A stretch of 64,000 nucleotides of DNA from Ruania zhangjianzhongii (GTDB lineage: Bacteria > Actinomycetota > Actinomycetes > Actinomycetales > Beutenbergiaceae). The translations under genes and the position numbers were made by a program. Within the stretch, counting starts at the first letter, position 1. Every line of letters starts with the position of its first letter. Location of the stretch: the NCBI RefSeq assembly GCF_008000995.1, contig NZ_CP042828.1:2408882-2472881 (forward strand), read 5' to 3'. Positions 1 through 64,000 of the stretch are shown here, piece by piece. Below the pieces are notes generated by a model. The model saw only the letters and a list, made by a program, of their open reading frames with translations, did no database searches and had not been told where the DNA came from.

Positions 1-1033
1 CGATGCCGGCGTAGTCCAGGAACGTCTGCGCCAGGTCCAGGTTCAGCGCCAGATCGTCAGAGACGGTGCCGGCCGGGATCTCCGCCGGGTAGCGCATCAC
101 CAGCGGGATCCGCAGCGAGTCGGCGTACATGAACCGTTTGTCGAAGTAGCCGTGGTCGCCGAGGAAGAAGCCCTGGTCGCTGGCGTAAGTGACCAGCGTG
201 CTGTCGTTCTGACCGGTGGCATCGAGGTGGTCCAGCAGCCGGCCGGTGGTGCGGTCCACGCCGGCCACACAGCGCAGGTAGTCGCCGATGTAGCGCTGAT
301 AGAACCAGGAGGTGCGCTCGGCCTGGGAGTCGAACTCGGGGATGGTGGTCTTCGCGTCCAGCTCGTCCAGGTCCCGGCCCACCCGGATGATCGCTTCTTC
401 GGCGGCGCGGGCGCGCCCGGAGTAGTCGTCGAACAGGGTCTCCGGCTCCGGGAACGTCACGCCCTGGTACAGGTGCTGCTCCTGTGGTCCGGGGAACCAG
501 CGCCGGTGCGGGGCCTTGTGCCAGAGCAGCAGCAACCAGGGCTGATCGCCGTCCTGCTGCTCGAGCCAGTCCAGGGCGAGGTCAGTGAGGATGTCGGTGA
601 CGTAGCCGGTGTGCTGGGTGCGGCCATCCGGGCCGATCAGCTCGGGATCGTCGTAGTCGCCCTGACCATCCAGCACCTGCCACTCGTCGAAGCCGACCGG
701 ATCGTGCCCCGAACCGTGGCCGAGGTGCCACTTGCCGAACAGGGCGGTGCGGTAACCGGCGGCCTGCATCAGTGCCGGGAAGGTGGGCTGGGCCGAGTCG
801 AAGCTCGTGGTCAGCGTCATCATTCCGTTGCGGTGACTGTGCGCACCGGTGAGGATTGCTGCCCGGGAGGGGGCGCAGAGGGCGTTGGTGCAGTCAGCCT
901 GGTCGAACCGGATGCCCTCAGCGGCGATCCGGTCCAGGTGCGGAGTCTGGTTGAGCTGGCTGCCGTAGGCGCTCATCGCGTGCGCGGCGTGGTCATCGGT
1001 GAGGACGAACAGGATATTCGGGCGATCGGGCAC
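1..1033 (-). CDS. Sulfatase (arylsulfatase family), 3' end cut by window edge
   Basis: Read leftward from a GTG at 1031-1033 with a GGAGG box at 1041-1045; the C-terminus lies outside the window. About 344 residues are visible. The first strand ends in a metal-binding TDD (residues 12-14), and CAPSR (residues 53-57) is the formylglycine motif of a Cys-type type I sulfatase. Further family features are GKWHLGHG, HKAPHRRW and a late SDQGFFLGDHG, all expected for alkaline-phosphatase-fold sulfatases. It hydrolyses a sulfate ester, probably on a carbohydrate, in view of the GH13 glucosidase upstream. No signal peptide is seen, so a cytoplasmic enzyme acting on imported sulfated sugar is likely. 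Exact substrate cannot be told. Confidence 0.88.
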   Translation of the reverse strand, partial: MPDRPNILFVLTDDHAAHAMSAYGSQLNQTPHLDRIAAEGIRFDQADCTNALCAPSRAAILTGAHSHRNGMMTLTTSFDSAQPTFPALMQAAGYRTALFGKWHLGHGSGHDPVGFDEWQVLDGQGDYDDPELIGPDGRTQHTGYVTDILTDLALDWLEQQDGDQPWLLLLWHKAPHRRWFPGPQEQHLYQGVTFPEPETLFDDYSGRARAAEEAIIRVGRDLDELDAKTTIPEFDSQAERTSWFYQRYIGDYLRCVAGVDRTTGRLLDHLDATGQNDSTLVTYASDQGFFLGDHGYFDKRFMYADSLRIPLVMRYPAEIPAGTVSDDLALNLDLAQTFLDYAGI

Positions 1034-1211
1034 GGCTGCACCTCCCTCCAGGCGTTGCGCCGAGGGTAGGCATAGGAGGCCGGCCGAGTCGCGCACCAGC
1101 GGCCAGATGAAAGCGACGGCGGGTCTGGCCGGGCGTGGTGACGGAAAGTGATGCTCCGAGTGGGTGGGGCAGGTGTTCCCGGCAGGGCGCGGTGGCCGGC
1201 GGGGCCAAGCT

Positions 1212-1297
1212 GGAGCGCTTCCGCGGAAGCGCCTCAGTGCAGAATCTGACCCTCCGGAGCGTCGCGGGGTCTCGCCTGAGCCCGAGGGAAGCGCTCC
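1212..1297. promoter_or_regulatory. Cluster of LacI-type operator boxes upstream of the sulfatase
   Basis: The 339-bp gap 1034-1372 holds no gene. It contains GGAGCGCTTCC (1212-1222), GGAAGCGCCTC (1225-1235) and GGAAGCGCTCC (1287-1297); the first two together form the 18-bp perfect palindrome GCGCTTCCGCGGAAGCGC at 1215-1232. A fourth box, GGAAGCGCTTC at 1485-1495, lies in the 3' coding part of the glucosidase. The core GAAGCGCTTC is typical of LacI-family operators. These boxes probably control the sulfatase; the matching regulator is not obvious among the LacI genes seen here, whose own sites differ. Confidence 0.5.
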
Positions 1298-1372
1298 GGT
1301 GCCCGCTCGACCTCAGGACGCTTCATGACAGCACGACACCGTGCATGGTATTAAATGCCCCGGCTGGAGTGT

Positions 1373-2980
1373 CTACTGCTCACCTGGGCGGTACAGCCAG
1401 ACGGCTTCCGCTGCGCGCAACGTGGCTGGATCACCGCCTGGTTGGGAGCGCCAGAGGGCCTCGGCGCCGGCGGGGCGCTTCAGCGGAAGCGCTTCAGTGC
1501 CGAAATTGATCTGAACCGCGAGGGCACCCCGGGTCAGAGTGAGCAGATCGTCGTGATGGTCGACGGCGGTGCTCACCGGGAGCGTGTCGCGCAGCCGGGC
1601 CCAGGTGGTCAGCAGGGAACGCCACCGGTTCAGGTGGCTGGTGTCGTTGCCGCGCTGCGTGGCGGCGGAGCCGTGTTCGGGCAGCGGGCCGTGGGCGAGC
1701 CAAGGTTCGGCACTCGAGAACCCGCGCCCGGGTTCGTCGGTCCACGGGATGGGGGAGCGGGCCCGGTCCCGACTGGCGTCCAGCTCACCGGCGCGGAGTG
1801 CGATCGGGTCCCGGGCGGTGCTCGGGTCGATCTCCAGATCGATCATGCCGAGCTCCTCGCCCTGGTAGAGCAGGTAGGGGCCGGGCATGGCGAGCACGGC
1901 GGCGGACAGGGCGAGGGCGCGGTCGGCACTGCCCAGGCGGGAGGCCGGGCGGGCGCGGTCATGGTTGGACAGGAACCAGCCGAATCTTCCGGCGGTGTCC
2001 GGGCTCGGGGTGCGCAGCACCTGTGCCACCTCGGCGGCGTCGAACGGGACCCGGTCGGTACCGAACCACATCGCGGCATCGAGGCGGCCAGACTCGAGGT
2101 ACCGCTCCACCCGTTCGGGGTTCTCCAGCACGGTCTCGCCGAGCAGGAAGGGATCCTCACCGGCATGGGTGCGGGGGAGTCGCGCGCGGAGCTGGGTGTA
2201 GAGATCGACGACGTCGTCCTGGTCCACGTCGTAGACCCGGGCCAGGCCGCGGGCTGAGCGCACCCGCCCGGCGGGCACGTTCTCTGCCCGGGTGGGTTCG
2301 AGCACGGGGTTGTCCGGCAGGTCCGGGTGCTTCAGCAGGTTGTGCGCGACGTCGATGCGGAAGCCGTCTGCACCGAGCTCGATCCAGTGCTCCAGGATGG
2401 CGACCCACTCCTCGAACACGCGCGGGTTGCGCCAGTTCAGGTCCGGTTGCTCCGGGAGGTAGGCGTGCAGGTAGTACTGCTCGGACTCCGGTTCCCAGGT
2501 CCAGGCGGACCCGCCGAAGTTCGCCAGCCAGTTGTTCGGCGGTCCGCCGTCGCCGGCTGGGTCGGCCCACAGGTAGTAGTCGCGGTAGTCGACACCGTCC
2601 CGGCCCTCGGCCAGCGCGGCCTGGAACCACGGGTGCTCGTGCGAGGTGTGGTTCGGGACCACGTCCACCAGCAGGCGCATGCCGCGCTCGTGCAGCTCGT
2701 CGACGAGCCGGCGGAACGTGTCGGTATCGCCGAAGGCCGGGTCGATGCCACGGAAGTCGCTCACGTCGTAGCCGTGGTCGTGCCCCGGGGAGGGGAAGAA
2801 CGGCGTGATCCACACCGCGTCCACGCCCAGCGCCTGGATGTGGTCCAGCCGGTCGATCACACCCTGCAGATCACCGGTGCCGTCGCCGTCGGAATCGGCG
2901 AGGGAACGGATATAGACCTCATAGATGACGGCGTCGCGCCACCACGGGCGAGGTGTGGCTGTCGGCGAGCGGGTGGGCAC
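1373..2980 (-). CDS. GH13 alpha-glucosidase (oligo-1,6-glucosidase type)
   Basis: 535 residues, full length for GH13 exo-alpha-glucosidases, without a signal peptide. The four GH13 regions are present: DVVPNHTS (106-113), GFRIDVAHN with nucleophile Asp210, LLGETV with acid/base Glu282, and FLSNHD with Asp341. It should hydrolyse terminal alpha-glucosidic bonds of imported oligosaccharides in the cytoplasm. Transcribed leftward, divergent from the LacI gene at 3118, with an operator between the two, and upstream of the sulfatase in the same direction. Exact linkage (alpha-1,4, alpha-1,6, sucrose, trehalulose) cannot be told. Its 3' part carries a copy of the GC-rich palindrome also found at 1215. 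Confidence 0.9.
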   Translation of the reverse strand: MPTRSPTATPRPWWRDAVIYEVYIRSLADSDGDGTGDLQGVIDRLDHIQALGVDAVWITPFFPSPGHDHGYDVSDFRGIDPAFGDTDTFRRLVDELHERGMRLLVDVVPNHTSHEHPWFQAALAEGRDGVDYRDYYLWADPAGDGGPPNNWLANFGGSAWTWEPESEQYYLHAYLPEQPDLNWRNPRVFEEWVAILEHWIELGADGFRIDVAHNLLKHPDLPDNPVLEPTRAENVPAGRVRSARGLARVYDVDQDDVVDLYTQLRARLPRTHAGEDPFLLGETVLENPERVERYLESGRLDAAMWFGTDRVPFDAAEVAQVLRTPSPDTAGRFGWFLSNHDRARPASRLGSADRALALSAAVLAMPGPYLLYQGEELGMIDLEIDPSTARDPIALRAGELDASRDRARSPIPWTDEPGRGFSSAEPWLAHGPLPEHGSAATQRGNDTSHLNRWRSLLTTWARLRDTLPVSTAVDHHDDLLTLTRGALAVQINFGTEALPLKRPAGAEALWRSQPGGDPATLRAAEAVWLYRPGEQ

Positions 2981-3049
2981 TTCTCCAGGGTAGAGGCTCG
3001 CCGAGTCGCCGCGGCTGAGGGCAGGTCGTCACCAGCAAGATGCAAGAAG

Positions 3050-3076
3050 TTGACAAGACTTGTACAAGACTGTCAA
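3050..3076. promoter_or_regulatory. Divergent promoter/operator between GH13 gene and LacI
   Basis: The 137-bp divergent region holds a nested inverted repeat: a perfect 10-bp centre CTTGTACAAG (3059-3068) flanked by TTGAC (3050-3054) and GTCAA (3072-3076). TTGACA at 3050-3055 could also be a -35 element for the rightward operon. This looks like the operator of the LacI regulator starting at 3118, placed to control both the glucosidase and the LacI-led TRAP operon. Binding is inferred, not shown. Confidence 0.55.
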
Positions 3077-3117
3077 AGTCGTGTCATCGAGACCAGACAA
3101 CCAGCGGAGCCATCGGC

Positions 3118-4113
3118 ATGGGAGCCACACTGACTGAGGTCGCGCAGGCGGCCGGCGTGTCGCTAGCGACCGCCTCGAGGGCCTTCAAAGACCCGGATCG
3201 GCTCGCAGGTGCGACCCGAGCGCGAGTTCTGAAGGCGGCAGCTGACCTGGACTACAACACGCATACAAGTTCCTCCGCCCGCACCTTCGCGGTCGTGGTG
3301 CCCGATGCCGCGAATCCGATTTTCGCTGCGTTGACTGCGGCCATTCAGGAACAGGCATGGGCGGGTGGGCACCATGTGCTTCTGTACAACACCTCCGAGC
3401 ATCCGTCGGTCGAAGCGGACGTGCTGCGCTCGCTGCCGGCTACGGTCAGCGGTGTCATCCTCGCCTCGCCGCGCCTGGCTGCGAAAGAGCTCACGACTGC
3501 GATCGGTAGCACGCCGCTGGTGGTCATCAACTCCGGTGTCACGTTCTGCATGTCTGTGCTGCTGGACGTTGATACCGGAATCGAGCAGGCCTTCGAACAC
3601 CTTTTTGCCCTTGGGCACAGACATGTGGCCTACGCTCCAGGGCCTCGGTCCGCATGGGCCAACCAGCGCCGGGACGAGCTAATCCGCGCCTGCGCTGAGC
3701 GGTGGGCGATGAAGCTCGATGTTGTCGGCCACCAGGCAGCGAGCGTTGACGGCGGCCTGGCCGCCGCTGCCTCTGTGGTCGCCAGCGGCGCCAGCGCCGT
3801 GATTGCGTACAACGACCTGGTTGCGCTCGGTGTGCGGGCCGGCGCTCGCGCTTTGGGCAAGGAGTGTCCGCGTGATCTGAGCATCGTGGGTATCGACGAC
3901 CTGAACGTCGCAGCGGTCTCCGAGCCGAGTCTGACGACCGTGCGGGTCGACATCACCGACGGTGGTGTGCGGGCCTATCAAATCCTTGCCGACGTGGTGT
4001 CTGGGAAGGTCATCGACGCAGGTCCGGAGCACCGGCCGTCGCAGCTCATCGTTCGGCACTCGACCGCCTTGGCGCCCGGCACGGGCGACCTCCGCCGAGA
4101 GAGCCACGCGTGA
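3118..4113 (+). CDS. LacI-family transcriptional regulator
   Basis: 331 residues from ATG 3118, chosen because the N-terminal HTH (TLTEVAQAAGVSLATASRAF, residues 4-23) then begins at the normal distance; longer in-frame extensions would run into the operator. A periplasmic-binding-like sensor domain follows (from about residue 60, with VVVPDAANPIFAAL and VIAYNDLVALGV). It leads a rightward operon with manD, uxuB and the TRAP genes and is divergent from the glucosidase, so it probably responds to a sugar acid and represses both directions. The hinge and effector pocket do not identify the ligand. Confidence 0.9.
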   Translation: MGATLTEVAQAAGVSLATASRAFKDPDRLAGATRARVLKAAADLDYNTHTSSSARTFAVVVPDAANPIFAALTAAIQEQAWAGGHHVLLYNTSEHPSVEADVLRSLPATVSGVILASPRLAAKELTTAIGSTPLVVINSGVTFCMSVLLDVDTGIEQAFEHLFALGHRHVAYAPGPRSAWANQRRDELIRACAERWAMKLDVVGHQAASVDGGLAAAASVVASGASAVIAYNDLVALGVRAGARALGKECPRDLSIVGIDDLNVAAVSEPSLTTVRVDITDGGVRAYQILADVVSGKVIDAGPEHRPSQLIVRHSTALAPGTGDLRRESHA

Positions 4114-4173
4114 CCACCATCTGTACGGGGCGCTGTCTCACCGCTTACCGGTCGGTTCCTGAGGAGACTTTGA

Positions 4174-5388
4174 ATGCCTGAGACCATCTCTGCCGTCGAT
4201 GTGATCGTCACCAGCCCCGGACGTAACTACGTGATCGTCAAGATCACCACCGACGCTGGGTTGGTCGGCTGGGGCGACGCGACGGTGAACGGGCGCGAGC
4301 TCGCCGTCGCCAGCTACCTACGTGACCACATCGCCCCCACCCTCGTCGGACAAGACCCAGGCAATATCGAAGACATCTGGCACTACCTGTACCGCGGCGC
4401 CTACTGGCGGCGCGGCCCGGTGACGATGGCCGCGATCGGCGGGGTCGACCTCGCTCTCTGGGACCTGCTGGGCAAGTCCCTCGACGTCCCTGTCTACCGG
4501 CTGCTCGGCGGTGCGGTCCGCTCGCGGGTACTCGCATACACGCACGCGTCCGGATGGAGTCAGGAAGAGCTCGAGGACGCCGTCGACGCCAAGCGTGCAG
4601 CGGGCTTTCGCGCGATTCGGGCCCAGTTTGGTGTGCCCGGTTTGGACGTCGTCTACGGGATCACCCGCGAAGCGGGCTACGAACCTGCTGCACGCGGGTC
4701 TCGACCGATGGAAGAGACGTGGGACGCCGGTGCGTACCTGCGACACGCACCGCAAACCCTGCTGCGTCTGCGCGAACACGTCGGACCCGAGCTGCACCTG
4801 CTGCACGACGCCCACCACCGACTCAATCCGACACAAGCGGCCAGGTTGGCCAAAGAGCTGGAACCTGTTGATCTGTTCTGGCTGGAAGACCTGATCCCCG
4901 CCGAGAACCCGGACCTGCTCCGGCGGGTGCGTGAACACTCCACCACCCCCCTGGCCATCGGCGAGGTGTTCAACACGATCTGGGACTGTCGCACCATCAT
5001 CAGCGAGCGTTTGGCCGATTACATCCGTACCGCCGTCGGGCATGCGGGGGGCATCTCGCACCTGCGAAAGATCCTGCACTACGCAGAGGTTCACCAGGTC
5101 GACGGCGGGCCCCACGGTCCATCGGACGTCTCGCCACTGAGCATGTCCGCCTCCCTACACGTCGGGCTGTCTACCCACAACTTCAGCATCCAGGAGCTGA
5201 TGGGATATCCCAGCCTCACCAGCGAGGTGTTCCAGTCCTCCTACACCTTCACCGACGGCTATCTGCACCCCGGTGAGGAGCCGGGACTCGGTGTCGAGGT
5301 GGACGAGAGGGCAGCCTCGGCGTTCCCGTACGCACCTGCTTACTTGCCGATCGCTCGTACGCGCGACGGCGCGATCACAGATTGGTGA
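4174..5388 (+). CDS. manD: D-mannonate dehydratase, enolase superfamily (ManD/RspA type)
   Basis: 404 residues. N-terminal capping domain plus enolase-type barrel. Metal ligands are Asp212 (in HDAHH), Glu238 (WLED) and Glu264 (IGEV); Tyr161, Arg149 and His214 sit where the known ManD enzymes have their general base and acid residues, each shifted by two positions from the recalled Novosphingobium ManD numbering. GGPHGPSDVSP (311-321) is also typical. It dehydrates D-mannonate (possibly D-gluconate; ManD homologues vary) to 2-keto-3-deoxy-gluconate. Starts 60 bp after the LacI gene and is followed at once by uxuB, so the operon channels hexuronate-derived mannonate. Confidence 0.85.
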   Translation: MPETISAVDVIVTSPGRNYVIVKITTDAGLVGWGDATVNGRELAVASYLRDHIAPTLVGQDPGNIEDIWHYLYRGAYWRRGPVTMAAIGGVDLALWDLLGKSLDVPVYRLLGGAVRSRVLAYTHASGWSQEELEDAVDAKRAAGFRAIRAQFGVPGLDVVYGITREAGYEPAARGSRPMEETWDAGAYLRHAPQTLLRLREHVGPELHLLHDAHHRLNPTQAARLAKELEPVDLFWLEDLIPAENPDLLRRVREHSTTPLAIGEVFNTIWDCRTIISERLADYIRTAVGHAGGISHLRKILHYAEVHQVDGGPHGPSDVSPLSMSASLHVGLSTHNFSIQELMGYPSLTSEVFQSSYTFTDGYLHPGEEPGLGVEVDERAASAFPYAPAYLPIARTRDGAITDW

Positions 5389-5393
5389 CCGGC

Positions 5394-6917
5394 ATGACCA
5401 CCACCGGAGAGCACACCCTGCCCACTCTCGGGCGCGACGTCGCCCTGGAGCGCGGGATGGCCGGAACAGCTGCGCCGAGTCCCGGCATTCTCCACCTCGG
5501 CTACGGCAACTTTCACCGTGCGCATCAGGCCGTCTACACCAATGCGGCCGTGCAGTCTCACGGCGGTGACTGGGGAATCGTCGGTGTGGCGAACTCGTCC
5601 CGCGAGGTCGTCTATGCAGTCGAGTCTCAGGACCATCTCTACACGGTGGTGACCATCGCGCCAGAGCGCACAGAGTTCCAGGTTCCACGCGTGCTCGCCG
5701 AGACCCTCGTCGCGGCGCAGCAAGCCGACCGTGTCGTGGCACAGATCGCCGCGGCGGAGATCAAGATCGTCACCCTGACCGTCACCGAGCATGGCTACAC
5801 CTTTGAGCCATCGACAGGTGGCATCGACCTGGCTAATCCGCTCGTCCAGCACGACCTGCAGGTCGTGGACCAGCCGCGTACCAGCATCGGTCAGATCGTG
5901 CGCGGCCTGCAAGCGAGGATGCGTGCCTCCGGAGCCCCCATCTCGATCCTGAGTTGCGACAACCTTGGTGGTAACGGTGACCGCACGCGAGACATCGTCA
6001 CCGACTTCATCGATCACCTTCCCGGTGATCAGGCACGTGACCTGCTGACCTGGGTCGAGTCCCAGGTGACGTTTCCCAACAGCATGGTCGACAGGATCGT
6101 GCCGGCAACAAACGACGCGCATCGAGACCGCGTGGCCACGATGTGTGGCTACCGGGACGCCGTGCCCGTACCTGCCGAGCCGTTTACGATGTGGGTGATC
6201 GAGGACCGCTTCGCGGCCGGGCGCCCGCGGTGGGAAGCCGGTGGGGCCATCTTCTCCACCGAGGTGGATCGCTACGAGCAGATGAAGCTGCGCCTTCTCA
6301 ACGGAACCCACTCCCTGATCGCCTACCTCGGCGCCCTCAGCGGTGCTGAGACGATCCCGGCGAGTGTCGGGCAGGCGGCTGTGGCGGACGCAGCGCACCG
6401 GGTTCTCACCGGGGAGTACTTACCCAGCGTGGATCTCCCCGGCGGCGTCATCGCTGCCGACTATGAACGCGCCCTGTTCGGACGCTGGAGCAACACGGCC
6501 CTGGGACACAGAACGAGTCAGGTGGGCTCGGACGGGTCGGTGAAGCTGCCGCAGCGGGTGTGCACGCCGGCGCTGCAGGCGCTCGGCGAGGGCGTGATGC
6601 CGCAGCACCTGGCCCTGTCCGTGGCCGGCTATCTCGCCTGCATCGCTCCCTTGGACGGATTCGACCCTGGCCCACACGCGCACGCGATGAGCGATCCAGC
6701 ACGCCCGGCACTTGGCGCACTAGCCGCTCGGAGCACCGACGGCCGCACCATGGCCCGGGCGGTCTTCGAGTCCGAGGAGATCTTTCCGAGCGAGCTCGCG
6801 GCCCAAGGGGACTTCGTGGCGCGCGTCGGCGAGTACGTCGACATCATCAGCACAGCCGGGGTGGCGTCGGCGATCGACGAGGCAGCTCTTACCCACCAGC
6901 CAACCACCCGAGCGTAA
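5394..6917 (+). CDS. uxuB: Fructuronate reductase / mannitol dehydrogenase family
   Basis: About 507 residues from ATG 5394; GTG 5385, overlapping the manD stop, is a possible alternative start. The N-terminal nucleotide site is ILHLGYGNFHRAHQAVY, with NLGGNG in the Rossmann domain, and the C-terminal polyol-dehydrogenase domain carries KLRLLNGTHS with the catalytic Lys/Asn/His set. Size and motifs fit the long-chain mannitol/altronate/mannonate dehydrogenases. Next to a mannonate dehydratase the most likely reaction is NADH-dependent D-fructuronate to D-mannonate. Mannitol or tagaturonate as substrate cannot be excluded from sequence alone. Confidence 0.85.
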   Translation: MTTTGEHTLPTLGRDVALERGMAGTAAPSPGILHLGYGNFHRAHQAVYTNAAVQSHGGDWGIVGVANSSREVVYAVESQDHLYTVVTIAPERTEFQVPRVLAETLVAAQQADRVVAQIAAAEIKIVTLTVTEHGYTFEPSTGGIDLANPLVQHDLQVVDQPRTSIGQIVRGLQARMRASGAPISILSCDNLGGNGDRTRDIVTDFIDHLPGDQARDLLTWVESQVTFPNSMVDRIVPATNDAHRDRVATMCGYRDAVPVPAEPFTMWVIEDRFAAGRPRWEAGGAIFSTEVDRYEQMKLRLLNGTHSLIAYLGALSGAETIPASVGQAAVADAAHRVLTGEYLPSVDLPGGVIAADYERALFGRWSNTALGHRTSQVGSDGSVKLPQRVCTPALQALGEGVMPQHLALSVAGYLACIAPLDGFDPGPHAHAMSDPARPALGALAARSTDGRTMARAVFESEEIFPSELAAQGDFVARVGEYVDIISTAGVASAIDEAALTHQPTTRA

Positions 6918-6993
6918 CTCGCCCGGCTGAACGAACAACTGCGCCCTCTTCCACTCACCGACATACCAATCACCGAACGATGAAGGATCAACG

Positions 6994-7992
6994 ATGAAGA
7001 AGTACATGCCAGTCGCCGTCGCCGGCGGCCTTTCCCTCGCACTCGGGTTGACTGCTTGCGGAGGATCCAGTGGCGGAGGCGATGGGATCCAGTTGCGGAT
7101 GGCGTTGGCCGACAACGAGCAGAGCAACTACTACCAGGGCGCCCTCGCGATTGCCGAGGAGGTGGCCGAGCGCACCGATGGCCGTATCGAGATCACCGTG
7201 GTCGCCGGCGGGTCGCTCGGTGACGAGCGCGCCACGGTGGAGATGGCCATGAACGGTGATCTGGACATCGCGACCGGAGCCAACTCCGTCTTCACGAACT
7301 GGATCCCGGAGATGTCTATTCTGGATCAGGCTTACTTGTGGGAGAACGCCGATCAGGCCCATGCCGCTGTCGACGGCGAAGTGGGAGACCTGATCGAGGA
7401 GGCAGCGCTTGAGCAGAACCTTCACGTGGTCGGCTACATGGAGTCTGGCTTCCGTAATGTCTTCTCGACACGGCCGATCGAGTCGATCGACGACTTCGCC
7501 GGGTTGAAGATTCGTACGATGCAGAACGAATACCAGCTCGCCGCTTTCGAAGGGTTCGGTGCAGTCCCGGTCGGACTGCCGTCCGGTGAGCAGTTCACAG
7601 CACTGCAGCAGGGAACGATTGATGCCGTGGAGAATGCGACGTCGAACGCGCTGGCGAACAGCTACTACGAGGTGGCGCCGCACATCACCAACACCGAGCA
7701 CACGTTCGTCTACATCGTCATGGCACTGTCCGACGACGCCTGGAACAAGATTCCGGAGGAACTGCGCGAGCCCTTCCTCGAGGGTATGCAAGCGGGGTAC
7801 GAGCAGCAGCGCGAGTTCCTCGTCCAGGCGAACGACGAGGCTGAGGCCGAGCTGCAGGACGAGGGCGTGGAGTTCTACGACATCGACCAGGAGGAGATGC
7901 GCGCCGCCTGGGAGGACACCGTAGACGGGCACGGCTGGTCGTTCGACCCTGAGTGGCAGGACGCCGTCGACACGGCGCGCGAGCAGGGCTAA
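6994..7992 (+). CDS. dctP: TRAP transporter solute-binding lipoprotein (DctP family)
   Basis: 332 residues. A short basic start and hydrophobic stretch end in a lipobox (LTAC-G, Cys at about 22), so it is a membrane-anchored lipoprotein as usual in Gram-positives. The body has the DctP pattern: ALAIAEEVAERTDGRIEITV, a GSLGDERATVEMAMNG segment, and the FAGLKIRTM substrate-contact region with the conserved Arg. It captures a sugar acid, most likely a hexuronate or mannonate, for the membrane pair encoded directly downstream. Ligand assignment rests on operon context. Confidence 0.9.
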   Translation: MKKYMPVAVAGGLSLALGLTACGGSSGGGDGIQLRMALADNEQSNYYQGALAIAEEVAERTDGRIEITVVAGGSLGDERATVEMAMNGDLDIATGANSVFTNWIPEMSILDQAYLWENADQAHAAVDGEVGDLIEEAALEQNLHVVGYMESGFRNVFSTRPIESIDDFAGLKIRTMQNEYQLAAFEGFGAVPVGLPSGEQFTALQQGTIDAVENATSNALANSYYEVAPHITNTEHTFVYIVMALSDDAWNKIPEELREPFLEGMQAGYEQQREFLVQANDEAEAELQDEGVEFYDIDQEEMRAAWEDTVDGHGWSFDPEWQDAVDTAREQG

Positions 7993-7994
7993 CC

Positions 7995-8612
7995 ATGGAT
8001 GTGAGCGCACCCCGAGACTTCGTGCTCAAGCGGCTGCTCAAGGGGTTCGAGGACGTCGTTCTCGCCGGAACGTTCATCGTGATGATCCTGGCGATGGCCA
8101 TACAGGTCCTCAATCGCACCTTCTGGCAGTTCTCCATGCCGTGGCTGGAGGAGACGTCTCTCTTCGCGATGCTCTACATGGTCCTCATCGGGACAGAGGC
8201 AGGCCTGCGGGACGGGTCCCAGATCGCCGTCACGATGCTCCCGGACAAGTTGAGGGGACGTGCGCGGCTGGCTGTGCAGCTGCTTGCCAAAGTGGCCGTC
8301 CTGGTGTTCTCGGTGGTGATGCTCATCGGTTCCTACAACCTGGTGCAGCAGCAGGTCACCAGCGGGCAGACAAGTCCCGCGCTCGGCTGGCCGATGTGGG
8401 TGCCCTACGGCTCGTTCGCGATCTCCTTCCTATTGATCGTCGTCGTGCAGGCTATTGCGCTGGTGCTTCAGGTTCGGGCGCTCATAGCGAATGACGAGTC
8501 GATCGCTATGAGGATCGACGTCCGCACCCAAGACAACGCCGAGCCGCTCACCGGCGCTGACGGAGACGGTCCCGACGCACCGATCGAGGAGAGGGGCGGT
8601 GATCAGCGATGA
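7995..8612 (+). CDS. dctQ: TRAP transporter small permease (DctQ family)
   Basis: 205 residues from ATG 7995, two bases after the dctP stop. About four hydrophobic helices, including a conserved WLEETSLFAMLYMVLIGTE segment typical of DctQ (aromatic-Glu-Glu in the second helix). A hydrophilic acidic tail follows. Its stop overlaps the dctM start (ATGA), so the two membrane subunits are translationally coupled. It forms the membrane complex with DctM. Confidence 0.88.
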   Translation: MDVSAPRDFVLKRLLKGFEDVVLAGTFIVMILAMAIQVLNRTFWQFSMPWLEETSLFAMLYMVLIGTEAGLRDGSQIAVTMLPDKLRGRARLAVQLLAKVAVLVFSVVMLIGSYNLVQQQVTSGQTSPALGWPMWVPYGSFAISFLLIVVVQAIALVLQVRALIANDESIAMRIDVRTQDNAEPLTGADGDGPDAPIEERGGDQR

Positions 8613-9886
8613 CCATCGCCATCGTGCTCATAGCTTTCTTCGTCCTGCTGGTCATCGGTGTTCCCATCGGTGTGGCGCTCGGAGCCGGGGTGCTAGCGGC
8701 GATCCTCCTGGACCCCGGTACTCCGGTCGGGACCGAGGTGGTCGCGCAGCGGATGTACGGCGGGCTCGAGTCCACCGCGCTGATGGCGATCCCGTTCTTC
8801 ATTCTGGCCGGCAACTTGATGACCCAGGGCGGGATCTCCCGAGGGCTGGTCAACTTCACCAACGCCATCGTGGGTGGAGTACGCGGCGGACTGGCCTACG
8901 TACTGGTCCTCGCTGCCGCCTTCTTCGCCATGCTCTCCGGCTCGGCGCCCGCAACCGTGGTGGCGATCGGTGTGATGCTCTACCAGGACATGGTGCGCCT
9001 GGGCTATCCGAAGAAGCGCCTGGCCGGCCTGCTTGTGGTCGCCGGCGGACTGGGACCTGTGATCCCGCCGAGCATCATCATGGTCGTCATCGCCGCACTG
9101 ATGGGCACGTCCGTCGGTGACATGTTCGCCTCCGGACTGCTCGTCGGCGGGCTCCTCGCCTTCGCGCTGTTAGCGATGGTGGGATTCATCGCCCACAAGG
9201 AGGGCTGGCCGAAGAGCGCAGAAAAATTCTCGTTGAAGCGACTTGGCACATCCTTCGTCAAGGCGCTGCCTGCTCTGGCCCTTCCCGCCATCATCCTGGG
9301 CGGCATCTACTCCGGACTGTTCACACCAACCGAATCGGCGGCGATCGCCGTCGTCTGGGCGATGTTCGCGAGTCTCGTGATCTATCGCAAGTCCACCCTC
9401 AGGGACATCGTGAATGTCCTGATCGCCTCGGCCAAGAGCACCGCAATGATCCTGTTCATCACGGCTGCCTCGACTGCCTTCTCCTGGCTGTTCGCGTACT
9501 CGGGAACGTCCGGAAGGCTGGTGCAGTGGATCATGTCGATGGACCTCGGTCCCGTCACCTTCCTGGCGATCAGCGCTCTCGTGCTGGTCATTCTCGGCTT
9601 CTTCCTGGAGGGGACAGCCATCGCGATCCTCATGGTCCCGATCCTGTGGCCGATCGCTGACCTCCTCGGCGTCCATCCCATTCACTTCGGGCTGGTCGTT
9701 GCCCTGACAGCCGTCGTGGGGACAATGACACCGCCAGTCGCCGTCGGGCTGGTCGCAGCAGTCAGCGTCACCAAACAGAGTCTCGGCACGATCAGCCGGG
9801 CGGAGATACCGTTCTTCCTCATCTATCTGGCGGTCGTTGCGGCAGTCGTCTTCATCCCGTGGCTCAGTACGGTGCTCATCACGTAA
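8609..9886 (+). CDS. dctM: TRAP transporter large permease (DctM family)
   Basis: 425 residues, the normal DctM size, with about twelve helices and the family signatures SGSAPATVVAIG and GGLGPVIPPSIIMVV, followed by the second-repeat pattern FTPTESAAIAVVWA. It is the Na+-coupled transport subunit and last gene of the LacI-manD-uxuB-dctPQM operon. No kinase or aldolase for 2-keto-3-deoxygluconate is in this operon, so later steps must be encoded elsewhere. Confidence 0.9.
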   Translation: MTIAIVLIAFFVLLVIGVPIGVALGAGVLAAILLDPGTPVGTEVVAQRMYGGLESTALMAIPFFILAGNLMTQGGISRGLVNFTNAIVGGVRGGLAYVLVLAAAFFAMLSGSAPATVVAIGVMLYQDMVRLGYPKKRLAGLLVVAGGLGPVIPPSIIMVVIAALMGTSVGDMFASGLLVGGLLAFALLAMVGFIAHKEGWPKSAEKFSLKRLGTSFVKALPALALPAIILGGIYSGLFTPTESAAIAVVWAMFASLVIYRKSTLRDIVNVLIASAKSTAMILFITAASTAFSWLFAYSGTSGRLVQWIMSMDLGPVTFLAISALVLVILGFFLEGTAIAILMVPILWPIADLLGVHPIHFGLVVALTAVVGTMTPPVAVGLVAAVSVTKQSLGTISRAEIPFFLIYLAVVAAVVFIPWLSTVLIT

Positions 9887-9943
9887 CCGGCAAGCACAGC
9901 GGTAGGAGGATCGGCACGCGCCGCAAGCGGCCGTAGCCAGCGA

Positions 9944-10186
9944 TCATGCTCGCCGGGAGGCGTCGTCCAGCTGAAGTCCGACCACGTCGGCGAGTCGAGC
10001 GATGCCCGAATCCCAGGAGAGGAGCACGGCGTTGTGGCGCCACGCCAGCCGCCGTAGATCCGACTGCCGTGATTCAGTGCGCGCTCCGGCCAGGACCTCC
10101 ATCAGCACAGGTTCCGTGACTGCTAGTTCGCCCCCAGAGGCGATCAGTGTCGTCACCCGTTGACCAACACTGCTGTCGCCATACAC
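9944..10186 (-). pseudogene. VapC-type PIN toxin remnant with internal deletion
   Basis: 80 residues. The parts visible are typical VapC: GELAVTEPVLMEVLAGAR followed by SDLRRL, and the C-terminal AWRHNAVLLSWDSGIARLA. Normal VapC proteins are about 130 residues. The N-terminal strand with its catalytic Asp is missing and the central 45 or so residues that carry the other acidic residues are absent between SDLRRL and AWRHNAV. No partner antitoxin is seen. It therefore looks like a dead toxin gene. The 230 bp to its right hold no convincing gene. Confidence 0.7.
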
Positions 10187-10416
10187 CTCAAGTGCACCTC
10201 ACGTGCAAATCGCGTGTATTCGTCGTATCGATGCCACGGGGTGTGCCAGATTCAAAAGTCGAGCCTCCCGTCCAACTTAGAGGTGCAGGTCAGGGCGGGC
10301 GAGGATCCATCCCCCTCTCCACCACCTGGATCATCAACCTCGACATCGACGGTTTGCGGGCGCGGGCGAAGGGCAGGTAGCCGTGTCCACATCGCCCGCA
10401 GACCGCTCACCGCCGG

Positions 10417-11412
10417 TCAGCGCGCCGAGGACGGCCAGAGCTCAGCGCCCTGGTGGGTCGCGACGCCGATGCGCTCAGTGGTTCCGGTGCGCGCGTTGAA
10501 CCACATCAGCCAGCGATCGTTCGCGTCGTCGAACACCACGAACGGCTTGTAGACCGCCTCGCTGTCCCATGCGCCCGGCAGGCCGGGGGAGAGGATCGGG
10601 TTCTCCGGGTGCCGTTGCCACCCCGTGACGCCGTCGCGGGAGCGGGCCAGGCCCACCCGCGCTTTGAACATGTCCTCGTACCCGATGTAGAAGAGGTAGT
10701 ACCAGCCGTCGTGCTGGACGACCTGTGGGCCGGCCACCCGCTGCTCCTCCCAGATGTTGTTCTCGTCCGGGCCGAACACGGGTACGTCGTAGGGACGGGT
10801 CCAGCTCTGGCCGTCCTCGCTCTCTGCGTAGCCGAGGGCGTCCGGTTCGAACCAGCCGCCGCCGGAGTACCAGATGCGGTAGCGCTGCGTGGTCTCGTCC
10901 CAGAGGACCGTCGGGCACATCAGGGACTGCTTCTCCCACGGCGCTGCCGCTTCGAGCACCGGCGTGTCCTGGCGTTCCCAGTGATAGCCGTCCTCGCTGG
11001 TCGCATACCCGATCGCGGACGTGCCGTCGTCGTTGGCCGCCGCCTCCAGGTACACATCGGTCCAGACCGAGGAGGAGAGTTTGCGCCCCGCCGTCTGGCC
11101 GGAGTACCAGAGGTGGTAGAGGCCATCGCGGTAGACGATCGCCGGGCGGTTGACGTCATCCTCCCAGCCGGTCTCCGGCCGGGGTGTCAGGACGAGCTCA
11201 GGTTCGCTCCAGCTCAGCCCGTCCGGGCTCTCCGACACGGCGATCGCGTAGTGCTTGCGCCAGGAGAAGTACATCCGGTAGCCGTGTGCGGTCCTGATTA
11301 CGTGATTGTCGAAGCGGAAGTCCCCGTCGGTGCCCATCACCGGGTTCTCCGGAAACTTCTCCCAGCCGCCACGGCAGCCGATGGTCCTGGCGAGCTCTGG
11401 GTAGTTGCTCAT
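10417..11412 (-). CDS. Five-bladed beta-propeller glycosidase-like protein (GH43/GH32/GH130-like fold)
   Basis: 331 residues without a signal peptide. Repeated blade motifs are visible: FSWRKHYAIAVSESPDG, LWYSGQ with IGYATSEDGYHW, IWYSGGGW with LGYAESEDGQSW, LFYIGY with VGLARSRDG and MWFNAR with IGVATH. This W-Y-S-G plus S-x-D-G pattern is that of five-bladed propellers such as GH43, GH32 and GH130. Either hydrolysis or phosphorolysis of a short oligosaccharide in the cytoplasm is possible. It is the last gene of the GntR-PfkB-ADPRG-GPH operon, 27 bp after the transporter. The exact family cannot be set by eye. Confidence 0.7.
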   Translation of the reverse strand: MSNYPELARTIGCRGGWEKFPENPVMGTDGDFRFDNHVIRTAHGYRMYFSWRKHYAIAVSESPDGLSWSEPELVLTPRPETGWEDDVNRPAIVYRDGLYHLWYSGQTAGRKLSSSVWTDVYLEAAANDDGTSAIGYATSEDGYHWERQDTPVLEAAAPWEKQSLMCPTVLWDETTQRYRIWYSGGGWFEPDALGYAESEDGQSWTRPYDVPVFGPDENNIWEEQRVAGPQVVQHDGWYYLFYIGYEDMFKARVGLARSRDGVTGWQRHPENPILSPGLPGAWDSEAVYKPFVVFDDANDRWLMWFNARTGTTERIGVATHQGAELWPSSAR

Positions 11413-11439
11413 GGCTCTCCTCGTCTCACGAAAAGTGGG

Positions 11440-12813
11440 TCAGCTGCTGGTGCGATGGCGCTCTTGGAGGTCCTTCTCCACTGTCGGGTAGATCCGTTCG
11501 AGCTTGTAGAAGGCGAACAGCACGATCAGCACGATGAACAGCACCGCGGGGATATGGATGAACACGGCGCTGATGGCGGTGATCGCACTGTCCGGTTGGA
11601 CGTCCTGGAGGCCGTCGTACCCGGCCGCGCCCATGATCCAGCCGAGGAGGGCGGCACCGAAGCCGTAGCCCGCCTTCTGGCCCATGCTCCCTGCGCTGTA
11701 GAGGATCCCTTCGACCCGCTTGCCGGTCTTCCACTCTCCGTACTCGATGGTGTCCGGGAGCATTCCCCAGATCGCACCGAAGATCGGGATGCGGCCGATC
11801 CCGCGGATCAACGTGCCGGCGATGGCGAAGGTGAGGTTCTCCGGATCGATCGCCATCACCACGGAGCCGATCACGAAGATGACAGCACCCACGATCATCG
11901 GGGCGATCTTGCCGAACCGGCGGTAGATCGGCCCCATGAACAGCATGCCGATCAGTGCCGGGATGTACAGCAGGAAGGAGACGAGGGCGACGAAGCTGGT
12001 GTTGCCGAGGAGGTTCTCGGCGTAGTAGGCGGAGGCGCCGGTATACATCGACTCCGCAGCGCTGAACACGATGAAGATTCCGAACAGCAGCACCCAGTAC
12101 TTGTTCTTGACGGCGGCCTTGACCGAGTCCTTGAACCCCGGCTGGGAGACCGAGGCCGGCGGGTCGATGATGCGTTCCTTGGTGTTCTTGAACGTGACCA
12201 AGAACAGGGCGGTACCGATCAGGGCAAAGATGACGAACGCGGTGATCCAGCCCGGCTGCTCGCCACCCAGGGAGTCCACCAGAGGAATCGTCAGCACGGT
12301 CACCAGCAGGATGCCGGCAGTGGCAGCGAACATCCGGGTGACGTTGAGCCTCGACCGCTCCTGGAAGTCCCGGGTCATCCGGGTGTTGAGTGTCCCGTAA
12401 GGGATCACCACACCGGTGAACAACAGCACCAGGATGTTGTAGGTCACCGCGATGTAGACGAGAGTCCACCCGGGGGAGACATCCGGGACGGTGAAGATCA
12501 GGATCAGGCCGATCGCGAACGGGACCGCGAGTCGCAGGATCCACGGTCGGGCTCGGCCGTGCTTGGAGTTCGTCCGGTCCACCACGGCGCCCATCGCGAC
12601 GTCGGAGACGCCGTCCAGGATGCGGGAGACCAGCATGATCGTGCCGATCGCTGCCGCGGCGGCGCCGATGATGTCGGTGTAGAAGAACACGATGTAGGTG
12701 GACATCGCGCCCCAGGCGATGTTGGTGGCCAGGTCACCGGCGCCGAAGGAGAGGCGTTCCTTGGTGCCGATCTTGGCGAATTCGTCTGTGCGCGGGGTCG
12801 CTCGTGCGGTCAT
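11440..12813 (-). CDS. GPH-family sugar:cation symporter (MFS, MelB-like)
   Basis: 457 residues with about twelve hydrophobic helices. The start KIGTKERLSFGAGDLATN followed by a helix, and DGVSDVAMGAVVDRTNSKHGRARPW in the loop after helix 2, are signatures of the glycoside-pentoside-hexuronide:cation symporter family. It imports a glycoside or pentoside with Na+ or H+. It lies between the ADP-ribosylglycohydrolase-family gene and the propeller glycosidase, all read leftward. A strong 12-bp hairpin sits just before its start. Substrate is unknown; a ribosyl or other furanosyl glycoside would fit the neighbours. Confidence 0.88.
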   Translation of the reverse strand: MTARATPRTDEFAKIGTKERLSFGAGDLATNIAWGAMSTYIVFFYTDIIGAAAAAIGTIMLVSRILDGVSDVAMGAVVDRTNSKHGRARPWILRLAVPFAIGLILIFTVPDVSPGWTLVYIAVTYNILVLLFTGVVIPYGTLNTRMTRDFQERSRLNVTRMFAATAGILLVTVLTIPLVDSLGGEQPGWITAFVIFALIGTALFLVTFKNTKERIIDPPASVSQPGFKDSVKAAVKNKYWVLLFGIFIVFSAAESMYTGASAYYAENLLGNTSFVALVSFLLYIPALIGMLFMGPIYRRFGKIAPMIVGAVIFVIGSVVMAIDPENLTFAIAGTLIRGIGRIPIFGAIWGMLPDTIEYGEWKTGKRVEGILYSAGSMGQKAGYGFGAALLGWIMGAAGYDGLQDVQPDSAITAISAVFIHIPAVLFIVLIVLFAFYKLERIYPTVEKDLQERHRTSS

Positions 12814-12836
12814 GGGCTGTCCTCGTTGAAGGCCGG

Positions 12837-12866
12837 GCCGCGCCGCCGGCTGAGCGGCGGCGCGGC
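12837..12866 (-). other. Intercistronic 12-bp GC hairpin
   Basis: GCCGCGCCGCCG (12837-12848) pairs perfectly with CGGCGGCGCGGC (12855-12866) across a 6-base loop. It lies between the stop of the ADPRG-family gene and the start of the symporter in the same leftward operon. No T-run follows, so it is more likely an RNA-processing/stability element or partial attenuator than a full terminator. Confidence 0.5.
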
Positions 12867-12884
12867 GTGGTGGTGGCTGTCGGG

Positions 12885-13916
12885 TTACTTGGCCGAGGCC
12901 TGGAGCAGGCTCTGGGCGAGCGGGTGCAGATCCAGTCCGTTCGCCTGTTCGACCGTCGTCACCGTCGCCGGGTCGATGGCGTCGATCCCGGAGAAGGCTC
13001 CGGCGATGCTGGCGGCCATGCAGCCGATGGTGTCGCTGTCACCGCCGGCGTTGGCTGCCAGCTCTGCGGTGCGGATCGGGTCGCCGGCGGCGGCCACGAA
13101 GAAGCCGATCGCCGCCGGTACTGCTTCGGCAGCGGGCAGGCCGACACCGATCTCGCCTTCGATGAGGTCGATCGCCTCCTCGTCGCTCTCGGCGGTCATC
13201 GCGAGTGCGACGGCGCGGTCGATCCGTCGGTCGATCCGGGCTCCCGGGACGTCCCGGCCCTGCGTGCGGCCGAGCTCGGCACCCTCGCGGGCACCGGCCT
13301 TGGCCGCGCGCACCACGCTGGTGAGGGTGGCCTCCTCCCGGCATGCGTCAGCGACGGCTGCGGCGACGGCGGCTGCCCCGGCGACTCCCGCCGTCGTGTT
13401 GTGGCTGGGCACGCAGGTGGTGAAGGCGGTCTGGACTGCCGCCTGCGGGTTGCCGTGGTGGAACAGGCCAACCGGTGCCACTCGCATCGCGCCGCCGTTG
13501 CTGGCTCCCTGGGTCATGATCGTGCCGGAGCGGCCGACCTGCCACGGGTCGGCGCCTTCGGCGAGCTGTTCGATCGCCGCGCGCGTGGTGGGTCCGGCGA
13601 AGTGGGGGTAGTAGTTCTCGTTCTTCGACCACTCGACGAGCAGGCCGGCCATGTCCTGCGGGGTGAGGGCTCCGCCGGTGCGGACCAGGAGCTCGGTGAG
13701 CATGATCATCTGGCTGGAGTCGTCGGTGATCTGCGCGGCCGAGCGGCCGCGGGCGTACGGTGCGCCGGGCAGCGGGTCGTGGAACTCGGTGACGTGGCCG
13801 TTGAACGCGGTGCGGATCTGCGCGCGGCTGAGCTCCTCGGTCGGAGCTCCGAGCGCGTCGGCAATACAGGCGGCGGCCAGGCTTCCGTGGATCGCGGAGA
13901 GGAGCTGGGCTGTCAT
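12885..13916 (-). CDS. ADP-ribosylglycohydrolase family protein (DraG/ARH fold)
   Basis: 343 residues. GSLAAACIADALGAPTE at the N-terminus, TDDS (64-67) and GGDSDTIG (291-298) are the di-metal binding motifs of the ADP-ribosylglycohydrolase family (usual forms TDDT and GGDTDT). The fold is all-alpha. Known members cleave ADP-ribose from proteins, but many bacterial homologues sit in sugar operons and probably cleave small ribosyl or other N/O-glycosides. Here it overlaps the PfkB kinase gene by four bases (ATGA) and is followed by a sugar symporter, which argues for a catabolic hydrolase that feeds the kinase. Activity on a small molecule is inference. Confidence 0.85.
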   Translation of the reverse strand: MTAQLLSAIHGSLAAACIADALGAPTEELSRAQIRTAFNGHVTEFHDPLPGAPYARGRSAAQITDDSSQMIMLTELLVRTGGALTPQDMAGLLVEWSKNENYYPHFAGPTTRAAIEQLAEGADPWQVGRSGTIMTQGASNGGAMRVAPVGLFHHGNPQAAVQTAFTTCVPSHNTTAGVAGAAAVAAAVADACREEATLTSVVRAAKAGAREGAELGRTQGRDVPGARIDRRIDRAVALAMTAESDEEAIDLIEGEIGVGLPAAEAVPAAIGFFVAAAGDPIRTAELAANAGGDSDTIGCMAASIAGAFSGIDAIDPATVTTVEQANGLDLHPLAQSLLQASAK

Positions 13917-14866
13917 CGAAGGGTCCTTTCGATCGTGAGGGGTTCGGTGGTGCTCGGTGCAGGGGCGGGTTCGGTCAAGTAGGTCCGGGATCCGACGCGG
14001 GTGATGCAGGCGGTCGCGTTGGCTACCGCCGTGCGTAGGCAGGCCTCGGGGGAGCGGCCCTGCAGCACGCCGGCGAGGAAGGAGCCGGCCAAGGCGTCAC
14101 CAGCGCCGGTGGTGTCCACGACTGGCACGCCGGCCGGTGCGTGGGCGGTGACGGTGGAGCCGTCGGCCAGGGAGCAGTAGGCGCCCTGTTCTCCGCGGCC
14201 CACCACCACGGTGCCGGGACCCAGCTCGTGCAGGGCAGCGGCAGCGCGGGCATGACTGTGCGGATGGAACTTCTGTGCCGAGGCAGTGTTCAGGAAGACG
14301 TACTCGGTCAGGCTGAGCAGCTGGTGCAGCTGGGGATCGTCCGGACCGAATGCGTCAGGTTCCAGATCGATCGCCACCTGAGCTCCGCCGTCGACGGCAC
14401 TCTGGGCGATGCGTGCCGCCCAGTCCAGATCGTCCGCCAACGGCGCGACGATCCTCGCCCCGTGCAGGGCGCTCGGATCGATCTCGTCCCGCTGCGGGAT
14501 CTTGATGCCGGTATCGGCGCCGATCAGCGCCTTCTCGCCGGTGGAGTCCAGCTGCACGAAGCACATCCAAGTGCGGTGCGTGGCGTCCTGCACCGAGTAG
14601 GTGACGTCCACGCCGAGATCGCTGAGCGCCTGGAGCTCGCTCGGACCCTCACGGTCGGTGCCGACCTTCGTGACCAGGCGGGTGCGCGCTCCCTGGGTGG
14701 CGGCTGCTGCGGCGAGGTTGGCGCTCATCCCGCCGCCGAATGCGCCGAGATAACGCCCGATCGCCTTGTTGTCGCTGGTGGCCAGGTGGGGGACCTGGAC
14801 GTAGTGGTCGATGCTGGCGTCGCCCACGACCACCAGATCGGGGGACGTGCTAGGAGTACTCATCAC
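13913..14866 (-). CDS. PfkB-family carbohydrate kinase (ribokinase-like)
   Basis: 317 residues. N-terminal substrate motif GGGMSANLAAAAATQGA and the C-terminal DTTGAGDALAGSFLAG with catalytic Asp257 define a PfkB kinase of the ribokinase subfamily. It phosphorylates a sugar or nucleoside with ATP. Between the GntR regulator and an ADPRG-type glycosidase, with a furanoside-type symporter nearby, ribose or a similar furanose is the most likely substrate. Start ATG 14864-14866; the stop overlaps the next gene, so the two are translationally coupled. Confidence 0.88.
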   Translation of the reverse strand: MMSTPSTSPDLVVVGDASIDHYVQVPHLATSDNKAIGRYLGAFGGGMSANLAAAAATQGARTRLVTKVGTDREGPSELQALSDLGVDVTYSVQDATHRTWMCFVQLDSTGEKALIGADTGIKIPQRDEIDPSALHGARIVAPLADDLDWAARIAQSAVDGGAQVAIDLEPDAFGPDDPQLHQLLSLTEYVFLNTASAQKFHPHSHARAAAALHELGPGTVVVGRGEQGAYCSLADGSTVTAHAPAGVPVVDTTGAGDALAGSFLAGVLQGRSPEACLRTAVANATACITRVGSRTYLTEPAPAPSTTEPLTIERTLR

Positions 14867-14901
14867 GGGCCTCTGCTGTAAACGTCGAGTGGGTGGAAGG
14901 C

Positions 14902-15636
14902 TCAGGCATGCATCTCGAGATCGATGTCCATCTGGTACCGAGTGCCGAACGAGGTGTGCCGGGTGAACTCGATCGGACTTCCGTCCACCAGGTAGGAGGT
15001 GCGTTCTCGCACGAGAGCGGCACCGCCGGTGGGCGCGTCGAGCGCCTCGGCGTCGGCCGCGGAGAGGCTGCCCGCGAACACCCGCTCGTGGGCCCGACTC
15101 GGCAGCGCATCGTGCAGGGCGAGGAAGTCGTAGAAGGAGCCGCCATCGAAGGCGGCGTAGTTGATACCGGGAACGAGCGGCAGCCAGTGGTAGAGGAGGA
15201 CTGTGGGTTCGCCGTCGGCGCGGTAGAGGCGGCGGATGTGCCGCGCCTCGCTCGACGGCGGGAGGTGGAGGTGGGCCAGGGCGTCCTCGCCGGCCGCTTC
15301 GGTGCTGTTGGCGAGGATCTGTGAGGTCACCTCGTGGCCGCGCTGGCGTAGCTCCTGGCCGATACCCAGCATGGTGCTGGCGGTGCGGATCTCGCTGGAG
15401 GTGACCATGCTGCCGCGCCCCTGGAAGCGCTGGATGAGACCGAGCCGGCCCAGCTCGAGCAGTGCCCGGCGGGCCGAGGTGGCCGAGACCTGGTGCGTCC
15501 GGCAGAGCTCGCTCTCGGACGGCAGCCAGTCTCCGGGCTGGTACTTGCCGTTGCGAATGTCGTTCTGGAGTGCGCGCTGCACCGCCCGATACAGGGGCAT
15601 CGTGCCGCGGTAGGGGCTCGAACCGGCGATGGTCAT
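14902..15636 (-). CDS. GntR-family regulator, HutC subfamily (UTRA domain)
   Basis: 244 residues. Winged helix at about 13-80 (RAVQRALQNDIRNGKYQPGD, LPSESELCRTHQVSATSARR), then a UTRA ligand domain from about residue 95. First gene of the leftward operon. The inverted repeat around TAGTATACTA lies directly in front of the start codon, which points to autoregulation and control of the whole PfkB-ADPRG-GPH-glycosidase set. The effector is probably a sugar or sugar phosphate from this pathway. Confidence 0.9.
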   Translation of the reverse strand: MTIAGSSPYRGTMPLYRAVQRALQNDIRNGKYQPGDWLPSESELCRTHQVSATSARRALLELGRLGLIQRFQGRGSMVTSSEIRTASTMLGIGQELRQRGHEVTSQILANSTEAAGEDALAHLHLPPSSEARHIRRLYRADGEPTVLLYHWLPLVPGINYAAFDGGSFYDFLALHDALPSRAHERVFAGSLSAADAEALDAPTGGAALVRERTSYLVDGSPIEFTRHTSFGTRYQMDIDLEMHA

Positions 15637-15637
15637 G

Positions 15638-15655
15638 TACTTAGTATACTAGGTA
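15638..15655. promoter_or_regulatory. GntR/HutC operator at the regulator start
   Basis: TACTTAGTATACTAGGTA is an 18-bp inverted repeat with 16 symmetric positions and a perfect centre TAGTATACTA. It begins two bases upstream of the GntR start codon (15634-15636). GntR-family sites often centre on GT-N-TA-N-AC; this fits an autoregulatory operator that blocks initiation or the promoter. Confidence 0.6.
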
Positions 15656-15748
15656 TGAAGAGTTGGTGTTCGCCACCCATCGGGGTCCTTGCGCTGGGCG
15701 AGTATCCGGGCTCGGCGGACCGGGGCTGCCCGCCGGCCGATTGCTAGG

Positions 15749-16417
15749 GTGACTGCCGTGTGGTCGGACCGGAAGCGAAAGCGCGCCGCCAGGAAGGTCA
15801 AACCGGGGGATGGGCGCCCGCTGCAGCGCTACCGCTGGTGGCAGCCGTTCACCCGCTCACTGCTGCACCTGCGCCTGCCCGGTGAGGGTGGCGAGGAGAT
15901 CTGGTCCGTGGACGTGCGGCTGTGGGGAGACTCCGACGGCGAGGTCCGCGCGAAGCTCTACCGGGACGGCCTCCAGCACGCCATCTCCAAGCTGCCGGCC
16001 GCATTCCCGGTGCCCGGCGGCACCGTGGAAGTGGTGGTCAGCGGGTACGGGCTCCGGCGCTGCCACTATGTGAGCGACGCGGGCCGGGAGCGCCAGCTGG
16101 TGCCGGATCCTGCCTCGGCCGAGGGGCGGCGCGCCCGGCTGGAGCAGGAGCGACCTGCGCTGGGCCGCGCGATTGGCGCCGTCTCCGTGATCATCCTGAT
16201 CGTCGCGATGATCCTCGGCGTGCCGCAGATCGTCGAGCAGATCACGCACATCCCGCCGGTGGCCGAACACGTCGGTACGTTCAACTCGCCGATCGCGCTG
16301 CCCGGCTGGCTGAACATCGCCCTCACTGTCGCCGCGCTGCTCGCAAGCACCGAGCGTGCCTTGCGCCTGCGCTACCACTGGCTGCTCGACGGTGGGTTGT
16401 TCGACGGCGAGGACTAG
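15749..16417 (+). CDS. Hypothetical membrane protein with two C-terminal helices
   Basis: 222 residues from GTG 15749; the start TAVWSDRKRKRAARKVK is strongly basic. The first 140 residues are soluble and mixed alpha/beta (WWQPFTRSLLHLRLPG, VEVVVSGYGLRRCHYV). Two hydrophobic stretches follow: AVSVIILIVAMILGVPQIV and LPGWLNIALTVAALLAS, with a short charged C-terminus. Similar proteins are common hypothetical genes in actinobacteria; no function is known to me. It is divergent from the GntR operon and followed by the DUF421 gene. Confidence 0.7.
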   Translation: MTAVWSDRKRKRAARKVKPGDGRPLQRYRWWQPFTRSLLHLRLPGEGGEEIWSVDVRLWGDSDGEVRAKLYRDGLQHAISKLPAAFPVPGGTVEVVVSGYGLRRCHYVSDAGRERQLVPDPASAEGRRARLEQERPALGRAIGAVSVIILIVAMILGVPQIVEQITHIPPVAEHVGTFNSPIALPGWLNIALTVAALLASTERALRLRYHWLLDGGLFDGED

Positions 16418-16533
16418 CCCCTGTGCTGCCGATGTGATGTTCGACCGACGGCGCCGGGCGAGTCGCGGGTGGTGGCAGGGCACGACAACCCTCTGCAGAG
16501 GCTTGGTTGCGGTGTCCGTGTCAGCATGGCCGG

Positions 16534-17082
16534 ATGGACTCTAGCTACTTCTGGGCCGGATGGACGCCCATCTGGCACACCCTGCTGATCGGCACGGTCG
16601 GCTACCTGACACTGGTGATTCTGCTGCGGGGTACGGGCCCTCGCACGATGGCGAAGATGACACCGCTGGACTTCATCATCGCGGTCAGCCTCGGATCGGT
16701 GTTCGGCCGCGTGGTCACTGCCGCGGACGTGGGCCTCGCTCAAGCCGTCGTGGCCTTGATCCTGCTGGTCGCCGTGCAGTGGACGCTGGCGATTGCCCGG
16801 TCACGGTGGCGCTTCATGCGCCGGCTCCTGGACGCGCCTCCGGCACTGCTCTACTACGACGGCGAGTGGCAACGGAAGGCTTTGCGCCGGCACCGGCTGA
16901 CCGAGGTTGACGTCCACACTGCTGCCCGCCAGTCCGGGCACGGATCCCTTGCTGACCTCCAGGCGGTGATCCTGCAGCAGGACGGCTCGCTCGGTGTCAT
17001 CACGAAGGACTCGATGGGGGACGGCTCCAGTGTGCTGCCGTTCATCGAGCGTCATCGGGCTGACCGGGAAAGCCTCGCGTAG
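16534..17082 (+). CDS. DUF421 membrane protein (YetF/YrbG family)
   Basis: 182 residues from ATG 16534, about 115 bp after the preceding gene. Three N-terminal helices with the conserved LRGTGPRTMAKMTPLDFIIAV pattern, then a small cytoplasmic alpha/beta domain with PALLYYDGEW and ITKDS. These are hallmarks of DUF421 (YetF, linked to spore or stress membrane functions in Bacillus, function not settled). It ends 62 bp before the convergent helveticin-like gene. Confidence 0.85.
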   Translation: MDSSYFWAGWTPIWHTLLIGTVGYLTLVILLRGTGPRTMAKMTPLDFIIAVSLGSVFGRVVTAADVGLAQAVVALILLVAVQWTLAIARSRWRFMRRLLDAPPALLYYDGEWQRKALRRHRLTEVDVHTAARQSGHGSLADLQAVILQQDGSLGVITKDSMGDGSSVLPFIERHRADRESLA

Positions 17083-17144
17083 GCCCGTTGCCGCGTCACG
17101 CCGGTCACGGTGATTCCTGGGACACCTCACCACGGTCGCGAGTC

Positions 17145-18092
17145 TCAGTCGGTGACGAAACCGTTGAAAGAATGCACGCCGTCGTGGTTACCGTCACCGC
17201 TGGCCTTGGCGCGATTGGTGTTGAAGTACAGCGTGCCGTCGGCGATCCCGAGGCTCTCGATCTCGAACAGCTCTGGATAGGCAGATGAGGTGATCCGGAA
17301 GGACAGATCAGGGTCGGAGGTCACTGTGCCGGAGGTCTGCTCGGTGATGTTCCGGTAGACCAGCACGATGCTCCGGTTCTTCTTGGTCAACGGGTAGAAG
17401 AGGTCCTTCGTGGCCGGGTGGTACAGGAAACCCTGGTTGGTGAAATCCTCCAGATCCGGGACCGGTTCGCCGTCCACCAGCGCGCCGGCGACCTTCAGGT
17501 CGAACGCCTCGGTGAGGTCGATCGTGCCGGAGTCGTCATGCAGCCCTATCCTGCCGCGGTAGATGGCCCGGCCGCTCTTGAAGAAGAACGTCAGGGTACT
17601 GCCGGTCTGCGCGAGGCGGCTGATCCCCGAGACAGCCTTGGCTTCGCCGTCGAGATGGACGTTGAAGGAACCGACCTTGTAGTACGTGGTGCCGGAGTAG
17701 TGCAGCTTGACCAGCTGAGCACCCTCGGCACTCATCGTCACCACGAAGAGGTGATAGTCGCCGTCGAGGGAGAGCACCGCCAGGTCGTTCGCGTGGCCCA
17801 GCCAGGAGTTGTACGGCGAATCGTCCGTGCCATTGGTCATGATCACCGTGGAGCCGGTGTTCCTGTTGGTGCGGTAGATGAGCGCCCTGGTGTCATCCAG
17901 ACCGATCTTCACCGAGTACAAGTACGTGGTTCCGGCGCCAAAAGCTTGTGCCGCCGTGCACTCGTGAGCTGTCGGAATTCCGGCAATGGTCGTGTACTCG
18001 TTGTAGTACGCAGCCTGCGCACTACGTGCCGGCACCGCGACGAGGCCCACACTCGCCGCCAGGACTAACGCGGACCGCCTGCTGATATCCAT
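17145..18092 (-). CDS. Tat-secreted helveticin J-like beta-propeller protein (copy 1)
   Basis: 315 residues. The start MDISRRSALVLAASVG has a twin Arg and a hydrophobic core; cleavage is likely after AQA near residue 28, so a Tat-exported protein. The mature part is a repeated beta protein with YLYSVKIG, WLGHANDLAV, FTNQGFLY, DLFYPLTKKNRSIVLVYRN and FEIESLGIADGTLYFNTNR. The closing E-x-E-S segment and the overall pattern recall helveticin J-type class III bacteriocins, but this is memory of the family and not a database match. A close paralogue of identical length is at 52053-53000, and a broken piece lies near 30.7 kb. Role unproven: bacteriocin or secreted binding protein. Confidence 0.7.
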   Translation of the reverse strand: MDISRRSALVLAASVGLVAVPARSAQAAYYNEYTTIAGIPTAHECTAAQAFGAGTTYLYSVKIGLDDTRALIYRTNRNTGSTVIMTNGTDDSPYNSWLGHANDLAVLSLDGDYHLFVVTMSAEGAQLVKLHYSGTTYYKVGSFNVHLDGEAKAVSGISRLAQTGSTLTFFFKSGRAIYRGRIGLHDDSGTIDLTEAFDLKVAGALVDGEPVPDLEDFTNQGFLYHPATKDLFYPLTKKNRSIVLVYRNITEQTSGTVTSDPDLSFRITSSAYPELFEIESLGIADGTLYFNTNRAKASGDGNHDGVHSFNGFVTD

Positions 18093-18274
18093 CGGAGTTC
18101 CCCCTCCATGTGTTGTCGACTGCCCCCTCCACCGCCCTCTCGACTGTGATCTCTGGGTGCGGCGAGCCTTCGAGGCTAAGGAACACCGGCGCAGGCGTCA
18201 ACAGTCCAGGGGGCGTGCGGACGGCGGTGAGTACCAGCACATCTCCGGTGCGCGGCTCCGCTATTCTCAACGTC

Positions 18275-18805
18275 GTGACAACTTCACCCCGCTCTTCACG
18301 GTGGTTCGTGCGTGCCGCTGTGCCTGCCAGCCTCGGCCTGACTCTGACTCTCACGGCCTGTTCCGGTACCGAACAGCTGGAACTGGGGAGTGTGGTCGCG
18401 CTCGAGGCGCAGGAGCCGCTGGGAGTGGACTTCGCCGTGCTGTCGGTGACGCAAAGCACGATGGCCGAAGCTGGGCTGGAGGGGCTGGCCGGCACTCAGG
18501 TGAGCGGGCAGCCGTGGCTCGTTGGGTACCGGATCGAGCTCACCTCTGGCACGCGGGACGACTTCTCCTGGGATGCGGTCAACGACCTGACCAGTCCCGC
18601 GTGGGTGGCGGACACCGGGCGGACCGAGGTGCCGGCCAGCATCGTCAACGGCTCGGCGGCCGCCGAACTGCCGTGCGCCGAGTTGGGCACCGAGGTGGTC
18701 GAGCCGGTGCTGATGTACGGATGCCAGGTGTTCATGGTCCCCTCGGGCCAGGACATCGAGTCGGTCACCGTGACCGATCTGGGTACCTGGGGCGTGGCTG
18801 ACTGA
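18275..18805 (+). CDS. Small secreted lipoprotein, function unknown
   Basis: 176 residues from GTG 18275, chosen because the signal VTTSPRSSRWFVRAA... then starts properly; upstream in-frame sequence is low-quality. A lipobox LTAC with Cys about residue 29 predicts a lipid-anchored protein. The mature domain is a small beta-rich fold with conserved-looking SGQPWLVGYRIELTSG and two cysteines (PCAE, YGCQVF) that may form a disulfide. I do not recognise the family. It is divergent from the helveticin-like gene and ends 21 bp before the convergent PIN toxin gene. Confidence 0.75.
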   Translation: MTTSPRSSRWFVRAAVPASLGLTLTLTACSGTEQLELGSVVALEAQEPLGVDFAVLSVTQSTMAEAGLEGLAGTQVSGQPWLVGYRIELTSGTRDDFSWDAVNDLTSPAWVADTGRTEVPASIVNGSAAAELPCAELGTEVVEPVLMYGCQVFMVPSGQDIESVTVTDLGTWGVAD

Positions 18806-18826
18806 GCCCGCGGTTGCCGGGGCAGT

Positions 18827-19312
18827 CTAGGTTTCGAGCGCGGACCAGACTTCATTCGTGAAGTCAGGCAGGCCCGCCCGGCTGAGACTCCGAAGTAGAC
18901 CATCGACGGTCTCTGGTGGGTTCTTGCGCTGCTCAGACATCGCGATCAACGCCGCCTCGGGGAAGTCCTTGATGTTGTCGGTCACGATGGCAGCTGCGCG
19001 ACCGTGAATGGCTGCTGCGACGACGTGTCGATCGTTTGAATCTGGTGGGCCGGTGATGTGTTGTTCGAGCCCGTGCCGATCGTCGACCAGGGCATCCTCG
19101 AATGCGTTGTTCATCATCTGCACGCGCATCTGCGCTCGTTCGTCGGTGACCCGTCCCTTGGTGGCGCTCGGAATCGCCTGAGTCACCTCATCGAGGATCC
19201 GCGGGCTCCACAGCGGGTGGAAGGCTCGACGATTGGCCAACTGCAAGAGGAGGTCGGCCTTCGTGATCGGCACGAGCACGCATGCATCGAGGATCACGCG
19301 AAAGCCGGACAT
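18827..19312 (-). CDS. PIN-domain toxin (VapC-like RNase)
   Basis: 161 residues. ILDACVLVP at the N-terminus supplies the first catalytic Asp, LDEV the Glu, and NDRHVVAAAIHGRAAAIVTDNIKDFP the central and C-terminal acidic residues of the PIN metal site. Length and pattern fit the longer COG1569-like PIN proteins, which have a C-terminal tail (here about 30 residues). Its start overlaps the stop of the HTH gene (TGATG), the usual antitoxin-first layout. It is expected to cleave RNA when free of antitoxin. Confidence 0.82.
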   Translation of the reverse strand: MSGFRVILDACVLVPITKADLLLQLANRRAFHPLWSPRILDEVTQAIPSATKGRVTDERAQMRVQMMNNAFEDALVDDRHGLEQHITGPPDSNDRHVVAAAIHGRAAAIVTDNIKDFPEAALIAMSEQRKNPPETVDGLLRSLSRAGLPDFTNEVWSALET

Positions 19313-19818
19313 CAGTGTCGGCGGGCGGCGCGTACCGCTTCACGGAAGTCGGCGGCCGGAACGTCGTAGAGCCCGGCATCTTCGGCGTCTTCGACCAGCG
19401 CGCGCAGCGTCTGGTCTCGCTCGTTCTCCCGGCGCCGCTGATAGGCAAGGACATCGGCAAGTCGGAGGCGGCGATGTCGGCTGCCGGTCAGCTTCTCGCA
19501 GCTGAGGTCGCCTTGGTCGATCAACTTGATGACGGTCGGGCGACTGATTCCCAATAGGTCGGCCGTCTGTTGCGTAGTCAGCCGCTGATCGACCGGTGCG
19601 ATAGTGACCGCGCGCTGTGCCTTCATCGCGTGCACTGCCTCCACCAGCACCGTGTACACCTCTGCTGGAAGCGGGGTCTGCTCGCCGTCGGGTCCGACTA
19701 GCACAGCCGGCTCGGTGTGCTGGTCGAGGAAGTGGGACAGGTTCAGCAGGTCACTCAGGTCCTCAGGCGGAAGGACCGTTCCCTCGCGTCGGCGGCCCTG
19801 GACGGGTTGGCTGCTCAT
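19312..19818 (-). CDS. HTH (excisionase-type) antitoxin of the PIN module
   Basis: 168 residues. The central region LTTQQTADLLGISRPTVIKL followed by HRRLRLADVLAYQ is a MerR/excisionase-type helix-turn-helix (about residues 80-130). The C-terminal part (RALVEDAEDAGLYDVPAADF) is acidic and probably wraps the toxin. First gene of a two-gene unit with the PIN protein, so a type II toxin-antitoxin pair that should be autoregulated. No clear operator was picked out upstream of 19818. Confidence 0.8.
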   Translation of the reverse strand: MSSQPVQGRRREGTVLPPEDLSDLLNLSHFLDQHTEPAVLVGPDGEQTPLPAEVYTVLVEAVHAMKAQRAVTIAPVDQRLTTQQTADLLGISRPTVIKLIDQGDLSCEKLTGSRHRRLRLADVLAYQRRRENERDQTLRALVEDAEDAGLYDVPAADFREAVRAARRH

Positions 19819-19861
19819 ATCTCCATCGTGCCGAATATTCGAAATAGTCGCAAGCCGCCCG

Positions 19862-21016
19862 CTACTGACCGCCCACCGGGTGCGGGTACTCGGCCGCGCG
19901 GTGCTGGAAGGCGAGCACGTCCGGGTTGCGAATGTGCCCGTCGCGGATCTCGATGGCCCGGTCGATCGTCTGGCTCTGCGCCCACCCGCTCGGCCCGGTC
20001 ATCACCGGCCGTAGGAACGGCAGCAGCGCCTCACTGTTCACCCAGGTCGCCGACTCCCAGAGATGTGACGGGCTGTGGTCCACGGCGTAGTGGTGGACGT
20101 CGTCCCCGACGGTGAACATCGGATCCGCGAACGAGGTCGCCCGCGCCCAGCTGAAGCCCATTCCCTCGTCGCAGGAGACGTCCACGATGATGCTGCCGGG
20201 CCGGAACGCGGCCAGGTCCTCGGTGCGCAGGTAGGTGATCGGGGCGAGCGGGTCCTGCAACGTGCAGTTCACCACGATGTCGCTCTCCGCCAGGAACGGA
20301 GCCAACGGCACGCGACCCTCCTCGCTGATCACGTAGCCGGGCCGGGTCGGCTCGTCGTCGTGATCGAGCTGGAGGATCCGTACCGAGGGGATCGGTGAGC
20401 CGACCGCGGCGACCTCCCGATTGGTCAGCACCTGCACGTTGTGAATTCCCTGGGCAGTCAGTGCCGTGACGGCCCCGCGGGCGGTGGCGCCGAAGCCGAT
20501 GACGACGGCGCTCAACCAGCGCCCGTAGTTGCCGGTGAGGCCGCGCAGCTGCAGGGCGTGCAGCACGGAGCAGTACCCGGCGAGCTCGTTGTTCTTGTGG
20601 AACACGTGCAGCCCGAAGCCGCCGTCCTGTTTCCAGTGGTTCATCGCCTCGAAGGCGATCAGGGTGAGCCGTTTGTTCACGGCGAGCTGAGTGATCTCGT
20701 GATCCTGCACGCAGTGCGGCCAGCCCCAGATGGCCTGGCCGTCCCGGACCTCTGCCAGGTCGCTTGGCAACGGCTTCGGCAGCACCAACACGTCCGCCGC
20801 TGCAATCACCTCGGAGCGTGGGCGCACTCCGGCCACGAATTCGGCCAGCGTGGCGTCGGCGACGTCGAACCGCCTCCCGTAGCCCTCCTCGAGCACGATG
20901 CGGGCGCGCAGGTCGGCGTCGATCCGGTCGAGGTGGAGCGGGTGCACGGCCAGGCGGCGTTCATCCGCCTTGGCCGAGGACCCGAGAACACCGAGCGTCA
21001 GGAGGTCAGCGGCCAC
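19862..21016 (-). CDS. Alanine dehydrogenase/PNT-family enzyme, N5-(carboxyethyl)ornithine synthase-like
   Basis: 384 residues from GTG 21014-21016. N-terminal GVLGSSAKADERRLAVHP and ADVLVLPKPLPSD resemble the pyruvate-binding half of alanine dehydrogenase/saccharopine-dehydrogenase type enzymes, and VVIGFGATARGAVTALTAQG (about residue 170) is the Rossmann motif. The AGYCSVLHALQ segment before it fits N5-(carboxyethyl)ornithine synthase, which makes opine-like products from pyruvate and an amino acid with NADPH. Lactococcal CEO synthase is shorter (about 313), so a different secondary amine or amino acid could be the substrate. It follows the 44-residue basic protein by two bases. Confidence 0.6.
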   Translation of the reverse strand: MAADLLTLGVLGSSAKADERRLAVHPLHLDRIDADLRARIVLEEGYGRRFDVADATLAEFVAGVRPRSEVIAAADVLVLPKPLPSDLAEVRDGQAIWGWPHCVQDHEITQLAVNKRLTLIAFEAMNHWKQDGGFGLHVFHKNNELAGYCSVLHALQLRGLTGNYGRWLSAVVIGFGATARGAVTALTAQGIHNVQVLTNREVAAVGSPIPSVRILQLDHDDEPTRPGYVISEEGRVPLAPFLAESDIVVNCTLQDPLAPITYLRTEDLAAFRPGSIIVDVSCDEGMGFSWARATSFADPMFTVGDDVHHYAVDHSPSHLWESATWVNSEALLPFLRPVMTGPSGWAQSQTIDRAIEIRDGHIRNPDVLAFQHRAAEYPHPVGGQ

Positions 21017-21018
21017 CC

Positions 21019-21153
21019 TCAGCGCTTCTTCTTGGCGACGGCGGTCTCCACCGCGCTGGCCTGCTCGGCACTACGAGCTCGTTTGCCCGCTTTGTCGGCG
21101 CGCTTTTCCTTGAGAGACTTCCCGACCTTCTTGGCGTTGGACTTGTTGCTCAT
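21019..21153 (-). CDS. 44-residue lysine-rich basic protein
   Basis: Starts at ATG 21151-21153 (MSNKSNAKKVGKSLKEKRAD) and stops at 21019. Nearly a third of the residues are Lys or Arg; the C-terminus is AVAKKKR. Codons are GC-rich at the third position, consistent with a real gene. It lies two bases before the GTG of the alanine-dehydrogenase-like gene. Similar tiny basic proteins are common hypothetical genes in actinobacteria; nucleic-acid binding is a guess. Confidence 0.6.
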   Translation of the reverse strand: MSNKSNAKKVGKSLKEKRADKAGKRARSAEQASAVETAVAKKKR

Positions 21154-21240
21154 GGCAAAACTCCCTTGTCACCGAGCCGGAAGTGGCTCATGTGCTGAGA
21201 GTAAGCCACTTTGGGGTGCAGAGGTACCTGCCCGGGCCAG

Positions 21241-22314
21241 TCAACCGTTGGGACGAGACCGAATCTCGGCATCGAGCACAGCCAGCAACGCCTCGATGTC
21301 TGCTTCCTCGTTGTAGGTGTGGAAGCCGGCGCGGATCCGACCTTGACGATGAGCGACCCGGACTCCCGCTGCTGCCAGACGCTCTCTGAGGTCGGCGGAG
21401 GCGTCCGCTGCGAAGGACACGATCGGGCTGGGCAGATCGGTCGGTTGCGGTGTGAAGCCTCGGGCGAGCAGCTCTCCGCGGAAGTGTTCGGTATGGGCGA
21501 GCACCCGCTGAGCGTCGTCGGTCCGCGCGGACTCCAACGATGCCCGCAGTCCACCTTCCGCCCCGACCCAGCTCAACCAGGCCGGTGACTGGTCGAGCGC
21601 CTGAGCACCGCCCTTGGGCAGGTAGGGCGGCCCGTACCCGCCCTGGACTGCGTCGTCGCGCGCTCCATACGGACTCGCGGTGCGAACCCTGGTGAGGACA
21701 CCGTCACGAGCGAAGGCATACGCCGTGCCCCGCGGGCCGCGGAGGCCCTTGTAGCCGGCGCCTGCCAGGAGGTCCACATCTGCGGCCGGGATGCCCAGAG
21801 GCACGATGCCTAGTGATTGAGTCGCATCGACCACCAGAGCGGCATCGACGGCGCGGCACGCGTCTCGAATGACCTCAAGTGCGGGCCGGGCGCCGTCGTG
21901 CGAGGCCACGGAGGAGATGAAAACCGCTGATGTCTCGGTATCGATGTGCTGGACGAACGATTCGGCACTGTAGTCACCGTCGACCCAACGGATCCGGTCC
22001 TCGGGCATCGTTGCGAGCACCGGGAGCAGCAGCGATCGGAACTCGCTCCGGTGGGCCACCACTGTGCCCGCTCTCTGACCGAGCGAATCTGCCACGGCCG
22101 CCACTGCCGGGACGATGGAGGGAAGCAGACCCACCGAGTCCGCACCGACGCCCACGATCTGGGCGAACAGTCCGCGGCACCGCTCCATCGCTTCTTCCCA
22201 GGAGCTGTACCGCGCGGTGCCCGCCTGCCAGTCAGCCAGGGCACCAGTGATGGCGTCCACGGTCTGCGCAGTGGGCAGTCCCATGCTGGGCGTGTCCAGA
22301 TAGTGCACGGCCAT
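21241..22314 (-). CDS. Class V aminotransferase (PLP-dependent, NifS/Csd-like fold)
   Basis: 357 residues from ATG 22312-22314; upstream in-frame sequence overlaps the RidA gene and is not coding. PLP is held by GAGYKGLRGPRG with Lys189, and VVDATQSLG (Asp163) contacts the pyridine ring. There is no conserved Cys near the C-terminus as in desulfurases, so a transaminase or lyase on a small amine/amino acid is more likely. It starts two bases after the RidA stop, so both are co-transcribed; RidA removes reactive imines made by PLP enzymes, which fits. Confidence 0.85.
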   Translation of the reverse strand: MAVHYLDTPSMGLPTAQTVDAITGALADWQAGTARYSSWEEAMERCRGLFAQIVGVGADSVGLLPSIVPAVAAVADSLGQRAGTVVAHRSEFRSLLLPVLATMPEDRIRWVDGDYSAESFVQHIDTETSAVFISSVASHDGARPALEVIRDACRAVDAALVVDATQSLGIVPLGIPAADVDLLAGAGYKGLRGPRGTAYAFARDGVLTRVRTASPYGARDDAVQGGYGPPYLPKGGAQALDQSPAWLSWVGAEGGLRASLESARTDDAQRVLAHTEHFRGELLARGFTPQPTDLPSPIVSFAADASADLRERLAAAGVRVAHRQGRIRAGFHTYNEEADIEALLAVLDAEIRSRPNG

Positions 22315-22316
22315 CG

Positions 22317-22694
22317 TCAGCTGCTTCGGATGGCGACGGCGTCGATTTCCACCAGGATGCCCGCGAGCGTGCTTCCTACTGTGGTCCGCGCGGGATACGG
22401 TTCCTCGAACATCTCGGCGTAGACGGCGTTGAAGAGCTTCGTATCTCGGTCGAGGTGGGCCAGATGCACTGTCGTCTTCACCACGTCCGAGAGGCCGAGA
22501 CCGACTTTCTCCAATGAGCCCTGGACGTTCAGGACCACTTGGCGGGTTTGCGCTTCCACCCCTTCGGCCACCGCTCCGGTCACCGGGTCCTGTGGCCCGA
22601 AGCCGGCGGTGAAGACGATGCCCCCGCACTCCACCACATGGGAGTAGGCGCCTGCTGGTGCGGGCAGGTCGGTGGATACGATTCCGTGCTTCAC
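22317..22694 (-). CDS. ridA: RidA-family enamine/imine deaminase
   Basis: 125 residues, the family's usual length. PAPAGAYSHVVECGGIVFTAG at the start, QTRQVVLNVQGSLEKVGLG in the middle and PARTTVGSTLAGILVEIDAVA at the end (with the Arg and Glu that bind the acid group) are typical RidA/YjgF motifs. It hydrolyses enamines/imines released by PLP enzymes and protects the neighbouring aminotransferase. First intact gene of a leftward unit that starts with the truncated M20 peptidase. Confidence 0.9.
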   Translation of the reverse strand: MKHGIVSTDLPAPAGAYSHVVECGGIVFTAGFGPQDPVTGAVAEGVEAQTRQVVLNVQGSLEKVGLGLSDVVKTTVHLAHLDRDTKLFNAVYAEMFEEPYPARTTVGSTLAGILVEIDAVAIRSS

Positions 22695-22711
22695 GAGATT
22701 TGCTCCATCAT

Positions 22712-22950
22712 TCAGTCAGTGGGACCGGTCAGCGATTCAAAGAGGCGGGTGTAGAGCTCCACGGCGGTGTACAGGTCTCGGACCGGAACGTACTCGTTCG
22801 GGCCGTGAGCCACACTCAAGAGACCTGGACCCAGACTCGTGACGGTCGGTATCTGGCCCCTTCCCAGGAAGTAGCTGGCGTCCGTTCCGCCGGGGTAGGC
22901 GTAGATCGCCCTGATATCACGGACGTCACGGTAGACGTCCAGAAGATCGA
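22712..22950 (-). pseudogene. C-terminal fragment of an M20 metallopeptidase (ArgE/DapE/ACY1 type)
   Basis: Only the last 80 or so residues remain: YPGGTDASYFL, IPTVTSLGPGLLSVAHGPNEYV and VRDLYTAVELYTRLFES, which are the conserved C-terminal part of M20 peptidases (GGTDA and GPG..HxxNE). A full protein has about 400 residues, so the catalytic N-terminal domain is lost. The open frame can be read on to 23026 but that part overlaps YheO-type sequence on the other strand and is not M20. It stands just upstream of ridA and the aminotransferase, so the locus probably once deacylated or degraded an amino-acid derivative. Confidence 0.75.
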
Positions 22951-23382
22951 GGATTATGTTGTGCTGCAGCCAGTAATGCGGGCCATATCTAGCACAGTCG
23001 GGCCGCACTGTGAAGTGGTGCTGCATGATCTGAGCTCACGATCGATGGACCGGACGATCTACGCGGCCGAGAACGGTCATGTGACGGGCGGCGAGCCAGG
23101 TGGTCCGTCCACAAATTTCGGTGCTGGTGTGCTTCAAGACGAGACGTTGGAATCCAAAGTGTGCTGGCGGAGATGATCGACCGAGCAGTCGGTTTGAGCG
23201 GCAAGCCAGTCAGCGTGATGAGCAGGAAGGACCGGATCGAGGTGCTCCGGAACCTTGAGGAGCGCGGAGCGTTCCATATCAAGCGGGCGGTGGACCAGGT
23301 AGCGGCCCGACTCGGTGTCTCGCGCGTGACGGTCTATGCCGATCTGGACATTGTCCGTAACGGTGGCCGCACCACGACGTGA
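22949..23382 (+). pseudogene. YheO-family PAS/HTH regulator, frameshifted and with PAS part deleted
   Basis: In one frame (to about 23160) the N-terminal YheO PAS domain is recognisable: LQPVMRAISSTVGPHCEVVLHDLSS, AAENGHVTGG and TNFGAGVLQ. In a different frame from 23161 to 23382 comes the C-terminal HTH_22: GKPVSVMSRKDRIEVLRNLEERGAFHIKRAVDQVAARLGVSRVTVYA. Intact YheO proteins are about 220 residues. Here some 50-60 residues of the PAS domain are missing between the two pieces and the frame changes, so the gene is broken. Such regulators (for example DauR) control amino-acid catabolic genes, in line with the neighbouring M20 fragment, RidA and aminotransferase. Confidence 0.75.
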
Positions 23383-23419
23383 CCCTGGTCGCTGACCGAC
23401 ACGACCCGATGACGAGTAG

Positions 23420-24937
23420 TTAGGCCTCGACCCACGTCGGGCTCCCGAACGCCCACTGGTCGTTCGTTTGCCGGACCCGCACGTGATACCAGTCCCGCCC
23501 GGTGGGTTCGCGCAGGTCCTCGACATCCAGCTCCAGCTCGCGTTCGGCGTCCGACACGGCCCGATGGAACTGGAACGCCGGGCTGACGAAGCCAGCGGTG
23601 TAACCAGACCGTGGCCCGGCACGCAACTCACCCACGGTGTGGGCCACCGGCTCTCCGTTGATCACCGCCCGCACCACGGTGCGATCGGTTCCAACCACGC
23701 GCAGGACCATCTGCTGGGTCGCATCCGTCATCACCGTCGGGTTGGCCACCGTTCGGGTGCGCAGCCGCACGGATTTCTCCCCGGTGCGTTCCCAGGCGCT
23801 GAAGGCGTACGACGACGGCGCCGGGCTGAGCGGATCGACGATGTCGATCCCACGCAGCCGCGGTTCGACTTCGATGATCGAGCCACCCTCGATCTCGAGC
23901 TGGACGTCCCAGTCCGTGGTGGCGCCGGCCTGCCCCCACCCCACGCTCAGACCAACCAAGCCGCTGAACGCGGACCCGGGCTCCGCCGTCGGCCCGGTAC
24001 CGGACCAGATCACCTCACCGTTGCGGATCACCTCGACCAGGTCGATCCGGTCCCGAGCCTGGATGCTTGCGCTCACCCGGCGCTCCGGATCAGCCGATGC
24101 GATGCCGCCCATCGGCACGCCATTGACGGCGGAGCGCAGCTGGATACGGTCGCCGGTGATGGCATAGGTGCGCCGGTTCACGATGGCGTCCCAGATCCCT
24201 GCCCGGGTGAGCTCGGTCGCCCATACCGCCATCCGTCCGTAGCCATGGCTGCCCGGATGGGCGCTGTGGTGGTCGGTGGAGCCGATGAAGCCGAACACGT
24301 GCCCGGCGTTCAGTCCGTAGTAGGCCATGCTTTGCGCATCGCGCGGGCCCATCGTGTGCAGGTAGTTCCGGGGCGCCCGGTCCGACTCTCCGCATCCGTG
24401 CATCGAGACGATCTCCGCCACCGGTGAGAGCTCTTCGGTGTAGGTGTCCCAGTTGATCCCGCGAAAGCCCTTCCGGTACCCGATGTGGTGCGGAATCGCG
24501 AGTGCAGGCCGTCCCGATGCCGCCTGGACACGCAGCGCGCCCCGCAGCTCCTCCAGACTCGATGCCCGCACGATCGGCCCGTGGGAGTCTCGGTAGTACA
24601 CGCAGTGGTCGCCGTAGGTCATGCTGTGCCACTCGAAGGACAGGAACGAGGCGAACGTCCCGTCCTCGTGCACGGCCGCCGTCACCTCCTGGACCTCGTC
24701 CCAGCAGTCCGCGAGCCGCGCAAAACCTTCGCGGTGGTAGGCCTCCTCCGCAGCGAGCCGCGGGTCATTCACCGGCATGTCGTGCCACCAGGCGTGGCCG
24801 GTCACGCTGGCGAAGTCCAGCTGCAGCCGGGCGTTGCGGTACGCGTCCTCGATGCTGCCGTGGCCGTAGCTGATGCCGCAGTGGTTGTGGATGTCGCCGA
24901 CGTAGCAGTGCAGGTCCTGGTAGGCCTCTAGAGTCAA
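23420..24937 (-). CDS. PHP-domain protein, DUF3604 family
   Basis: 505 residues. GDIHNHCG (His17, His19) and the late STDHHSAHPG are metal motifs of the PHP superfamily, with LSFEWHSMTYGDHCVYY in between; DUF3604 proteins share this layout. The C-terminal 180 residues are beta-rich (VSASIQARDRIDLVEVIRNG), probably an accessory domain. PHP enzymes hydrolyse phosphoester or related bonds; no reaction is established for DUF3604. No signal peptide. It follows the LysR gene by 19 bp in a leftward row with a sulfatase and a sugar ABC importer, so a role in breakdown of a modified sugar is likely. Confidence 0.78.
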   Translation of the reverse strand: MTLEAYQDLHCYVGDIHNHCGISYGHGSIEDAYRNARLQLDFASVTGHAWWHDMPVNDPRLAAEEAYHREGFARLADCWDEVQEVTAAVHEDGTFASFLSFEWHSMTYGDHCVYYRDSHGPIVRASSLEELRGALRVQAASGRPALAIPHHIGYRKGFRGINWDTYTEELSPVAEIVSMHGCGESDRAPRNYLHTMGPRDAQSMAYYGLNAGHVFGFIGSTDHHSAHPGSHGYGRMAVWATELTRAGIWDAIVNRRTYAITGDRIQLRSAVNGVPMGGIASADPERRVSASIQARDRIDLVEVIRNGEVIWSGTGPTAEPGSAFSGLVGLSVGWGQAGATTDWDVQLEIEGGSIIEVEPRLRGIDIVDPLSPAPSSYAFSAWERTGEKSVRLRTRTVANPTVMTDATQQMVLRVVGTDRTVVRAVINGEPVAHTVGELRAGPRSGYTAGFVSPAFQFHRAVSDAERELELDVEDLREPTGRDWYHVRVRQTNDQWAFGSPTWVEA

Positions 24938-24956
24938 CGGTCTGTCGTCCCCGGTC

Positions 24957-25886
24957 TCATTGTGGGTGGGTGGAGGGCCGGCCGTAACGCTTCTTCGTGA
25001 ACGCCATCAGCTCGTGCAGGAAGACTTCGGCAGCGGGGGAGAGGCGCCGCGTGCTGGCCTGGTAGGCGGCGATCTTTCGAGACGCGGCCGGGTGGTGCAG
25101 CGGGCGGAAGGTCACAGCGGGCGGGGAGAACATCTGCGCGGGCAGCGCGCCGATCAGGCCGAGTCCGAGTCCGGCTTCGACGAAGGCGTAGACCGTCGTC
25201 GGCTGACTCACCGCGAGGCTGCGCTGCCGGTCCACCTCGATGTCGGCCAGGAACTGCCGGTACTCGGCTCCGATCTTGGCGTCCAGGCCGGGTTCCCCGG
25301 TGGTGATCAGCGGGTATCCGGTGAGCTGCTCCAACGAGATCGCGTCATTCTCGGCGAGCTGGTGCCCGGCGGGGAGTACCACCACGATCGGGTCGTCCAT
25401 CAGCACGTGGTGCTCGGTGGCGCGCTGCGGTCGCACCTGCAGCAGCGGACGCAGCGCGATCTCGATGGTCCGGTGCGCGAGCGCCTCGTCCAGCCAAGAG
25501 TTGGGGCCTTCGTGCACCTCGAACGTCACCCGCGGGTGCTTGCGGCCGAACTGCGCGAGAAACGGGCCGAGGATCTGCGAGCTGACGCTCGGCACACTGC
25601 CGACCGCGACCGTCCCGCTGATGTCTCCCCGTCTGGCCTCGACGGCGGCAACGGCGGCCGACCATTCATCGGCCATCCCGCGGGCATGCGGTAGGAACGC
25701 CTCACCGGCCGGGGTGAGCGTGGCCGGGTGGACGTCCCGGTTGAACAGCACTTCCCCGAGGTGATCCTCCAGGCCGGCGATGTGCGCGCTGATCCTGGAC
25801 TGCGATCGGTGCAAGGCGCGTGCCGCCGCCGAGAACCCACCCAGTTCGTAGACCGCCACGAAGGACCGGCACCAGCTCAGCTCCAT
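24957..25886 (-). CDS. LysR-family transcriptional regulator
   Basis: 309 residues, standard LysR size. Winged HTH at 1-60 (SFVAVYELGGFSAAARALHRSQSRISAHIAGLE), then a substrate-binding-like sensor domain. It lies between the sulfatase and the DUF3604 gene and reads in the same direction as both, which is unusual because LysR genes usually diverge from their target. It may nevertheless control the ABC-sulfatase-PHP set. Effector unknown. Confidence 0.9.
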   Translation of the reverse strand: MELSWCRSFVAVYELGGFSAAARALHRSQSRISAHIAGLEDHLGEVLFNRDVHPATLTPAGEAFLPHARGMADEWSAAVAAVEARRGDISGTVAVGSVPSVSSQILGPFLAQFGRKHPRVTFEVHEGPNSWLDEALAHRTIEIALRPLLQVRPQRATEHHVLMDDPIVVVLPAGHQLAENDAISLEQLTGYPLITTGEPGLDAKIGAEYRQFLADIEVDRQRSLAVSQPTTVYAFVEAGLGLGLIGALPAQMFSPPAVTFRPLHHPAASRKIAAYQASTRRLSPAAEVFLHELMAFTKKRYGRPSTHPQ

Positions 25887-25907
25887 TGCTCTACCTCCGC
25901 GGGCACG

Positions 25908-27215
25908 CTAGCAGGACGCCCGGGAATCTCGGGCCGGGACCGGGGGAGCCGTGATGTCGCCGGCCAGGATCGGGTCCGCCGTGGCGTGCAAGTGGTGGTC
26001 CAACCGGCTGGCAAGCTCAGCGCGAAGCTCCTCAAACGCAGCAGCATCGGCCAGGTTGTGCAGCTCGGCCGGGTCGTCGCGGAGCAGGTAGAGCTCTTCG
26101 GCTGGTTTCGGACCGAGCAGGTGGTCCATCCCGCGGCGGGTGGGGCTCTCTTCCAGGTCGAGGGCCAACGGCACCTGCGGTCCCGGTTTGAAGTTCCGGA
26201 TGTACTTGGCCCGGTCGGTGCGGATCGCCCGGATCGGGTCGTACCGGTCATGGTGAGACTTCTCCAGGAACAGCTCGCGGGTCGGGTTGGCGAGGCTCTC
26301 GTCCTGGAGCGTGCCGAGGAAGCTCTCGCCCGCCAGGTCCTCCGGCGGCTCGCCACCGGCGAGCTCGACGAGGGTCGGTGCGACGTCGAGGTGACTGGTC
26401 AGTGCCGAACGGCGTCCGGGTGCCAGCTGCCAGTTACGGGGCGGCCGCACGATGAAGGAGACCTGCACCCCGGAGTCGTACAGGGTGCTCTTCGCGCGCG
26501 GGAACGCGGCGCCGTGGTCGGTGGTGAAGATGACCATGGTGTTGTCCGCGTGCGTCGAGGCATCGAGTGCACTGAGGATGCGGCCCACCGCCTGGTCGAG
26601 CTGGCGGATCGAGCCGTGGAAGGTGGCGATGTCGCCGCGGGTATCGGCGTTGTCCGGCAGGTAGGCCGGAACGTCGACGGCGTTCGGGTCAGCTGCTGCG
26701 TAGTCTTCTGCGGGCCAGGGGCGGTGCGTTTCCCAGGTGCCGAGGGTGAGGAAGAACGGAGCGGAATCCTCCCGGGGTTGTGCGAGCCACTGTTCGGTCT
26801 GCCGGGCCACCTCCATCGCCCTGGGCAGGAAGCCCAGGCCGTGTACTTCGTCGTAGCCGAGCACCCGCGAGTCGAGGTCTTCGTGCTGCAGCCCGATCAG
26901 CGCGGAGTGGTACCCGTGCGGGCGGAGCAGCTCGGGCAGGGTCTGCACGCCAGGGCGGTAGCGCCAGCCGCTGTGCACGAGTCCCATCAGACCGTTCTGG
27001 TGTGGCTGCAACCCGGTGAACAGAGACGACCGGGCCGGCGTGCAGAGCGGAGCGGTGGCGAAGGCCTGGTCGAAGACGATGCTCTCGTCGGCGAACGTGT
27101 TCAGGTGGGGGCTGGGTACGGAGGGCATGCCGTAGCACGGCAGCCAGGTGCCCAGATCGTGGCAGTGGATCAGCACGATGTTCGGCTGGGCGGGTACAGG
27201 CAGGGGCATTCTCAT
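25908..27215 (-). CDS. Sulfatase, heparan N-sulfatase (SGSH)-like subgroup
   Basis: 435 residues, no signal peptide. Formylglycine motif CTPAR with Cys58; the N-terminal metal strand reads HCHDLGTWLPCYG, where HDLG replaces the commoner DD, as in N-sulfoglucosamine sulfohydrolase-like sulfatases. FTTDHG (about 265-270) supplies the second metal pair. Encoded 80 bp after the sugar-binding protein gene, so it probably desulfates the imported sugar in the cytoplasm. The C-terminus is shorter than in many sulfatases but complete for this subgroup. Substrate assignment is inference. Confidence 0.85.
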   Translation of the reverse strand: MRMPLPVPAQPNIVLIHCHDLGTWLPCYGMPSVPSPHLNTFADESIVFDQAFATAPLCTPARSSLFTGLQPHQNGLMGLVHSGWRYRPGVQTLPELLRPHGYHSALIGLQHEDLDSRVLGYDEVHGLGFLPRAMEVARQTEQWLAQPREDSAPFFLTLGTWETHRPWPAEDYAAADPNAVDVPAYLPDNADTRGDIATFHGSIRQLDQAVGRILSALDASTHADNTMVIFTTDHGAAFPRAKSTLYDSGVQVSFIVRPPRNWQLAPGRRSALTSHLDVAPTLVELAGGEPPEDLAGESFLGTLQDESLANPTRELFLEKSHHDRYDPIRAIRTDRAKYIRNFKPGPQVPLALDLEESPTRRGMDHLLGPKPAEELYLLRDDPAELHNLADAAAFEELRAELASRLDHHLHATADPILAGDITAPPVPARDSRASC

Positions 27216-27250
27216 CCTCGACGGCGGTGGAGTCGTTGGTCAGGGAGGGG

Positions 27251-27286
27251 GCGGTGCGTGGCGGTGTAGCCGCCGCCCCGCACCGC
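27251..27286 (-). other. Intercistronic hairpin between binding-protein and sulfatase genes
   Basis: GCGGTGCG-T-GGCGG (27251-27264) pairs with CCGCC-GCC-CCGCACCGC (27270-27286) around a short loop, with a small bulge. It stands between the ABC substrate-binding gene and the sulfatase, both read leftward. No T-run follows. It could lower transcription of the downstream enzymes relative to the abundant binding protein. Confidence 0.4.
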
Positions 27287-27294
27287 ATGGGGCA

Positions 27295-28620
27295 TCAGCC
27301 CATCGGGTACTCGCCCTCTTCGATCACGGCGGTGAGCTCTTCCTGCATCTGGGCCATGCCGTCCTCCGGGGTGACCTCGCCGGCGGCAATGTTGGCCAGG
27401 ATGGGTTCGGTGACGTTCAGGAAGTCACCGATGAACTCGTACCGCATCGGGCCCTGGGCGGTCTCAGCGGACTGCTCCACGGCGTCCAGGTAGGCACTGT
27501 CCTGCTCGCTCAGACCCTCGGCGTCGAACGCGTCCGAGCGCACCGGGATGCCGCCGTTCTCGGCGAACACCTCCATGCCGGCCTCGGAGGTGGCCCAGGT
27601 GATGAAGTCCAGGGCGGGGCCCTGACGGTCCTCGGGTAGGTCGGCCGGGATGCCGAGGTTCCAAGTGCCGGTCGGTGAGGCGGAGCCCGGCAGCGGAGCG
27701 AAGCCGACGTTACCGACCACGTTGGAGCTGGACTCGTCGTTCATCGCGCTGGCACCGGCGGCCACAGTGTCCAGCTGTGCGGCGTCGCCGGCGAGCATCG
27801 TCGCGATCGCTTCCGCCTGGCCGACGGTCTGCGACTCCTCCGGGCCGGTCGCGGCAAGGTCGCGCAGCATGGTCGCGGCCTCGATCGCCTCCGGGGAATC
27901 GACCGATGGGGTCCAGTCGGTGCCGGGTTCGGTGAAGAAGCTCCCGCCGAGGCCGTAGAGGATTCCGGAGAAGTCGTAGGTGACCTGCGGCGAACCGGCC
28001 ACACCCTGGGTGCGCATCACGAAGCCGTACCGGGCGGCGTCACTGTCCACGACCGCCTCGGCATTCTCGAGCACGCCGTCCCAGGTGGTCGGCACTTCAA
28101 GGCCGAGGTCTTCGTAGATGTCGGTGCGGTAGATGAAGATCTGCAGGTTGCCCATCAGCGGGATGCTCGTCAAGGCACCGTCCTCGCTGAACGCGCCGGT
28201 CTCGGTGTTCCAGTAGGGGAGGTTGTCGTAGGTGAACACCTCGGGGTCGAGGGTGAACTCTGAATCGACGTCCGTCAGGGGCAGGAGCAGACCGTTGTCG
28301 TTGAACTGCGCCATGTCCACTTCGTTCACCTGGTAGACGTCGAACGCGTGGTTGCCGCTCTGGGCGTCGTTCAGCATCTGCGTCTTGACTTCGTCGTTCG
28401 GGAACGCGCGCACGTCGACGCTGACGCCGGTCTCTTCCTCGTAGGCGGCGATCACCGCGTCGTAGGCGGGGTTCCACGGCGCCTGGCTGGTGATGATGGT
28501 GACGGCGTCTCCGGATCCCAGCGCACCGCCGTCGGCTCCTCCGTCACTACAGGCGGCCAGCGAGGTGGCTACTGCGGCGACGGTGGCCAACGCGGCCAGT
28601 CGGGTCTTGGGTCGGGACAT
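27295..28620 (-). CDS. Sugar ABC transporter substrate-binding lipoprotein
   Basis: 441 residues. Signal with lipobox LAAC (Cys about 24), then a family-1 sugar-binding protein: GDAVTIITSQAPWNPAYDAVIAAYEEETG, FPNDEVKTQMLNDAQSG and WDGVLENAEAVV. It delivers an oligosaccharide or sugar to the two permeases encoded upstream. Gene order is permease-permease-binding protein, not the usual binding-protein-first. The ATPase is not in the operon, so a shared MsiK-type ATPase is likely, as is common in actinobacteria. Confidence 0.9.
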   Translation of the reverse strand: MSRPKTRLAALATVAAVATSLAACSDGGADGGALGSGDAVTIITSQAPWNPAYDAVIAAYEEETGVSVDVRAFPNDEVKTQMLNDAQSGNHAFDVYQVNEVDMAQFNDNGLLLPLTDVDSEFTLDPEVFTYDNLPYWNTETGAFSEDGALTSIPLMGNLQIFIYRTDIYEDLGLEVPTTWDGVLENAEAVVDSDAARYGFVMRTQGVAGSPQVTYDFSGILYGLGGSFFTEPGTDWTPSVDSPEAIEAATMLRDLAATGPEESQTVGQAEAIATMLAGDAAQLDTVAAGASAMNDESSSNVVGNVGFAPLPGSASPTGTWNLGIPADLPEDRQGPALDFITWATSEAGMEVFAENGGIPVRSDAFDAEGLSEQDSAYLDAVEQSAETAQGPMRYEFIGDFLNVTEPILANIAAGEVTPEDGMAQMQEELTAVIEEGEYPMG

Positions 28621-28646
28621 GATGTGCTCCTTTGCTCAGGTTCTGA

Positions 28647-29483
28647 TCAGCCTTTGACTGCGCCGGAGGTGAGGCCGGCGACGATGTGACGGTTGGCGAC
28701 GATGGCCATCGCGATGATCGGGATGGCCGCGACGGTGCCGGCGGCGGCGAGCTCACCCCAGGTGATGGCGTACGGCTGCAGCAGGCCGGCGATCCCGACG
28801 GTGACCGGTGCCGTGTTGCCGCCGGTGGTCAGCGTCAGGCCCATCAGGAACTCGTTCCAGGCCATGATCCCGGTGAAGATTCCGGTGGCCGCCAAGCCGG
28901 GCTTGACGATCGGGAGCATCACGGAGAGGAACGTACGAGACTCCGATGCGCCGTCGACCAGGGCAGCCTCTCGAAGCTCGTTCGGCACGGTGGAGAAGTA
29001 GGAGGACATCAGCAGGGCAGCGAACGGGAGGTTGATGAAGGCGTTCACCAGCACCAGTCCGGTGAGGGTGCCGAGCAGGCTCAGCTGGCCGAGGAGGATG
29101 TAGAGCCCGGGCACCAGCGTCATCGGTGGGATCAGCGGGATGAAGCCGGTGATGATCAGTGCGGGGAGGGTCAGCCAGCGGGGCGGGTTGAGCCGGCTGA
29201 GCGCGTACCCGGTCATCGATCCGATGGCGAGGCAGATCGCCACGGCACCGATCACGATGACCACGCTGTTCCGGATCTGAGCGAGGAACGCGCCGCCGTC
29301 GAAGAGGGTGGCGAAGTTGCCGAGCCAGAACGTGAACTGCCACCCGGAGTCGACGATCGCGCGGTTCGGCAGGAACGCCAGCACCAGGGTCCAGATGATC
29401 GGAATCACGGCTACCAGCAGCACGAGACCGAGGGTGATCTCGACCCAGAGGCGGCGTCGTGGGGTCTCAGTCAAAGAACTCAT
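28647..29483 (-). CDS. Carbohydrate ABC transporter permease (MalG-type)
   Basis: 278 residues from ATG 29481-29483, whose start overlaps the stop of the preceding permease gene (TGATG). About six helices and the EAA loop LREAALVDGASESRTFLSVMLPIVKPG typical of MalG/CUT1 permeases. It pairs with the product of 29483-30415. Longer leftward-reading frames upstream of 29483 are not part of it. Confidence 0.9.
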   Translation of the reverse strand: MSSLTETPRRRLWVEITLGLVLLVAVIPIIWTLVLAFLPNRAIVDSGWQFTFWLGNFATLFDGGAFLAQIRNSVVIVIGAVAICLAIGSMTGYALSRLNPPRWLTLPALIITGFIPLIPPMTLVPGLYILLGQLSLLGTLTGLVLVNAFINLPFAALLMSSYFSTVPNELREAALVDGASESRTFLSVMLPIVKPGLAATGIFTGIMAWNEFLMGLTLTTGGNTAPVTVGIAGLLQPYAITWGELAAAGTVAAIPIIAMAIVANRHIVAGLTSGAVKG

Positions 29484-30415
29484 CACCGCTCCACTCGTGA
29501 TCGGACGAACAGCACGACCCCGAGCACGATCGCCGTCGCGAAGACGACCACGAGGCTGTAGGACGCCGCTTCGCCGAGCCGCAGACTGTCGAAGAACAGG
29601 CTCTTGATGTGTTGGGAGACCAGCGTGGTGGCGCCGTCTGGACCGCCCTGGGTGAGCAGGTACATCTCGTCGAAGACCTTGACGCCCATGATCGTGCGCA
29701 CCAGGGCCACCGCCATGATGGTCGGGCGCAGCGCCGGCAGGACGATGTAGCGCACGATCTCCCGCTCGTTGGCACCATCGACGCGGGCTGCCTCGAGCGT
29801 GCTGGCGTCGATCGCCTTGAGCGCGGTGTAGAAGAAGAGGAAGACCACCGGGGTCCAGTGCCAGACATCCACCACGACGACGGCGGCCATCGCAGTACCG
29901 CTGTCGCCGAGCCAGCCTTGCTCGGGCAGGGAGAGCGTCCGGAACAGCTTGTTCAGGCCGCCGGCGGTCGGGCTGAGGATGAGCAACCACATCAGGCTGA
30001 CGACCACCGGCGCGATCACGGCCGGCCAGATGAGGACGTTGCGGGCGAGGGGGAGAAGAGTGACGGCCCGGTCTACCAGCAGGGCGAGCGCCAGGCCGAG
30101 CACGATCGAGACGAGCACGGAGGCGACCACGAACACCACGGTGTTGCCGATGACCTCCCAGGAGACGCCGGAGCCGAGGACCTTGGTCAGGTTGTCGGCG
30201 CCGGTGAAGGTCCACTCGAACTGCCCGCTGCGAATCTGGACGTCGGAGAGGGCCATCCGCACGACCTGGCTCATCGGGTAGACCGCGAACACGAGCCCGA
30301 ACAGGAGGAACGGCAGGACGGCGAGCAGCGTGAACGGCGTGGCCTTGCGCGCTCTGCGCTTCTGCGGTGGCGCAGCGCTGGCGCGCAACGCTTCTTGGGG
30401 TGGTACCGAAGTCAC
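29483..30415 (-). CDS. Carbohydrate ABC transporter permease (MalF-type)
   Basis: 310 residues from GTG 30413-30415; a TTG six bases upstream is possible, but AGCGAGG lies at better distance from the GTG. Six helices after a basic N-terminus (PPQKRRARKATPFTLLAV) and EAA loop LEAARVDGANEREIVRYIVLPALRP. First gene of the leftward importer, under a region with two inverted repeats (30457-30518). Confidence 0.9.
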   Translation of the reverse strand: MTSVPPQEALRASAAPPQKRRARKATPFTLLAVLPFLLFGLVFAVYPMSQVVRMALSDVQIRSGQFEWTFTGADNLTKVLGSGVSWEVIGNTVVFVVASVLVSIVLGLALALLVDRAVTLLPLARNVLIWPAVIAPVVVSLMWLLILSPTAGGLNKLFRTLSLPEQGWLGDSGTAMAAVVVVDVWHWTPVVFLFFYTALKAIDASTLEAARVDGANEREIVRYIVLPALRPTIMAVALVRTIMGVKVFDEMYLLTQGGPDGATTLVSQHIKSLFFDSLRLGEAASYSLVVVFATAIVLGVVLFVRSRVER

Positions 30416-30456
30416 GTCCAACCTCGCTGTCCGGGCTAGTGGTTGAACGGCACACT

Positions 30457-30518
30457 ATGGACGCGTTCGTCCATCCGTCAAATGCGTACGGCGGAATGTG
30501 AATATCCGTCGTACGGAT
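30457..30518. promoter_or_regulatory. Two inverted repeats in front of the sugar ABC operon
   Basis: ATGGACGCGTTCGTCCAT (30457-30474; 7-bp arms) and ATCCGTCGTACGGAT (30504-30518; 6-bp arms, 3-base centre) stand 42 and 89 bp upstream of the permease start. They look like operators, perhaps for two different proteins as the half-sites differ (ATGGACG and ATCCGT). The regulator is unknown; the LysR gene in the row or the GntR(FCD) gene at 30879 are candidates. Confidence 0.45.
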
Positions 30519-30683
30519 GGCGGGTGGCGCCTCGGTCGTGAGAGCAACGGCCGCTGGACCGGGTGAGCACACCACCGGGGATGGAGCGCGGCGGAGAGGT
30601 GCTCCACCACCCGGTAGGTAGCGATACGTAGAGCGGCGGAATACACGTCGTTCGTGGACTGGCGGCAGTTCACGTGCAGCAGA

Positions 30684-30820
30684 CGCGGTCTCGCCCGAGG
30701 GCGCCGGAGTGACGTTCAGATAGCGCAGCACGATGCTCCGGTTGCGTTTCGATGTGTAGGAGCCCGCCGAGGATGCTGGCACAAGTAAAGCCTGTGAGCC
30801 GTAGTATGCATACACTCCGG
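30684..30820 (-). pseudogene. Broken fragment of a helveticin-like gene (third copy)
   Basis: Read leftward in one frame the stretch encodes YTSKRNRSIVLRYLNVTPAP and SGET, which matches the LTK-x-NRSIVL-x-Y-x-N(I/V)T block of the two intact 315-residue paralogues at 17145 and 52053. No start, signal or remaining domain is present. It lies within the 463-bp gap between the ABC operon and the GntR(FCD) gene. It looks like debris of a deleted family member. Confidence 0.6.
30804..30813. promoter_or_regulatory. GntR(FCD) operator candidate
   Basis: GTATGCATAC is a perfect 10-bp palindrome (30804-30813) inside AGTATGCATACACT, 65 bp upstream of the GntR start. FCD-subfamily regulators typically bind such short GTA-N4-TAC palindromes, so autoregulation is likely. 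It overlaps the end of the helveticin-like gene remnant. Confidence 0.5.
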
Positions 30821-30878
30821 AATTTTGTTTCGGCGCCTGCTGCTGGACGCCTGTCTGTACGCTACGCGGAAGGAGCTC

Positions 30879-31553
30879 GTGTTGACTGACAACGCTGCGG
30901 CCCCGGTTGCCCACCGGCGCACGATGGTCGGCGATGAGGTCTACGAGCGCACGAAAGCGTTGCTCATGAATCACGCGATCGAGCCTGGCGATCGGATCTC
31001 GATCGACGGTCTGGCCCGAGATTTCAACGTGTCTCAGACCCCAGTGCGCGAGTCGTTAGCGCGTCTGGAGTCTGAAGGGTTAGCCGCAAAGACTCCGCTG
31101 CGTGGGTACAGGGCGGCACCGCTGCTCGATGAGGCGCAATTGGATGAATTATTCCAGTTCCGGCTGTTGATCGAACCGTGGGCAGCTGGACAGGCTGCGG
31201 CGCGGATTGATGATGCTGGGCGCGAACTTCTTGAGGCAGAGTTCGCATCGATTGAGGCTCCGCACGAGTCCAACTACGAGGCGTATCGTCCGCTCGCGGC
31301 GCATGATCTGCGGCTGCACCGGCTGATCGCCGAACTCTCCGGTAACGCTCAGGTACGAGCGGCGCTAGAACGCACCAACTTTCACCTGCACATCTATCGT
31401 CTCCGGTGGAACTACACATTCGGTCCAGGAACACTGGCCGAGCACCGTCGAATCGCTGACCTGATCATGGTGGGTGACGTCCAAGGCGCAGAGAAGGCAA
31501 TGATCACCCACCTTGAATCCGGGATGCACGGCCGTCTTGGCGGAACGTTCTAG
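30879..31553 (+). CDS. GntR-family regulator, FCD subfamily
   Basis: 224 residues from GTG 30879 (or TTG 30882); an AAGGAG box lies just upstream. The winged helix (VYERTKALLMNHAIEPGDRI, FNVSQTPVRESLARLESEGL) is followed by an all-alpha FCD domain whose metal ligands are visible: D-x3-H in LAAHDLRLHRL and a late H in MITHLESG. FCD regulators usually sense carboxylic or sugar acids. The gene precedes an MFS permease and faces the sugar-acid TRAP operon, so a sugar acid is the likely effector. Confidence 0.88.
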   Translation: MLTDNAAAPVAHRRTMVGDEVYERTKALLMNHAIEPGDRISIDGLARDFNVSQTPVRESLARLESEGLAAKTPLRGYRAAPLLDEAQLDELFQFRLLIEPWAAGQAAARIDDAGRELLEAEFASIEAPHESNYEAYRPLAAHDLRLHRLIAELSGNAQVRAALERTNFHLHIYRLRWNYTFGPGTLAEHRRIADLIMVGDVQGAEKAMITHLESGMHGRLGGTF

Positions 31554-31670
31554 TGGGCCGCGTTCGTGGACCATCTTGCAGGTTGACGTACCCGGCTCGC
31601 ACGGTCCGCTGCGTAGCCACCCGGGGGGCAACAGCATCCTGGCGCCGGAGGAACTCACGGGAGGTCATCG

Positions 31671-32966
31671 ATCACACCCGAATCTGAGGCGCAAGCTCCT
31701 GCCCCGCCACGGCTCGCGTATCTCGTCTGGGGAACTGGCGTCGCGGCTTACATCGTCGCCGTCGCGGGTCGTACTTCGCTCGGAGTAGCAGGCCTGCAAG
31801 CTGTCGACCGGTTCGCGATCGGCGCCTCCGCGCTGGCGCTATTCTCCGTTGTTCAGCTCGCCGTCTATGCTGCCGCGCAGGTCCCGATGGGAATGCTGCT
31901 CGATCGGTGGGGCGCCAAACGACTCATCATCGGCGGCACGATCGTGATGGCTGCCGGTCAGCTAGTACTGGGCGTCGTGGATACTCTGCCTCCCACCTTC
32001 ATTGCGCGGGCGTTTATCGGATTGGGAGACGCCGCTGTACTGGTCTCCTTGCTACGTCTGATTCCGCTGTGGTTTCGGCCCAGAGTCGTACCGGTCATTA
32101 CCCAGATGACCGGTATTCTGGGCCAGTTGGGGCAAATCGTCTCGGCTGTGCCGTTCCTGGCTGTTCTGCTCTCTTTTGGGTGGACGGCCGCATTCGGTTC
32201 ACTGGCCATGGTCGGTCTACTTATTGCTCTGGTAGCTGCATTGACAGTGCGTGATCGGCCACCGGCGCGACCTGAAGGTGACGATTCGAACTCCGGCCAA
32301 GGGTCAGCCAGTCCCAGCTTGGCCGCTCCTGAATCGGCCCCCGGCGGATTGCGGTCGGTACTGACAACCCCGGGTGTGTGGCTGGGGTTCTTCACTCATT
32401 TCGTGACGTTGTTCCCTTCGAACACCTTCCTGTTCCTCTGGGGCGTGCCCTTCCTGACGGCTGGGCAAGGCGTCAGCCCAGCGAGGGCGAGTGCGGTGCT
32501 CACGATCGGCACCGTTGCCGGCATCATTGCTGGGCCGGTGATGGGTGAATTGACCGCGCGCTTCCCCGAGCGGCGCTCCTGGCTGGTCCTGGGAACTGTC
32601 GCGGCGTCAACGGTGATATGGGGGGCTGTGCTCATTCCCTCGACACCCCGACCTTTCTGGTTGCTCGCACTTCTCGGGGTGGTGGTGACTATCGGGGTAG
32701 TGGCCTGCACGATCGGCTTCGACTATGCGCGCACTTTCATCCCGGGCCCCCAGTTGGGTACAGCGATCGGAGTAGTGAACGTGGGCGGCTACTTCGCTTC
32801 GCTCGTGAGCATTCTCATCGTGGGAGTGGTGCTCGATGCTGTCCGTCCGTCCGGTGAGTATGTCCTCGGCGACTTCCGTCTCGCGTTCGCTGCCCTGACG
32901 CCGCTGCTACTGATAGGGATGACTGGGTTGCTCCTTGCCCGGCGCGCATCTCGGGCACGTGAGTAG
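31671..32966 (+). CDS. MFS transporter with no normal start codon (apparent ATC start)
   Basis: About 431 residues if read from ATC 31671. The frame is open from 31617 and clearly coding from about 31671: LAYLVWGTGVAAYIVAVAGR is the first helix and VVQLAVYAAAQVPMGMLLDRWGAKRLIIGG the second with the MFS loop motif. The first ATG is 31887, in the second helix, and no in-frame GTG or TTG exists before it. A strong GGGAGG lies 6 bases upstream of ATC. So the start is either a rare ATC or the ATG has mutated. Family: MFS (about 12 helices), substrate probably a small organic acid or sugar acid. Follows the GntR gene by about 117 bp. Confidence 0.75.
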   Translation: MTPESEAQAPAPPRLAYLVWGTGVAAYIVAVAGRTSLGVAGLQAVDRFAIGASALALFSVVQLAVYAAAQVPMGMLLDRWGAKRLIIGGTIVMAAGQLVLGVVDTLPPTFIARAFIGLGDAAVLVSLLRLIPLWFRPRVVPVITQMTGILGQLGQIVSAVPFLAVLLSFGWTAAFGSLAMVGLLIALVAALTVRDRPPARPEGDDSNSGQGSASPSLAAPESAPGGLRSVLTTPGVWLGFFTHFVTLFPSNTFLFLWGVPFLTAGQGVSPARASAVLTIGTVAGIIAGPVMGELTARFPERRSWLVLGTVAASTVIWGAVLIPSTPRPFWLLALLGVVVTIGVVACTIGFDYARTFIPGPQLGTAIGVVNVGGYFASLVSILIVGVVLDAVRPSGEYVLGDFRLAFAALTPLLLIGMTGLLLARRASRARE

Positions 32967-33030
32967 CTGCGGGTCCGCCTGCTCTGCTCTGTGCCCGCAC
33001 CAAATCTCGCTTCGGACCGCGATCGGCGGT

Positions 33031-34782
33031 CTAATGGGATTCCCGCGGCACATGATCTCCGCTGCTGCCCACGAGGAAGTCCAGATCGGCGCCGGTGTCG
33101 GCTTGCTGCACGGTGTCGATGTAGAGGCGCTGCCAGCCGCGCGCCGGGTCCGCAAAGGCCTCTACTGCTTCCGGGTTGGGGCTGCGAGCGGCCAACTCGT
33201 CGTCGCTGATGTCGATGGTGATGCTCCGCGCTGGCACATCCAGCACAATCGGGTCGCCGGTGCGTACCAGGGCCAGTGGGCCACCTGCTGCAGCCTCGGG
33301 GGCGACATGTAGCACCACGGTTCCATAGGCGGTGCCACTCATGCGGCCGTCGCAGATTCGCACCATGTCTCGTACACCCTGCTGCAAGAGCTTGGTGGGC
33401 AAGGGCAAGTTTGCAACCTCTGGCATCCCCGGGTATCCCTTGGGCCCGCACCCGCGCAGAACGAGCACGGAATCGGCATCGACCTCAAGGTCGGGGTCGT
33501 CGATCCGTGCGTGCATATCCTCGATAGAGTCGAATATCACGGCGTTGCCGCGGTGCTGGAGCAGGTGCGCTGACGCTGCGGCGGGTTTGATCACCGCTCC
33601 ATCGGGCGCCAGGTTGCCGCGCAGGACGGCGATTCCGGCTGAATCCTGCAGAGGCTCTGCTCGTGGCCGGATCACCTCCCGATCCCAGACATTCGCGGTC
33701 TCGAGGTAGTCCACCAACGGCCGCCCGGTCACGGTGACGGCTCCCGGTTCGAGCAGATCCTGTACCTCGCGGAGCACGGCGAGTAGCCCGCCCGCCCGGT
33801 AGAGATCGTCCATCAGGAAGCGGCCAGCCGGTTGCAGGTCAACGAGCAAGGGGACGCCCGCGCCGATCTTGTCGAAATCGTCTTGCGTCAGGTCGACCCC
33901 GAGGCGACCCGCAATCGCGAGGAGGTGCACCACACCATTCGTCGAACCTCCGATAGCGGCAAGGGTGACGATGGCATTGACGAACGCCTCCCGAGTCATG
34001 ATGTCACTCGGCCGACGGCGCTCGGCCACCAGTTCCACGGCCAGGGCGCCAGTGGAGTGAGCGCCTTCCAGCAACCGATTGTCCGTGGCCGGGGTACCGG
34101 CCATACCGGGGATCGTCATTCCCAATGCTTCACTCAGCAGCCCCATCGTGGAGGCCGTGCCCATGGTGTTGCAGTGACCACGGCTGCTGATCATTGACCC
34201 TTCCGAGGCGAGAAAATCTCGCTCCGACATCGACCCGCCGCGCACTTCCTCACTGAGCTTCCACACATCAGTGCCACAGCCGAGAGGCCGGCCCCGGAAG
34301 GTACCCGATTTCATTGGTCCGCCGGGGAGCACGATCGCAGGCAGGTCAACCGAAGCAGCCGCCATCAGCAGGCTGGGGATGGTCTTGTCGCACCCACCCA
34401 GAAGGACGACGGCGTCAATCGGGTTTGCCCTGATCATCTCCTCCGTAGCCATGGCTGCCATATTGCGCCAGAGCATCGCAGTCGGTCGGACCAGGGACTC
34501 ACCGAGGGAAACGGCCGGCATCTCCAGAGGGATGCCACCAGCTTCGTAGACCCCGTTCTGTACGCTGCGGGCGACCTCGGTCAGGTGCCGGTTGCATGGG
34601 GTGAAGTCCGAAGCGGTGTTCACCAGCGCAATGTGAGGGCGGCTTCCGTCGAACGCATGCGGTGGGAGCCCGCGTCGGCTCCAGGCGCGGTGGATGTAGG
34701 CATTGCGGTCATCTCCGACGTACCACTGGGCGCTGCGCAGTGCGGCCGCTGGTTGGGGCTCGTCGCTGGTCATCGCCATCAC
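33031..34782 (-). CDS. IlvD/Edd-family sugar-acid dehydratase ([2Fe-2S] arabinonate dehydratase type)
   Basis: 583 residues (start may be the internal Met3). Three Fe-S cysteines are at SDFTPCNRHL (Cys63), LGGCDKT (Cys131) and RGHCNTMG (Cys204), with the same spacing as in the recalled L-arabinonate/D-xylonate dehydratases (59/127/200). That three-Cys pattern indicates a [2Fe-2S] pentonate/hexonate dehydratase and not the branched-chain enzyme. It makes a 2-keto-3-deoxy sugar acid. Last gene of the leftward operon, overlapped by the enolase-superfamily gene upstream (ATGA). Confidence 0.88.
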   Translation of the reverse strand: MMAMTSDEPQPAAALRSAQWYVGDDRNAYIHRAWSRRGLPPHAFDGSRPHIALVNTASDFTPCNRHLTEVARSVQNGVYEAGGIPLEMPAVSLGESLVRPTAMLWRNMAAMATEEMIRANPIDAVVLLGGCDKTIPSLLMAAASVDLPAIVLPGGPMKSGTFRGRPLGCGTDVWKLSEEVRGGSMSERDFLASEGSMISSRGHCNTMGTASTMGLLSEALGMTIPGMAGTPATDNRLLEGAHSTGALAVELVAERRRPSDIMTREAFVNAIVTLAAIGGSTNGVVHLLAIAGRLGVDLTQDDFDKIGAGVPLLVDLQPAGRFLMDDLYRAGGLLAVLREVQDLLEPGAVTVTGRPLVDYLETANVWDREVIRPRAEPLQDSAGIAVLRGNLAPDGAVIKPAAASAHLLQHRGNAVIFDSIEDMHARIDDPDLEVDADSVLVLRGCGPKGYPGMPEVANLPLPTKLLQQGVRDMVRICDGRMSGTAYGTVVLHVAPEAAAGGPLALVRTGDPIVLDVPARSITIDISDDELAARSPNPEAVEAFADPARGWQRLYIDTVQQADTGADLDFLVGSSGDHVPRESH

Positions 34783-35984
34783 AGGGCGCTCGTGCGTACG
34801 GTGGCGTCGGCGCGGGTGAGCACCTCGGGGTTGAGCTCCATTCCGTGTCCCGGGCCCTCCGGGGGAGCGATCATGCCATTCTCGATGCGGGGCAACTCGG
34901 TGACGAGGTCCCGGTACCAGGAGGTGTAGAACGCGCGCACCGTCTCTTGGATGAATCCGTTCGGCAGGTGGCAGGAGAGGTGCGTGGAGGTGGCGAGCAC
35001 GATCGGTCCAGTGCAGTCATGCGGGGCGATCGGCAGGCTGTGCGCCTCGGCCAGGTTCCCGACACGTTTGGCTGCTGTCACGCCCCCGACCCAGCCCACG
35101 TCGACCATGGCGATGGCAGCGGCCCCGGAGGCGAACAAGTGCTCGAAGTTGACCAGCCCGGCCATCGTCTCGCTGAGAGTCAGGGGAGTGGCGGTGCGGT
35201 CCGCGACTCGGCGCAGTCCCTCCGTCTCATAGGCGGGGAGCAGATCCTCGTACCAGAACGGGTCGTACTCGTCGGCGGCTTTGACGATGCGCAGCGCCGC
35301 CGGAGTGTTCCAGAAAGAGTGGAACTCGAGCATGACGTCCATCGCATCGCCGACCTGTTCCCGGATGAGGCGCAACGGCTCTAAGCCGACTTTCAGCTGC
35401 GCGGCGGTGATGAACTGGCCGTGGTTCTCTTCGGCCGCCTGGTCGAACGGCCATATCTTCATGGCCGTGATGCCCTGATCGAGCAGGCTCTGGGCGAGCT
35501 CGCCGGCATTGGTCAAGAAGGCCTGCAGATCCTCGTACGGACCGGCAGGCTCGCCGGTCGGCAAGCCCCAGTTGCCGCTGCCGACTCCCGTGCCGGCGCC
35601 ACGCACGTACCCATACCCGGCGCAGGTGTTGTACATGCGCACCTGATCGCGCACCTTCCCGCCCAGCACCTGATACAGCGGCTGCCCGACGACCTTTCCG
35701 AAGAGGTCCCACAACCCGATATCGATTGCGGAGCTGCCTCGAGACTCCACACCGGCACCGTTCCTGCCGAGCACATCCCGCAATCGCCGGGCATGGGCCT
35801 CAATGGTCAATGGATCCTCGTCCAGGAGCTTAGGAGCGGCAGTCTCGTGGATGTAGGACTCCACGGCCTCGGCGCCGATGAATGTCTCCCCGAGTCCGGT
35901 CACGCCCTCGTCCGTGTCAATCAGGACGTACAGCAGGTTCGGAAACTCCTCTAGACGCAGAGTCCGGATGCGATCGATCTTCAC
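34779..35984 (-). CDS. Mandelate racemase/muconate-lactonizing family sugar-acid dehydratase
   Basis: 401 residues from GTG 35982-35984, with an AAGGAG box upstream. Enolase superfamily: metal ligands Glu220 (MLEFHS), Glu246 (WYEDLL) and Glu272 (LSETM); His322 in PHDC pairs as general base, and Lys176 in MKIWPF lies at the second-strand base position. These fit a sugar-acid dehydratase or epimerase. It shares an operon with an IlvD dehydratase, a second dehydratase for the same kind of substrate, which is unusual. Exact acid cannot be predicted from sequence. Confidence 0.85.
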   Translation of the reverse strand: MKIDRIRTLRLEEFPNLLYVLIDTDEGVTGLGETFIGAEAVESYIHETAAPKLLDEDPLTIEAHARRLRDVLGRNGAGVESRGSSAIDIGLWDLFGKVVGQPLYQVLGGKVRDQVRMYNTCAGYGYVRGAGTGVGSGNWGLPTGEPAGPYEDLQAFLTNAGELAQSLLDQGITAMKIWPFDQAAEENHGQFITAAQLKVGLEPLRLIREQVGDAMDVMLEFHSFWNTPAALRIVKAADEYDPFWYEDLLPAYETEGLRRVADRTATPLTLSETMAGLVNFEHLFASGAAAIAMVDVGWVGGVTAAKRVGNLAEAHSLPIAPHDCTGPIVLATSTHLSCHLPNGFIQETVRAFYTSWYRDLVTELPRIENGMIAPPEGPGHGMELNPEVLTRADATVRTSAL

Positions 35985-36030
35985 TGCCTTCTCCTTTATA
36001 CGGCTGCCACGGAGTTCGAGCGCAGCACTT

Positions 36031-36999
36031 TCACACGATGCGGTGGTGGATCTCTTCCCCGGCGGCCAGTCGGGCGATATTCGCTCCGATCTCCCGCGCG
36101 CGGCGGCGGAACGTGTCTTCGGTGACGCCGGAGTAATGGGGGGTGAGTATGACGTTGTCCAGATCTCCGAACGGCGCTGTCGCAGGCAGCCGACGGGCCG
36201 CGGCCGGTGGCGGTGCGGCGTACCAGACGTCGAGGCCGGCGCCTGCGATCGTGCCCGCGACCAGGGCGCGGTACAGCGCCTGCTCGTCCACGATCGGCCC
36301 GCGCGCCACATTGATCAGGTGCGCTGTCGGGCGCATCATCGCCAGCTCCTCGGATCCGATCAGTCCGCGCGTCGCATCGCTCAGCGGCACCGTCACCACC
36401 ACCACGTCGGACTCGCGCAGGATTCGGGCCAGATCAGCTGGTCCGCCAAGGAATGTCAACGGGGCCGGGGTCGGGCCGGGTGAGCTCCTGATGGCTTGCA
36501 CTCTCATACCGAACAGGTGTGCTAGCCGTGCCACCGCTTGGCCGATGTGCCCATACCCGATCAGTCCCAGCGTTCTGCCGTTCAGCGTTCGATTCAGGCC
36601 GAGAGAGTCGTCCACGGCGGCATTCAGCCACCGACCCCGGCGCAGGTGCGCATCTGCCGGCAGGAGGTCACGTGCCAGCGCAAGGGCGACCATCAGCACG
36701 TGCTCGGCGATCGAGTCCTCGTGTTCGAAGACGTTGGCGACCATCACCCCGCTACCCAGTGCCGCGAACGCGATCCCGTCTGTTCCTGCCCCAGCCGCGT
36801 GGACCAGACGCAATGCCGGTGCACTCTGGGCGAGCTCCGCCGTCAACGTGCCACTGACGAGCACTTCCGCCGCAGCCAGCGCACTGCGCAGACCCGATTC
36901 ATCACCGGGATCGCAATAGGTGAACGTCGCCCCTGGCAGCGGCGCTTCCAGTTCGTCTCTGAATCGCTGCAGGGCACGATCTGCGACTACAACGTGCAC
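36031..36999 (-). CDS. D-2-hydroxyacid dehydrogenase family protein
   Basis: 322 residues from GTG 36997-36999 (GTG 37006-37008 is an alternative; AGAGG spacing favours the former). NAD site GLIGYGHIGQAVARLA, catalytic Arg in NVARGPIVDEQAL and His in ILTPHYSG. The usual EPLP with catalytic Glu is DVWYAAPPP, as in the phosphoglycerate-dehydrogenase-like subgroup with DVWY-x-YP, so chemistry may differ from classical members. It probably oxidises or reduces a 2-hydroxy/2-keto sugar acid made in this operon. Placed directly after dctM. Confidence 0.82.
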   Translation of the reverse strand: MHVVVADRALQRFRDELEAPLPGATFTYCDPGDESGLRSALAAAEVLVSGTLTAELAQSAPALRLVHAAGAGTDGIAFAALGSGVMVANVFEHEDSIAEHVLMVALALARDLLPADAHLRRGRWLNAAVDDSLGLNRTLNGRTLGLIGYGHIGQAVARLAHLFGMRVQAIRSSPGPTPAPLTFLGGPADLARILRESDVVVVTVPLSDATRGLIGSEELAMMRPTAHLINVARGPIVDEQALYRALVAGTIAGAGLDVWYAAPPPAAARRLPATAPFGDLDNVILTPHYSGVTEDTFRRRAREIGANIARLAAGEEIHHRIV

Positions 37000-37010
37000 G
37001 TCTGCCACCT

Positions 37011-38288
37011 CTAGAATCCGAGAGCCCGCGGCAGCGTCAGCGTGATCGCCGGGACGAATGTCACCAACAGCAATGCTGCCATCAGAGGGATGTAGAACGG
37101 GGCTACGCCCCGGAACACACTGGAAACGGGGACGTTGGTGACATCGCTGAGCACGTAGCAGATCAAGCCCACTGGAGGAGTCACCAGCCCTACCATGAGC
37201 GACAGAATCACGACTGAACCGAAGTGCAGTGGGTCCACTCCGAAGATGGTGGCAGCGGGCAGCAGGACCGGGACGAAGATCAGCAGCGCCGAGGCTGGCT
37301 CCAGCAACATCCCCGCCAGCAGCAGAATCACCACAGTCATTCCTAAGAAGACCGTAGGACTGTCCGAGATGCCTGCCAGCGTGTCGGTCATCAACCGCGG
37401 CAGGCCCTCGAGGGTCATCACGCGGGCGAAGACCGCCGCTGAGGCGACCAGAATGAGGATGGCACCGACGTTGCGGGCTGCCCCGGTCAGGGCCCTGATC
37501 AGACCTTTCAGCTGCAACTTGCGCGTTACGAATCCGAGGACGAGCAGGTAAGCGACGGCAATACCTGAGGCTTCCGTGGGAGTGAAGATCCCGCCGAGGA
37601 TGCCGCCGATGAGGATGACCGGGGCCATGAGCGCAGGTATGGCATGCAGAGTGGCCATCCCCACTTGCCGAGCCGTGGCCCGTTCGGAACGTAGTTCGGG
37701 GCGCTTCCTGGCCCAGATGAACACGTATATGGAGAGCAACACCACCAGCAAGAGTGCAGGCAGGATTCCCGCGATGAGCAGACCACCGAGGGAGACGCTG
37801 GCAGCAACGGCGTAGAGCACGGCCGGAATGCTTGGCGGCATGATCGGGCCGATGATGCCCGAGGCCGCGGTCACACCGGTGCTGAAGCGTTCGGGGTATC
37901 CGCGCTTCAGCATGGCTGGCACTTCGATGCGGCCAAGGGCCGCCGCGTCTGCCACTGCGGACCCACTCATCCACGAGAACCCGAGACTGACTGCGATATT
38001 GACGTAGCCGAGGCTGCCGCGAAAGTGTCCGAGGTACTTCTCGGCGGCATCGAAGAGTTTGTCTGTCACTCCGGTTTCGTTCGCCATCACACCCATAAGA
38101 ATGAAGAGCGGCAAGGCGACGAGAGGAAAACTGTTGATTCCACCGACCGCACTCGGAATCACCGCCGTCAAGGCCGTGGGGCCTTCGAAAGCAAAGTAGA
38201 CGAAGGTGGGCAGGAGGAGCGCGAATGCCACAGGAACGCCGAGGACCAACAGGAGCAGGACGCCGAGGATGATGAGAAGGATCGTCAT
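37011..38288 (-). CDS. dctM: TRAP transporter large permease (DctM family), second system
   Basis: 425 residues, about twelve helices. SGSAVADAAALG and ASGIIGPIMPPSIPAVLYAV are the family signatures, with IFTPTEASGIAVAYLL in the second half. Its start overlaps the dctQ stop (ATGA), and the hydroxyacid dehydrogenase starts 11 bases after its stop. It imports a sugar acid for this operon's two dehydratases. Confidence 0.9.
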   Translation of the reverse strand: MTILLIILGVLLLLVLGVPVAFALLLPTFVYFAFEGPTALTAVIPSAVGGINSFPLVALPLFILMGVMANETGVTDKLFDAAEKYLGHFRGSLGYVNIAVSLGFSWMSGSAVADAAALGRIEVPAMLKRGYPERFSTGVTAASGIIGPIMPPSIPAVLYAVAASVSLGGLLIAGILPALLLVVLLSIYVFIWARKRPELRSERATARQVGMATLHAIPALMAPVILIGGILGGIFTPTEASGIAVAYLLVLGFVTRKLQLKGLIRALTGAARNVGAILILVASAAVFARVMTLEGLPRLMTDTLAGISDSPTVFLGMTVVILLLAGMLLEPASALLIFVPVLLPAATIFGVDPLHFGSVVILSLMVGLVTPPVGLICYVLSDVTNVPVSSVFRGVAPFYIPLMAALLLVTFVPAITLTLPRALGF

Positions 38289-38845
38289 GACAGCTGCTGT
38301 CTTTCTGCCAGGGATCCGTCTTCTCGCTCAGGATCGACCTGCCCATGGAAGGCGAGATTCGCCAGATTGCGTAGCGCGTGGACGGCGATCAGGCCGAAAC
38401 CAACCACTACTGAGAGATAGACCACGGACATCGGTATCTCCAGCGAAGCGGAAGTGACGTTGGCGCTACGCTCTAGCGTCTCTTTTCCCAGGAAGAGAAC
38501 CCATACGCCAAGGACCAGCGCCACGACATTGGCCAGCCCATCCATGATTTGTTGCCGCAACCGGCTACCGGTCCCGCGGATCACGAGTACGGCAATGTGC
38601 TGGTCGCGAGCCTGTGTCAACGCCGCTCCGATGAATCCCAACCAGATCATGGCAAAGCGAGCGAACTCGTCCGATACTGCCAATGGCTCGTGCAGCACGA
38701 ACCGCATGATCACTTGCACCACAGCAGTACCGAGGACAACGGCGAGGAGTAATGCGCAGAGAATCGACTCCGCCTTCGCCAAGACGTCCACGAATCGATG
38801 GACACCTCGCCCTACCGTGCGAAGCCTCGATGGAGGTTTAGGCAT
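38285..38845 (-). CDS. dctQ: TRAP transporter small permease (DctQ family), second system
   Basis: 186 residues, four helices. LAVSDEFARFAMIWLGFIGAA has the conserved acidic pair of DctQ. Basic tail facing the cytoplasm at both ends. Coupled by ATGA to dctM; 31 bp after dctP. Confidence 0.88.
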   Translation of the reverse strand: MPKPPSRLRTVGRGVHRFVDVLAKAESILCALLLAVVLGTAVVQVIMRFVLHEPLAVSDEFARFAMIWLGFIGAALTQARDQHIAVLVIRGTGSRLRQQIMDGLANVVALVLGVWVLFLGKETLERSANVTSASLEIPMSVVYLSVVVGFGLIAVHALRNLANLAFHGQVDPEREDGSLAERQQLS

Positions 38846-38876
38846 GAACTCTCCTTTACGTCGCGATCGCTCGACG

Positions 38877-39911
38877 TCAGTTGTTGCCAGTCATCTCCAG
38901 ATACGTCTCGCCCCAGAGCTCGGCGTACTCCGATCCCTCTCCGGTGTAAACCTCGAGTGCGTTCTCCCGGAATGCCTCGATGTCGAGCTCCTCCAGCGGA
39001 ATGATCGTGATCGCGTCATCTTCTTCCCAGGCAGCGAGAATCTCTTCCTCACCATCGGCGATGCATTGGTCTACGTTCTCGGCCGCAGCAACTGCGGCGT
39101 CATCGACGACCTGCTGCTGGTCGGCGCTCAGGTTCTGGTAGCTGGACTCGGACATCGCCAGGATCGAGACGTTCACGATGTGGCTGGTCATCATGATGTA
39201 GTCCTGAACCTCGGTGAGGTTCGCTGAGTCGATCTGGACCAGCGGGTTCTCCTGTGCTTCGACCAGACCCTGGGAGAGGGAGAGGTAGAGCTCGGAGAAG
39301 TCCACCGGGGTCGGCGTACCGCCCAGTGCCTCCGTGGTAGCCCGGCTCGCCGCAGTCTGTTGGCTCCGCATCGGCACACCTTGCAGGTCCGCCGGAGAGT
39401 GGACTTCGAAGTTGGCCGTGATGTGCCGGTTGCCCAGGGCCCAGAGAGGACCGACCACACGCACATTGGCCGATTCGCGTAAGGGTTCGAGGACAGTCGT
39501 TCCGAAGTCACCGTCGACGAAGGTCTGCAATTGTTCTTGGTCCTCCACGGAGAATGCTGTCTCCACGGCGCCGACACGCTCATCGAAGATTGTCAGGCTG
39601 CCGATTCCCGGTACAGCGAAGTCGAGCGTGCCCGCTTGGAGCTCTTCCATATTCTCTTCGTTGGAGCCGAGTTGGGCGCTCGGATAGGTCTCAAGCGTGA
39701 TGTTGGCTTCGGGATTATCAGCGAAGTAGTCCTGCATGAACTCCAGACCGCACACCTGGTACGGGTGGGCTGGATCTTGGGCGTGAGCCGCTCGGAGGGT
39801 GACAGCCTCGTTCTCACCATCGCCACCCCCACTGCCGCCGCCACAAGCGGCTAGCAGCAAAACTCCGCCGATAGTGAGGGACGTGATCTGTACATTCTTC
39901 CTTCGGGACAT
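38877..39911 (-). CDS. dctP: TRAP solute-binding lipoprotein (DctP family), second system
   Basis: 344 residues from ATG 39909-39911; AGGAG is 8 bases upstream. Basic start, hydrophobic core and lipobox LAAC (Cys about 23). The body shows EFMQDYFADNPEANITLETYPSAQLG condensed to the DctP pattern, and the conserved Arg region LQGVPMRS. The segment FGTTVLEPLRES is like that of sugar-acid binders. Encoded between RraA-like and DctQ genes in a leftward operon. Confidence 0.9.
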   Translation of the reverse strand: MSRRKNVQITSLTIGGVLLLAACGGGSGGGDGENEAVTLRAAHAQDPAHPYQVCGLEFMQDYFADNPEANITLETYPSAQLGSNEENMEELQAGTLDFAVPGIGSLTIFDERVGAVETAFSVEDQEQLQTFVDGDFGTTVLEPLRESANVRVVGPLWALGNRHITANFEVHSPADLQGVPMRSQQTAASRATTEALGGTPTPVDFSELYLSLSQGLVEAQENPLVQIDSANLTEVQDYIMMTSHIVNVSILAMSESSYQNLSADQQQVVDDAAVAAAENVDQCIADGEEEILAAWEEDDAITIIPLEELDIEAFRENALEVYTGEGSEYAELWGETYLEMTGNN

Positions 39912-39949
39912 GCTCAAATCTCCTTCGATTTGTAACGCCTTGAGGGTGT

Positions 39950-40612
39950 TCAGAACTTGCGGTATTTCAGGTAGGCCTCCTGCGGCGGTGTGCCGGCGCG
40001 AATCGCCGCGCGAACGAGGCTCTCTTGCTGCATCGCCTCCTCAGCGGCCTCGATCACGTCCAGGATGTTGTCTGGCTGCAGCGTGAGCACGCCGTCGCGG
40101 TCGGCAACGACATAGTCGCCATTGTTGATCTGTACGCCGCCGATGATGATCGGTTCTTCAAGCTTCTCCGGCACCCATCGGCCGCGGATGTCGGCCGGAG
40201 TGGTGTAGCGACACCAGACGGGGAATTTGATGTCGCGGATGAAGTCGGTGTCCCGACATCCGCCGTCCACGATGTATCCCCGTACGCCCCGACCCTGCAG
40301 CGTCTCGGCGGACAACTCTCCCATGTGCGAGATCGTGGAGTCGTTCGGCTGGCACACCATCACGTGGTCCTTCGGCGCCCGGCCGAGTAGCCCCGTCCAC
40401 TCCATCATCGTGGTGTGGGTGTCGAGCGACTCGTCGATCCGGCCGCTCATGGTGAAAACCCGCCCAGCCAGTCGGCCACCGTTCTCCAGCGAGGTGATGG
40501 TGTGTGGAAGTACGTCAACGCTGCCGCCGGCATCGCGCACCACGTCGTAGAGCACTCCGGTGTAGATGGCGGCCAGTCGGTCACCGATCTCCCTGGCGTC
40601 TGGTTCGGTCAT
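39950..40612 (-). CDS. RraA-family protein, 4-hydroxy-4-methyl-2-oxoglutarate/oxaloacetate aldolase-like
   Basis: 220 residues from ATG 40610-40612; earlier in-frame residues are unlikely. RraA-fold features: GGRLAGRVFTMSG, GRGVRGYIVDGGCRDTDFIR (the G-x-R-D metal/substrate loop) and NNGDYVVADRDGVL. Members either inhibit RNase E or act as class II aldolases on 4-hydroxy-2-oxo acids. In an operon that makes keto-deoxy sugar acids, an aldolase (releasing pyruvate) is the better guess. First gene of the leftward TRAP-2 operon, next to a strong operator. Confidence 0.82.
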   Translation of the reverse strand: MTEPDAREIGDRLAAIYTGVLYDVVRDAGGSVDVLPHTITSLENGGRLAGRVFTMSGRIDESLDTHTTMMEWTGLLGRAPKDHVMVCQPNDSTISHMGELSAETLQGRGVRGYIVDGGCRDTDFIRDIKFPVWCRYTTPADIRGRWVPEKLEEPIIIGGVQINNGDYVVADRDGVLTLQPDNILDVIEAAEEAMQQESLVRAAIRAGTPPQEAYLKYRKF

Positions 40613-41206
40613 CCTGCCAACCTCTTCCCCTGTGCCGGTACGGGTTCCGCGGGCTCTGAGATGCCGGTGCGCCGCTCCGCTGCCGCCGACTCTCATCCGT
40701 GTTGGATTCCAACTCTAGAATCGTGCACGATTTCTAGCGGACATAGTCTCTCGTCCGATCGGTCGCGTCAACCCCTCGTTTCACGACGACGGCCGCCTGC
40801 AGGTTGGGGACGGACGATCGACGGTGCTGGCGTGCGGAGTAGCGGCGGGCACGTCGGCTTGCCGTCTCGCACTGCCGGACTGTGAATCTCCAGGTAGTGA
40901 AATCGGGTAGGCGACAGCGATTCTCGTTAGCTGTCACGCCGCTGCGACCTCACCGAAACGCCGGCCACGCCCGCCCAGCCGGCACCACGCCAACCAGCAC
41001 GACAGCCGTCGCAGCGCGCACCACCCAGTCCAGCCCGGCGACTCGCAGAGTGCCCAGCCGCAGGGCTCAGGCGTCCGGTGCGCTCTAGGTGAAGCCCTTG
41101 GTCTCCAGCGGCTCGATCGGCCTGCGCACGTTCACCGCCGTGCTGAGGAAGATCGGGGAGAAGCCCCCGGACGGCTGACGGAGACTGACGTGGACTCGAG
41201 ATGCCG
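40613..41206. promoter_or_regulatory. Gap with operator of the second TRAP operon and coding debris
   Basis: AATCGTGCACGATT (40719-40732) is a perfect 14-bp palindrome inside CTAG arms (40715-40718, 40734-40737), about 105 bp before the RraA start; it is the likely operator/promoter of the TRAP-2 operon, perhaps for the GntR(FCD) protein at 30879. Farther right, 41088-41180 read leftward encodes IFLSTAVNVRRPIEPLETKG with GC-rich third positions, ending in a stop; it may be the tail of a lost gene, but I do not recognise it. The rest shows nothing else. Confidence 0.5.
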
Positions 41207-42652
41207 CTAGTGCACCAGTTCGTTCCACCACTCGCGCGAGCTCAGTAAGACCTCTGTACGCCACGCGGCCACTCGCGCGAGGAGGGCTGTCTTGACCTCC
41301 GCAGCGTCCGGGTTGTCCCACAGGTCGTGCAGCTCTTCCGGATCGGCCTCCAGGTCGAAGAGCTGGCCGTCGTCGGCATCGGTGAAGCACACCAGCTTCC
41401 ACCGAGCGTCGGCGATCATCGTCATCATCTCGGAGTCCTGCTGGATCGAGTCTCGTGCCTGCTCGGCGAAGACGTAGTCCCGGCTGTTCCACTCCGAATC
41501 GCCCTGGAGGACCGGGAGCACCGAGCGGGCTGCAACTCCCGGACGCTGTTCGATCCCGGCAAGCTCCAGGATCGTAGCGCCGAGGTCGAAGTGCGAGATT
41601 GGGGTCTTGATGGGTTCCCGTGGCTGGATATACGCCGGCCCGTGCACGATCGCGGGGACGCGCACGCTCGGGTCGTACATGGTCCACTTCTGCGACAGGC
41701 CGTGGTCATTGAGTGCATCACCGTGGTCGGAGGTAAAGATCACGACGGTGTCCTCCAGGACACCACGTCGCTCGAGCGCCTCGAACAGTTCCCCGATCTG
41801 CTCATCGATGAGAGTCACGTTGGCGTAGTAGTGCGCCCGCTGACGGCGGAGCTGTTCCGGCGTCGGATTCTCCAGGTGAACGATCGAGTCGTGGTCATTG
41901 CTGAGGTGCTCGCGTCGCACGGTGGCGATCTGCGGGGGCATGGCGGCGAACTCCTCGGAGGTGCGCACGACCGGCGGCAGCTCCCGGTCGGCATACTGAT
42001 CGATGAGCCGCTGCGGCGCGTCGTAGGGCGGATGTGGCCCGGGGAAGCCGATCTGCAGGAAGAACGGCTCCTCGCCCGGGTACTCCTCCAGCCAGCGGCA
42101 GGCGAGCGAGCCGACGAACGCGTCCGCGTGCAGGTGCTCGGGCAGCGTCCACTCGAAGGCGCCCAAGCGTTCCTGGTAGTCCGGACGGGAGCGGAGGGTC
42201 CGCCGATCAGGCTTGACCACACCGCTGACATGCAGTGCCTTGTCCCAGTTGTCGAAGAAGAACGGCACGGTCGGCGTGCCACGGTCCTTGTTCTCCACCA
42301 CGTGCCGTTCGTGGAACCCGGTCGGGGCCTCGTACGGGTAGGTGTGCATCTTGCCGATGCTCACGCACCGGTAGCCCGACCCGGACAGGTCCTCGACCCA
42401 GGTCCGTGGCCAGGGGTCGTCGTTGCGGAAGACACCGTTGCCGGACGGGTACAGCCCGGTGAAGAAGGAAGCGCGAGAGGGTGTGCAGGACGGCGCGGTC
42501 ACGTAGTTGCGCTCGAAGGCCACACCCTCGGAGGCGAGCCGGTCCAGATTCGGCGTCACCATGTGCGGGTAGCCGAGGGCGGCGATCGTGTCGTACCGCT
42601 GCTGGTCGGTCATGACCAGCACCACGTGGGGTCGTCGCCCGGACGTGGTCAT
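41207..42652 (-). CDS. Sulfatase (Cys-type, choline-sulfatase/iduronate-sulfatase-like)
   Basis: 481 residues, no signal peptide. The N-terminal metal strand MTDQQRYD, formylglycine motif CTPSR with Cys56, and FTSDHGDALNDHGL are all present. The pattern MTDQQR is common in microbial carbohydrate and choline sulfatases and phosphonate hydrolases; CTPSR supports a sulfatase. Encoded four bases inside the DeoR gene's end (ATGA overlap), so one leftward transcript with the regulator, divergent from the ABC-aldolase-kinase operon. It likely desulfates the sugar imported by that system. Confidence 0.85.
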   Translation of the reverse strand: MTTSGRRPHVVLVMTDQQRYDTIAALGYPHMVTPNLDRLASEGVAFERNYVTAPSCTPSRASFFTGLYPSGNGVFRNDDPWPRTWVEDLSGSGYRCVSIGKMHTYPYEAPTGFHERHVVENKDRGTPTVPFFFDNWDKALHVSGVVKPDRRTLRSRPDYQERLGAFEWTLPEHLHADAFVGSLACRWLEEYPGEEPFFLQIGFPGPHPPYDAPQRLIDQYADRELPPVVRTSEEFAAMPPQIATVRREHLSNDHDSIVHLENPTPEQLRRQRAHYYANVTLIDEQIGELFEALERRGVLEDTVVIFTSDHGDALNDHGLSQKWTMYDPSVRVPAIVHGPAYIQPREPIKTPISHFDLGATILELAGIEQRPGVAARSVLPVLQGDSEWNSRDYVFAEQARDSIQQDSEMMTMIADARWKLVCFTDADDGQLFDLEADPEELHDLWDNPDAAEVKTALLARVAAWRTEVLLSSREWWNELVH

Positions 42653-43476
42653 CGGGCGTCTCCATCGGTCGTCGCATCACAGTGGATGGTGACCTGGTTC
42701 TCCGCCAAAGCGTCCGCGACGTCCTCCGGTGGCAACGCATCCGTGACAAGGTCGTGGGCCGCGTCCAAAGGTGCCACGAGCGCGAACTGGGGCCGGTTGT
42801 ACTTCGTTGCGTCCGCCACCACGATCACCCGGGAGGATCTGCTGATCAGGTGCCGCATCATGGAGGCCTCGGCAAGCGTGCTCACCGAGTACCCCTCCAC
42901 GGTGATTCCACCGACGCCGATCACGGCGACGTCGAAGTGCACCGAGCCTGGGTTGCCCAGGTCCGGGAACGCCGCCGGGCCGACGGTCACCTGCGAGGAG
43001 AAGCGGACGTCGCCGCCGAACACGTAGAGGTTGCGCACCGCCTGTGGCGGGATCTCGAACGGGATGCTGAGGTTGTTGGTGGCTACGGTCAGTTCCCGGT
43101 GATCGGTGAGACTGCGTGCGACGGCCAAGGTCGTCGTTCCGCCGTTGAGCGCTGCGACCGCGCTGTTGTTGATCAGCGTCGCTGCGAGCGCTCCGATCCG
43201 CTTCTTTTCCACGTCCTGGAGCTGTTGGCGGATCCGCAGCTCGCGGTCGGGACTGTTCACCGCCGAGTTGGCTATCGCGCCGCCGCGGGTGCGGGCGACG
43301 AGCCCGTCTTTGTCCAGCGCGATCAGGTCGCGGCGGATGGTGTCGGGGGAGACGTCGAACTCCCCGGCAATGTCATGGATGCTGGCCTGACGCATCGATT
43401 CCACGTAGGTGGCGATGCGCGCACGCCGCATCGCTGGCAGCTCCGTGCCCCCTGTCTCTGCAGACTCTGCACTCAC
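42649..43476 (-). CDS. DeoR-family transcriptional regulator
   Basis: 275 residues from GTG 43474-43476 (CTCGCAG upstream); the longer reading has no support. DeoR HTH RIATYVESMRQASIHDIAGE...FDVSPDTIRRDL at about 20-60, then the sugar-phosphate isomerase-like sensor domain (NGGTTTLAVARSL, VIGVGGI). DeoR proteins sense phosphorylated sugars, so the effector is probably an intermediate made by the downstream aldolases/kinases. Divergent from the ABC operon; an inverted repeat lies in between. Confidence 0.9.
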   Translation of the reverse strand: MSAESAETGGTELPAMRRARIATYVESMRQASIHDIAGEFDVSPDTIRRDLIALDKDGLVARTRGGAIANSAVNSPDRELRIRQQLQDVEKKRIGALAATLINNSAVAALNGGTTTLAVARSLTDHRELTVATNNLSIPFEIPPQAVRNLYVFGGDVRFSSQVTVGPAAFPDLGNPGSVHFDVAVIGVGGITVEGYSVSTLAEASMMRHLISRSSRVIVVADATKYNRPQFALVAPLDAAHDLVTDALPPEDVADALAENQVTIHCDATTDGDAR

Positions 43477-43640
43477 CTGCGAGTTCTCCCTCGTTGCGTC
43501 GCCGATTGTCCTGGTCAACGTACCGCGGTCGATCCACGCCAGGTGGCGTGATGCAGACGATCGTGCCCTGTGCGATGCCGAATCGCGGCATCCGCACGTT
43601 GGCACCTAGCGGCACTTTCATGCATGTTCTGTGCCGACTC

Positions 43641-43666
43641 TTGCATAGAGGTGCAGAACTATGCAA
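43641..43666. promoter_or_regulatory. Inverted-repeat operator in the DeoR/ABC divergent region
   Basis: TTGCATAG (43641-43648) and CTATGCAA (43659-43666) are perfect 8-bp arms with a 10-base spacer. More TGCAT half-sites stand nearby: CATGCATG at 43618-43625 and CATGCA at 43691. Multiple half-sites are typical of DeoR-family operators. The cluster is about 100 bp before the binding-protein start and 165 bp before the DeoR start. The 288-bp gap holds no gene. Confidence 0.55.
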
Positions 43667-43764
43667 CTATCGACCACTGCTTCGGCACAACCATGCAGGT
43701 CTCGACAGTCACGGATGACGTCCATGCGCTGCCGAGCCACAACCAGCTAGTCATGGAGGAAGTT

Positions 43765-45063
43765 ATGAACAGCGCTGTTCGTTCGCGTAAGACCTCGCGG
43801 CGCCATCCGAGCCAGGTCGGGCTCGCCCTGCTCGGCGTCATTGCCCTGGCCGCCGGCTGCGGCGGTGGCGGCGAGGGTGGGGGAGCCGACGGGGAAGTCA
43901 CCATCGAATTCATGCAGTGGTGGGAGCCCGAGCTTCCCGATGGCGCCTTCCAGTCCCTCATCGATCAGTTCGAGGAGGAGAACCCCGGCATCAACGTGGA
44001 GGTCCTTTCCGGTCCGTACGCCTCCATCAAGGACCAGGTCATCGCCGGGTCGGCGTCGGGCACGATGCCGGACGTCCTGGGCCTGGACGGTGCCTGGGTG
44101 AACGACTTCGCCACGCAGGGCTCCATCGCGAACCTCAGCGAGGCGATGTCCGAGGCCGGCTACGACGACTCCCAGCTGGCCGCACAGGTCCAGATGGACT
44201 CGTCCACCTACATGATCCCGGTGGTCAACTTCGCCTATCCGATGTTCGTGAACAACGAGCTTCTCGAGGAAGCGAACGTCGAGGAGATTCCCACCACTCG
44301 CGGTGAGTTCGTCGACGCGGCGCAGGCCGTCACCGACGCCACCGACGCCAGTGGCTTCGTCGCCGCACTCGGTCTGGAGAAGCCGAACGGTGTGCAGATC
44401 GACATCTTGCCGTGGGCCTGGGCTTCCGGCGCCACGATGTTGACCGAGGACGGCGCTCCTGCGATCAACAACCCCGACATCGTCGAGAACATCGAGTTCA
44501 TCAAGAGCATGTGGGATGACGGGCTGATCGTCCCGGGCGGGCTGACCATGGCCGAGCAGGACAAGGTCGAGGAGTTCACGAACGGCCGTGTGGCGATGAT
44601 GATCTCCTCCCTGGCGCACATCAACCTGATTCGGGAGAACAACCCCGACCTGGATTTCTCGGTCGCTCCGGTTCCGGTGACTGAGGGCTACACCGGCGAG
44701 TCCGGTGTCCGGTACGCCTCCTGGGGCATCGGGATGTCGGCCAGCACCGAACACCCCGAGGAGTCCTGGAAGCTCATCGAGTTCCTGCTCAGCGAAGGCG
44801 CGAACGGTGAGCTCGCCGGATACGCCAACGGCTTCCCCGGCAACGTGAACGTCACCCCGGACTTCAGTGACTCCGACCCGCTGTTCGAGGACGCGTTCGA
44901 GATCTGGCAGGCCGGGTACCCGGTGAGCGAGTTCACCGGGCTGCCGATGGCCGATGAGCTGATGCGAGTCCTGGACGAACAGCTCCAACAGGTGCTCGCC
45001 GAGGACAGACCGGTGGACGACGCACTGGGTGACGTCCAGACCGAGTGGGAAGGGATGTTCTAG
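43765..45063 (+). CDS. Sugar ABC transporter substrate-binding lipoprotein
   Basis: 432 residues from ATG 43765 with GGAGGA just upstream. Lipobox LAAGC with Cys about 33 (preceded by RRHPSQVGLALLG). Family-1 binding protein: FMQWWEPELPDGAFQSLIDQ, EENPGINVEV, YASWGIGMSAS. Possibly sugar or oligosaccharide; DeoR control suggests a hexose derivative. First gene of a seven-gene rightward operon (ABC importer, aldolases, kinases, SDR). Confidence 0.9.
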   Translation: MNSAVRSRKTSRRHPSQVGLALLGVIALAAGCGGGGEGGGADGEVTIEFMQWWEPELPDGAFQSLIDQFEEENPGINVEVLSGPYASIKDQVIAGSASGTMPDVLGLDGAWVNDFATQGSIANLSEAMSEAGYDDSQLAAQVQMDSSTYMIPVVNFAYPMFVNNELLEEANVEEIPTTRGEFVDAAQAVTDATDASGFVAALGLEKPNGVQIDILPWAWASGATMLTEDGAPAINNPDIVENIEFIKSMWDDGLIVPGGLTMAEQDKVEEFTNGRVAMMISSLAHINLIRENNPDLDFSVAPVPVTEGYTGESGVRYASWGIGMSASTEHPEESWKLIEFLLSEGANGELAGYANGFPGNVNVTPDFSDSDPLFEDAFEIWQAGYPVSEFTGLPMADELMRVLDEQLQQVLAEDRPVDDALGDVQTEWEGMF

Positions 45064-45167
45064 GCCACGCCGGGACCTCAACGTCTCGGAACCGGTGGTG
45101 CGGGTCGGCCCAGCCGCATCCGCACCACCGGACCACCTGCCCAGAACTCATCAGAAAGGGCTTCGTC

Positions 45168-46058
45168 ATGGCGAACCGGCGACCGACCGGCCACTCCAAC
45201 GCAGCGGCCTACGCCTACCTGTCTCCGACGATCGTCCTGCTGGTGGTCCTGATGGCGATCCCGATCGGGATGGTCATCTGGTACTCGCTGCAGAACAACG
45301 TCATCACCAACGCCAACCCGCAGTTCGCCGGATTCGAGCACTACGTCACGATCTTCACCGACCCGCAGTTTCACGCGGCGGTTCGCAATACCGCGGTCTT
45401 CGTCATCGCGTCGGTCGCGGCGCACATCGTGCTCGGGATCGGCTTCGCCGTGCTGTTGAACACCGACCTGCTCCCGAACGGGGTCAAGACTGCCTTCCGG
45501 ACAATCTTCGTGCTGCCGTGGTTACTGACCGTCGCGATCGTCGCCGTGCTCTGGCGACTGATCCTGAACCCGAGCGGTGTCTTCAACTACCTGCTCACCC
45601 AGGTCGGCATCATCGACGGTCCCAAGGAGTGGCTCTCCGATCCCAGCCTTGCGCTGTTCGCGGTCACCCTGATCAACATCTGGTACGGCTACCCGTTCTT
45701 CATGGTCAGCATCCTCGCCGGCCTGCAGGGCATCTCCGCCGACCTGTACGAGGCGGCTTCCGTCGACGGTGCGGGCCCGATACGCAGGTTTGCCTCGATC
45801 ACGATCCCGCAGCTGCGCCCGATCATCATCTCGATGACGCTGCTCGACCTGATCTGGACCTCTCACCAGTTCGCCCTGATCTGGATGACCACGGGCGGGG
45901 GACCACTGGACCGGACCGAAATCCTCTCCACGTACACCTACAAGCTCGCCTTCTCCCAATACATGTTCTCGACGGCGTCCGCTTCCGCAGTCTTCTTCCT
46001 GGTGGTCTCGGCGCTGCTGGCCATCCTCTACGTCCGGCACCAGCGAGCGAGGGACTGA
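45168..46058 (+). CDS. Carbohydrate ABC transporter permease (MalF-type)
   Basis: 296 residues from ATG 45168; the 105 bp upstream hold no gene. Six helices; EAA loop LYEAASVDGAGPIRRFASITIPQLRP. Followed by the MalG-type subunit after 3 bases. No ATPase gene in the operon, so a shared MsiK-type ATPase is probable. Confidence 0.9.
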   Translation: MANRRPTGHSNAAAYAYLSPTIVLLVVLMAIPIGMVIWYSLQNNVITNANPQFAGFEHYVTIFTDPQFHAAVRNTAVFVIASVAAHIVLGIGFAVLLNTDLLPNGVKTAFRTIFVLPWLLTVAIVAVLWRLILNPSGVFNYLLTQVGIIDGPKEWLSDPSLALFAVTLINIWYGYPFFMVSILAGLQGISADLYEAASVDGAGPIRRFASITIPQLRPIIISMTLLDLIWTSHQFALIWMTTGGGPLDRTEILSTYTYKLAFSQYMFSTASASAVFFLVVSALLAILYVRHQRARD

Positions 46059-46061
46059 CCG

Positions 46062-46976
46062 ATGACCACAACCACCACCCAGACTGCGCAGACCACCGCA
46101 AGGACGGCCGTCGGGCAGGGAAAAGAACCCAGCAGACTGACCAACCAGCAGCGCCGACGTATCGCACGGGGACTCACCCTGGTGGGCCTTGTCCTCGGCG
46201 CACTGTTCGCCGGCTCACCGATCCTGTGGATGCTGGTGTCCGCATTCAAGGCCAACCCCGAGATCTTCGCCTACCCGCCGCAGCTGATCACGGAGAACTC
46301 GTCCCTGCAGCCATTCCTGGCGATCCTGCAGGACCCCCGCCAGATGCGGTTCTTCTTCAACTCCTACGTCGTGGCGCTGTCCGTCGTGGCACTAACCCTG
46401 CTGGTCGCCGTGCATGCGGCCTACGCCTTCAGCCGGTATGACTTCCCCGGGAAGAACATCGTCAACGTGCTGGTGATCGCCGTGCAGGCAGTGCCGCCGA
46501 TCACGCTGCTCATCCCGTACTTCGGGCTGATGGTGGTGCTCGGGCTCTACGACACCTATGCCGGTCTGATCCTCACCTACATCGTGTTCACCCTGTCCTA
46601 CGCGATCATCATGATGACCGGGTACTTCAACACGCTCCCGCGGGAGCTGGACGAGGCCGCCCGAGTCGACGGCACCTCCTCGTTCGGCGCGCTGTGGCGC
46701 ATCCTCATCCCGATCGCGGTGCCCGGGCTGGTCTCGGTGGGGCTGTACACGTTCATGATCGCGTGGAACGAGTACCTGTTCGCGCTCACCCTCACGCGCA
46801 CCGATGACATGCGCACCGTCCCGATCGGCATCCAGCTGCTGATGGGCCAGCACTCCTACGACTGGAACCAGATGATGGCGATGAGCGTGCTCGGCTCCCT
46901 GCCGGTGATCGTGCTGTTCATCTTCTTCCAACGCTTCTTCATCGGCGGCATGACGTCCGGCTCTGTGAAGAACTGA
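46062..46976 (+). CDS. Carbohydrate ABC transporter permease (MalG-type)
   Basis: 304 residues. Basic Thr-rich cytoplasmic start, six helices, EAA loop LDEAARVDGTSSFGALWRILIPIAVPG and typical C-terminus FIGGMTSGSVKN. Pairs with 45168-46058; same operon as the aldolase and kinase genes downstream. Confidence 0.92.
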   Translation: MTTTTTQTAQTTARTAVGQGKEPSRLTNQQRRRIARGLTLVGLVLGALFAGSPILWMLVSAFKANPEIFAYPPQLITENSSLQPFLAILQDPRQMRFFFNSYVVALSVVALTLLVAVHAAYAFSRYDFPGKNIVNVLVIAVQAVPPITLLIPYFGLMVVLGLYDTYAGLILTYIVFTLSYAIIMMTGYFNTLPRELDEAARVDGTSSFGALWRILIPIAVPGLVSVGLYTFMIAWNEYLFALTLTRTDDMRTVPIGIQLLMGQHSYDWNQMMAMSVLGSLPVIVLFIFFQRFFIGGMTSGSVKN

Positions 46977-47012
46977 CCTGCAACCACCATTACGAGAGGC
47001 AGCAGCACACTC

Positions 47013-47879
47013 ATGACACTCATCTCCGGCGCCCGGATCCTCGGACCTGCGAGCGAACACGGGTTCGCCGTACCTGCGCTGAACCTGTCCGACTACGGCA
47101 TGCTGATGGCGGCGTTCGAGACCTGCGAGGAGTTGAAATCGCCCCTGATGGTGGCCCTTGGTCCGAAGGAGGGCCGCTGGATCGGTGAGGACTTCATCCC
47201 CGCGATCCTGCGCCGTGCGGAGCGAAGCAGCATCCCTGCTGTGCTGCACTGGGATCACGGCGCCTCGCTGGCGGAGGTGGTCCGCGCCATCCGGCTCGGC
47301 TATACGTCGGTGATGATCGACGCGTCTCTCGAGCCGTTCGAGCAGAACGTGGAGATCACCAGCAAAGTGGTAGAGATCGCCCATGCCGCCGGTGTCTCCG
47401 TGGAAGGCGAGCTGGGCACGATCGGCAAGATCACCGGCGCTGATGAGGGCGGCACCGACGACATCCTCTACACCGTGCCGGCCGAGGCGAAGGAGTTCGC
47501 CGAACGCACCGGGATCGACTCGCTGGCCATCGCGATCGGCACCCGGCACGGCATCTATCCGAAGACCCTCAAGCCGGAGCTGCGGCTGGAGCTGTTGGAC
47601 GAGATCGATGCCCTGCTGGACATCCCCCTCGTGCTGCACGGCGGCTCAGACAACCCGGACAGCGAGATCCGCGAGGCCTGCCAGCGCGGGATCAACAAGG
47701 TCAACATCTCCTCCGACATCAAGAAGGCCTTCTACGGCGGTATGCGCACGGTCTTGGAGGACCACAGCCTGCTCGATCCGCGCCTGATCGTTCCCACCGC
47801 CATGGACGCTGCCAGCGAGCTTGTCCGGCACAAGGTCGACCTGTTCGGCTCCGCCAGCACCACTAGCTACTACAACTGA
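47013..47879 (+). CDS. Class II ketose-bisphosphate aldolase-like protein (first of a tandem pair)
   Basis: 288 residues. Zinc and catalytic sites of class II aldolases: HWDHGAS (Asp81, His82), EGELGTIGK (Glu133), IGTRHGIY (His179), LHGGSDNPD (His209) and KVNISSD (Asn231, Asp235). The usual LHGGSG phosphate loop is GGSDNPD here, which hints at an unusual substrate. It cleaves a phosphorylated ketose to a triose phosphate plus an aldehyde. Followed after 19 bases by a paralogue. Both are downstream of the sugar importer. Confidence 0.88.
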   Translation: MTLISGARILGPASEHGFAVPALNLSDYGMLMAAFETCEELKSPLMVALGPKEGRWIGEDFIPAILRRAERSSIPAVLHWDHGASLAEVVRAIRLGYTSVMIDASLEPFEQNVEITSKVVEIAHAAGVSVEGELGTIGKITGADEGGTDDILYTVPAEAKEFAERTGIDSLAIAIGTRHGIYPKTLKPELRLELLDEIDALLDIPLVLHGGSDNPDSEIREACQRGINKVNISSDIKKAFYGGMRTVLEDHSLLDPRLIVPTAMDAASELVRHKVDLFGSASTTSYYN

Positions 47880-47898
47880 TCCACCGAAAGGAACCCAC

Positions 47899-48759
47899 GT
47901 GCTGCTCACCGGAAACGAGCTCCTCCAGCCCGCCGCTGCGAACAACTTCGCCGTGCCGGCCTTCAACATCAGCGACTACTCGATGATGAACGCCGTGTTC
48001 GAGGCCTGTGAGGAGAAGAAGTCCCCGCACATCATCGCGATCCACCCCGACGAGGTCGCGCACATCGGGAGGGACGTGCTGCCCGCGATCATCGACCGCG
48101 CCAGGGTGTCCTCGGCGCCCACCGCGATCCATTGGGATCACGGCGCCACCTTCGAACAGGCACTGCAGGCGATCCAGTACGGCTTCACCTCGGTGATGAT
48201 CGACGCGTCCCTCGAGCCGTTCGAGGAGAACGTGGCGCTCTCGAAGCGCGTAGTGGACGTGGCCCACGCGGTGGGCGTCTCGGTGGAGGCCGAGCTGGGC
48301 ACGATCGGCAAGACCGACGGCTATGCGGAGGCCGGCACCGACGACATCATCTACACCGTGCCGGCGGATGCGGTGCGATTCGTGCAGGAGACCGGGGTGG
48401 ACTCGCTTGCGGTGGCGATCGGTACCCGACACGGCCTCTATCCCTCGACGCTCACGCCAGAGCTGAAGCTTGACCTGCTGGACGAGATCGACGCGGCCGT
48501 GGACGCCCCGCTGGTACTGCACGGCGGCTCGAACAACCCCGATGCCGAGATTCGGGAGGCGTGCCGGCGCGGCATCAACAAGGTCAACATCTCCTCAGAT
48601 ATCAAGGTGGCCTACTTCCAAGCGATGCGGGAGGTGCTGCGGGATACCGGCCACCGCGAGCCGAACGTGATTCAGCCGCCCTGTGAGGCGGCGCTGAAGA
48701 CCGTGGCCGCAGCGAAGATCGACCTGTTCGGCGCTGCCGGCAAGGCCTCGCTCTACTGA
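47899..48759 (+). CDS. Class II ketose-bisphosphate aldolase-like protein (second of a tandem pair)
   Basis: 286 residues from GTG 47899. Same layout as its neighbour: HWDHGAT (Asp80, His81), EAELGTIGK (Glu132), IGTRHGLYP (His178), LHGGSNNPD (His208), KVNISSD. All catalytic residues are kept in both copies, so they may act on two epimers (like Gat/Kba and Fba) or form a heteromer. The GGSNNPD loop again differs from the usual GGSG. Distinct enough from copy 1 to be an old duplication. Confidence 0.88.
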   Translation: MLLTGNELLQPAAANNFAVPAFNISDYSMMNAVFEACEEKKSPHIIAIHPDEVAHIGRDVLPAIIDRARVSSAPTAIHWDHGATFEQALQAIQYGFTSVMIDASLEPFEENVALSKRVVDVAHAVGVSVEAELGTIGKTDGYAEAGTDDIIYTVPADAVRFVQETGVDSLAVAIGTRHGLYPSTLTPELKLDLLDEIDAAVDAPLVLHGGSNNPDAEIREACRRGINKVNISSDIKVAYFQAMREVLRDTGHREPNVIQPPCEAALKTVAAAKIDLFGAAGKASLY

Positions 48760-48763
48760 GGCC

Positions 48764-49969
48764 GTGATGGGTGCGGAGTCCGAGGTGCTGCTCGGGATGG
48801 GCGGCTGTGTGGATCACGAGGTGCGCTGGGACGCGGCCGTGATCGAGAAACTGGTGCGTGAGCACCGGATCTCCGCCGCTGAGCTCTCCGAGCCGGGGCA
48901 TCCGGGTGAGGGCGGCAGCGTGCACGGCGAGCGCGAGATGCTCCTTGTGCTGCTCTCCCAGCTCGTCCGGGGCAGCGGGAGCGAGCGCTTCGTTGATGAG
49001 CCGACGGCGTTGCTCACGTTCTCCCGCAGGTTTCCGGTTCGCAAGAGCCTGGGTGGGTCCAGCGTGCGCGCCGCCGTCGCGCTGGACCGCCTCGGCTTGT
49101 CCTCGACGCTGCACCTGGTCTCGATTGACGACGACGTTCGCCGTCTGCTGCCGCGCTCCGCGACGTACATGTGCAGTGCGAGGCTGGACTCGACCCACCC
49201 GCACGTGATCGTGCAGTACCCAGCGGGCGCGCGCGTACGGGTGGGCGAGGAGGTTTTGGAGGCGCCGCAGGCCAACCGGCTCATCTTCGTGAACGATCCG
49301 CCGAACTCCGAGCTCCGGATCGCACCAGAGTTTGGCTTGGCCGTGAGTGCTGCCCGGGTGATCGTGATCTCCGGGTTCAACACGATGGCCGGTCTCGAGG
49401 CGGTGGGCGAACGCGCGGGACAGGTGCGCGAGCATCTGGCCGGGCGCACCCCTGGCGCCGTGGTGGTGTACGAGGACGCAGGGTTCCACCACGATGATCA
49501 ACGAGAGGTGGTGCTACGGACCTTGCGTGACGGCGTCGATATCTGGTCCATGAACGAGGACGAGGCGCAGCATTATCTGGGCCGGGAGCTGGACCTGCTT
49601 GACCCGGCTCAGGTCGTGACTGCGGTGGACGAGCTGCACGATCTCGTGACGGTCCCGACCCTGGTCCTGCACACTCGATACTGGGCGCTCGCCCACGGAC
49701 CCAGAGATCTTCGCGCAGCCTTGGCTTTGGGAATCTCGACGGCGAGCGCACGGTACGTCCATGGCGATGACTGGCAGCCCACTGAGCGGGATGCGATTGC
49801 CGGCATGTCCGCGACTGGGGAGGCGGAGCGCGCGGCAGCGGACATCGAAGCCGGGCTGGGCAGTACGGCGGTGGCAGCCGTGCCTGGGCTGGAGGTCGCC
49901 GAGCCCACGACGATCGGCCTGGGCGATACCTTCCTCGGCGGACTCGTGGCCGGGCTGGTGCAGTCATGA
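48764..49969 (+). CDS. ADP-dependent sugar kinase-like protein (ADP-PFK/GK superfamily), first of a pair
   Basis: 401 residues (ATG 48767 is an alternative start). Ribokinase-like fold: RRFPVRKSLGGSSVRAAVAL is the substrate loop with the Gly pair, VVVYEDAGF and WSMNEDEAQHYLG (NxxE, residues 264-267) correspond to the HxE/NxxE metal motifs, and TIGLGDTF (Asp388) is the GXGD catalytic motif of the ADP-dependent glucokinase/phosphofructokinase superfamily. Such kinases are mainly archaeal; bacterial members are few and little studied. It follows the aldolase pair by four bases and overlaps the second kinase-like gene (ATGA). The phosphoryl donor (ADP or ATP) is not known. Confidence 0.68.
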   Translation: MMGAESEVLLGMGGCVDHEVRWDAAVIEKLVREHRISAAELSEPGHPGEGGSVHGEREMLLVLLSQLVRGSGSERFVDEPTALLTFSRRFPVRKSLGGSSVRAAVALDRLGLSSTLHLVSIDDDVRRLLPRSATYMCSARLDSTHPHVIVQYPAGARVRVGEEVLEAPQANRLIFVNDPPNSELRIAPEFGLAVSAARVIVISGFNTMAGLEAVGERAGQVREHLAGRTPGAVVVYEDAGFHHDDQREVVLRTLRDGVDIWSMNEDEAQHYLGRELDLLDPAQVVTAVDELHDLVTVPTLVLHTRYWALAHGPRDLRAALALGISTASARYVHGDDWQPTERDAIAGMSATGEAERAAADIEAGLGSTAVAAVPGLEVAEPTTIGLGDTFLGGLVAGLVQS

Positions 49970-51264
49970 CCGAGACTTCCTACCGAGCTGCGCGGACGGT
50001 GCACGAGTGGGCGGGGTTCTATCACGCGCTCGTGGTCCGCCGATCGGCGTTGGTGGCCGGCGCGGGCCCGATCGTGACCGGGTTTTCCGCGACCACCGAT
50101 GCCCTGCACCGGATCACCGGCGCCTCGCTCACGCGGCTGCTCACCGCGGGGCCGAGCGGGTCCGAGATCTTCGATGCAGGGCTGGGGACGTTGGGGGGCT
50201 GGCTGGCGGAGGGACGCGACGGTGAGTTGTTCATCGACGATGTGGGCGGCGAACCACTCCTCGAGGCGCTGGTCGGCATGGCCGAGAAGGTGCAGTGCGG
50301 TGGCACATCGGTGCAGGCGTCATGGAGCTGGTCCCAGCTGGGGCTGCACCCCCTGCTCGCCCTGCTGAACCGCAACCCTCGGCAGCTCGGGGCCACTCCC
50401 GCAGGGGTGCGCTTGGCCACTGCTGACGGCGGGGTGCCGGTGCACAGCATCACTCCGGTGGCGGGCATGAGCGTGCCGTCGAACCATGTTCTGGAGCTGT
50501 CGGCTGGCCTCACCGGCGCAGGGGTCCAGGTACAGCGTTCGAGTCGCATCACCGTGGTCTTCGCCCGCAAACGCCTCCAGCTGGACGAGGCATTTCTCAG
50601 AATCTCGCCGAGCGCCGTACGCGGTGGGGTAGGCATGGTGTCCGGACTGAATGGCCTCGGCCGTGCGCGCGAGAAAGTATTGCCGATCGTGGCCGACACG
50701 GTGGCGGCGTGGAACGATGGCGGTGCCCGCCTGGTGCACCTGGAGCTCGCCGAGTACGCGAGCCCCGGCGAGCTGGCGCAGGTGATGACTGCCGTGGGGC
50801 CGCACGTGCACTCGGTGGGGATGAACGCGAGCGAGCTGGAGCGGCTCGTGGGTGGGGGAGACCCGGCACAGCGCGCCGCCGAGTTCGCCGCGGCGCACGG
50901 GCTGCTCCGGGTGGTGGTGCATGGCGACCACTGGGCAATGAGCGTGCACCGCGCCGATCCTGAGCGTGAGGAACTGGCGCTGGGTGCGGGCAGCTTGGCG
51001 GCTGCCAACCGCGCCGCGAACGGTGAGCCGCAGGCCGAATGGGCCGTGCCCGTGCGGGCGCGATTCTCCTCGGAGCTACCCGTGGCCGGTCGTCTGGACG
51101 GCGGTTACCGGATGACCATCGTTGCCACGCCCTATCTGACCACGCCGAGATCCACGATCGGGCTGGGGGACACCTTCGTCAGCGGTGACCTGCTGGTGCA
51201 GGCCAACCCCCTCGATCTGAACCGACACAGGAGAACACTTTCATGGAACACCCGCAGACCCTGA
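49966..51264 (+). CDS. ADP-dependent sugar kinase-like protein (ADP-PFK/GK superfamily), second of a pair
   Basis: 432 residues. VHLELAEYA (HxE, His258/Glu260) followed by VHSVGMNASELERL (NxxE, Asn287/Glu290) is the exact order seen in ADP-dependent glucokinases/phosphofructokinases, and TIGLGDTF (Asp402) is the catalytic motif near the C-terminus. Together with its tandem relative upstream it may form a heteromer or phosphorylate two positions to give a bisphosphate for the aldolases. Shares little obvious sequence with the first copy outside the motifs. The 3' end overlaps the SDR gene by 22 bases. Confidence 0.72.
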   Translation: MTETSYRAARTVHEWAGFYHALVVRRSALVAGAGPIVTGFSATTDALHRITGASLTRLLTAGPSGSEIFDAGLGTLGGWLAEGRDGELFIDDVGGEPLLEALVGMAEKVQCGGTSVQASWSWSQLGLHPLLALLNRNPRQLGATPAGVRLATADGGVPVHSITPVAGMSVPSNHVLELSAGLTGAGVQVQRSSRITVVFARKRLQLDEAFLRISPSAVRGGVGMVSGLNGLGRAREKVLPIVADTVAAWNDGGARLVHLELAEYASPGELAQVMTAVGPHVHSVGMNASELERLVGGGDPAQRAAEFAAAHGLLRVVVHGDHWAMSVHRADPEREELALGAGSLAAANRAANGEPQAEWAVPVRARFSSELPVAGRLDGGYRMTIVATPYLTTPRSTIGLGDTFVSGDLLVQANPLDLNRHRRTLSWNTRRP

Positions 51265-52001
51265 CTGGCCGCCGCGTGATCGTCACTGGGGGAGGAGTCG
51301 GCATCGGCCTGGGCATCGTTCGGCAGTTTGCTGCCGCCGGTGCGCAGGTGGCCCTCACCACCCACAGCCGCGCCGCCACGGACGTGGTGCAGACCTTGGC
51401 CGGTGGCGGACTGACGGTGATCGGTGCTCAGCTTGACGCCACCGACAGTGCTCAGGTGAACACGGTGGTCGACGATCTGGCAGCGAATCTTGGCGGGCTC
51501 GACGTGGTGGTGAACAACGCCGGCGGACTGGTCGGCCGGCACACGTTCGCAGAGACCAGCGATGAGCACTGGGCCACGGTGTGGAGCGTGAACGTGACCT
51601 CGGCGTTCTACGTCTCCCGCGCCGGGCTGCGGCACCTGGGCGAGGGCGGCCGGATCATCAACATCTCCTCGCTGGCCGGGGAGAACGGGGGCGGAAACGG
51701 CTCGGGCCCCTATGCCACCTCGAAGGCTGCGGTGGACGGGCTGACCCGTGCACTGGCGAAGGAAGTGGCGCCGGCGGGCATCACGGTGAATTCCATCGCG
51801 CCGGGGCTGATCCTGGACACGCCGTTCCACGAGACCTTCACCCCCAAGGCTGCCCAGCAGCAGACCATCGCCGGGATCCCGGTGGGCCGGCCCGGCTATC
51901 CGGCCGACGTGGCAACGGCCGCGGAGTACTTTGCGCGGCTCGACTCGGGCTTCGTGACCGGTACGGTGCTGGACCTGAACGGGGGAGTGCACTTCTCCTG
52001 A
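51243..52001 (+). CDS. Short-chain dehydrogenase/reductase (SDR)
   Basis: 252 residues. Cofactor motif TGGGVGIGLG (15-24), NNAGG (91-95), active-site Ser142/143, Tyr157 and Lys161 in YATSKAA. Classical SDR, reducing or oxidising a keto or hydroxy group with NAD(P). Last gene of the ABC-aldolase-kinase operon; may interconvert sugar and ketose forms before phosphorylation. No signal peptide. Confidence 0.9.
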   Translation: MEHPQTLTGRRVIVTGGGVGIGLGIVRQFAAAGAQVALTTHSRAATDVVQTLAGGGLTVIGAQLDATDSAQVNTVVDDLAANLGGLDVVVNNAGGLVGRHTFAETSDEHWATVWSVNVTSAFYVSRAGLRHLGEGGRIINISSLAGENGGGNGSGPYATSKAAVDGLTRALAKEVAPAGITVNSIAPGLILDTPFHETFTPKAAQQQTIAGIPVGRPGYPADVATAAEYFARLDSGFVTGTVLDLNGGVHFS

Positions 52002-52009
52002 GGTGCCGG

Positions 52010-52029
52010 AGGGCCGTGTGTCGGGCCCT
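52010..52029. terminator. Small hairpin between convergent SDR and helveticin-like genes
   Basis: AGGGCC (52010-52015) pairs with GGCCCT (52024-52029) around an 8-base loop in the 51-bp gap between two convergent genes. Position suits a bidirectional terminator, but the stem is short and there is no T-run. Confidence 0.35.
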
Positions 52030-52052
52030 GGCAACGAATGGGCGCCTCGGCC

Positions 52053-53000
52053 CTAGCTCCGGCTGAACCCCTTGAAGGAGTGCACACCGTCCCAGTCGGC
52101 GTCCGAGGCCGACTTGGATCGGTTGGTGCTGAAGTACAGGGTGCCGTCGCTGATCCCGAGGCTCTCGATCTCGAACAGGCGTGGATACGTCGAGGACGTC
52201 ACCCGGAAGGACCGTTCAGGGTCCGGGGTGATCGCGCCTGAGGTCTCGTCCGTCACGTTCGGGTAGTGCAGCACGATGCTGCGGTTGCCCTTGGTCAGCG
52301 GGTGGAAAAGGTCCTTCACGTTCTCGTCGTAGAAGAAGCCCTGGTTCGTGAAGTCCCCGATGTCGGGCACTACCTCGCCGTCGACCTTGGCACCCGCGGT
52401 GTCGAGCGTGAACGCCTCGGTGATGTCGATGGTGCCGGAATCGTCCCGCAGCCCGATGCTGCCGCGATAGACGTTGAGCACGCTCTTGAAGAGGAAGTCG
52501 ATCCTGGTACTGGTCTTCGCGGTCCGAGTGATCCCGGAGACCGCCTTCGCCGTGCCGCCGAGGTGGATGGCGAAGGTACCGACCTTGTAGTAGGTCTTTG
52601 AGACGTACTTCAGCTTCACCAGCTGGGCGCCCTCGGTGGTCATCGTGACGATGAACATGTAGTACTCACCGTCGATCGTGGCGAGGGTCATGTCATTGGC
52701 GTGCCCGAGCCAGGAGTTGTAGGCCACACCGTCCGTTCCGTTGGTCATGATCTCTGTGGCACCGCTCGTCCGGTTGGTCCGGTAGATGATCGCTCGGGCA
52801 TCGTCCGAACGGATCTTCACGGAGTAGAGATAGGTCCCGCCGGCGGCAAAGCCCTGCGCCGCCGTGCACCCATGTGCGTTCGGAATCCTGGCGATCGTCT
52901 CGTAATCGTTGTAGTACGCGGCCTGTGCGCTACCGGCCGGCACAGTCGCCAGCCCCACACCAGCAGCGAGGATGAGCGCGGACCGTCGTGTGATCTCCAT
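52053..53000 (-). CDS. Tat-secreted helveticin J-like beta-propeller protein (copy 2)
   Basis: 315 residues, the same length as the copy at 17145-18092. MEITRRSALILAAGVGLATV with twin Arg is a Tat-type signal ending at AQA. Blocks shared with copy 1: YLYSVKIRSDDARAIIYRTN, WLGHANDM, FTNQGFFY, DLFHPLTKGNRSIVLHYPNV, FEIESLGISDGTLYFSTNR, GVHSF. Similarity spans the entire mature part, so this is a gene duplication, separated by 35 kb. A helveticin-like role is inferred only. Confidence 0.7.
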   Translation of the reverse strand: MEITRRSALILAAGVGLATVPAGSAQAAYYNDYETIARIPNAHGCTAAQGFAAGGTYLYSVKIRSDDARAIIYRTNRTSGATEIMTNGTDGVAYNSWLGHANDMTLATIDGEYYMFIVTMTTEGAQLVKLKYVSKTYYKVGTFAIHLGGTAKAVSGITRTAKTSTRIDFLFKSVLNVYRGSIGLRDDSGTIDITEAFTLDTAGAKVDGEVVPDIGDFTNQGFFYDENVKDLFHPLTKGNRSIVLHYPNVTDETSGAITPDPERSFRVTSSTYPRLFEIESLGISDGTLYFSTNRSKSASDADWDGVHSFKGFSRS

Positions 53001-53081
53001 CGGAGTACCCCCTCGGCAGTGAAGAACTGACCTAGCGAAACCTCACGCTATGGCAGCCGGTTATCGCCGTCAACGGATCTC

Positions 53082-54476
53082 TCACCCGGCCCTCACCACA
53101 TCCCACAGCGGCGTTGCCGGAACGAACTGCCCGTGCGCGCCCGTCGCCACGAAGTCACGATCCCGGACGACTGCCTCCCCGCGAACCAGCACCGTGACCG
53201 GCAGGCCACGGATCTCCCGGCCCTCGTACGGGGTGTAGTCGGTGGCCATGTGCAGCGTGCTTGTGCCCACCGTGGCGGTCGCTTCTGGGTCCCAGATCGC
53301 CAGGTCCGCATCTGAACCGGGTGCGATCAGTCCCTTGCGTGGGTAGAGGCCGTTCAGCCGCGCCGGGGTGGTGGCGGTGAGGTCCACGAACTGGGTCACC
53401 GGCATCAGACCGGACGAGACGAACTCGCTGAAAGCCACGGGCAGTCGAGTTTCGACGCCGGGTAGCCCGTTCGGCATGGATCGCACGTCATGCTTGGTGA
53501 GGAGCTTCTGCTCGGTGTCGTAGCAGCAGTGGTCGCTACCGATCGTGGAGACCCCGCCGGTCAAGAGCTTGCTGCGCAGCCCCTGCACGGTGCGCGCCGA
53601 GCGCAGCGGTGGGCAGCACACGAACCGCTCGGGGTGCTCGGCGGAGTACTCGCTCTCATCCAGGGTGAGATGGTGCACCACGGCCTCCCCGTACGCCTGG
53701 CGGCCCTCGCTGCGAGCGTGCTCCACGAGTGCGACGGCTTCCGGGGTTGACTGGTGCACGAAGTACACCGGTGCGCCCGCATGCTCGGCCAGCGCGAGCA
53801 CCGCCGCCACGGCTGCGGACTCGGCAAGCTCCGGGCGGGTCTCGTGGTGGTGCCCGGCGCTGATGTCTCCGCTGCGCGCGACCTGGTCCTGGGTGTCCTC
53901 CACGATGGTGTTGGCCTCGCAGTGCACGTAGACCATGCCGCCGAGCGGGCTCAGGTGCTTCATCGTGCGCAGGATGGTCTCTTCGTTGGCCATCGTCTCG
54001 TCGCGGTAGGTGGTGAACAGCTTCACCGTCACCACCCCTTCACCCACCAGCTGGTCCAGCTGCGCCCCGGTGCTCTCGTCCCAGTCCACCACGCAGGCAT
54101 GCAGCGCGCTGTCGCAGAAGCCTTGCGTCGCCTGTGCCCGCTGACGGTGCACGGCATCGACCACGCGTTCGCCGCGGGTCGGGATACCGAAGTCCACGAT
54201 CGTGGTGGTACCGCCGTGGACCGCAGCCCTGGTCGCGGCCGGATAGTCATCGAGCGTGGTGAACTCACCGGAGGTGAAGCCCACGTGGCAGTGCGGGTCC
54301 ACCCCGCCGGGGAGCACGAGCATCCCGGTGGCGTCCACTTCGTCATTGCCCGACGGCGCATGGCCGGGTTCGGTCAGCGCCGTCACCCGGCCCTGGCTCA
54401 CGCAGATATCGGCGCGCACGATCGAGTCGGCGTTGACCACCTCACCGCCGCGGACCACCAGGTCTGGTCGGCTCAC
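53082..54476 (-). CDS. Dihydropyrimidinase/hydantoinase-type amidohydrolase
   Basis: 464 residues. Binuclear metal site: DPHCHVG (His62, His64), carboxylated Lys152 in VTVKLFTTY, His185 in YVHCEAN, His241 in FVHQST and Asp315 in TIGSDHCCYD. All ligands of D-hydantoinase/dihydropyrimidinase are present. It opens a cyclic amide (hydantoin, dihydropyrimidine or similar lactam). Last gene of a nine-gene operon with an amino-acid/opine importer; starts inside the preceding gene (ATGA), hence tightly coupled. The natural substrate is uncertain. Confidence 0.9.
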   Translation of the reverse strand: MSRPDLVVRGGEVVNADSIVRADICVSQGRVTALTEPGHAPSGNDEVDATGMLVLPGGVDPHCHVGFTSGEFTTLDDYPAATRAAVHGGTTTIVDFGIPTRGERVVDAVHRQRAQATQGFCDSALHACVVDWDESTGAQLDQLVGEGVVTVKLFTTYRDETMANEETILRTMKHLSPLGGMVYVHCEANTIVEDTQDQVARSGDISAGHHHETRPELAESAAVAAVLALAEHAGAPVYFVHQSTPEAVALVEHARSEGRQAYGEAVVHHLTLDESEYSAEHPERFVCCPPLRSARTVQGLRSKLLTGGVSTIGSDHCCYDTEQKLLTKHDVRSMPNGLPGVETRLPVAFSEFVSSGLMPVTQFVDLTATTPARLNGLYPRKGLIAPGSDADLAIWDPEATATVGTSTLHMATDYTPYEGREIRGLPVTVLVRGEAVVRDRDFVATGAHGQFVPATPLWDVVRAG

Positions 54477-54868
54477 GCGTTCTCCCGCTCGGCCAGGTAG
54501 GCACGCCAGCCGCCGTGCTCGGTGATCTCCACCGTTCCCTCGGCTTCGATCGCCTCGGTGCGCATCACCATCGACAACGAGCCGGTACCGTCCTCGAGCT
54601 CAATGATGCTCAGCTCCAGCTCGGGCGGCTCCAGCGGCAGCAACTCGCTGCGCAGGGCCGCGTAGGAGACCTCGTACAGCTCTCCGGCGATCGAGGACCC
54701 ACCCCGCTCCGCCCAGGACAACCCCGGAAACTCCGCCCGCACCGAGTAGAAGCGGTACGCGGCCGCGGTGGTTGCCGCACCCAGGAAGCGCGCGTTGCGC
54801 AACCCGGAGCTGATCGATCCGCCGGACATCGCCTGCCCGTTCACGAACATCTTCACCAGTTCCATCAC
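54473..54868 (-). CDS. Allophanate-hydrolase C-terminal-domain-like protein (gamma-glutamylcyclotransferase fold)
   Basis: 131 residues. MFVNGQAMSGGSI near the start and FPGLSWAERGGSSIAGELYEVSYAAL are the hallmark of the C-terminal domain of allophanate hydrolase (AtzF-type), here as a stand-alone protein. In AtzF that domain decarboxylates the N-carboxyurea intermediate. No amidase domain is attached and no urea carboxylase is in the operon. It overlaps the hydantoinase gene by four bases, so it may help with the hydrolysed product. Catalytic role unclear. Confidence 0.7.
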   Translation of the reverse strand: MMELVKMFVNGQAMSGGSISSGLRNARFLGAATTAAAYRFYSVRAEFPGLSWAERGGSSIAGELYEVSYAALRSELLPLEPPELELSIIELEDGTGSLSMVMRTEAIEAEGTVEITEHGGWRAYLAERENA

Positions 54869-54886
54869 AACTCCTTCGTCAGTGCC

Positions 54887-56047
54887 TCAGCGCTGGTGCG
54901 CTACGGCTTCGAGTTCCAATCGATCCACGCCCAGGTCGGCCACCGGTTCTGCGGGGCGGTTTCCTTCCACCAGGTCACGCAGCACGTGTCCCCACAGCGG
55001 AGCGAGGGTGAACGCGTACGTGCCGCCGGCCACGAAGAACCCCGGGCTGGAGGGCACCTCGCCGATCACGGGCATCTCGTCCGGGGTGGCGGCCAGCGGC
55101 CCCGCCCAGGTCCGCAGCAGGCGTAGCTCCCGTAGCACCGGCAAGATGGCCGCGGCCTGATGCAGGTTCCCGCTGATGCTCTCGGTGGCAACGCGACTGC
55201 GACCTTCACTGCGGAACTCGGTGGCTGGCCAACCACCGCCGATCAGGATGTTCCCCGCCGTCACCTGCTTGACCGACATTCCCGCGCCGATGTGCTGCAC
55301 CAGGCAGCTCAACGTCCGTGGCGGCATCCGGGTGGTGATGTGCATCTGGATCGCCACCGGGCTCATGTCCAGCGCGATCCCGGCCAGGGCCGCCACATCG
55401 GCGATCCACGGACCCGCCGTGTCGATCACCGCGGCGGCCGACCACGCCCGGTGACTCGACCGCACCACGTACGCTCCGCCGTCGCGCTCGATAGCGGTGA
55501 CCGGGCTGAAGGCTTCCACCTGAGCACCGTGCCGGCGGGCCGCGGCCAGGTAGGCGGGAGTCACCAGCAGTGGGTTGGCGTACCCGTCCTCGGCGCACCA
55601 CTCCGCGGCGATCACCGATTCGGACAGCGCCGGCATCCGCGAACGGGCCTCGTCACCGGAGACGATCTCGCAGGACAGCCCGAGTTCGAGCTCCACGGCC
55701 AGCTTGGCGTGCAGCTCGGCGACCTGGTCCGGCGTCTCGGCCACCATGAACCCACCGTTACGGGTGAGCTCGATATCGGCATCCAGCTCGTCCGGCAACG
55801 CTGACCACATCGCCGATGCGGTGCGCTGCAGGGGCAGGAAGCGGAGATTGTCCGCCGCCACTGCCTGGCCAGGTCGTTTGGTGTGGATGCCCTGGATGTG
55901 CAGGTTGCCGGCCGTGGTCCCTGAACCCTCGCGGTTCGGTGCTCCTCGTTCGAGCACGGTGACCTGGTGACCGGCTCGAGCCAGTTGGTAGGCCGCCGAG
56001 GCCCCGAGGATCCCACCGCCGATCACCACCACGTCGGTCCTGATCAC
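54887..56047 (-). CDS. FAD-dependent amine/imino-acid dehydrogenase, HcnC/DadA/LhpB-like subunit
   Basis: 386 residues from GTG 56045-56047, overlapping the stop of the HcnB-like gene (GTGA). DVVVIGGGILGASAAYQLARAGHQV is the FAD site (here cited at residues 5-29); GYANPLLVTPAYLAAA and VAGGTYAFTLAPLWG fit the DAO family. In hydrogen-cyanide synthase, opine oxidases and D-hydroxyproline dehydrogenase this subunit oxidises the C-N bond. Part of a predicted heterotrimer with the next two genes. Confidence 0.85.
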   Translation of the reverse strand: MIRTDVVVIGGGILGASAAYQLARAGHQVTVLERGAPNREGSGTTAGNLHIQGIHTKRPGQAVAADNLRFLPLQRTASAMWSALPDELDADIELTRNGGFMVAETPDQVAELHAKLAVELELGLSCEIVSGDEARSRMPALSESVIAAEWCAEDGYANPLLVTPAYLAAARRHGAQVEAFSPVTAIERDGGAYVVRSSHRAWSAAAVIDTAGPWIADVAALAGIALDMSPVAIQMHITTRMPPRTLSCLVQHIGAGMSVKQVTAGNILIGGGWPATEFRSEGRSRVATESISGNLHQAAAILPVLRELRLLRTWAGPLAATPDEMPVIGEVPSSPGFFVAGGTYAFTLAPLWGHVLRDLVEGNRPAEPVADLGVDRLELEAVAHQR

Positions 56048-57450
56048 AGCTGCCTCTCCTCCATGGCCATCGCGGCGCGCACCGGGATCGGCTTCACCGG
56101 CATCCGGGCCGGCTGGCAGCCGACAGGTTCGCCGGTGCACGCCGAGACCAGGCAGGAGACGGTGCTGGCGCACTCGCGCCCTTGGCACGGACCCATACCG
56201 GCGCGAGTGGCGCCCTTGACCCCGTTCCGGTCATTCCAGCCGAGCCGGGCAGCTGTGCGAATCTCCCCGGCGGTCACGCTCTCGCAGCGGCAGACCATCG
56301 TGTGGTCGGGCATGGCCAGCATCGGCTCCCGGTCGTGCGCATACAGGTCGCTGGTCAGCCGGCTGAAGTCGTCCAGTCGGCGGGACCGTCGTTCATACCT
56401 GCGCACCGCCCGCTCCGGCGGTGCGGACAACCCCAGCTCCTCCCGAATCGTCGCCGCGGCGAGCCAGCCACGCACCTGGGCCCCCTTGCTGCCGGCGATC
56501 CCACGAGCCTCGCCGACGGCGTAGACCCCCGGGGCACTGGTCGCGCCCCGGGCGTCCGTGTCTGGGATGGGCACCCCGAGCTCGGGGTCGAGGCTGCACT
56601 CCACCTCCAGCAGCTGCAACAGCTCGGTGGCGGGGCGGAACCGGACCGCGGTGGCCAGGGTGTCGACGTCGAACGAGCGGTTGCCGGTCGTAGTCGCGAT
56701 GCTGACCGTGCGTAGCCGCCCGTCGGGCCCCGCGGTGGATTCACTCACGTGTGCGCCCTGGAGGATCGGCACCCGGTGCCGGGCCAGCACGGTCAGGTAC
56801 CGGGCCAGCTCGCCCAGCATGCCCGGATGCGCGGCGGCGCCGAGGGCGCGCGCCGACGGCCGCAGCGGCCTGCCCGCCTCGACCACCGCGGCTACCTCGC
56901 TGCCGGAGGCGAGCACGGCGCAGGCCACCGGCAACAGGAACGGACCGCTCCCGGCGATCAGCACCCGCTGACCCACCCGCACCACATCGGTGGTGGCCAG
57001 GTGCATCGCATGCCCGGGGGTGATCACCCCGGGCAGCTGCCAGCCCGGAAACGGGAGTACGTGCTCGGTGGCGCCGGTCCCCACCACGATCGCCCGGGCG
57101 GTGAACCGCACCGCATCAGGGCTGGTGGTGGAGGTGGTCAGCAGCGCCCGGTCCGGCGTGGTTCCCCACACCAGCCGGTTGGTGTGCACCTGCACCCCAG
57201 CCTGGCGAACCTGCGCGATCAGCGCGGTCCCGGCGGGGCGGAAATCACCGTGCCGGGCCAGCACCTGGCCGCGGCGGCGCTTGTAGTACTGGCCGCCCAG
57301 CTCGGCGCTCTCCTCGATCAACGCCACCCGAGCCCCCGCCGTCGCCAGTTCTCTGGCGGTGACCAGACCGGAGGGGCCGCCACCGACGACGACCACGTCA
57401 TAGTCGAGGTGACTGGGAGCGGCCGCGGGCTGTGGGTCAGTCGTGGACAC
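56044..57450 (-). CDS. FAD/NAD-binding oxidoreductase with [2Fe-2S] tail, HcnB/OoxA/LhpE-like subunit
   Basis: 468 residues. Two dinucleotide-binding motifs: VVVVGGGPSGLVTARELA near the N-terminus and VLIAGSGPFLLPVACA in the middle. The C-terminal BFD-like [2Fe-2S] site has Cys387, Cys389, Cys422 and Cys427 (VCRC...GPCQGREC). Homologues are the alpha/A subunits of opine, nopaline and D-hydroxyproline dehydrogenases. Overlaps the HcnA-like gene by 14 bases. Confidence 0.88.
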   Translation of the reverse strand: MSTTDPQPAAAPSHLDYDVVVVGGGPSGLVTARELATAGARVALIEESAELGGQYYKRRRGQVLARHGDFRPAGTALIAQVRQAGVQVHTNRLVWGTTPDRALLTTSTTSPDAVRFTARAIVVGTGATEHVLPFPGWQLPGVITPGHAMHLATTDVVRVGQRVLIAGSGPFLLPVACAVLASGSEVAAVVEAGRPLRPSARALGAAAHPGMLGELARYLTVLARHRVPILQGAHVSESTAGPDGRLRTVSIATTTGNRSFDVDTLATAVRFRPATELLQLLEVECSLDPELGVPIPDTDARGATSAPGVYAVGEARGIAGSKGAQVRGWLAAATIREELGLSAPPERAVRRYERRSRRLDDFSRLTSDLYAHDREPMLAMPDHTMVCRCESVTAGEIRTAARLGWNDRNGVKGATRAGMGPCQGRECASTVSCLVSACTGEPVGCQPARMPVKPIPVRAAMAMEERQL

Positions 57451-57721
57451 GTCCCACCCCCTCAGTGCGAACCACCAGGCCGCGTTCGACCTCGACCATG
57501 CACGCGCGGGTCTCCGCCGAACCGTCCACGTGCAGCTCGCACTCGTAGCACACGCCCATGCCGCAGAACGGAGCCCGGGGAGAACCGTCCACCGGGTTGC
57601 TGCGCCACGTGCGGATGCCGGCTGCTTCCATCGCCCCGGCCACCGACTGGCCCGCCAGGGCGCGGAGCGGATCGCCGTCCACGGTGATGGTGAGAGGGGC
57701 GGCGTCGTTGCTGCGGCTCAT
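57437..57721 (-). CDS. Small [2Fe-2S] ferredoxin-like subunit (HcnA/LhpF-like)
   Basis: 94 residues. Plant-type ferredoxin cysteines Cys53, Cys58, Cys61 and Cys74 in CGMGVCYEC and RACM. It is the gamma subunit of HcnABC-like heterotrimeric dehydrogenases and shuttles electrons from FAD. Its start overlaps the stop of the ABC ATPase gene (ATGA), so uptake and oxidation are made together. Confidence 0.88.
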   Translation of the reverse strand: MSRSNDAAPLTITVDGDPLRALAGQSVAGAMEAAGIRTWRSNPVDGSPRAPFCGMGVCYECELHVDGSAETRACMVEVERGLVVRTEGVGRVHD

Positions 57722-58521
57722 ACCAGCTGGCCGAGGAACTTGCGGGCGCGCTCGGTCTTCGGATTGTCGAAGAACTCGGCCGGGCTGGCCTGCTCGACGA
57801 TCTCACCGTCGTCCATGAAGATGACCCGGTCGGCTGCGGCCCGGGCGAAGGCCATCTCGTGGCTGACCACGATCATCGTCATTCCGTCCTTGCGCAGGTT
57901 GATCAGCGTCTCCAGGACCTCCTTGACCATCTCCGGGTCCAGGGCGGACGTCGGCTCGTCGAAGAGCATGATGTCTGGGCGCATCGCCAGGGCGCGAGCG
58001 ATCGCCACCCGCTGTTGCTGCCCGCCAGAGAGATGGCTGGGGTAGTTCGCGCCCTTGTCCGGCAGCCCCACCATCGCCAGCAGCTCCTTGGCGGCGGCGG
58101 CCGACTTCTGCTTCGACTTACCGGCCACGTGGATGGGCCCGGAGGCCACGTTCTCCAGCGCGGTCATGTTCGGGAACAGATTGAACTGCTGAAACACCAT
58201 CCCGGTACGGCGGCGCTGCTCCGCGATCCGGCTCTCCCGCAACGGGCGCAGGCCCTTGCCAGTGCGGCGCTGTCCCATCAGCTCGTCGCTGATGGTGATC
58301 TCGCCGGAATCGATGGTCTCCAGCACGTTGAGGGTGCGCAGCAGCGTGGACTTCCCGCTCCCGGAGGGACCCAGCAGAAGCACGACCTCGCCCTTGTGGA
58401 TCTCCAGGTCGATGTCCTTCAACACGTGCAGGCTGCCGAAGGACTTGTTCACCTTGTGCACCCGCGCCACGATCTCGGTGGTCGGCTTGCTGGTGTGCGG
58501 CGGTGTGGCCAGAGTGCTCAT
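57718..58521 (-). CDS. Polar amino-acid/opine ABC transporter ATP-binding protein (GlnQ-type)
   Basis: 267 residues from ATG 58519-58521. Walker A GPSGSGKST, Q-loop FQQFNLFP, signature LSGGQQQRVAIARAL, Walker B IMLFDEP. Typical of amino-acid and opine importers. Starts four bases inside the permease gene's end. Encoded with its binding protein and single permease. Confidence 0.92.
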   Translation of the reverse strand: MSTLATPPHTSKPTTEIVARVHKVNKSFGSLHVLKDIDLEIHKGEVVLLLGPSGSGKSTLLRTLNVLETIDSGEITISDELMGQRRTGKGLRPLRESRIAEQRRRTGMVFQQFNLFPNMTALENVASGPIHVAGKSKQKSAAAAKELLAMVGLPDKGANYPSHLSGGQQQRVAIARALAMRPDIMLFDEPTSALDPEMVKEVLETLINLRKDGMTMIVVSHEMAFARAAADRVIFMDDGEIVEQASPAEFFDNPKTERARKFLGQLV

Positions 58522-59246
58522 CGGCTGACTCCTTCCAACTCGGATTCCAGCTGCAGCTCCCTGGCCTCGCTCTGGTTGGGTGCTGCCCGGTGGCTCTTGT
58601 TCAGGACGGACTCGATGCGGCTCTGGATCAGGGTCCAGATCGAGGTCATCAAGAGGAAGTACAGGGCGGCGGCCACGAGGCCCTCCAGGACCCGGAAGTC
58701 GACTTGTACGGCGTACTGCGTGCGTCGGAGCAGTTCCTCCACGGAGATCACCGAGACCAGGGTGGTGGTCTTGAGCATCCCGTTCAGACTGTTGCCCAGC
58801 GGCGGGACCATGATCCGGAATGCCTGGGGGAGTACCACCACGCGCATCACCTTGATCGGGCTCATCCCCAGAGCCCGCGCGGCTTCGTACTGGCCCTTGG
58901 CCACGGACATGATGCCGCCGCGGACTATCTCGGAGAGATAGGCCGCTTCGTTCAGCGAGAGGCCGATGATCGCGCACCAGACCGGGGAGAGCTTCAGGCC
59001 CAGCTGCGGCAGTCCGGTGTAGATGATGATCAGCTGGACCAGGACCGGCGTGCCACGGAAGAGCCAGATGTAGAAGTTTCCGAACCAGCGCAGCGGCAGC
59101 ACCCGGGAACCCCGCGCAATCGCCAGGACCAGTCCCAGGATCAGGCCGAGGACCATGGTCACGACCGTGAGCCAGATGGTGGTGACCGCACCCTGGAGCA
59201 GGGTCTCGGCGGTCAGGTAGGTCAGGAAGGCGTCCCAGGACCACAT
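58518..59246 (-). CDS. Polar amino-acid/opine ABC transporter permease (HisM/GlnP-type)
   Basis: 242 residues from ATG 59244-59246, one base after the binding-protein stop. HisMQ family: about five helices, EAA loop YEAARALGMSPIKVMRVVVLPQAFRIMVPPLGN. Only one permease gene is present, so it probably forms a homodimer, unlike octopine/nopaline systems with two. Confidence 0.9.
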   Translation of the reverse strand: MWSWDAFLTYLTAETLLQGAVTTIWLTVVTMVLGLILGLVLAIARGSRVLPLRWFGNFYIWLFRGTPVLVQLIIIYTGLPQLGLKLSPVWCAIIGLSLNEAAYLSEIVRGGIMSVAKGQYEAARALGMSPIKVMRVVVLPQAFRIMVPPLGNSLNGMLKTTTLVSVISVEELLRRTQYAVQVDFRVLEGLVAAALYFLLMTSIWTLIQSRIESVLNKSHRAAPNQSEARELQLESELEGVSR

Positions 59247-59247
59247 G

Positions 59248-60123
59248 TCAGGTGTCCTCACCTTCGAGTTCGACCGGACCGGTGGTCACTTCGTACGGGC
59301 CGGGGTACGGAGTGACTCCGTAGCTGTCGAAGAGCTCCTGGACGAATCCGTCGTCCACCATCTCGCCGTAGGTTTCCGCGACGATGTCGGCGAGTTCGTT
59401 GTCCTTGGCGAACCCGAACGCCAACGGGCCGGGGTGCAGGCCCGAGATGGCGGTGGTGAACCGGCCGTCCTCCTCGTAGAAGCTGGTGACGGCCTCGACG
59501 ATCGCCACCCCGTCGATCTGACCGGCCGAGAGTGCCTGGAAGGCGTCGGCGTTGGTGAGGGAGGTGTTGATGTCGAGTGGGTCGAGGCCTGCGTCGACGA
59601 TCTCGTCGTTCACGGCGTTGACCGAGTCGAACTCATAGCCCGGGGCCTCGACTCCGATGGTGAGACCGGCCAGGTCCTCGACGGTCTCGATGCCCTCGGC
59701 TTCGCCGTCCTGCACCGAGATGGCCACAGCCTGGACCTCGTACGGCACGAGGTCCAGAGTCTCGGCACGCTCCTCGGTGTAGAACATGCCGGTGTTGATC
59801 AGGTCCCATCGGTCGCCCTGCACGCCCGGGATCTGTGCGTCGAAGGGGACGTTCATCACTTCGGTCTCGAGGCACAGTCGCGTGGCGATCTCGGTGACGA
59901 GCTCCACGCGCATGCCGACCACCTCGTCGCCGTCCACGTACTGCATCGGGGGCAGGGTGGCGTTGGTGGAGAAGGTGAGGGTGCCGGGGGTGATGAGCAG
60001 ATCGTCGGAGACTGCTGGCTCGCAGCCGCTGAGGTCAGGCTCATCTTCGCCGCCGCCGGAGCAGGAGGCGAGGACGAGGGCACCGATGGCGGCGCCGACG
60101 GGGAGAAGTCGCGTGGTACGCAT
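59248..60123 (-). CDS. Amino-acid/opine ABC transporter substrate-binding lipoprotein
   Basis: 291 residues from ATG 60121-60123. Lipobox LASC (Cys about 21). Family-3 binding protein: GTLTFSTNATLPPMQYVDGDEVVGMRVEL, DLINTGMFYTEERAETLDLV and VEDLAGLTIGVEAPGYEF. The glycine-rich region and low Arg suggest a polar, possibly cyclic, amino acid. Lies three bases after the DHDPS-family gene. Confidence 0.9.
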   Translation of the reverse strand: MRTTRLLPVGAAIGALVLASCSGGGEDEPDLSGCEPAVSDDLLITPGTLTFSTNATLPPMQYVDGDEVVGMRVELVTEIATRLCLETEVMNVPFDAQIPGVQGDRWDLINTGMFYTEERAETLDLVPYEVQAVAISVQDGEAEGIETVEDLAGLTIGVEAPGYEFDSVNAVNDEIVDAGLDPLDINTSLTNADAFQALSAGQIDGVAIVEAVTSFYEEDGRFTTAISGLHPGPLAFGFAKDNELADIVAETYGEMVDDGFVQELFDSYGVTPYPGPYEVTTGPVELEGEDT

Positions 60124-60125
60124 GG

Positions 60126-61067
60126 TCACTCCTTGTGACTGGGCTGGTGGGGGCTGAGTCCTGCTTCCGCCAACGCATGGGCGAGGTCGGTGCTGTTCTC
60201 CTCGGCCATGGCCAGCAGTGGCGGGCGGACCTGTCCACCCGGTTGACCGAGGAGGTTCATCGCAGCTTTGAGCTGCGAGGTGGGGGAGGCGAACTTCGAG
60301 CTGTAGTCGTTGTTGACCAGCACGGAGACCAGGCGCGCGTACCGGGTGCCGTGTTCTCGGGCGGCCTCGAGATTGCCGGCGAAGACCTCGTTGTAGAACG
60401 GGACGGCGAAAGGAGCACCGAGCCCGCCGCCGTCGATGTTCCCGTCTCCGCCCACGCCGAGCATGAAGGCCATCCCGCGTGGGTGGATGAACCGGCCGAA
60501 GGCGCGCACCCGATCGGCCACGGCCTCCACGGTTTCCATGCACTTCAGCTCGTCGCCGGTGCTGTCCTTGATGGCCACCACGTGCGGCAGGTCCGCCAGG
60601 AGCGAGGCCGTCTCCACCGAGATGTCCACGGCGGTGCCACGGGGCCAGTTGTACGCCATCCAGGGGATCTCGACGGCGTTCGTGACCGTCTCGTAGAAGG
60701 CGTAGATCTCGTCCTGGGACGGGTGGGCGTACGGGGGAGGGGTGGCCAGCGCGCCATCCGCGCCGATCGCCTTGACCTCGCGGGCGAGTTCGATGGTCTC
60801 GCCCGGGGTGTACGTGGTGCATCCGATGACCACCGGGATTCGGCCGGCGACCGTGGCCACGGCGATCTCGGCCACCCGCCGGCGCTCTGCCCGGGTCTGG
60901 GAGAACCACTCGCCGGTGGTCCCGTTGATCAGCACGCCATGAACGCCCTGGTCGACGTACAGCGCCAACAGCCGCACCAGGCCGTCCTCATCGAGTTGCC
61001 CGCCGGCTGTGTAGGGCGTCGGGGCGGCGGGCCAGTAGCCGCGCCACGGCACATCGCTTCGCTGCAT
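60126..61067 (-). CDS. DHDPS/NAL-family enzyme (hydroxypyrroline-carboxylate deaminase or keto-acid aldolase-like)
   Basis: 313 residues from ATG 61065-61067. GTTGE (49-53), Tyr139 and Schiff-base Lys167 (VVAIKDSTG) are the class I aldolase features of the DHDPS/NAL superfamily. Members that occur beside HcnABC-like dehydrogenases include pyrroline-4-hydroxy-2-carboxylate deaminase of the hydroxyproline pathway; others cleave KDG, N-acetylneuraminate or related keto acids. First gene of the nine-gene leftward operon, preceded by a 16-bp operator. Confidence 0.85.
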   Translation of the reverse strand: MQRSDVPWRGYWPAAPTPYTAGGQLDEDGLVRLLALYVDQGVHGVLINGTTGEWFSQTRAERRRVAEIAVATVAGRIPVVIGCTTYTPGETIELAREVKAIGADGALATPPPYAHPSQDEIYAFYETVTNAVEIPWMAYNWPRGTAVDISVETASLLADLPHVVAIKDSTGDELKCMETVEAVADRVRAFGRFIHPRGMAFMLGVGGDGNIDGGGLGAPFAVPFYNEVFAGNLEAAREHGTRYARLVSVLVNNDYSSKFASPTSQLKAAMNLLGQPGGQVRPPLLAMAEENSTDLAHALAEAGLSPHQPSHKE

Positions 61068-61084
61068 GGGGTCCTCACTGACTA

Positions 61085-61100
61085 TTGGGATCGATCCCAA
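61085..61100. promoter_or_regulatory. LacI operator 1 of the divergent LacI / amino-acid operon
   Basis: TTGGGATCGATCCCAA is a perfect 16-bp palindrome, 18 bp upstream of the DHDPS-family start. It is the likely repressor site for the leftward operon. A near copy (14 of 16) overlaps the LacI start codon at 61206-61221. Confidence 0.7.
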
Positions 61101-61205
61101 GAATGAAAGCAGGATCATGACACGGCGTCAAGCACTCCACCCACGGTAGGCGTAGATACGCTAGCGTTATCAGCGGAAAGTCGAGATGAGTCTGGAGTTG
61201 GATCA

Positions 61206-61221
61206 ATGGCATCGATCCCAA
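61206..61221. promoter_or_regulatory. LacI operator 2, overlapping the LacI start codon
   Basis: ATGGCATCGATCCCAA differs from operator 1 at two of 16 positions and begins with the LacI ATG, so the first five codons (Met-Ala-Ser-Ile-Pro) are part of the site. LacI binding here would block its own transcription or translation. With operator 1 at 61085-61100 the two sites are 121 bp apart centre to centre, suitable for looping. Confidence 0.6.
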
Positions 61222-62234
61222 AGCGGAGGGCAACGCTGCTCGACGTGGCTGCCGCTGCTGGCGTTTCGCGCAGTACGGCGAGCCGGGTGCTCAGTGGTGA
61301 GGGGGCGGTATCCGCCGGCACCGAGGAGCGCGTGCGGGCCGCGGCGGCGGAGGTCGGGTACCTGCTGAACAGCGCTGCGCGCACGTTGCGGACCAGCCGC
61401 ACCATGCTCACCGGGCTGGTCCTGAACAACCTGGTGAACGCCACGTTTCATGTGGTGGCCGAGATCGTGCAGCAGCGGCTCGCGCAGGACGGGTATCGGA
61501 TGATCCTCTGCGTCACGGGCGGGCAGGCCGAGGAGGAGGCCGAGTACCTCACCACGCTCGCCGAGCAGGGGGTGGACGGGATCATCGTGGTGGGCAGCGG
61601 CGCGAACATCGAGCAGCTGAACGCAATCCACCGGGCCGGTACCGGGATCGTGAACCTGATCCGGGCCGGTAAGGGCGCGCCGGGGGACCGGGTACTCGCC
61701 TCAGACCGGGACGGTGCGGTACTGGCCACGGAAGAGCTGCTCGAGCTGGGCCATCGCCGGATCGGCTACATCGGGGGACCGGCGCAGACGAACTCCGGAC
61801 GTGAACGCTTCCAGGGCTACCAGAACACGATGCACGCCGCCGGCCTGTTCGCCGAGGACCTGGTGCTGCGTGGGCCGTTCAGCCCCGACTTCGGTGCGGA
61901 AGCGATCCAGCAGATGCTGCGGGTGCCGGAGCCACCCACCGCGGTGTACGTGGCCAACCACGAGGCATCCTTCGGTGCGCTGCCGACGCTGCGCGACCTG
62001 CAGGTGCGCCTACCTGCCGACCTTTCCCTGATCGCCCACGACGAACCCTCCTGGTTCCAGTACTGGGACCCGGCGGTGAGCATCGTGGACAGCGGACCGG
62101 TGGAGCTGGCCGAACTCGCCGCGACCCGACTGATCGCCGCCATGCGGCCAGGCGGGTTGGCAGAGCGGCCGCGGGAGTTCCGGGTGGGCGCCCGGCTGGT
62201 GACGCGTGGGTCGAGTGCGGCGCTAGGGTCTTGA
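61206..62234 (+). CDS. LacI-family regulator of the amino-acid/hydantoinase operon
   Basis: 342 residues from ATG 61206. N-terminal HTH RRATLLDVAAAAGVSRSTAS then hinge SRVLSGEGAVSAGTEERVR; sensor domain with GLVLNNLVNATFHVVAE and VDGIIVVGSG. Divergent from the DHDPS-led operon, with a shared palindrome. A LacI protein for an amino-acid-type pathway is unusual; ligand may be a sugar-amine or opine. Confidence 0.9.
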   Translation: MASIPKRRATLLDVAAAAGVSRSTASRVLSGEGAVSAGTEERVRAAAAEVGYLLNSAARTLRTSRTMLTGLVLNNLVNATFHVVAEIVQQRLAQDGYRMILCVTGGQAEEEAEYLTTLAEQGVDGIIVVGSGANIEQLNAIHRAGTGIVNLIRAGKGAPGDRVLASDRDGAVLATEELLELGHRRIGYIGGPAQTNSGRERFQGYQNTMHAAGLFAEDLVLRGPFSPDFGAEAIQQMLRVPEPPTAVYVANHEASFGALPTLRDLQVRLPADLSLIAHDEPSWFQYWDPAVSIVDSGPVELAELAATRLIAAMRPGGLAERPREFRVGARLVTRGSSAALGS

Positions 62235-62309
62235 GTGGGCCCGGTCAGGGCTGTTCAGATTGAAGCGGCGAAGGTGAGGCCCTTCATCATGGGCTGGCGT
62301 CAACTGCCA

Positions 62310-63347
62310 TCAGGACTGCCGCACGATCAGCTCGGGTGTCAGCAGCACGCTCTGGACTTCGGTGTCGCCGTCAAGCTTGCGGATCAGCGCGTCAGCGCTC
62401 AAGCGACCGATCTGCTCGGCGCTGATCGCCACTGTGGTCAGTGGGGGCTCCCAGAGCTGCGCCTCGAGAAGGTCGTCCGATCCGACGATGCAGGTGCGTT
62501 CCAGCAGACCAGGAGAGTGGTCCCGCAACGCCCGAGTGGCGCCGAACGCGATGGTGTCGTTGTGGAAGATCAGCGCTTCCGGCACCTGCCGCTCTTGGAG
62601 CAGCTGCGCCATACCGGTCCGGGCAGCCTGCGCTGTGAGGCTCGTGGGAACGTCGAACGACAGCTCGATGCCTTCCGCTGCCAGGACCTCCCGGACGCCG
62701 GACACGCGATCGGAGCGCAGCGTGAGCTCATGGGGTGCACCGAAATACCCCACAGACGTACAGCCACGTGCGACAACGTGCTTCGCTGCGAGTCGGCCGC
62801 TGAGCGGAATATCGGCAGTGACCGTGGTGAGTTGGCTGCCCTGCAGGGTGCGCATGCAGATGACCAGCGGAATGTCCAGCGTGGACAGCGTGGCGCGCAA
62901 CGTCTGATCCGAAGCGACCGCCGGCATCACCGCCAGCGCATCCACGCCACGCTCCAGCAGTGCCCGGATCAGCGCATCCTGCCGGTCGGGATCCTCATAG
63001 GAGTGCACCGACAGCGCGGTGAACCCACGGGCGACCAGGGTGAGGTCGAAGGCCTCGATGAACTGCCCCATGAAGACGTTGGCGGAATTCGGAGTAATGA
63101 CTCCGATGGTGCGCGTGCTGCCCTCGCGCATCGCTGCCGCGCCGCGGTTGTAGACGTACCCTAGGCGCCTCATTGCCGATCGGACCCGCTCCCTCGTCGG
63201 CTCTGGGATGTGCCCGCCGCCCCGAAGCACCAGCGACACCGTCGACTTCGAGACCCCTGCCGCCACGGCAACGTCCTTCAAGGTGGGCCGTTTCGGCGCT
63301 GAGCTGTCTCCCTGCCCCACGCTCCGGTTCTGATCGTGTGCTGACAC
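62310..63347 (-). CDS. LacI-family transcriptional regulator
   Basis: 345 residues. HTH RPTLKDVAVAAGVSKSTVSL, then hinge LVLRGGGHIPEPTRERVR and the binding-protein-like domain (IGVITPNSANVFMGQFIEAF). Convergent with the preceding LacI gene and divergent from the ABC ATPase at 63537, over a 190-bp region with a perfect palindrome. It probably represses that transporter. Confidence 0.9.
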   Translation of the reverse strand: MSAHDQNRSVGQGDSSAPKRPTLKDVAVAAGVSKSTVSLVLRGGGHIPEPTRERVRSAMRRLGYVYNRGAAAMREGSTRTIGVITPNSANVFMGQFIEAFDLTLVARGFTALSVHSYEDPDRQDALIRALLERGVDALAVMPAVASDQTLRATLSTLDIPLVICMRTLQGSQLTTVTADIPLSGRLAAKHVVARGCTSVGYFGAPHELTLRSDRVSGVREVLAAEGIELSFDVPTSLTAQAARTGMAQLLQERQVPEALIFHNDTIAFGATRALRDHSPGLLERTCIVGSDDLLEAQLWEPPLTTVAISAEQIGRLSADALIRKLDGDTEVQSVLLTPELIVRQS

Positions 63348-63472
63348 TGTCTTGATCCCTCGCTGTTCAGGACGATTCCTCGTCAGGCTAGCCCGCTCGT
63401 GAGAACGGACGACCGGATTCGTCGCACCCTCCGTCTTGACAACCCCGACTCGAGGGTTCAGGATTGCATCCT

Positions 63473-63488
63473 AGTGGAACGTTCCACT
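63473..63488. promoter_or_regulatory. LacI operator between regulator and ABC ATPase genes
   Basis: AGTGGAACGTTCCACT is a perfect 16-bp palindrome, centred at 63480/63481, with 48 bp from its right edge to the ABC ATPase start and 126 bp to the LacI start. CG-centred palindromes of this kind are standard LacI-family sites. Confidence 0.7.
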
Positions 63489-63536
63489 GAAAGCCATCTC
63501 CGTTAGTACCGCACCACAGGTCAAGGGTGACGATGA

Positions 63537-64000
63537 ATGACTGAACCGCTTTCCCCGCCAAAGATCGCAGTCCGTGCAGTTGGCAAGTCTTTCCCCAGCA
63601 AGAACGAGGCTGTTGCTGTCCTTGATGAAATCAGCTTCGACGTACAAGCCGGTGAGTTCGTCGCCCTCCTGGGCCCCTCTGGGTGCGGAAAGTCGACTCT
63701 GTTGAGCATCATCTCTGGCCTTGCCGACGCCACAGCCGGGGAGGTTCGTCAGGATGGCGCCGCCATCAATGGGCCCGGACCCGAACGAGGTGTGCTTTTC
63801 CAGGACTACGCACTGTTCCCGTGGAAGACAGTTGAGCAGAATGTTGAGTACGGGCTCAAGCACGGCCCCAAGAACCGACGCCCAAGCAAGGAAGAGCGGG
63901 TCGCGACCGTCGAGCGTCTCATCGCGATGGTGGGGCTGGCCGGCTCGGAGCACAAGTATCCTCAGCAGCTCTCCGGCGGCATGCGGCAGCGTACGGCGCT
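63537..64000 (+). CDS. ABC transporter ATPase, NitT/TauT type, 3' end cut by window edge
   Basis: About 154 residues visible from ATG 63537. Walker A GPSGCGKST, Q-loop LFQDYALFPW and signature LSGGMRQR. The pattern FQDYALFPWKTVEQNVEYGL is typical of nitrate/sulfonate/taurine/hydroxymethylpyrimidine transporters. Walker B and the rest are outside. LacI control suggests an organic substrate, not nitrate. Confidence 0.88.
   Translation, partial: MTEPLSPPKIAVRAVGKSFPSKNEAVAVLDEISFDVQAGEFVALLGPSGCGKSTLLSIISGLADATAGEVRQDGAAINGPGPERGVLFQDYALFPWKTVEQNVEYGLKHGPKNRRPSKEERVATVERLIAMVGLAGSEHKYPQQLSGGMRQRTA

Follow-up and report, generated by a model that had tools for sequence, protein, structure and literature searches.

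Two separable pairs of an ADP-dependent-kinase-family protein and a class II aldolase in a probable sugar-catabolism operon of Ruania zhangjianzhongii

Introduction

ADP-dependent sugar kinases are usually regarded as enzymes of upper glycolysis that belong to archaea (and animals). What role, then, would two overlapping genes with motifs of this family play directly behind two class II aldolase genes in a bacterial operon? The combination occurs in a 64,000-nt stretch of the Ruania zhangjianzhongii genome (NZ_CP042828.1, positions 2,408,882 to 2,472,881), here called the window, whose positions serve as coordinates for all features. The source genome comprises two contigs and 5.1 Mb, is 100% complete and 0.72% contaminated, and contamination is unlikely to explain the locus because the same gene arrangement recurs in relatives.

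A 2025 review that tabulates the glucose kinases of prokaryotes places ADP-glucokinase under Archaea only (PMC12965863), bacterial occurrence of such kinases has already been stated in general terms (PMC7948494), and the cyanobacterial phosphofructokinases that use ADP belong to the unrelated PFK-A family (PMC11609450, PMC12965863). A first-pass annotation of the window knew of no described bacterial pathway with this combination, and we likewise found none that joins PF04587 or ADP kinases to bacterial aldolase operons in the literature searched, where subscription papers were outside scope and absence is not proof. Nor did that literature yield a characterised enzyme from the clades of the two window kinases; the components are known, and none of the papers searched describes them coupled.

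Results

The minus strand carries a type I sulfatase gene with a CTPSR formylglycine site (41207..42652; Pfam Sulfatase, 183 bits) and, divergent from the operon, a DeoR-family repressor gene (42649..43605; Pfam DeoRC and HTH_DeoR) whose true start is probably internal; the source genome also encodes a formylglycine-generating (FGE-type) maturation enzyme. On the plus strand stand an ABC importer, consisting of a sugar-binding lipoprotein that matches solved maltose/sugar-binding proteins (43765..45063; longest ORF from 43570) and two permeases (45168..46058, longest ORF from 45045; and 46062..46976), the first of which keeps its position before the aldolases in other loci, then the class II aldolase genes aldA (47013..47879) and aldB (47899..48759, with a GTG start behind AAAGGAA), the kinase-like genes kinA (48764/48767..49969) and kinB (49966..51264), and an SDR oxidoreductase gene (51243..52001; adh_short_C2, 189 bits). 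The first-pass annotation had the positions and order of the aldolase and kinase-like genes right, including the ATGA overlap of kinA and kinB; kinB and the SDR gene overlap by 22 bases. Its reading of the locus as a catabolic sugar operon, with an importer and a kinase coupled to an aldolase, is supported. Plain glycolysis does not need these genes, since elsewhere the genome encodes an ordinary PfkA-family protein as well as two more class II aldolases.

Both kinase-like proteins belong to the ADP-dependent kinase family, as had been proposed from their motifs. In hmmscan they exceed the cut-off of 27 bits for PF04587 (Pfam ADP_PFK_GK), with 67.3 bits for kinA and 49.1 for kinB. The NCBIfam ADP-dependent glucokinase equivalog PRK14039 is not reached (35.6 and 33.9 bits against a cut-off of 387), so that neither is a canonical ADP-glucokinase; the substrate would therefore be a sugar other than glucose, or the proteins would have drifted. 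Searched singly against the PDB, kinA found no kinase and kinB only weak ones; profiles were needed, and those built from 33 kinA-type and 20 kinB-type sequences both recover one shared set of 14 distinct PDB sequences, made up entirely of ADP-dependent kinases (best E-values 1.6e-20 and 1.1e-48, respectively), with no other type of protein among the matches at E up to 0.01. The two sets match each other over their full length at 1e-60, whereas PfkB kinases of the same loci match them only in part.

Predicted structures agree with this assignment. AlphaFold models of kinA and kinB (pLDDT 94.8 and 89.2) both have ADP kinases at Foldseek ranks 1–22, the first ATP kinase following about six orders of magnitude behind. 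By VIA-align, kinA superposes on the Thermococcus litoralis ADP-glucokinase with Z 36.2 (rmsd 2.7 over 384 residues) and kinB on that of Pyrococcus furiosus with Z 40.3 (rmsd 2.5 over 396 residues); the best ATP-type kinases reach 24.3 and 23.2, respectively. Both models thus have the two-domain fold of ADP-dependent glucokinases and phosphofructokinases and stand further from the ATP-dependent ribokinases. Chance does not account for the assignment, as profile and fold match over the full length and the matches are conserved in many genomes.

To read the active site we took residue roles (ADP, metal and sugar site) and numbering from AncMsPFK (PMC7948494) and aligned the 53 bacterial sequences (33 kinA-type and 20 kinB-type rows). 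The Asp of GXGD, the NxxE motif, the beta-phosphate Arg206, the metal-linked Glu282 of HxE and the ribose-binding His360 are invariant in all 53. NxxE and TIGLGD are present in both window kinases, as first described; the HxE motif ascribed to both holds for kinB, which has HLE like all six actinobacterial kinB proteins, and fails for kinA, which reads VYE. Every kinA-type row has V, L, I or F at this His and retains the Glu (33/33), which makes kinA a divergent relative within PF04587 and not a canonical ADP-glucokinase.

These residues bear on the phosphoryl donor, which is likely to be ADP. The kinases may instead keep the ADP-kinase fold and use ATP or another donor, the pathway being otherwise unchanged; this is possible, if rather unlikely. 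It would suit the missing His in kinA and the distance of both proteins from the ADP-glucokinase equivalogs, and sequence gives no certain reading of a cofactor switch, but the beta-phosphate Arg and the ribose His never vary and all top fold matches are ADP enzymes.

At the sugar site, all 33 kinA-type rows have the glucokinase-type His in place of the phosphofructokinase Asn; in kinB the equivalent His was assigned from the motif HVLEL because the alignment is one column off there. Glu90, characteristic of glucokinases and bifunctional enzymes, is retained in 33/33 kinA-type and 16/20 kinB-type rows. Lys179 and Arg212, which are specific to phosphofructokinases and bind the phosphate of fructose-6-phosphate, are absent from every kinA-type row and were not seen in kinB, and on these two residues the proteins fall outside the ADP-dependent phosphofructokinases. 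The sugar-site loops read GGxxxR in kinA and GGxxxQ in kinB. Together, the residues point to an unphosphorylated sugar as the probable acceptor.

Both aldolases match F_bP_aldolase (PF01116; aldA 283 bits, aldB 302), and their nearest NCBIfam model is PRK08185, at 367 and 376 bits against a cut-off of 405. Profile and motifs confirm that the catalytic residues noticed at first sight are intact in both (HWDHG, VEGELG/VEAELG, GTRHG, LHGGS). The phosphate loop, GGSDNPD or GGSNNPD, had been called unusual; it is not, as the solved Escherichia coli AgaY aligns GASDVPD at this point and relatives have GGSxNPD. The C-terminal Arg of AgaY (GSANR) was considered as a marker for a second substrate phosphate and rejected as non-diagnostic; the corresponding motifs are GSAST and GAAGK in the window, and GSVGK in ordinary-looking class II aldolases of the same loci.

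We looked for homologues by one scan of genome contigs and by family searches in four groups. PF04587 matches occur in 11 of 24 genomes of the Ruania family, 14 of 200 Actinomycetaceae and 32 of 397 Lachnospiraceae; in a broad actinobacterial sample of 396 genomes only the source genome has one. The family had been taken as mainly archaeal and eukaryotic, and in the first three of these bacterial groups it is not rare. Among the 57 kinase loci whose neighbourhoods were read, in Actinomycetota and Bacillota, 55 have a class II aldolase, which lies within 1.5 kb in 52. As a control we used strong archaeal-like PF04587 genes of other Bacillota, which share the Pfam family yet lie much closer to its profile than kinA and kinB (200–260 bits): neither an aldolase of this type nor this importer stands beside any of the 10 loci, although several of these stretches end at contig ends. 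Several Lachnospiraceae loci have one kinase beside two dissimilar class II aldolases, an arrangement that the simple model of kinase-aldolase pairs does not explain.

The four-gene block is composed of two modules, each kinase with its own aldolase. The closest relatives of aldB sit directly before kinA genes, and aldB with kinA occurs alone, with its own importer, in 21 of the actinobacterial loci sampled; in most of these kinA-only loci, the labelled genes include no further sugar kinase. Likewise, aldA, kinB and the SDR gene occur alone in two loci (L046 and L047, genomes G416 and G415), both in genomes with the kinA module elsewhere. Only in the window and three relatives (L003, L044 and L113) does aldB-kinA lie between aldA and kinB; the expected co-occurrence of the four genes is therefore real in these four fused loci and breaks down as a general rule, each pair being found alone as well. 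The SDR gene is present in 6/6 kinB loci and, at 150 bits, in none of the others read. Sulfatase linkage holds for the kinB module and not for that of kinA: the gene occurs in 4/6 kinB loci, is missing from two, and is found in no other locus read.

Phylogeny separates the modules further. The window aldA groups with aldA of the kinB-only loci in one clade (SH-aLRT 100). The kinase tree unites kinA with its Bacillota relatives (support 100) and sets this clade apart from kinB, a second Bacillota type, and archaeal and mouse references; the tree was made by a quick method, and kinB sits on a long branch whose exact place is unsure. On this topology kinA and kinB are evidently old, separate lineages, and the long branch leaves room for an altered kinB activity. 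A recent tandem duplication of the kinases is rejected on the placement of kinA with its Bacillota homologues and kinB apart, and the picture of duplicated kinases and duplicated aldolases as a single unit gives way to one of two pairs.

This modularity weighs against the roles first suggested for the kinases, as successive enzymes or as a heteromer, if these are taken as obligate, since each has its own aldolase, the pairs are separable and the clades are different. Were kinA and kinB to phosphorylate one sugar in succession, the aldolases would cleave a bisphosphate, as in the tagatose and fructose bisphosphate routes; overlapping genes in one operon at four loci and the kinship of the aldolases to bisphosphate aldolases would fit, but we consider this improbable, given the 21 actinobacterial loci with kinA and aldB alone, the two with kinB and aldA alone, and the missing phosphate-binding Lys and Arg of ADP-phosphofructokinases in kinA-type rows. 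A single heteromeric kinase with one regulatory subunit, which the ATGA overlap and the divergent, long-branched kinB might suggest, is scarcely credible when both proteins retain their catalytic residues and each occurs without the other.

Which module is the host is indicated by the regulatory region. Between the DeoR and binding-protein genes lies a 32-bp element (43640..43671, plus strand) of three TGCA-type half-sites about 11 bp apart, a probable DeoR operator or promoter. It stands in the same place in 6/6 kinB loci and is missing from the rest of the loci read, with one match in the 5.1-Mb genome and none in shuffles; as the pattern was read off the same six loci, independent evidence comes only from its being unique in the genome and lacking elsewhere. 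The DeoR genes beside kinB operons are 66–74% identical to that of the window, and the second permease is 84% identical to those of the two kinB-only loci, against 63–75% for kinA-only actinobacterial loci. Since the element is confined to kinB loci and importer and DeoR are closer to those of the kinB-only loci, the window operon is a host operon of DeoR, operator, ABC importer, aldA, kinB, SDR and often sulfatase (module B), into which aldB and kinA (module A) were inserted between aldA and kinB.

The neighbours of the kinases hint at their substrate. Module A is accompanied in the Ruania family by a ManA-like cupin protein and in many Actinomycetaceae by a D-mannose-isomerase-like AGE protein, and Bacillota loci of both kinase types often have a D-lyxose isomerase, some with a mutarotase, all of these assignments being below NCBIfam equivalog cut-offs. 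Because aldose-ketose isomerases of three unrelated types take up this position, the kinase would seem to use a ketose that arises from a mannose- or lyxose-like aldose. Among the fused loci, L113 has a gene of the AGE family; the other three show no obvious aldose-ketose isomerase nearby, so that where the ketose comes from is not evident there. PfkB or xylulokinase genes are also present in some Lachnospiraceae clusters, where a second phosphorylation is possible.

Discussion

We favour, with somewhat better than even confidence, a sugar-catabolism operon with two independent kinase-aldolase pairs acting in parallel. Sugar would enter through the ABC importer, common to both pairs; a free ketose would be produced by an isomerase in module A and perhaps by the SDR in module B; the kinase would phosphorylate this ketose, with C1 the probable position and ADP the probable donor; and the aldolase would split the ketose-1-phosphate into DHAP and an aldehyde. 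This is the simplest chemistry for a free-sugar kinase beside a class II aldolase. The two pairs may serve two related sugars or two forms of one sugar.

A variant of sulfo-EMP-type sulfoglycolysis, in which isomerisation and phosphorylation of a sulfosugar precede its cleavage to DHAP and sulfolactaldehyde, follows the same logic of isomerase, kinase and class II aldolase, which the sulfo-EMP2 enzymes SqvD, SqiK and SqiA share in yielding DHAP. An AGE-family isomerase (PF07221) as in YihS and a weak match of the sugar-binding protein to SmoF also speak for it. We nevertheless hold it to be very improbable: known SF kinases belong to PF00294 and PF00365 (PMC9594981), not PF04587; sulfoquinovosidase, SqvB and SqvD were not seen among the neighbours scanned, in a non-exhaustive annotation; and sulfatases act on sulfate esters, not on sulfonates. 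Sulfo-EMP2 itself was rejected, its SqiK being a PF00365 kinase (PMC9594981).

In common with the T. litoralis and P. furiosus glucokinases, AncMsPFK and mouse ADPGK, kinA and kinB have the whole-length fold, GXGD, NxxE, the metal-linked Glu, the beta-phosphate Arg and the ribose His; they differ in sequence (about 12–21% identity), in their sugar-site loops, in the lost HxE His of kinA, and in being encoded in catabolic operons with aldolases. The aldolases share catalytic motifs, a GGSxNPD-type loop and a full-length match with AgaY/KbaY, GatY, YdjI and PRK08185, and are distinguished by a partner kinase from the ADP family.

Gut and soil bacteria repeatedly contain kinase-aldolase pairs of this kind, which probably represent an undescribed route of sugar breakdown. 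That Actinomycetota and Bacillota share a family of catabolic pathways that use ADP to phosphorylate a free ketose ahead of retro-aldol cleavage, with anciently separate kinase lineages that each have their own aldolase, is a proposition we regard as evenly balanced. If true, the ADP-kinase family would have a role outside glucose and fructose-6-phosphate. PF04587 relatives are present in roughly one Lachnospiraceae genome in twelve and in several actinobacterial groups; in the loci whose surroundings were read, almost every one is linked to a class II aldolase and most to an importer. Such a fixed gene set offers a route to solving a gut and soil sugar pathway, a functional lead for the PRK08185 aldolase group, named only 'hypothetical protein', and a direct test case for the use of ADP in place of ATP in bacterial sugar catabolism.

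Gene neighbourhoods of the kinases

Near the operon, an RraA-like protein (PF03737) is encoded at 39950-40696 of the window, where it adjoins the sulfatase. By ORF reading alone, 53082-57450 would encode a hydantoinase-like amidohydrolase together with two paired FAD oxidoreductases similar to hydroxyproline or opine oxidase subunits. In the window's family, the kinase gene kinA is adjoined by a ManA-like cupin protein (locus L041, 8622-9632; L043, 4139-5206), which TIGR00218 matches weakly, at 57.7 bits against a cut-off of 116, and which is possibly a new ketol-isomerase.

Several Lachnospiraceae loci have two dissimilar class II aldolases flanking a single kinase, with catalytic motifs present in both (L103, 7508-9400; L109, 6266-9240; L110, 6516-9370; L111, 4843-6600; L112, 5692-8710; L126, 1788-4840).

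Strong PF04587 genes, scoring 200-260 bits, occur in approximately 6% of the Bacillota sampled (L144-L153), some genomes carrying two copies; no aldolase was found among their neighbours, and they are possibly ADP-dependent glycolytic enzymes in bacteria. The second Bacillota kinase type (L090-L095, L099, L104) is accompanied by an RbsABC-type importer and often lies near xylulokinase, RpiB-like and triosephosphate-isomerase-like genes, which suggests a different pentose or tetrose pathway that shares the kinase-aldolase core.
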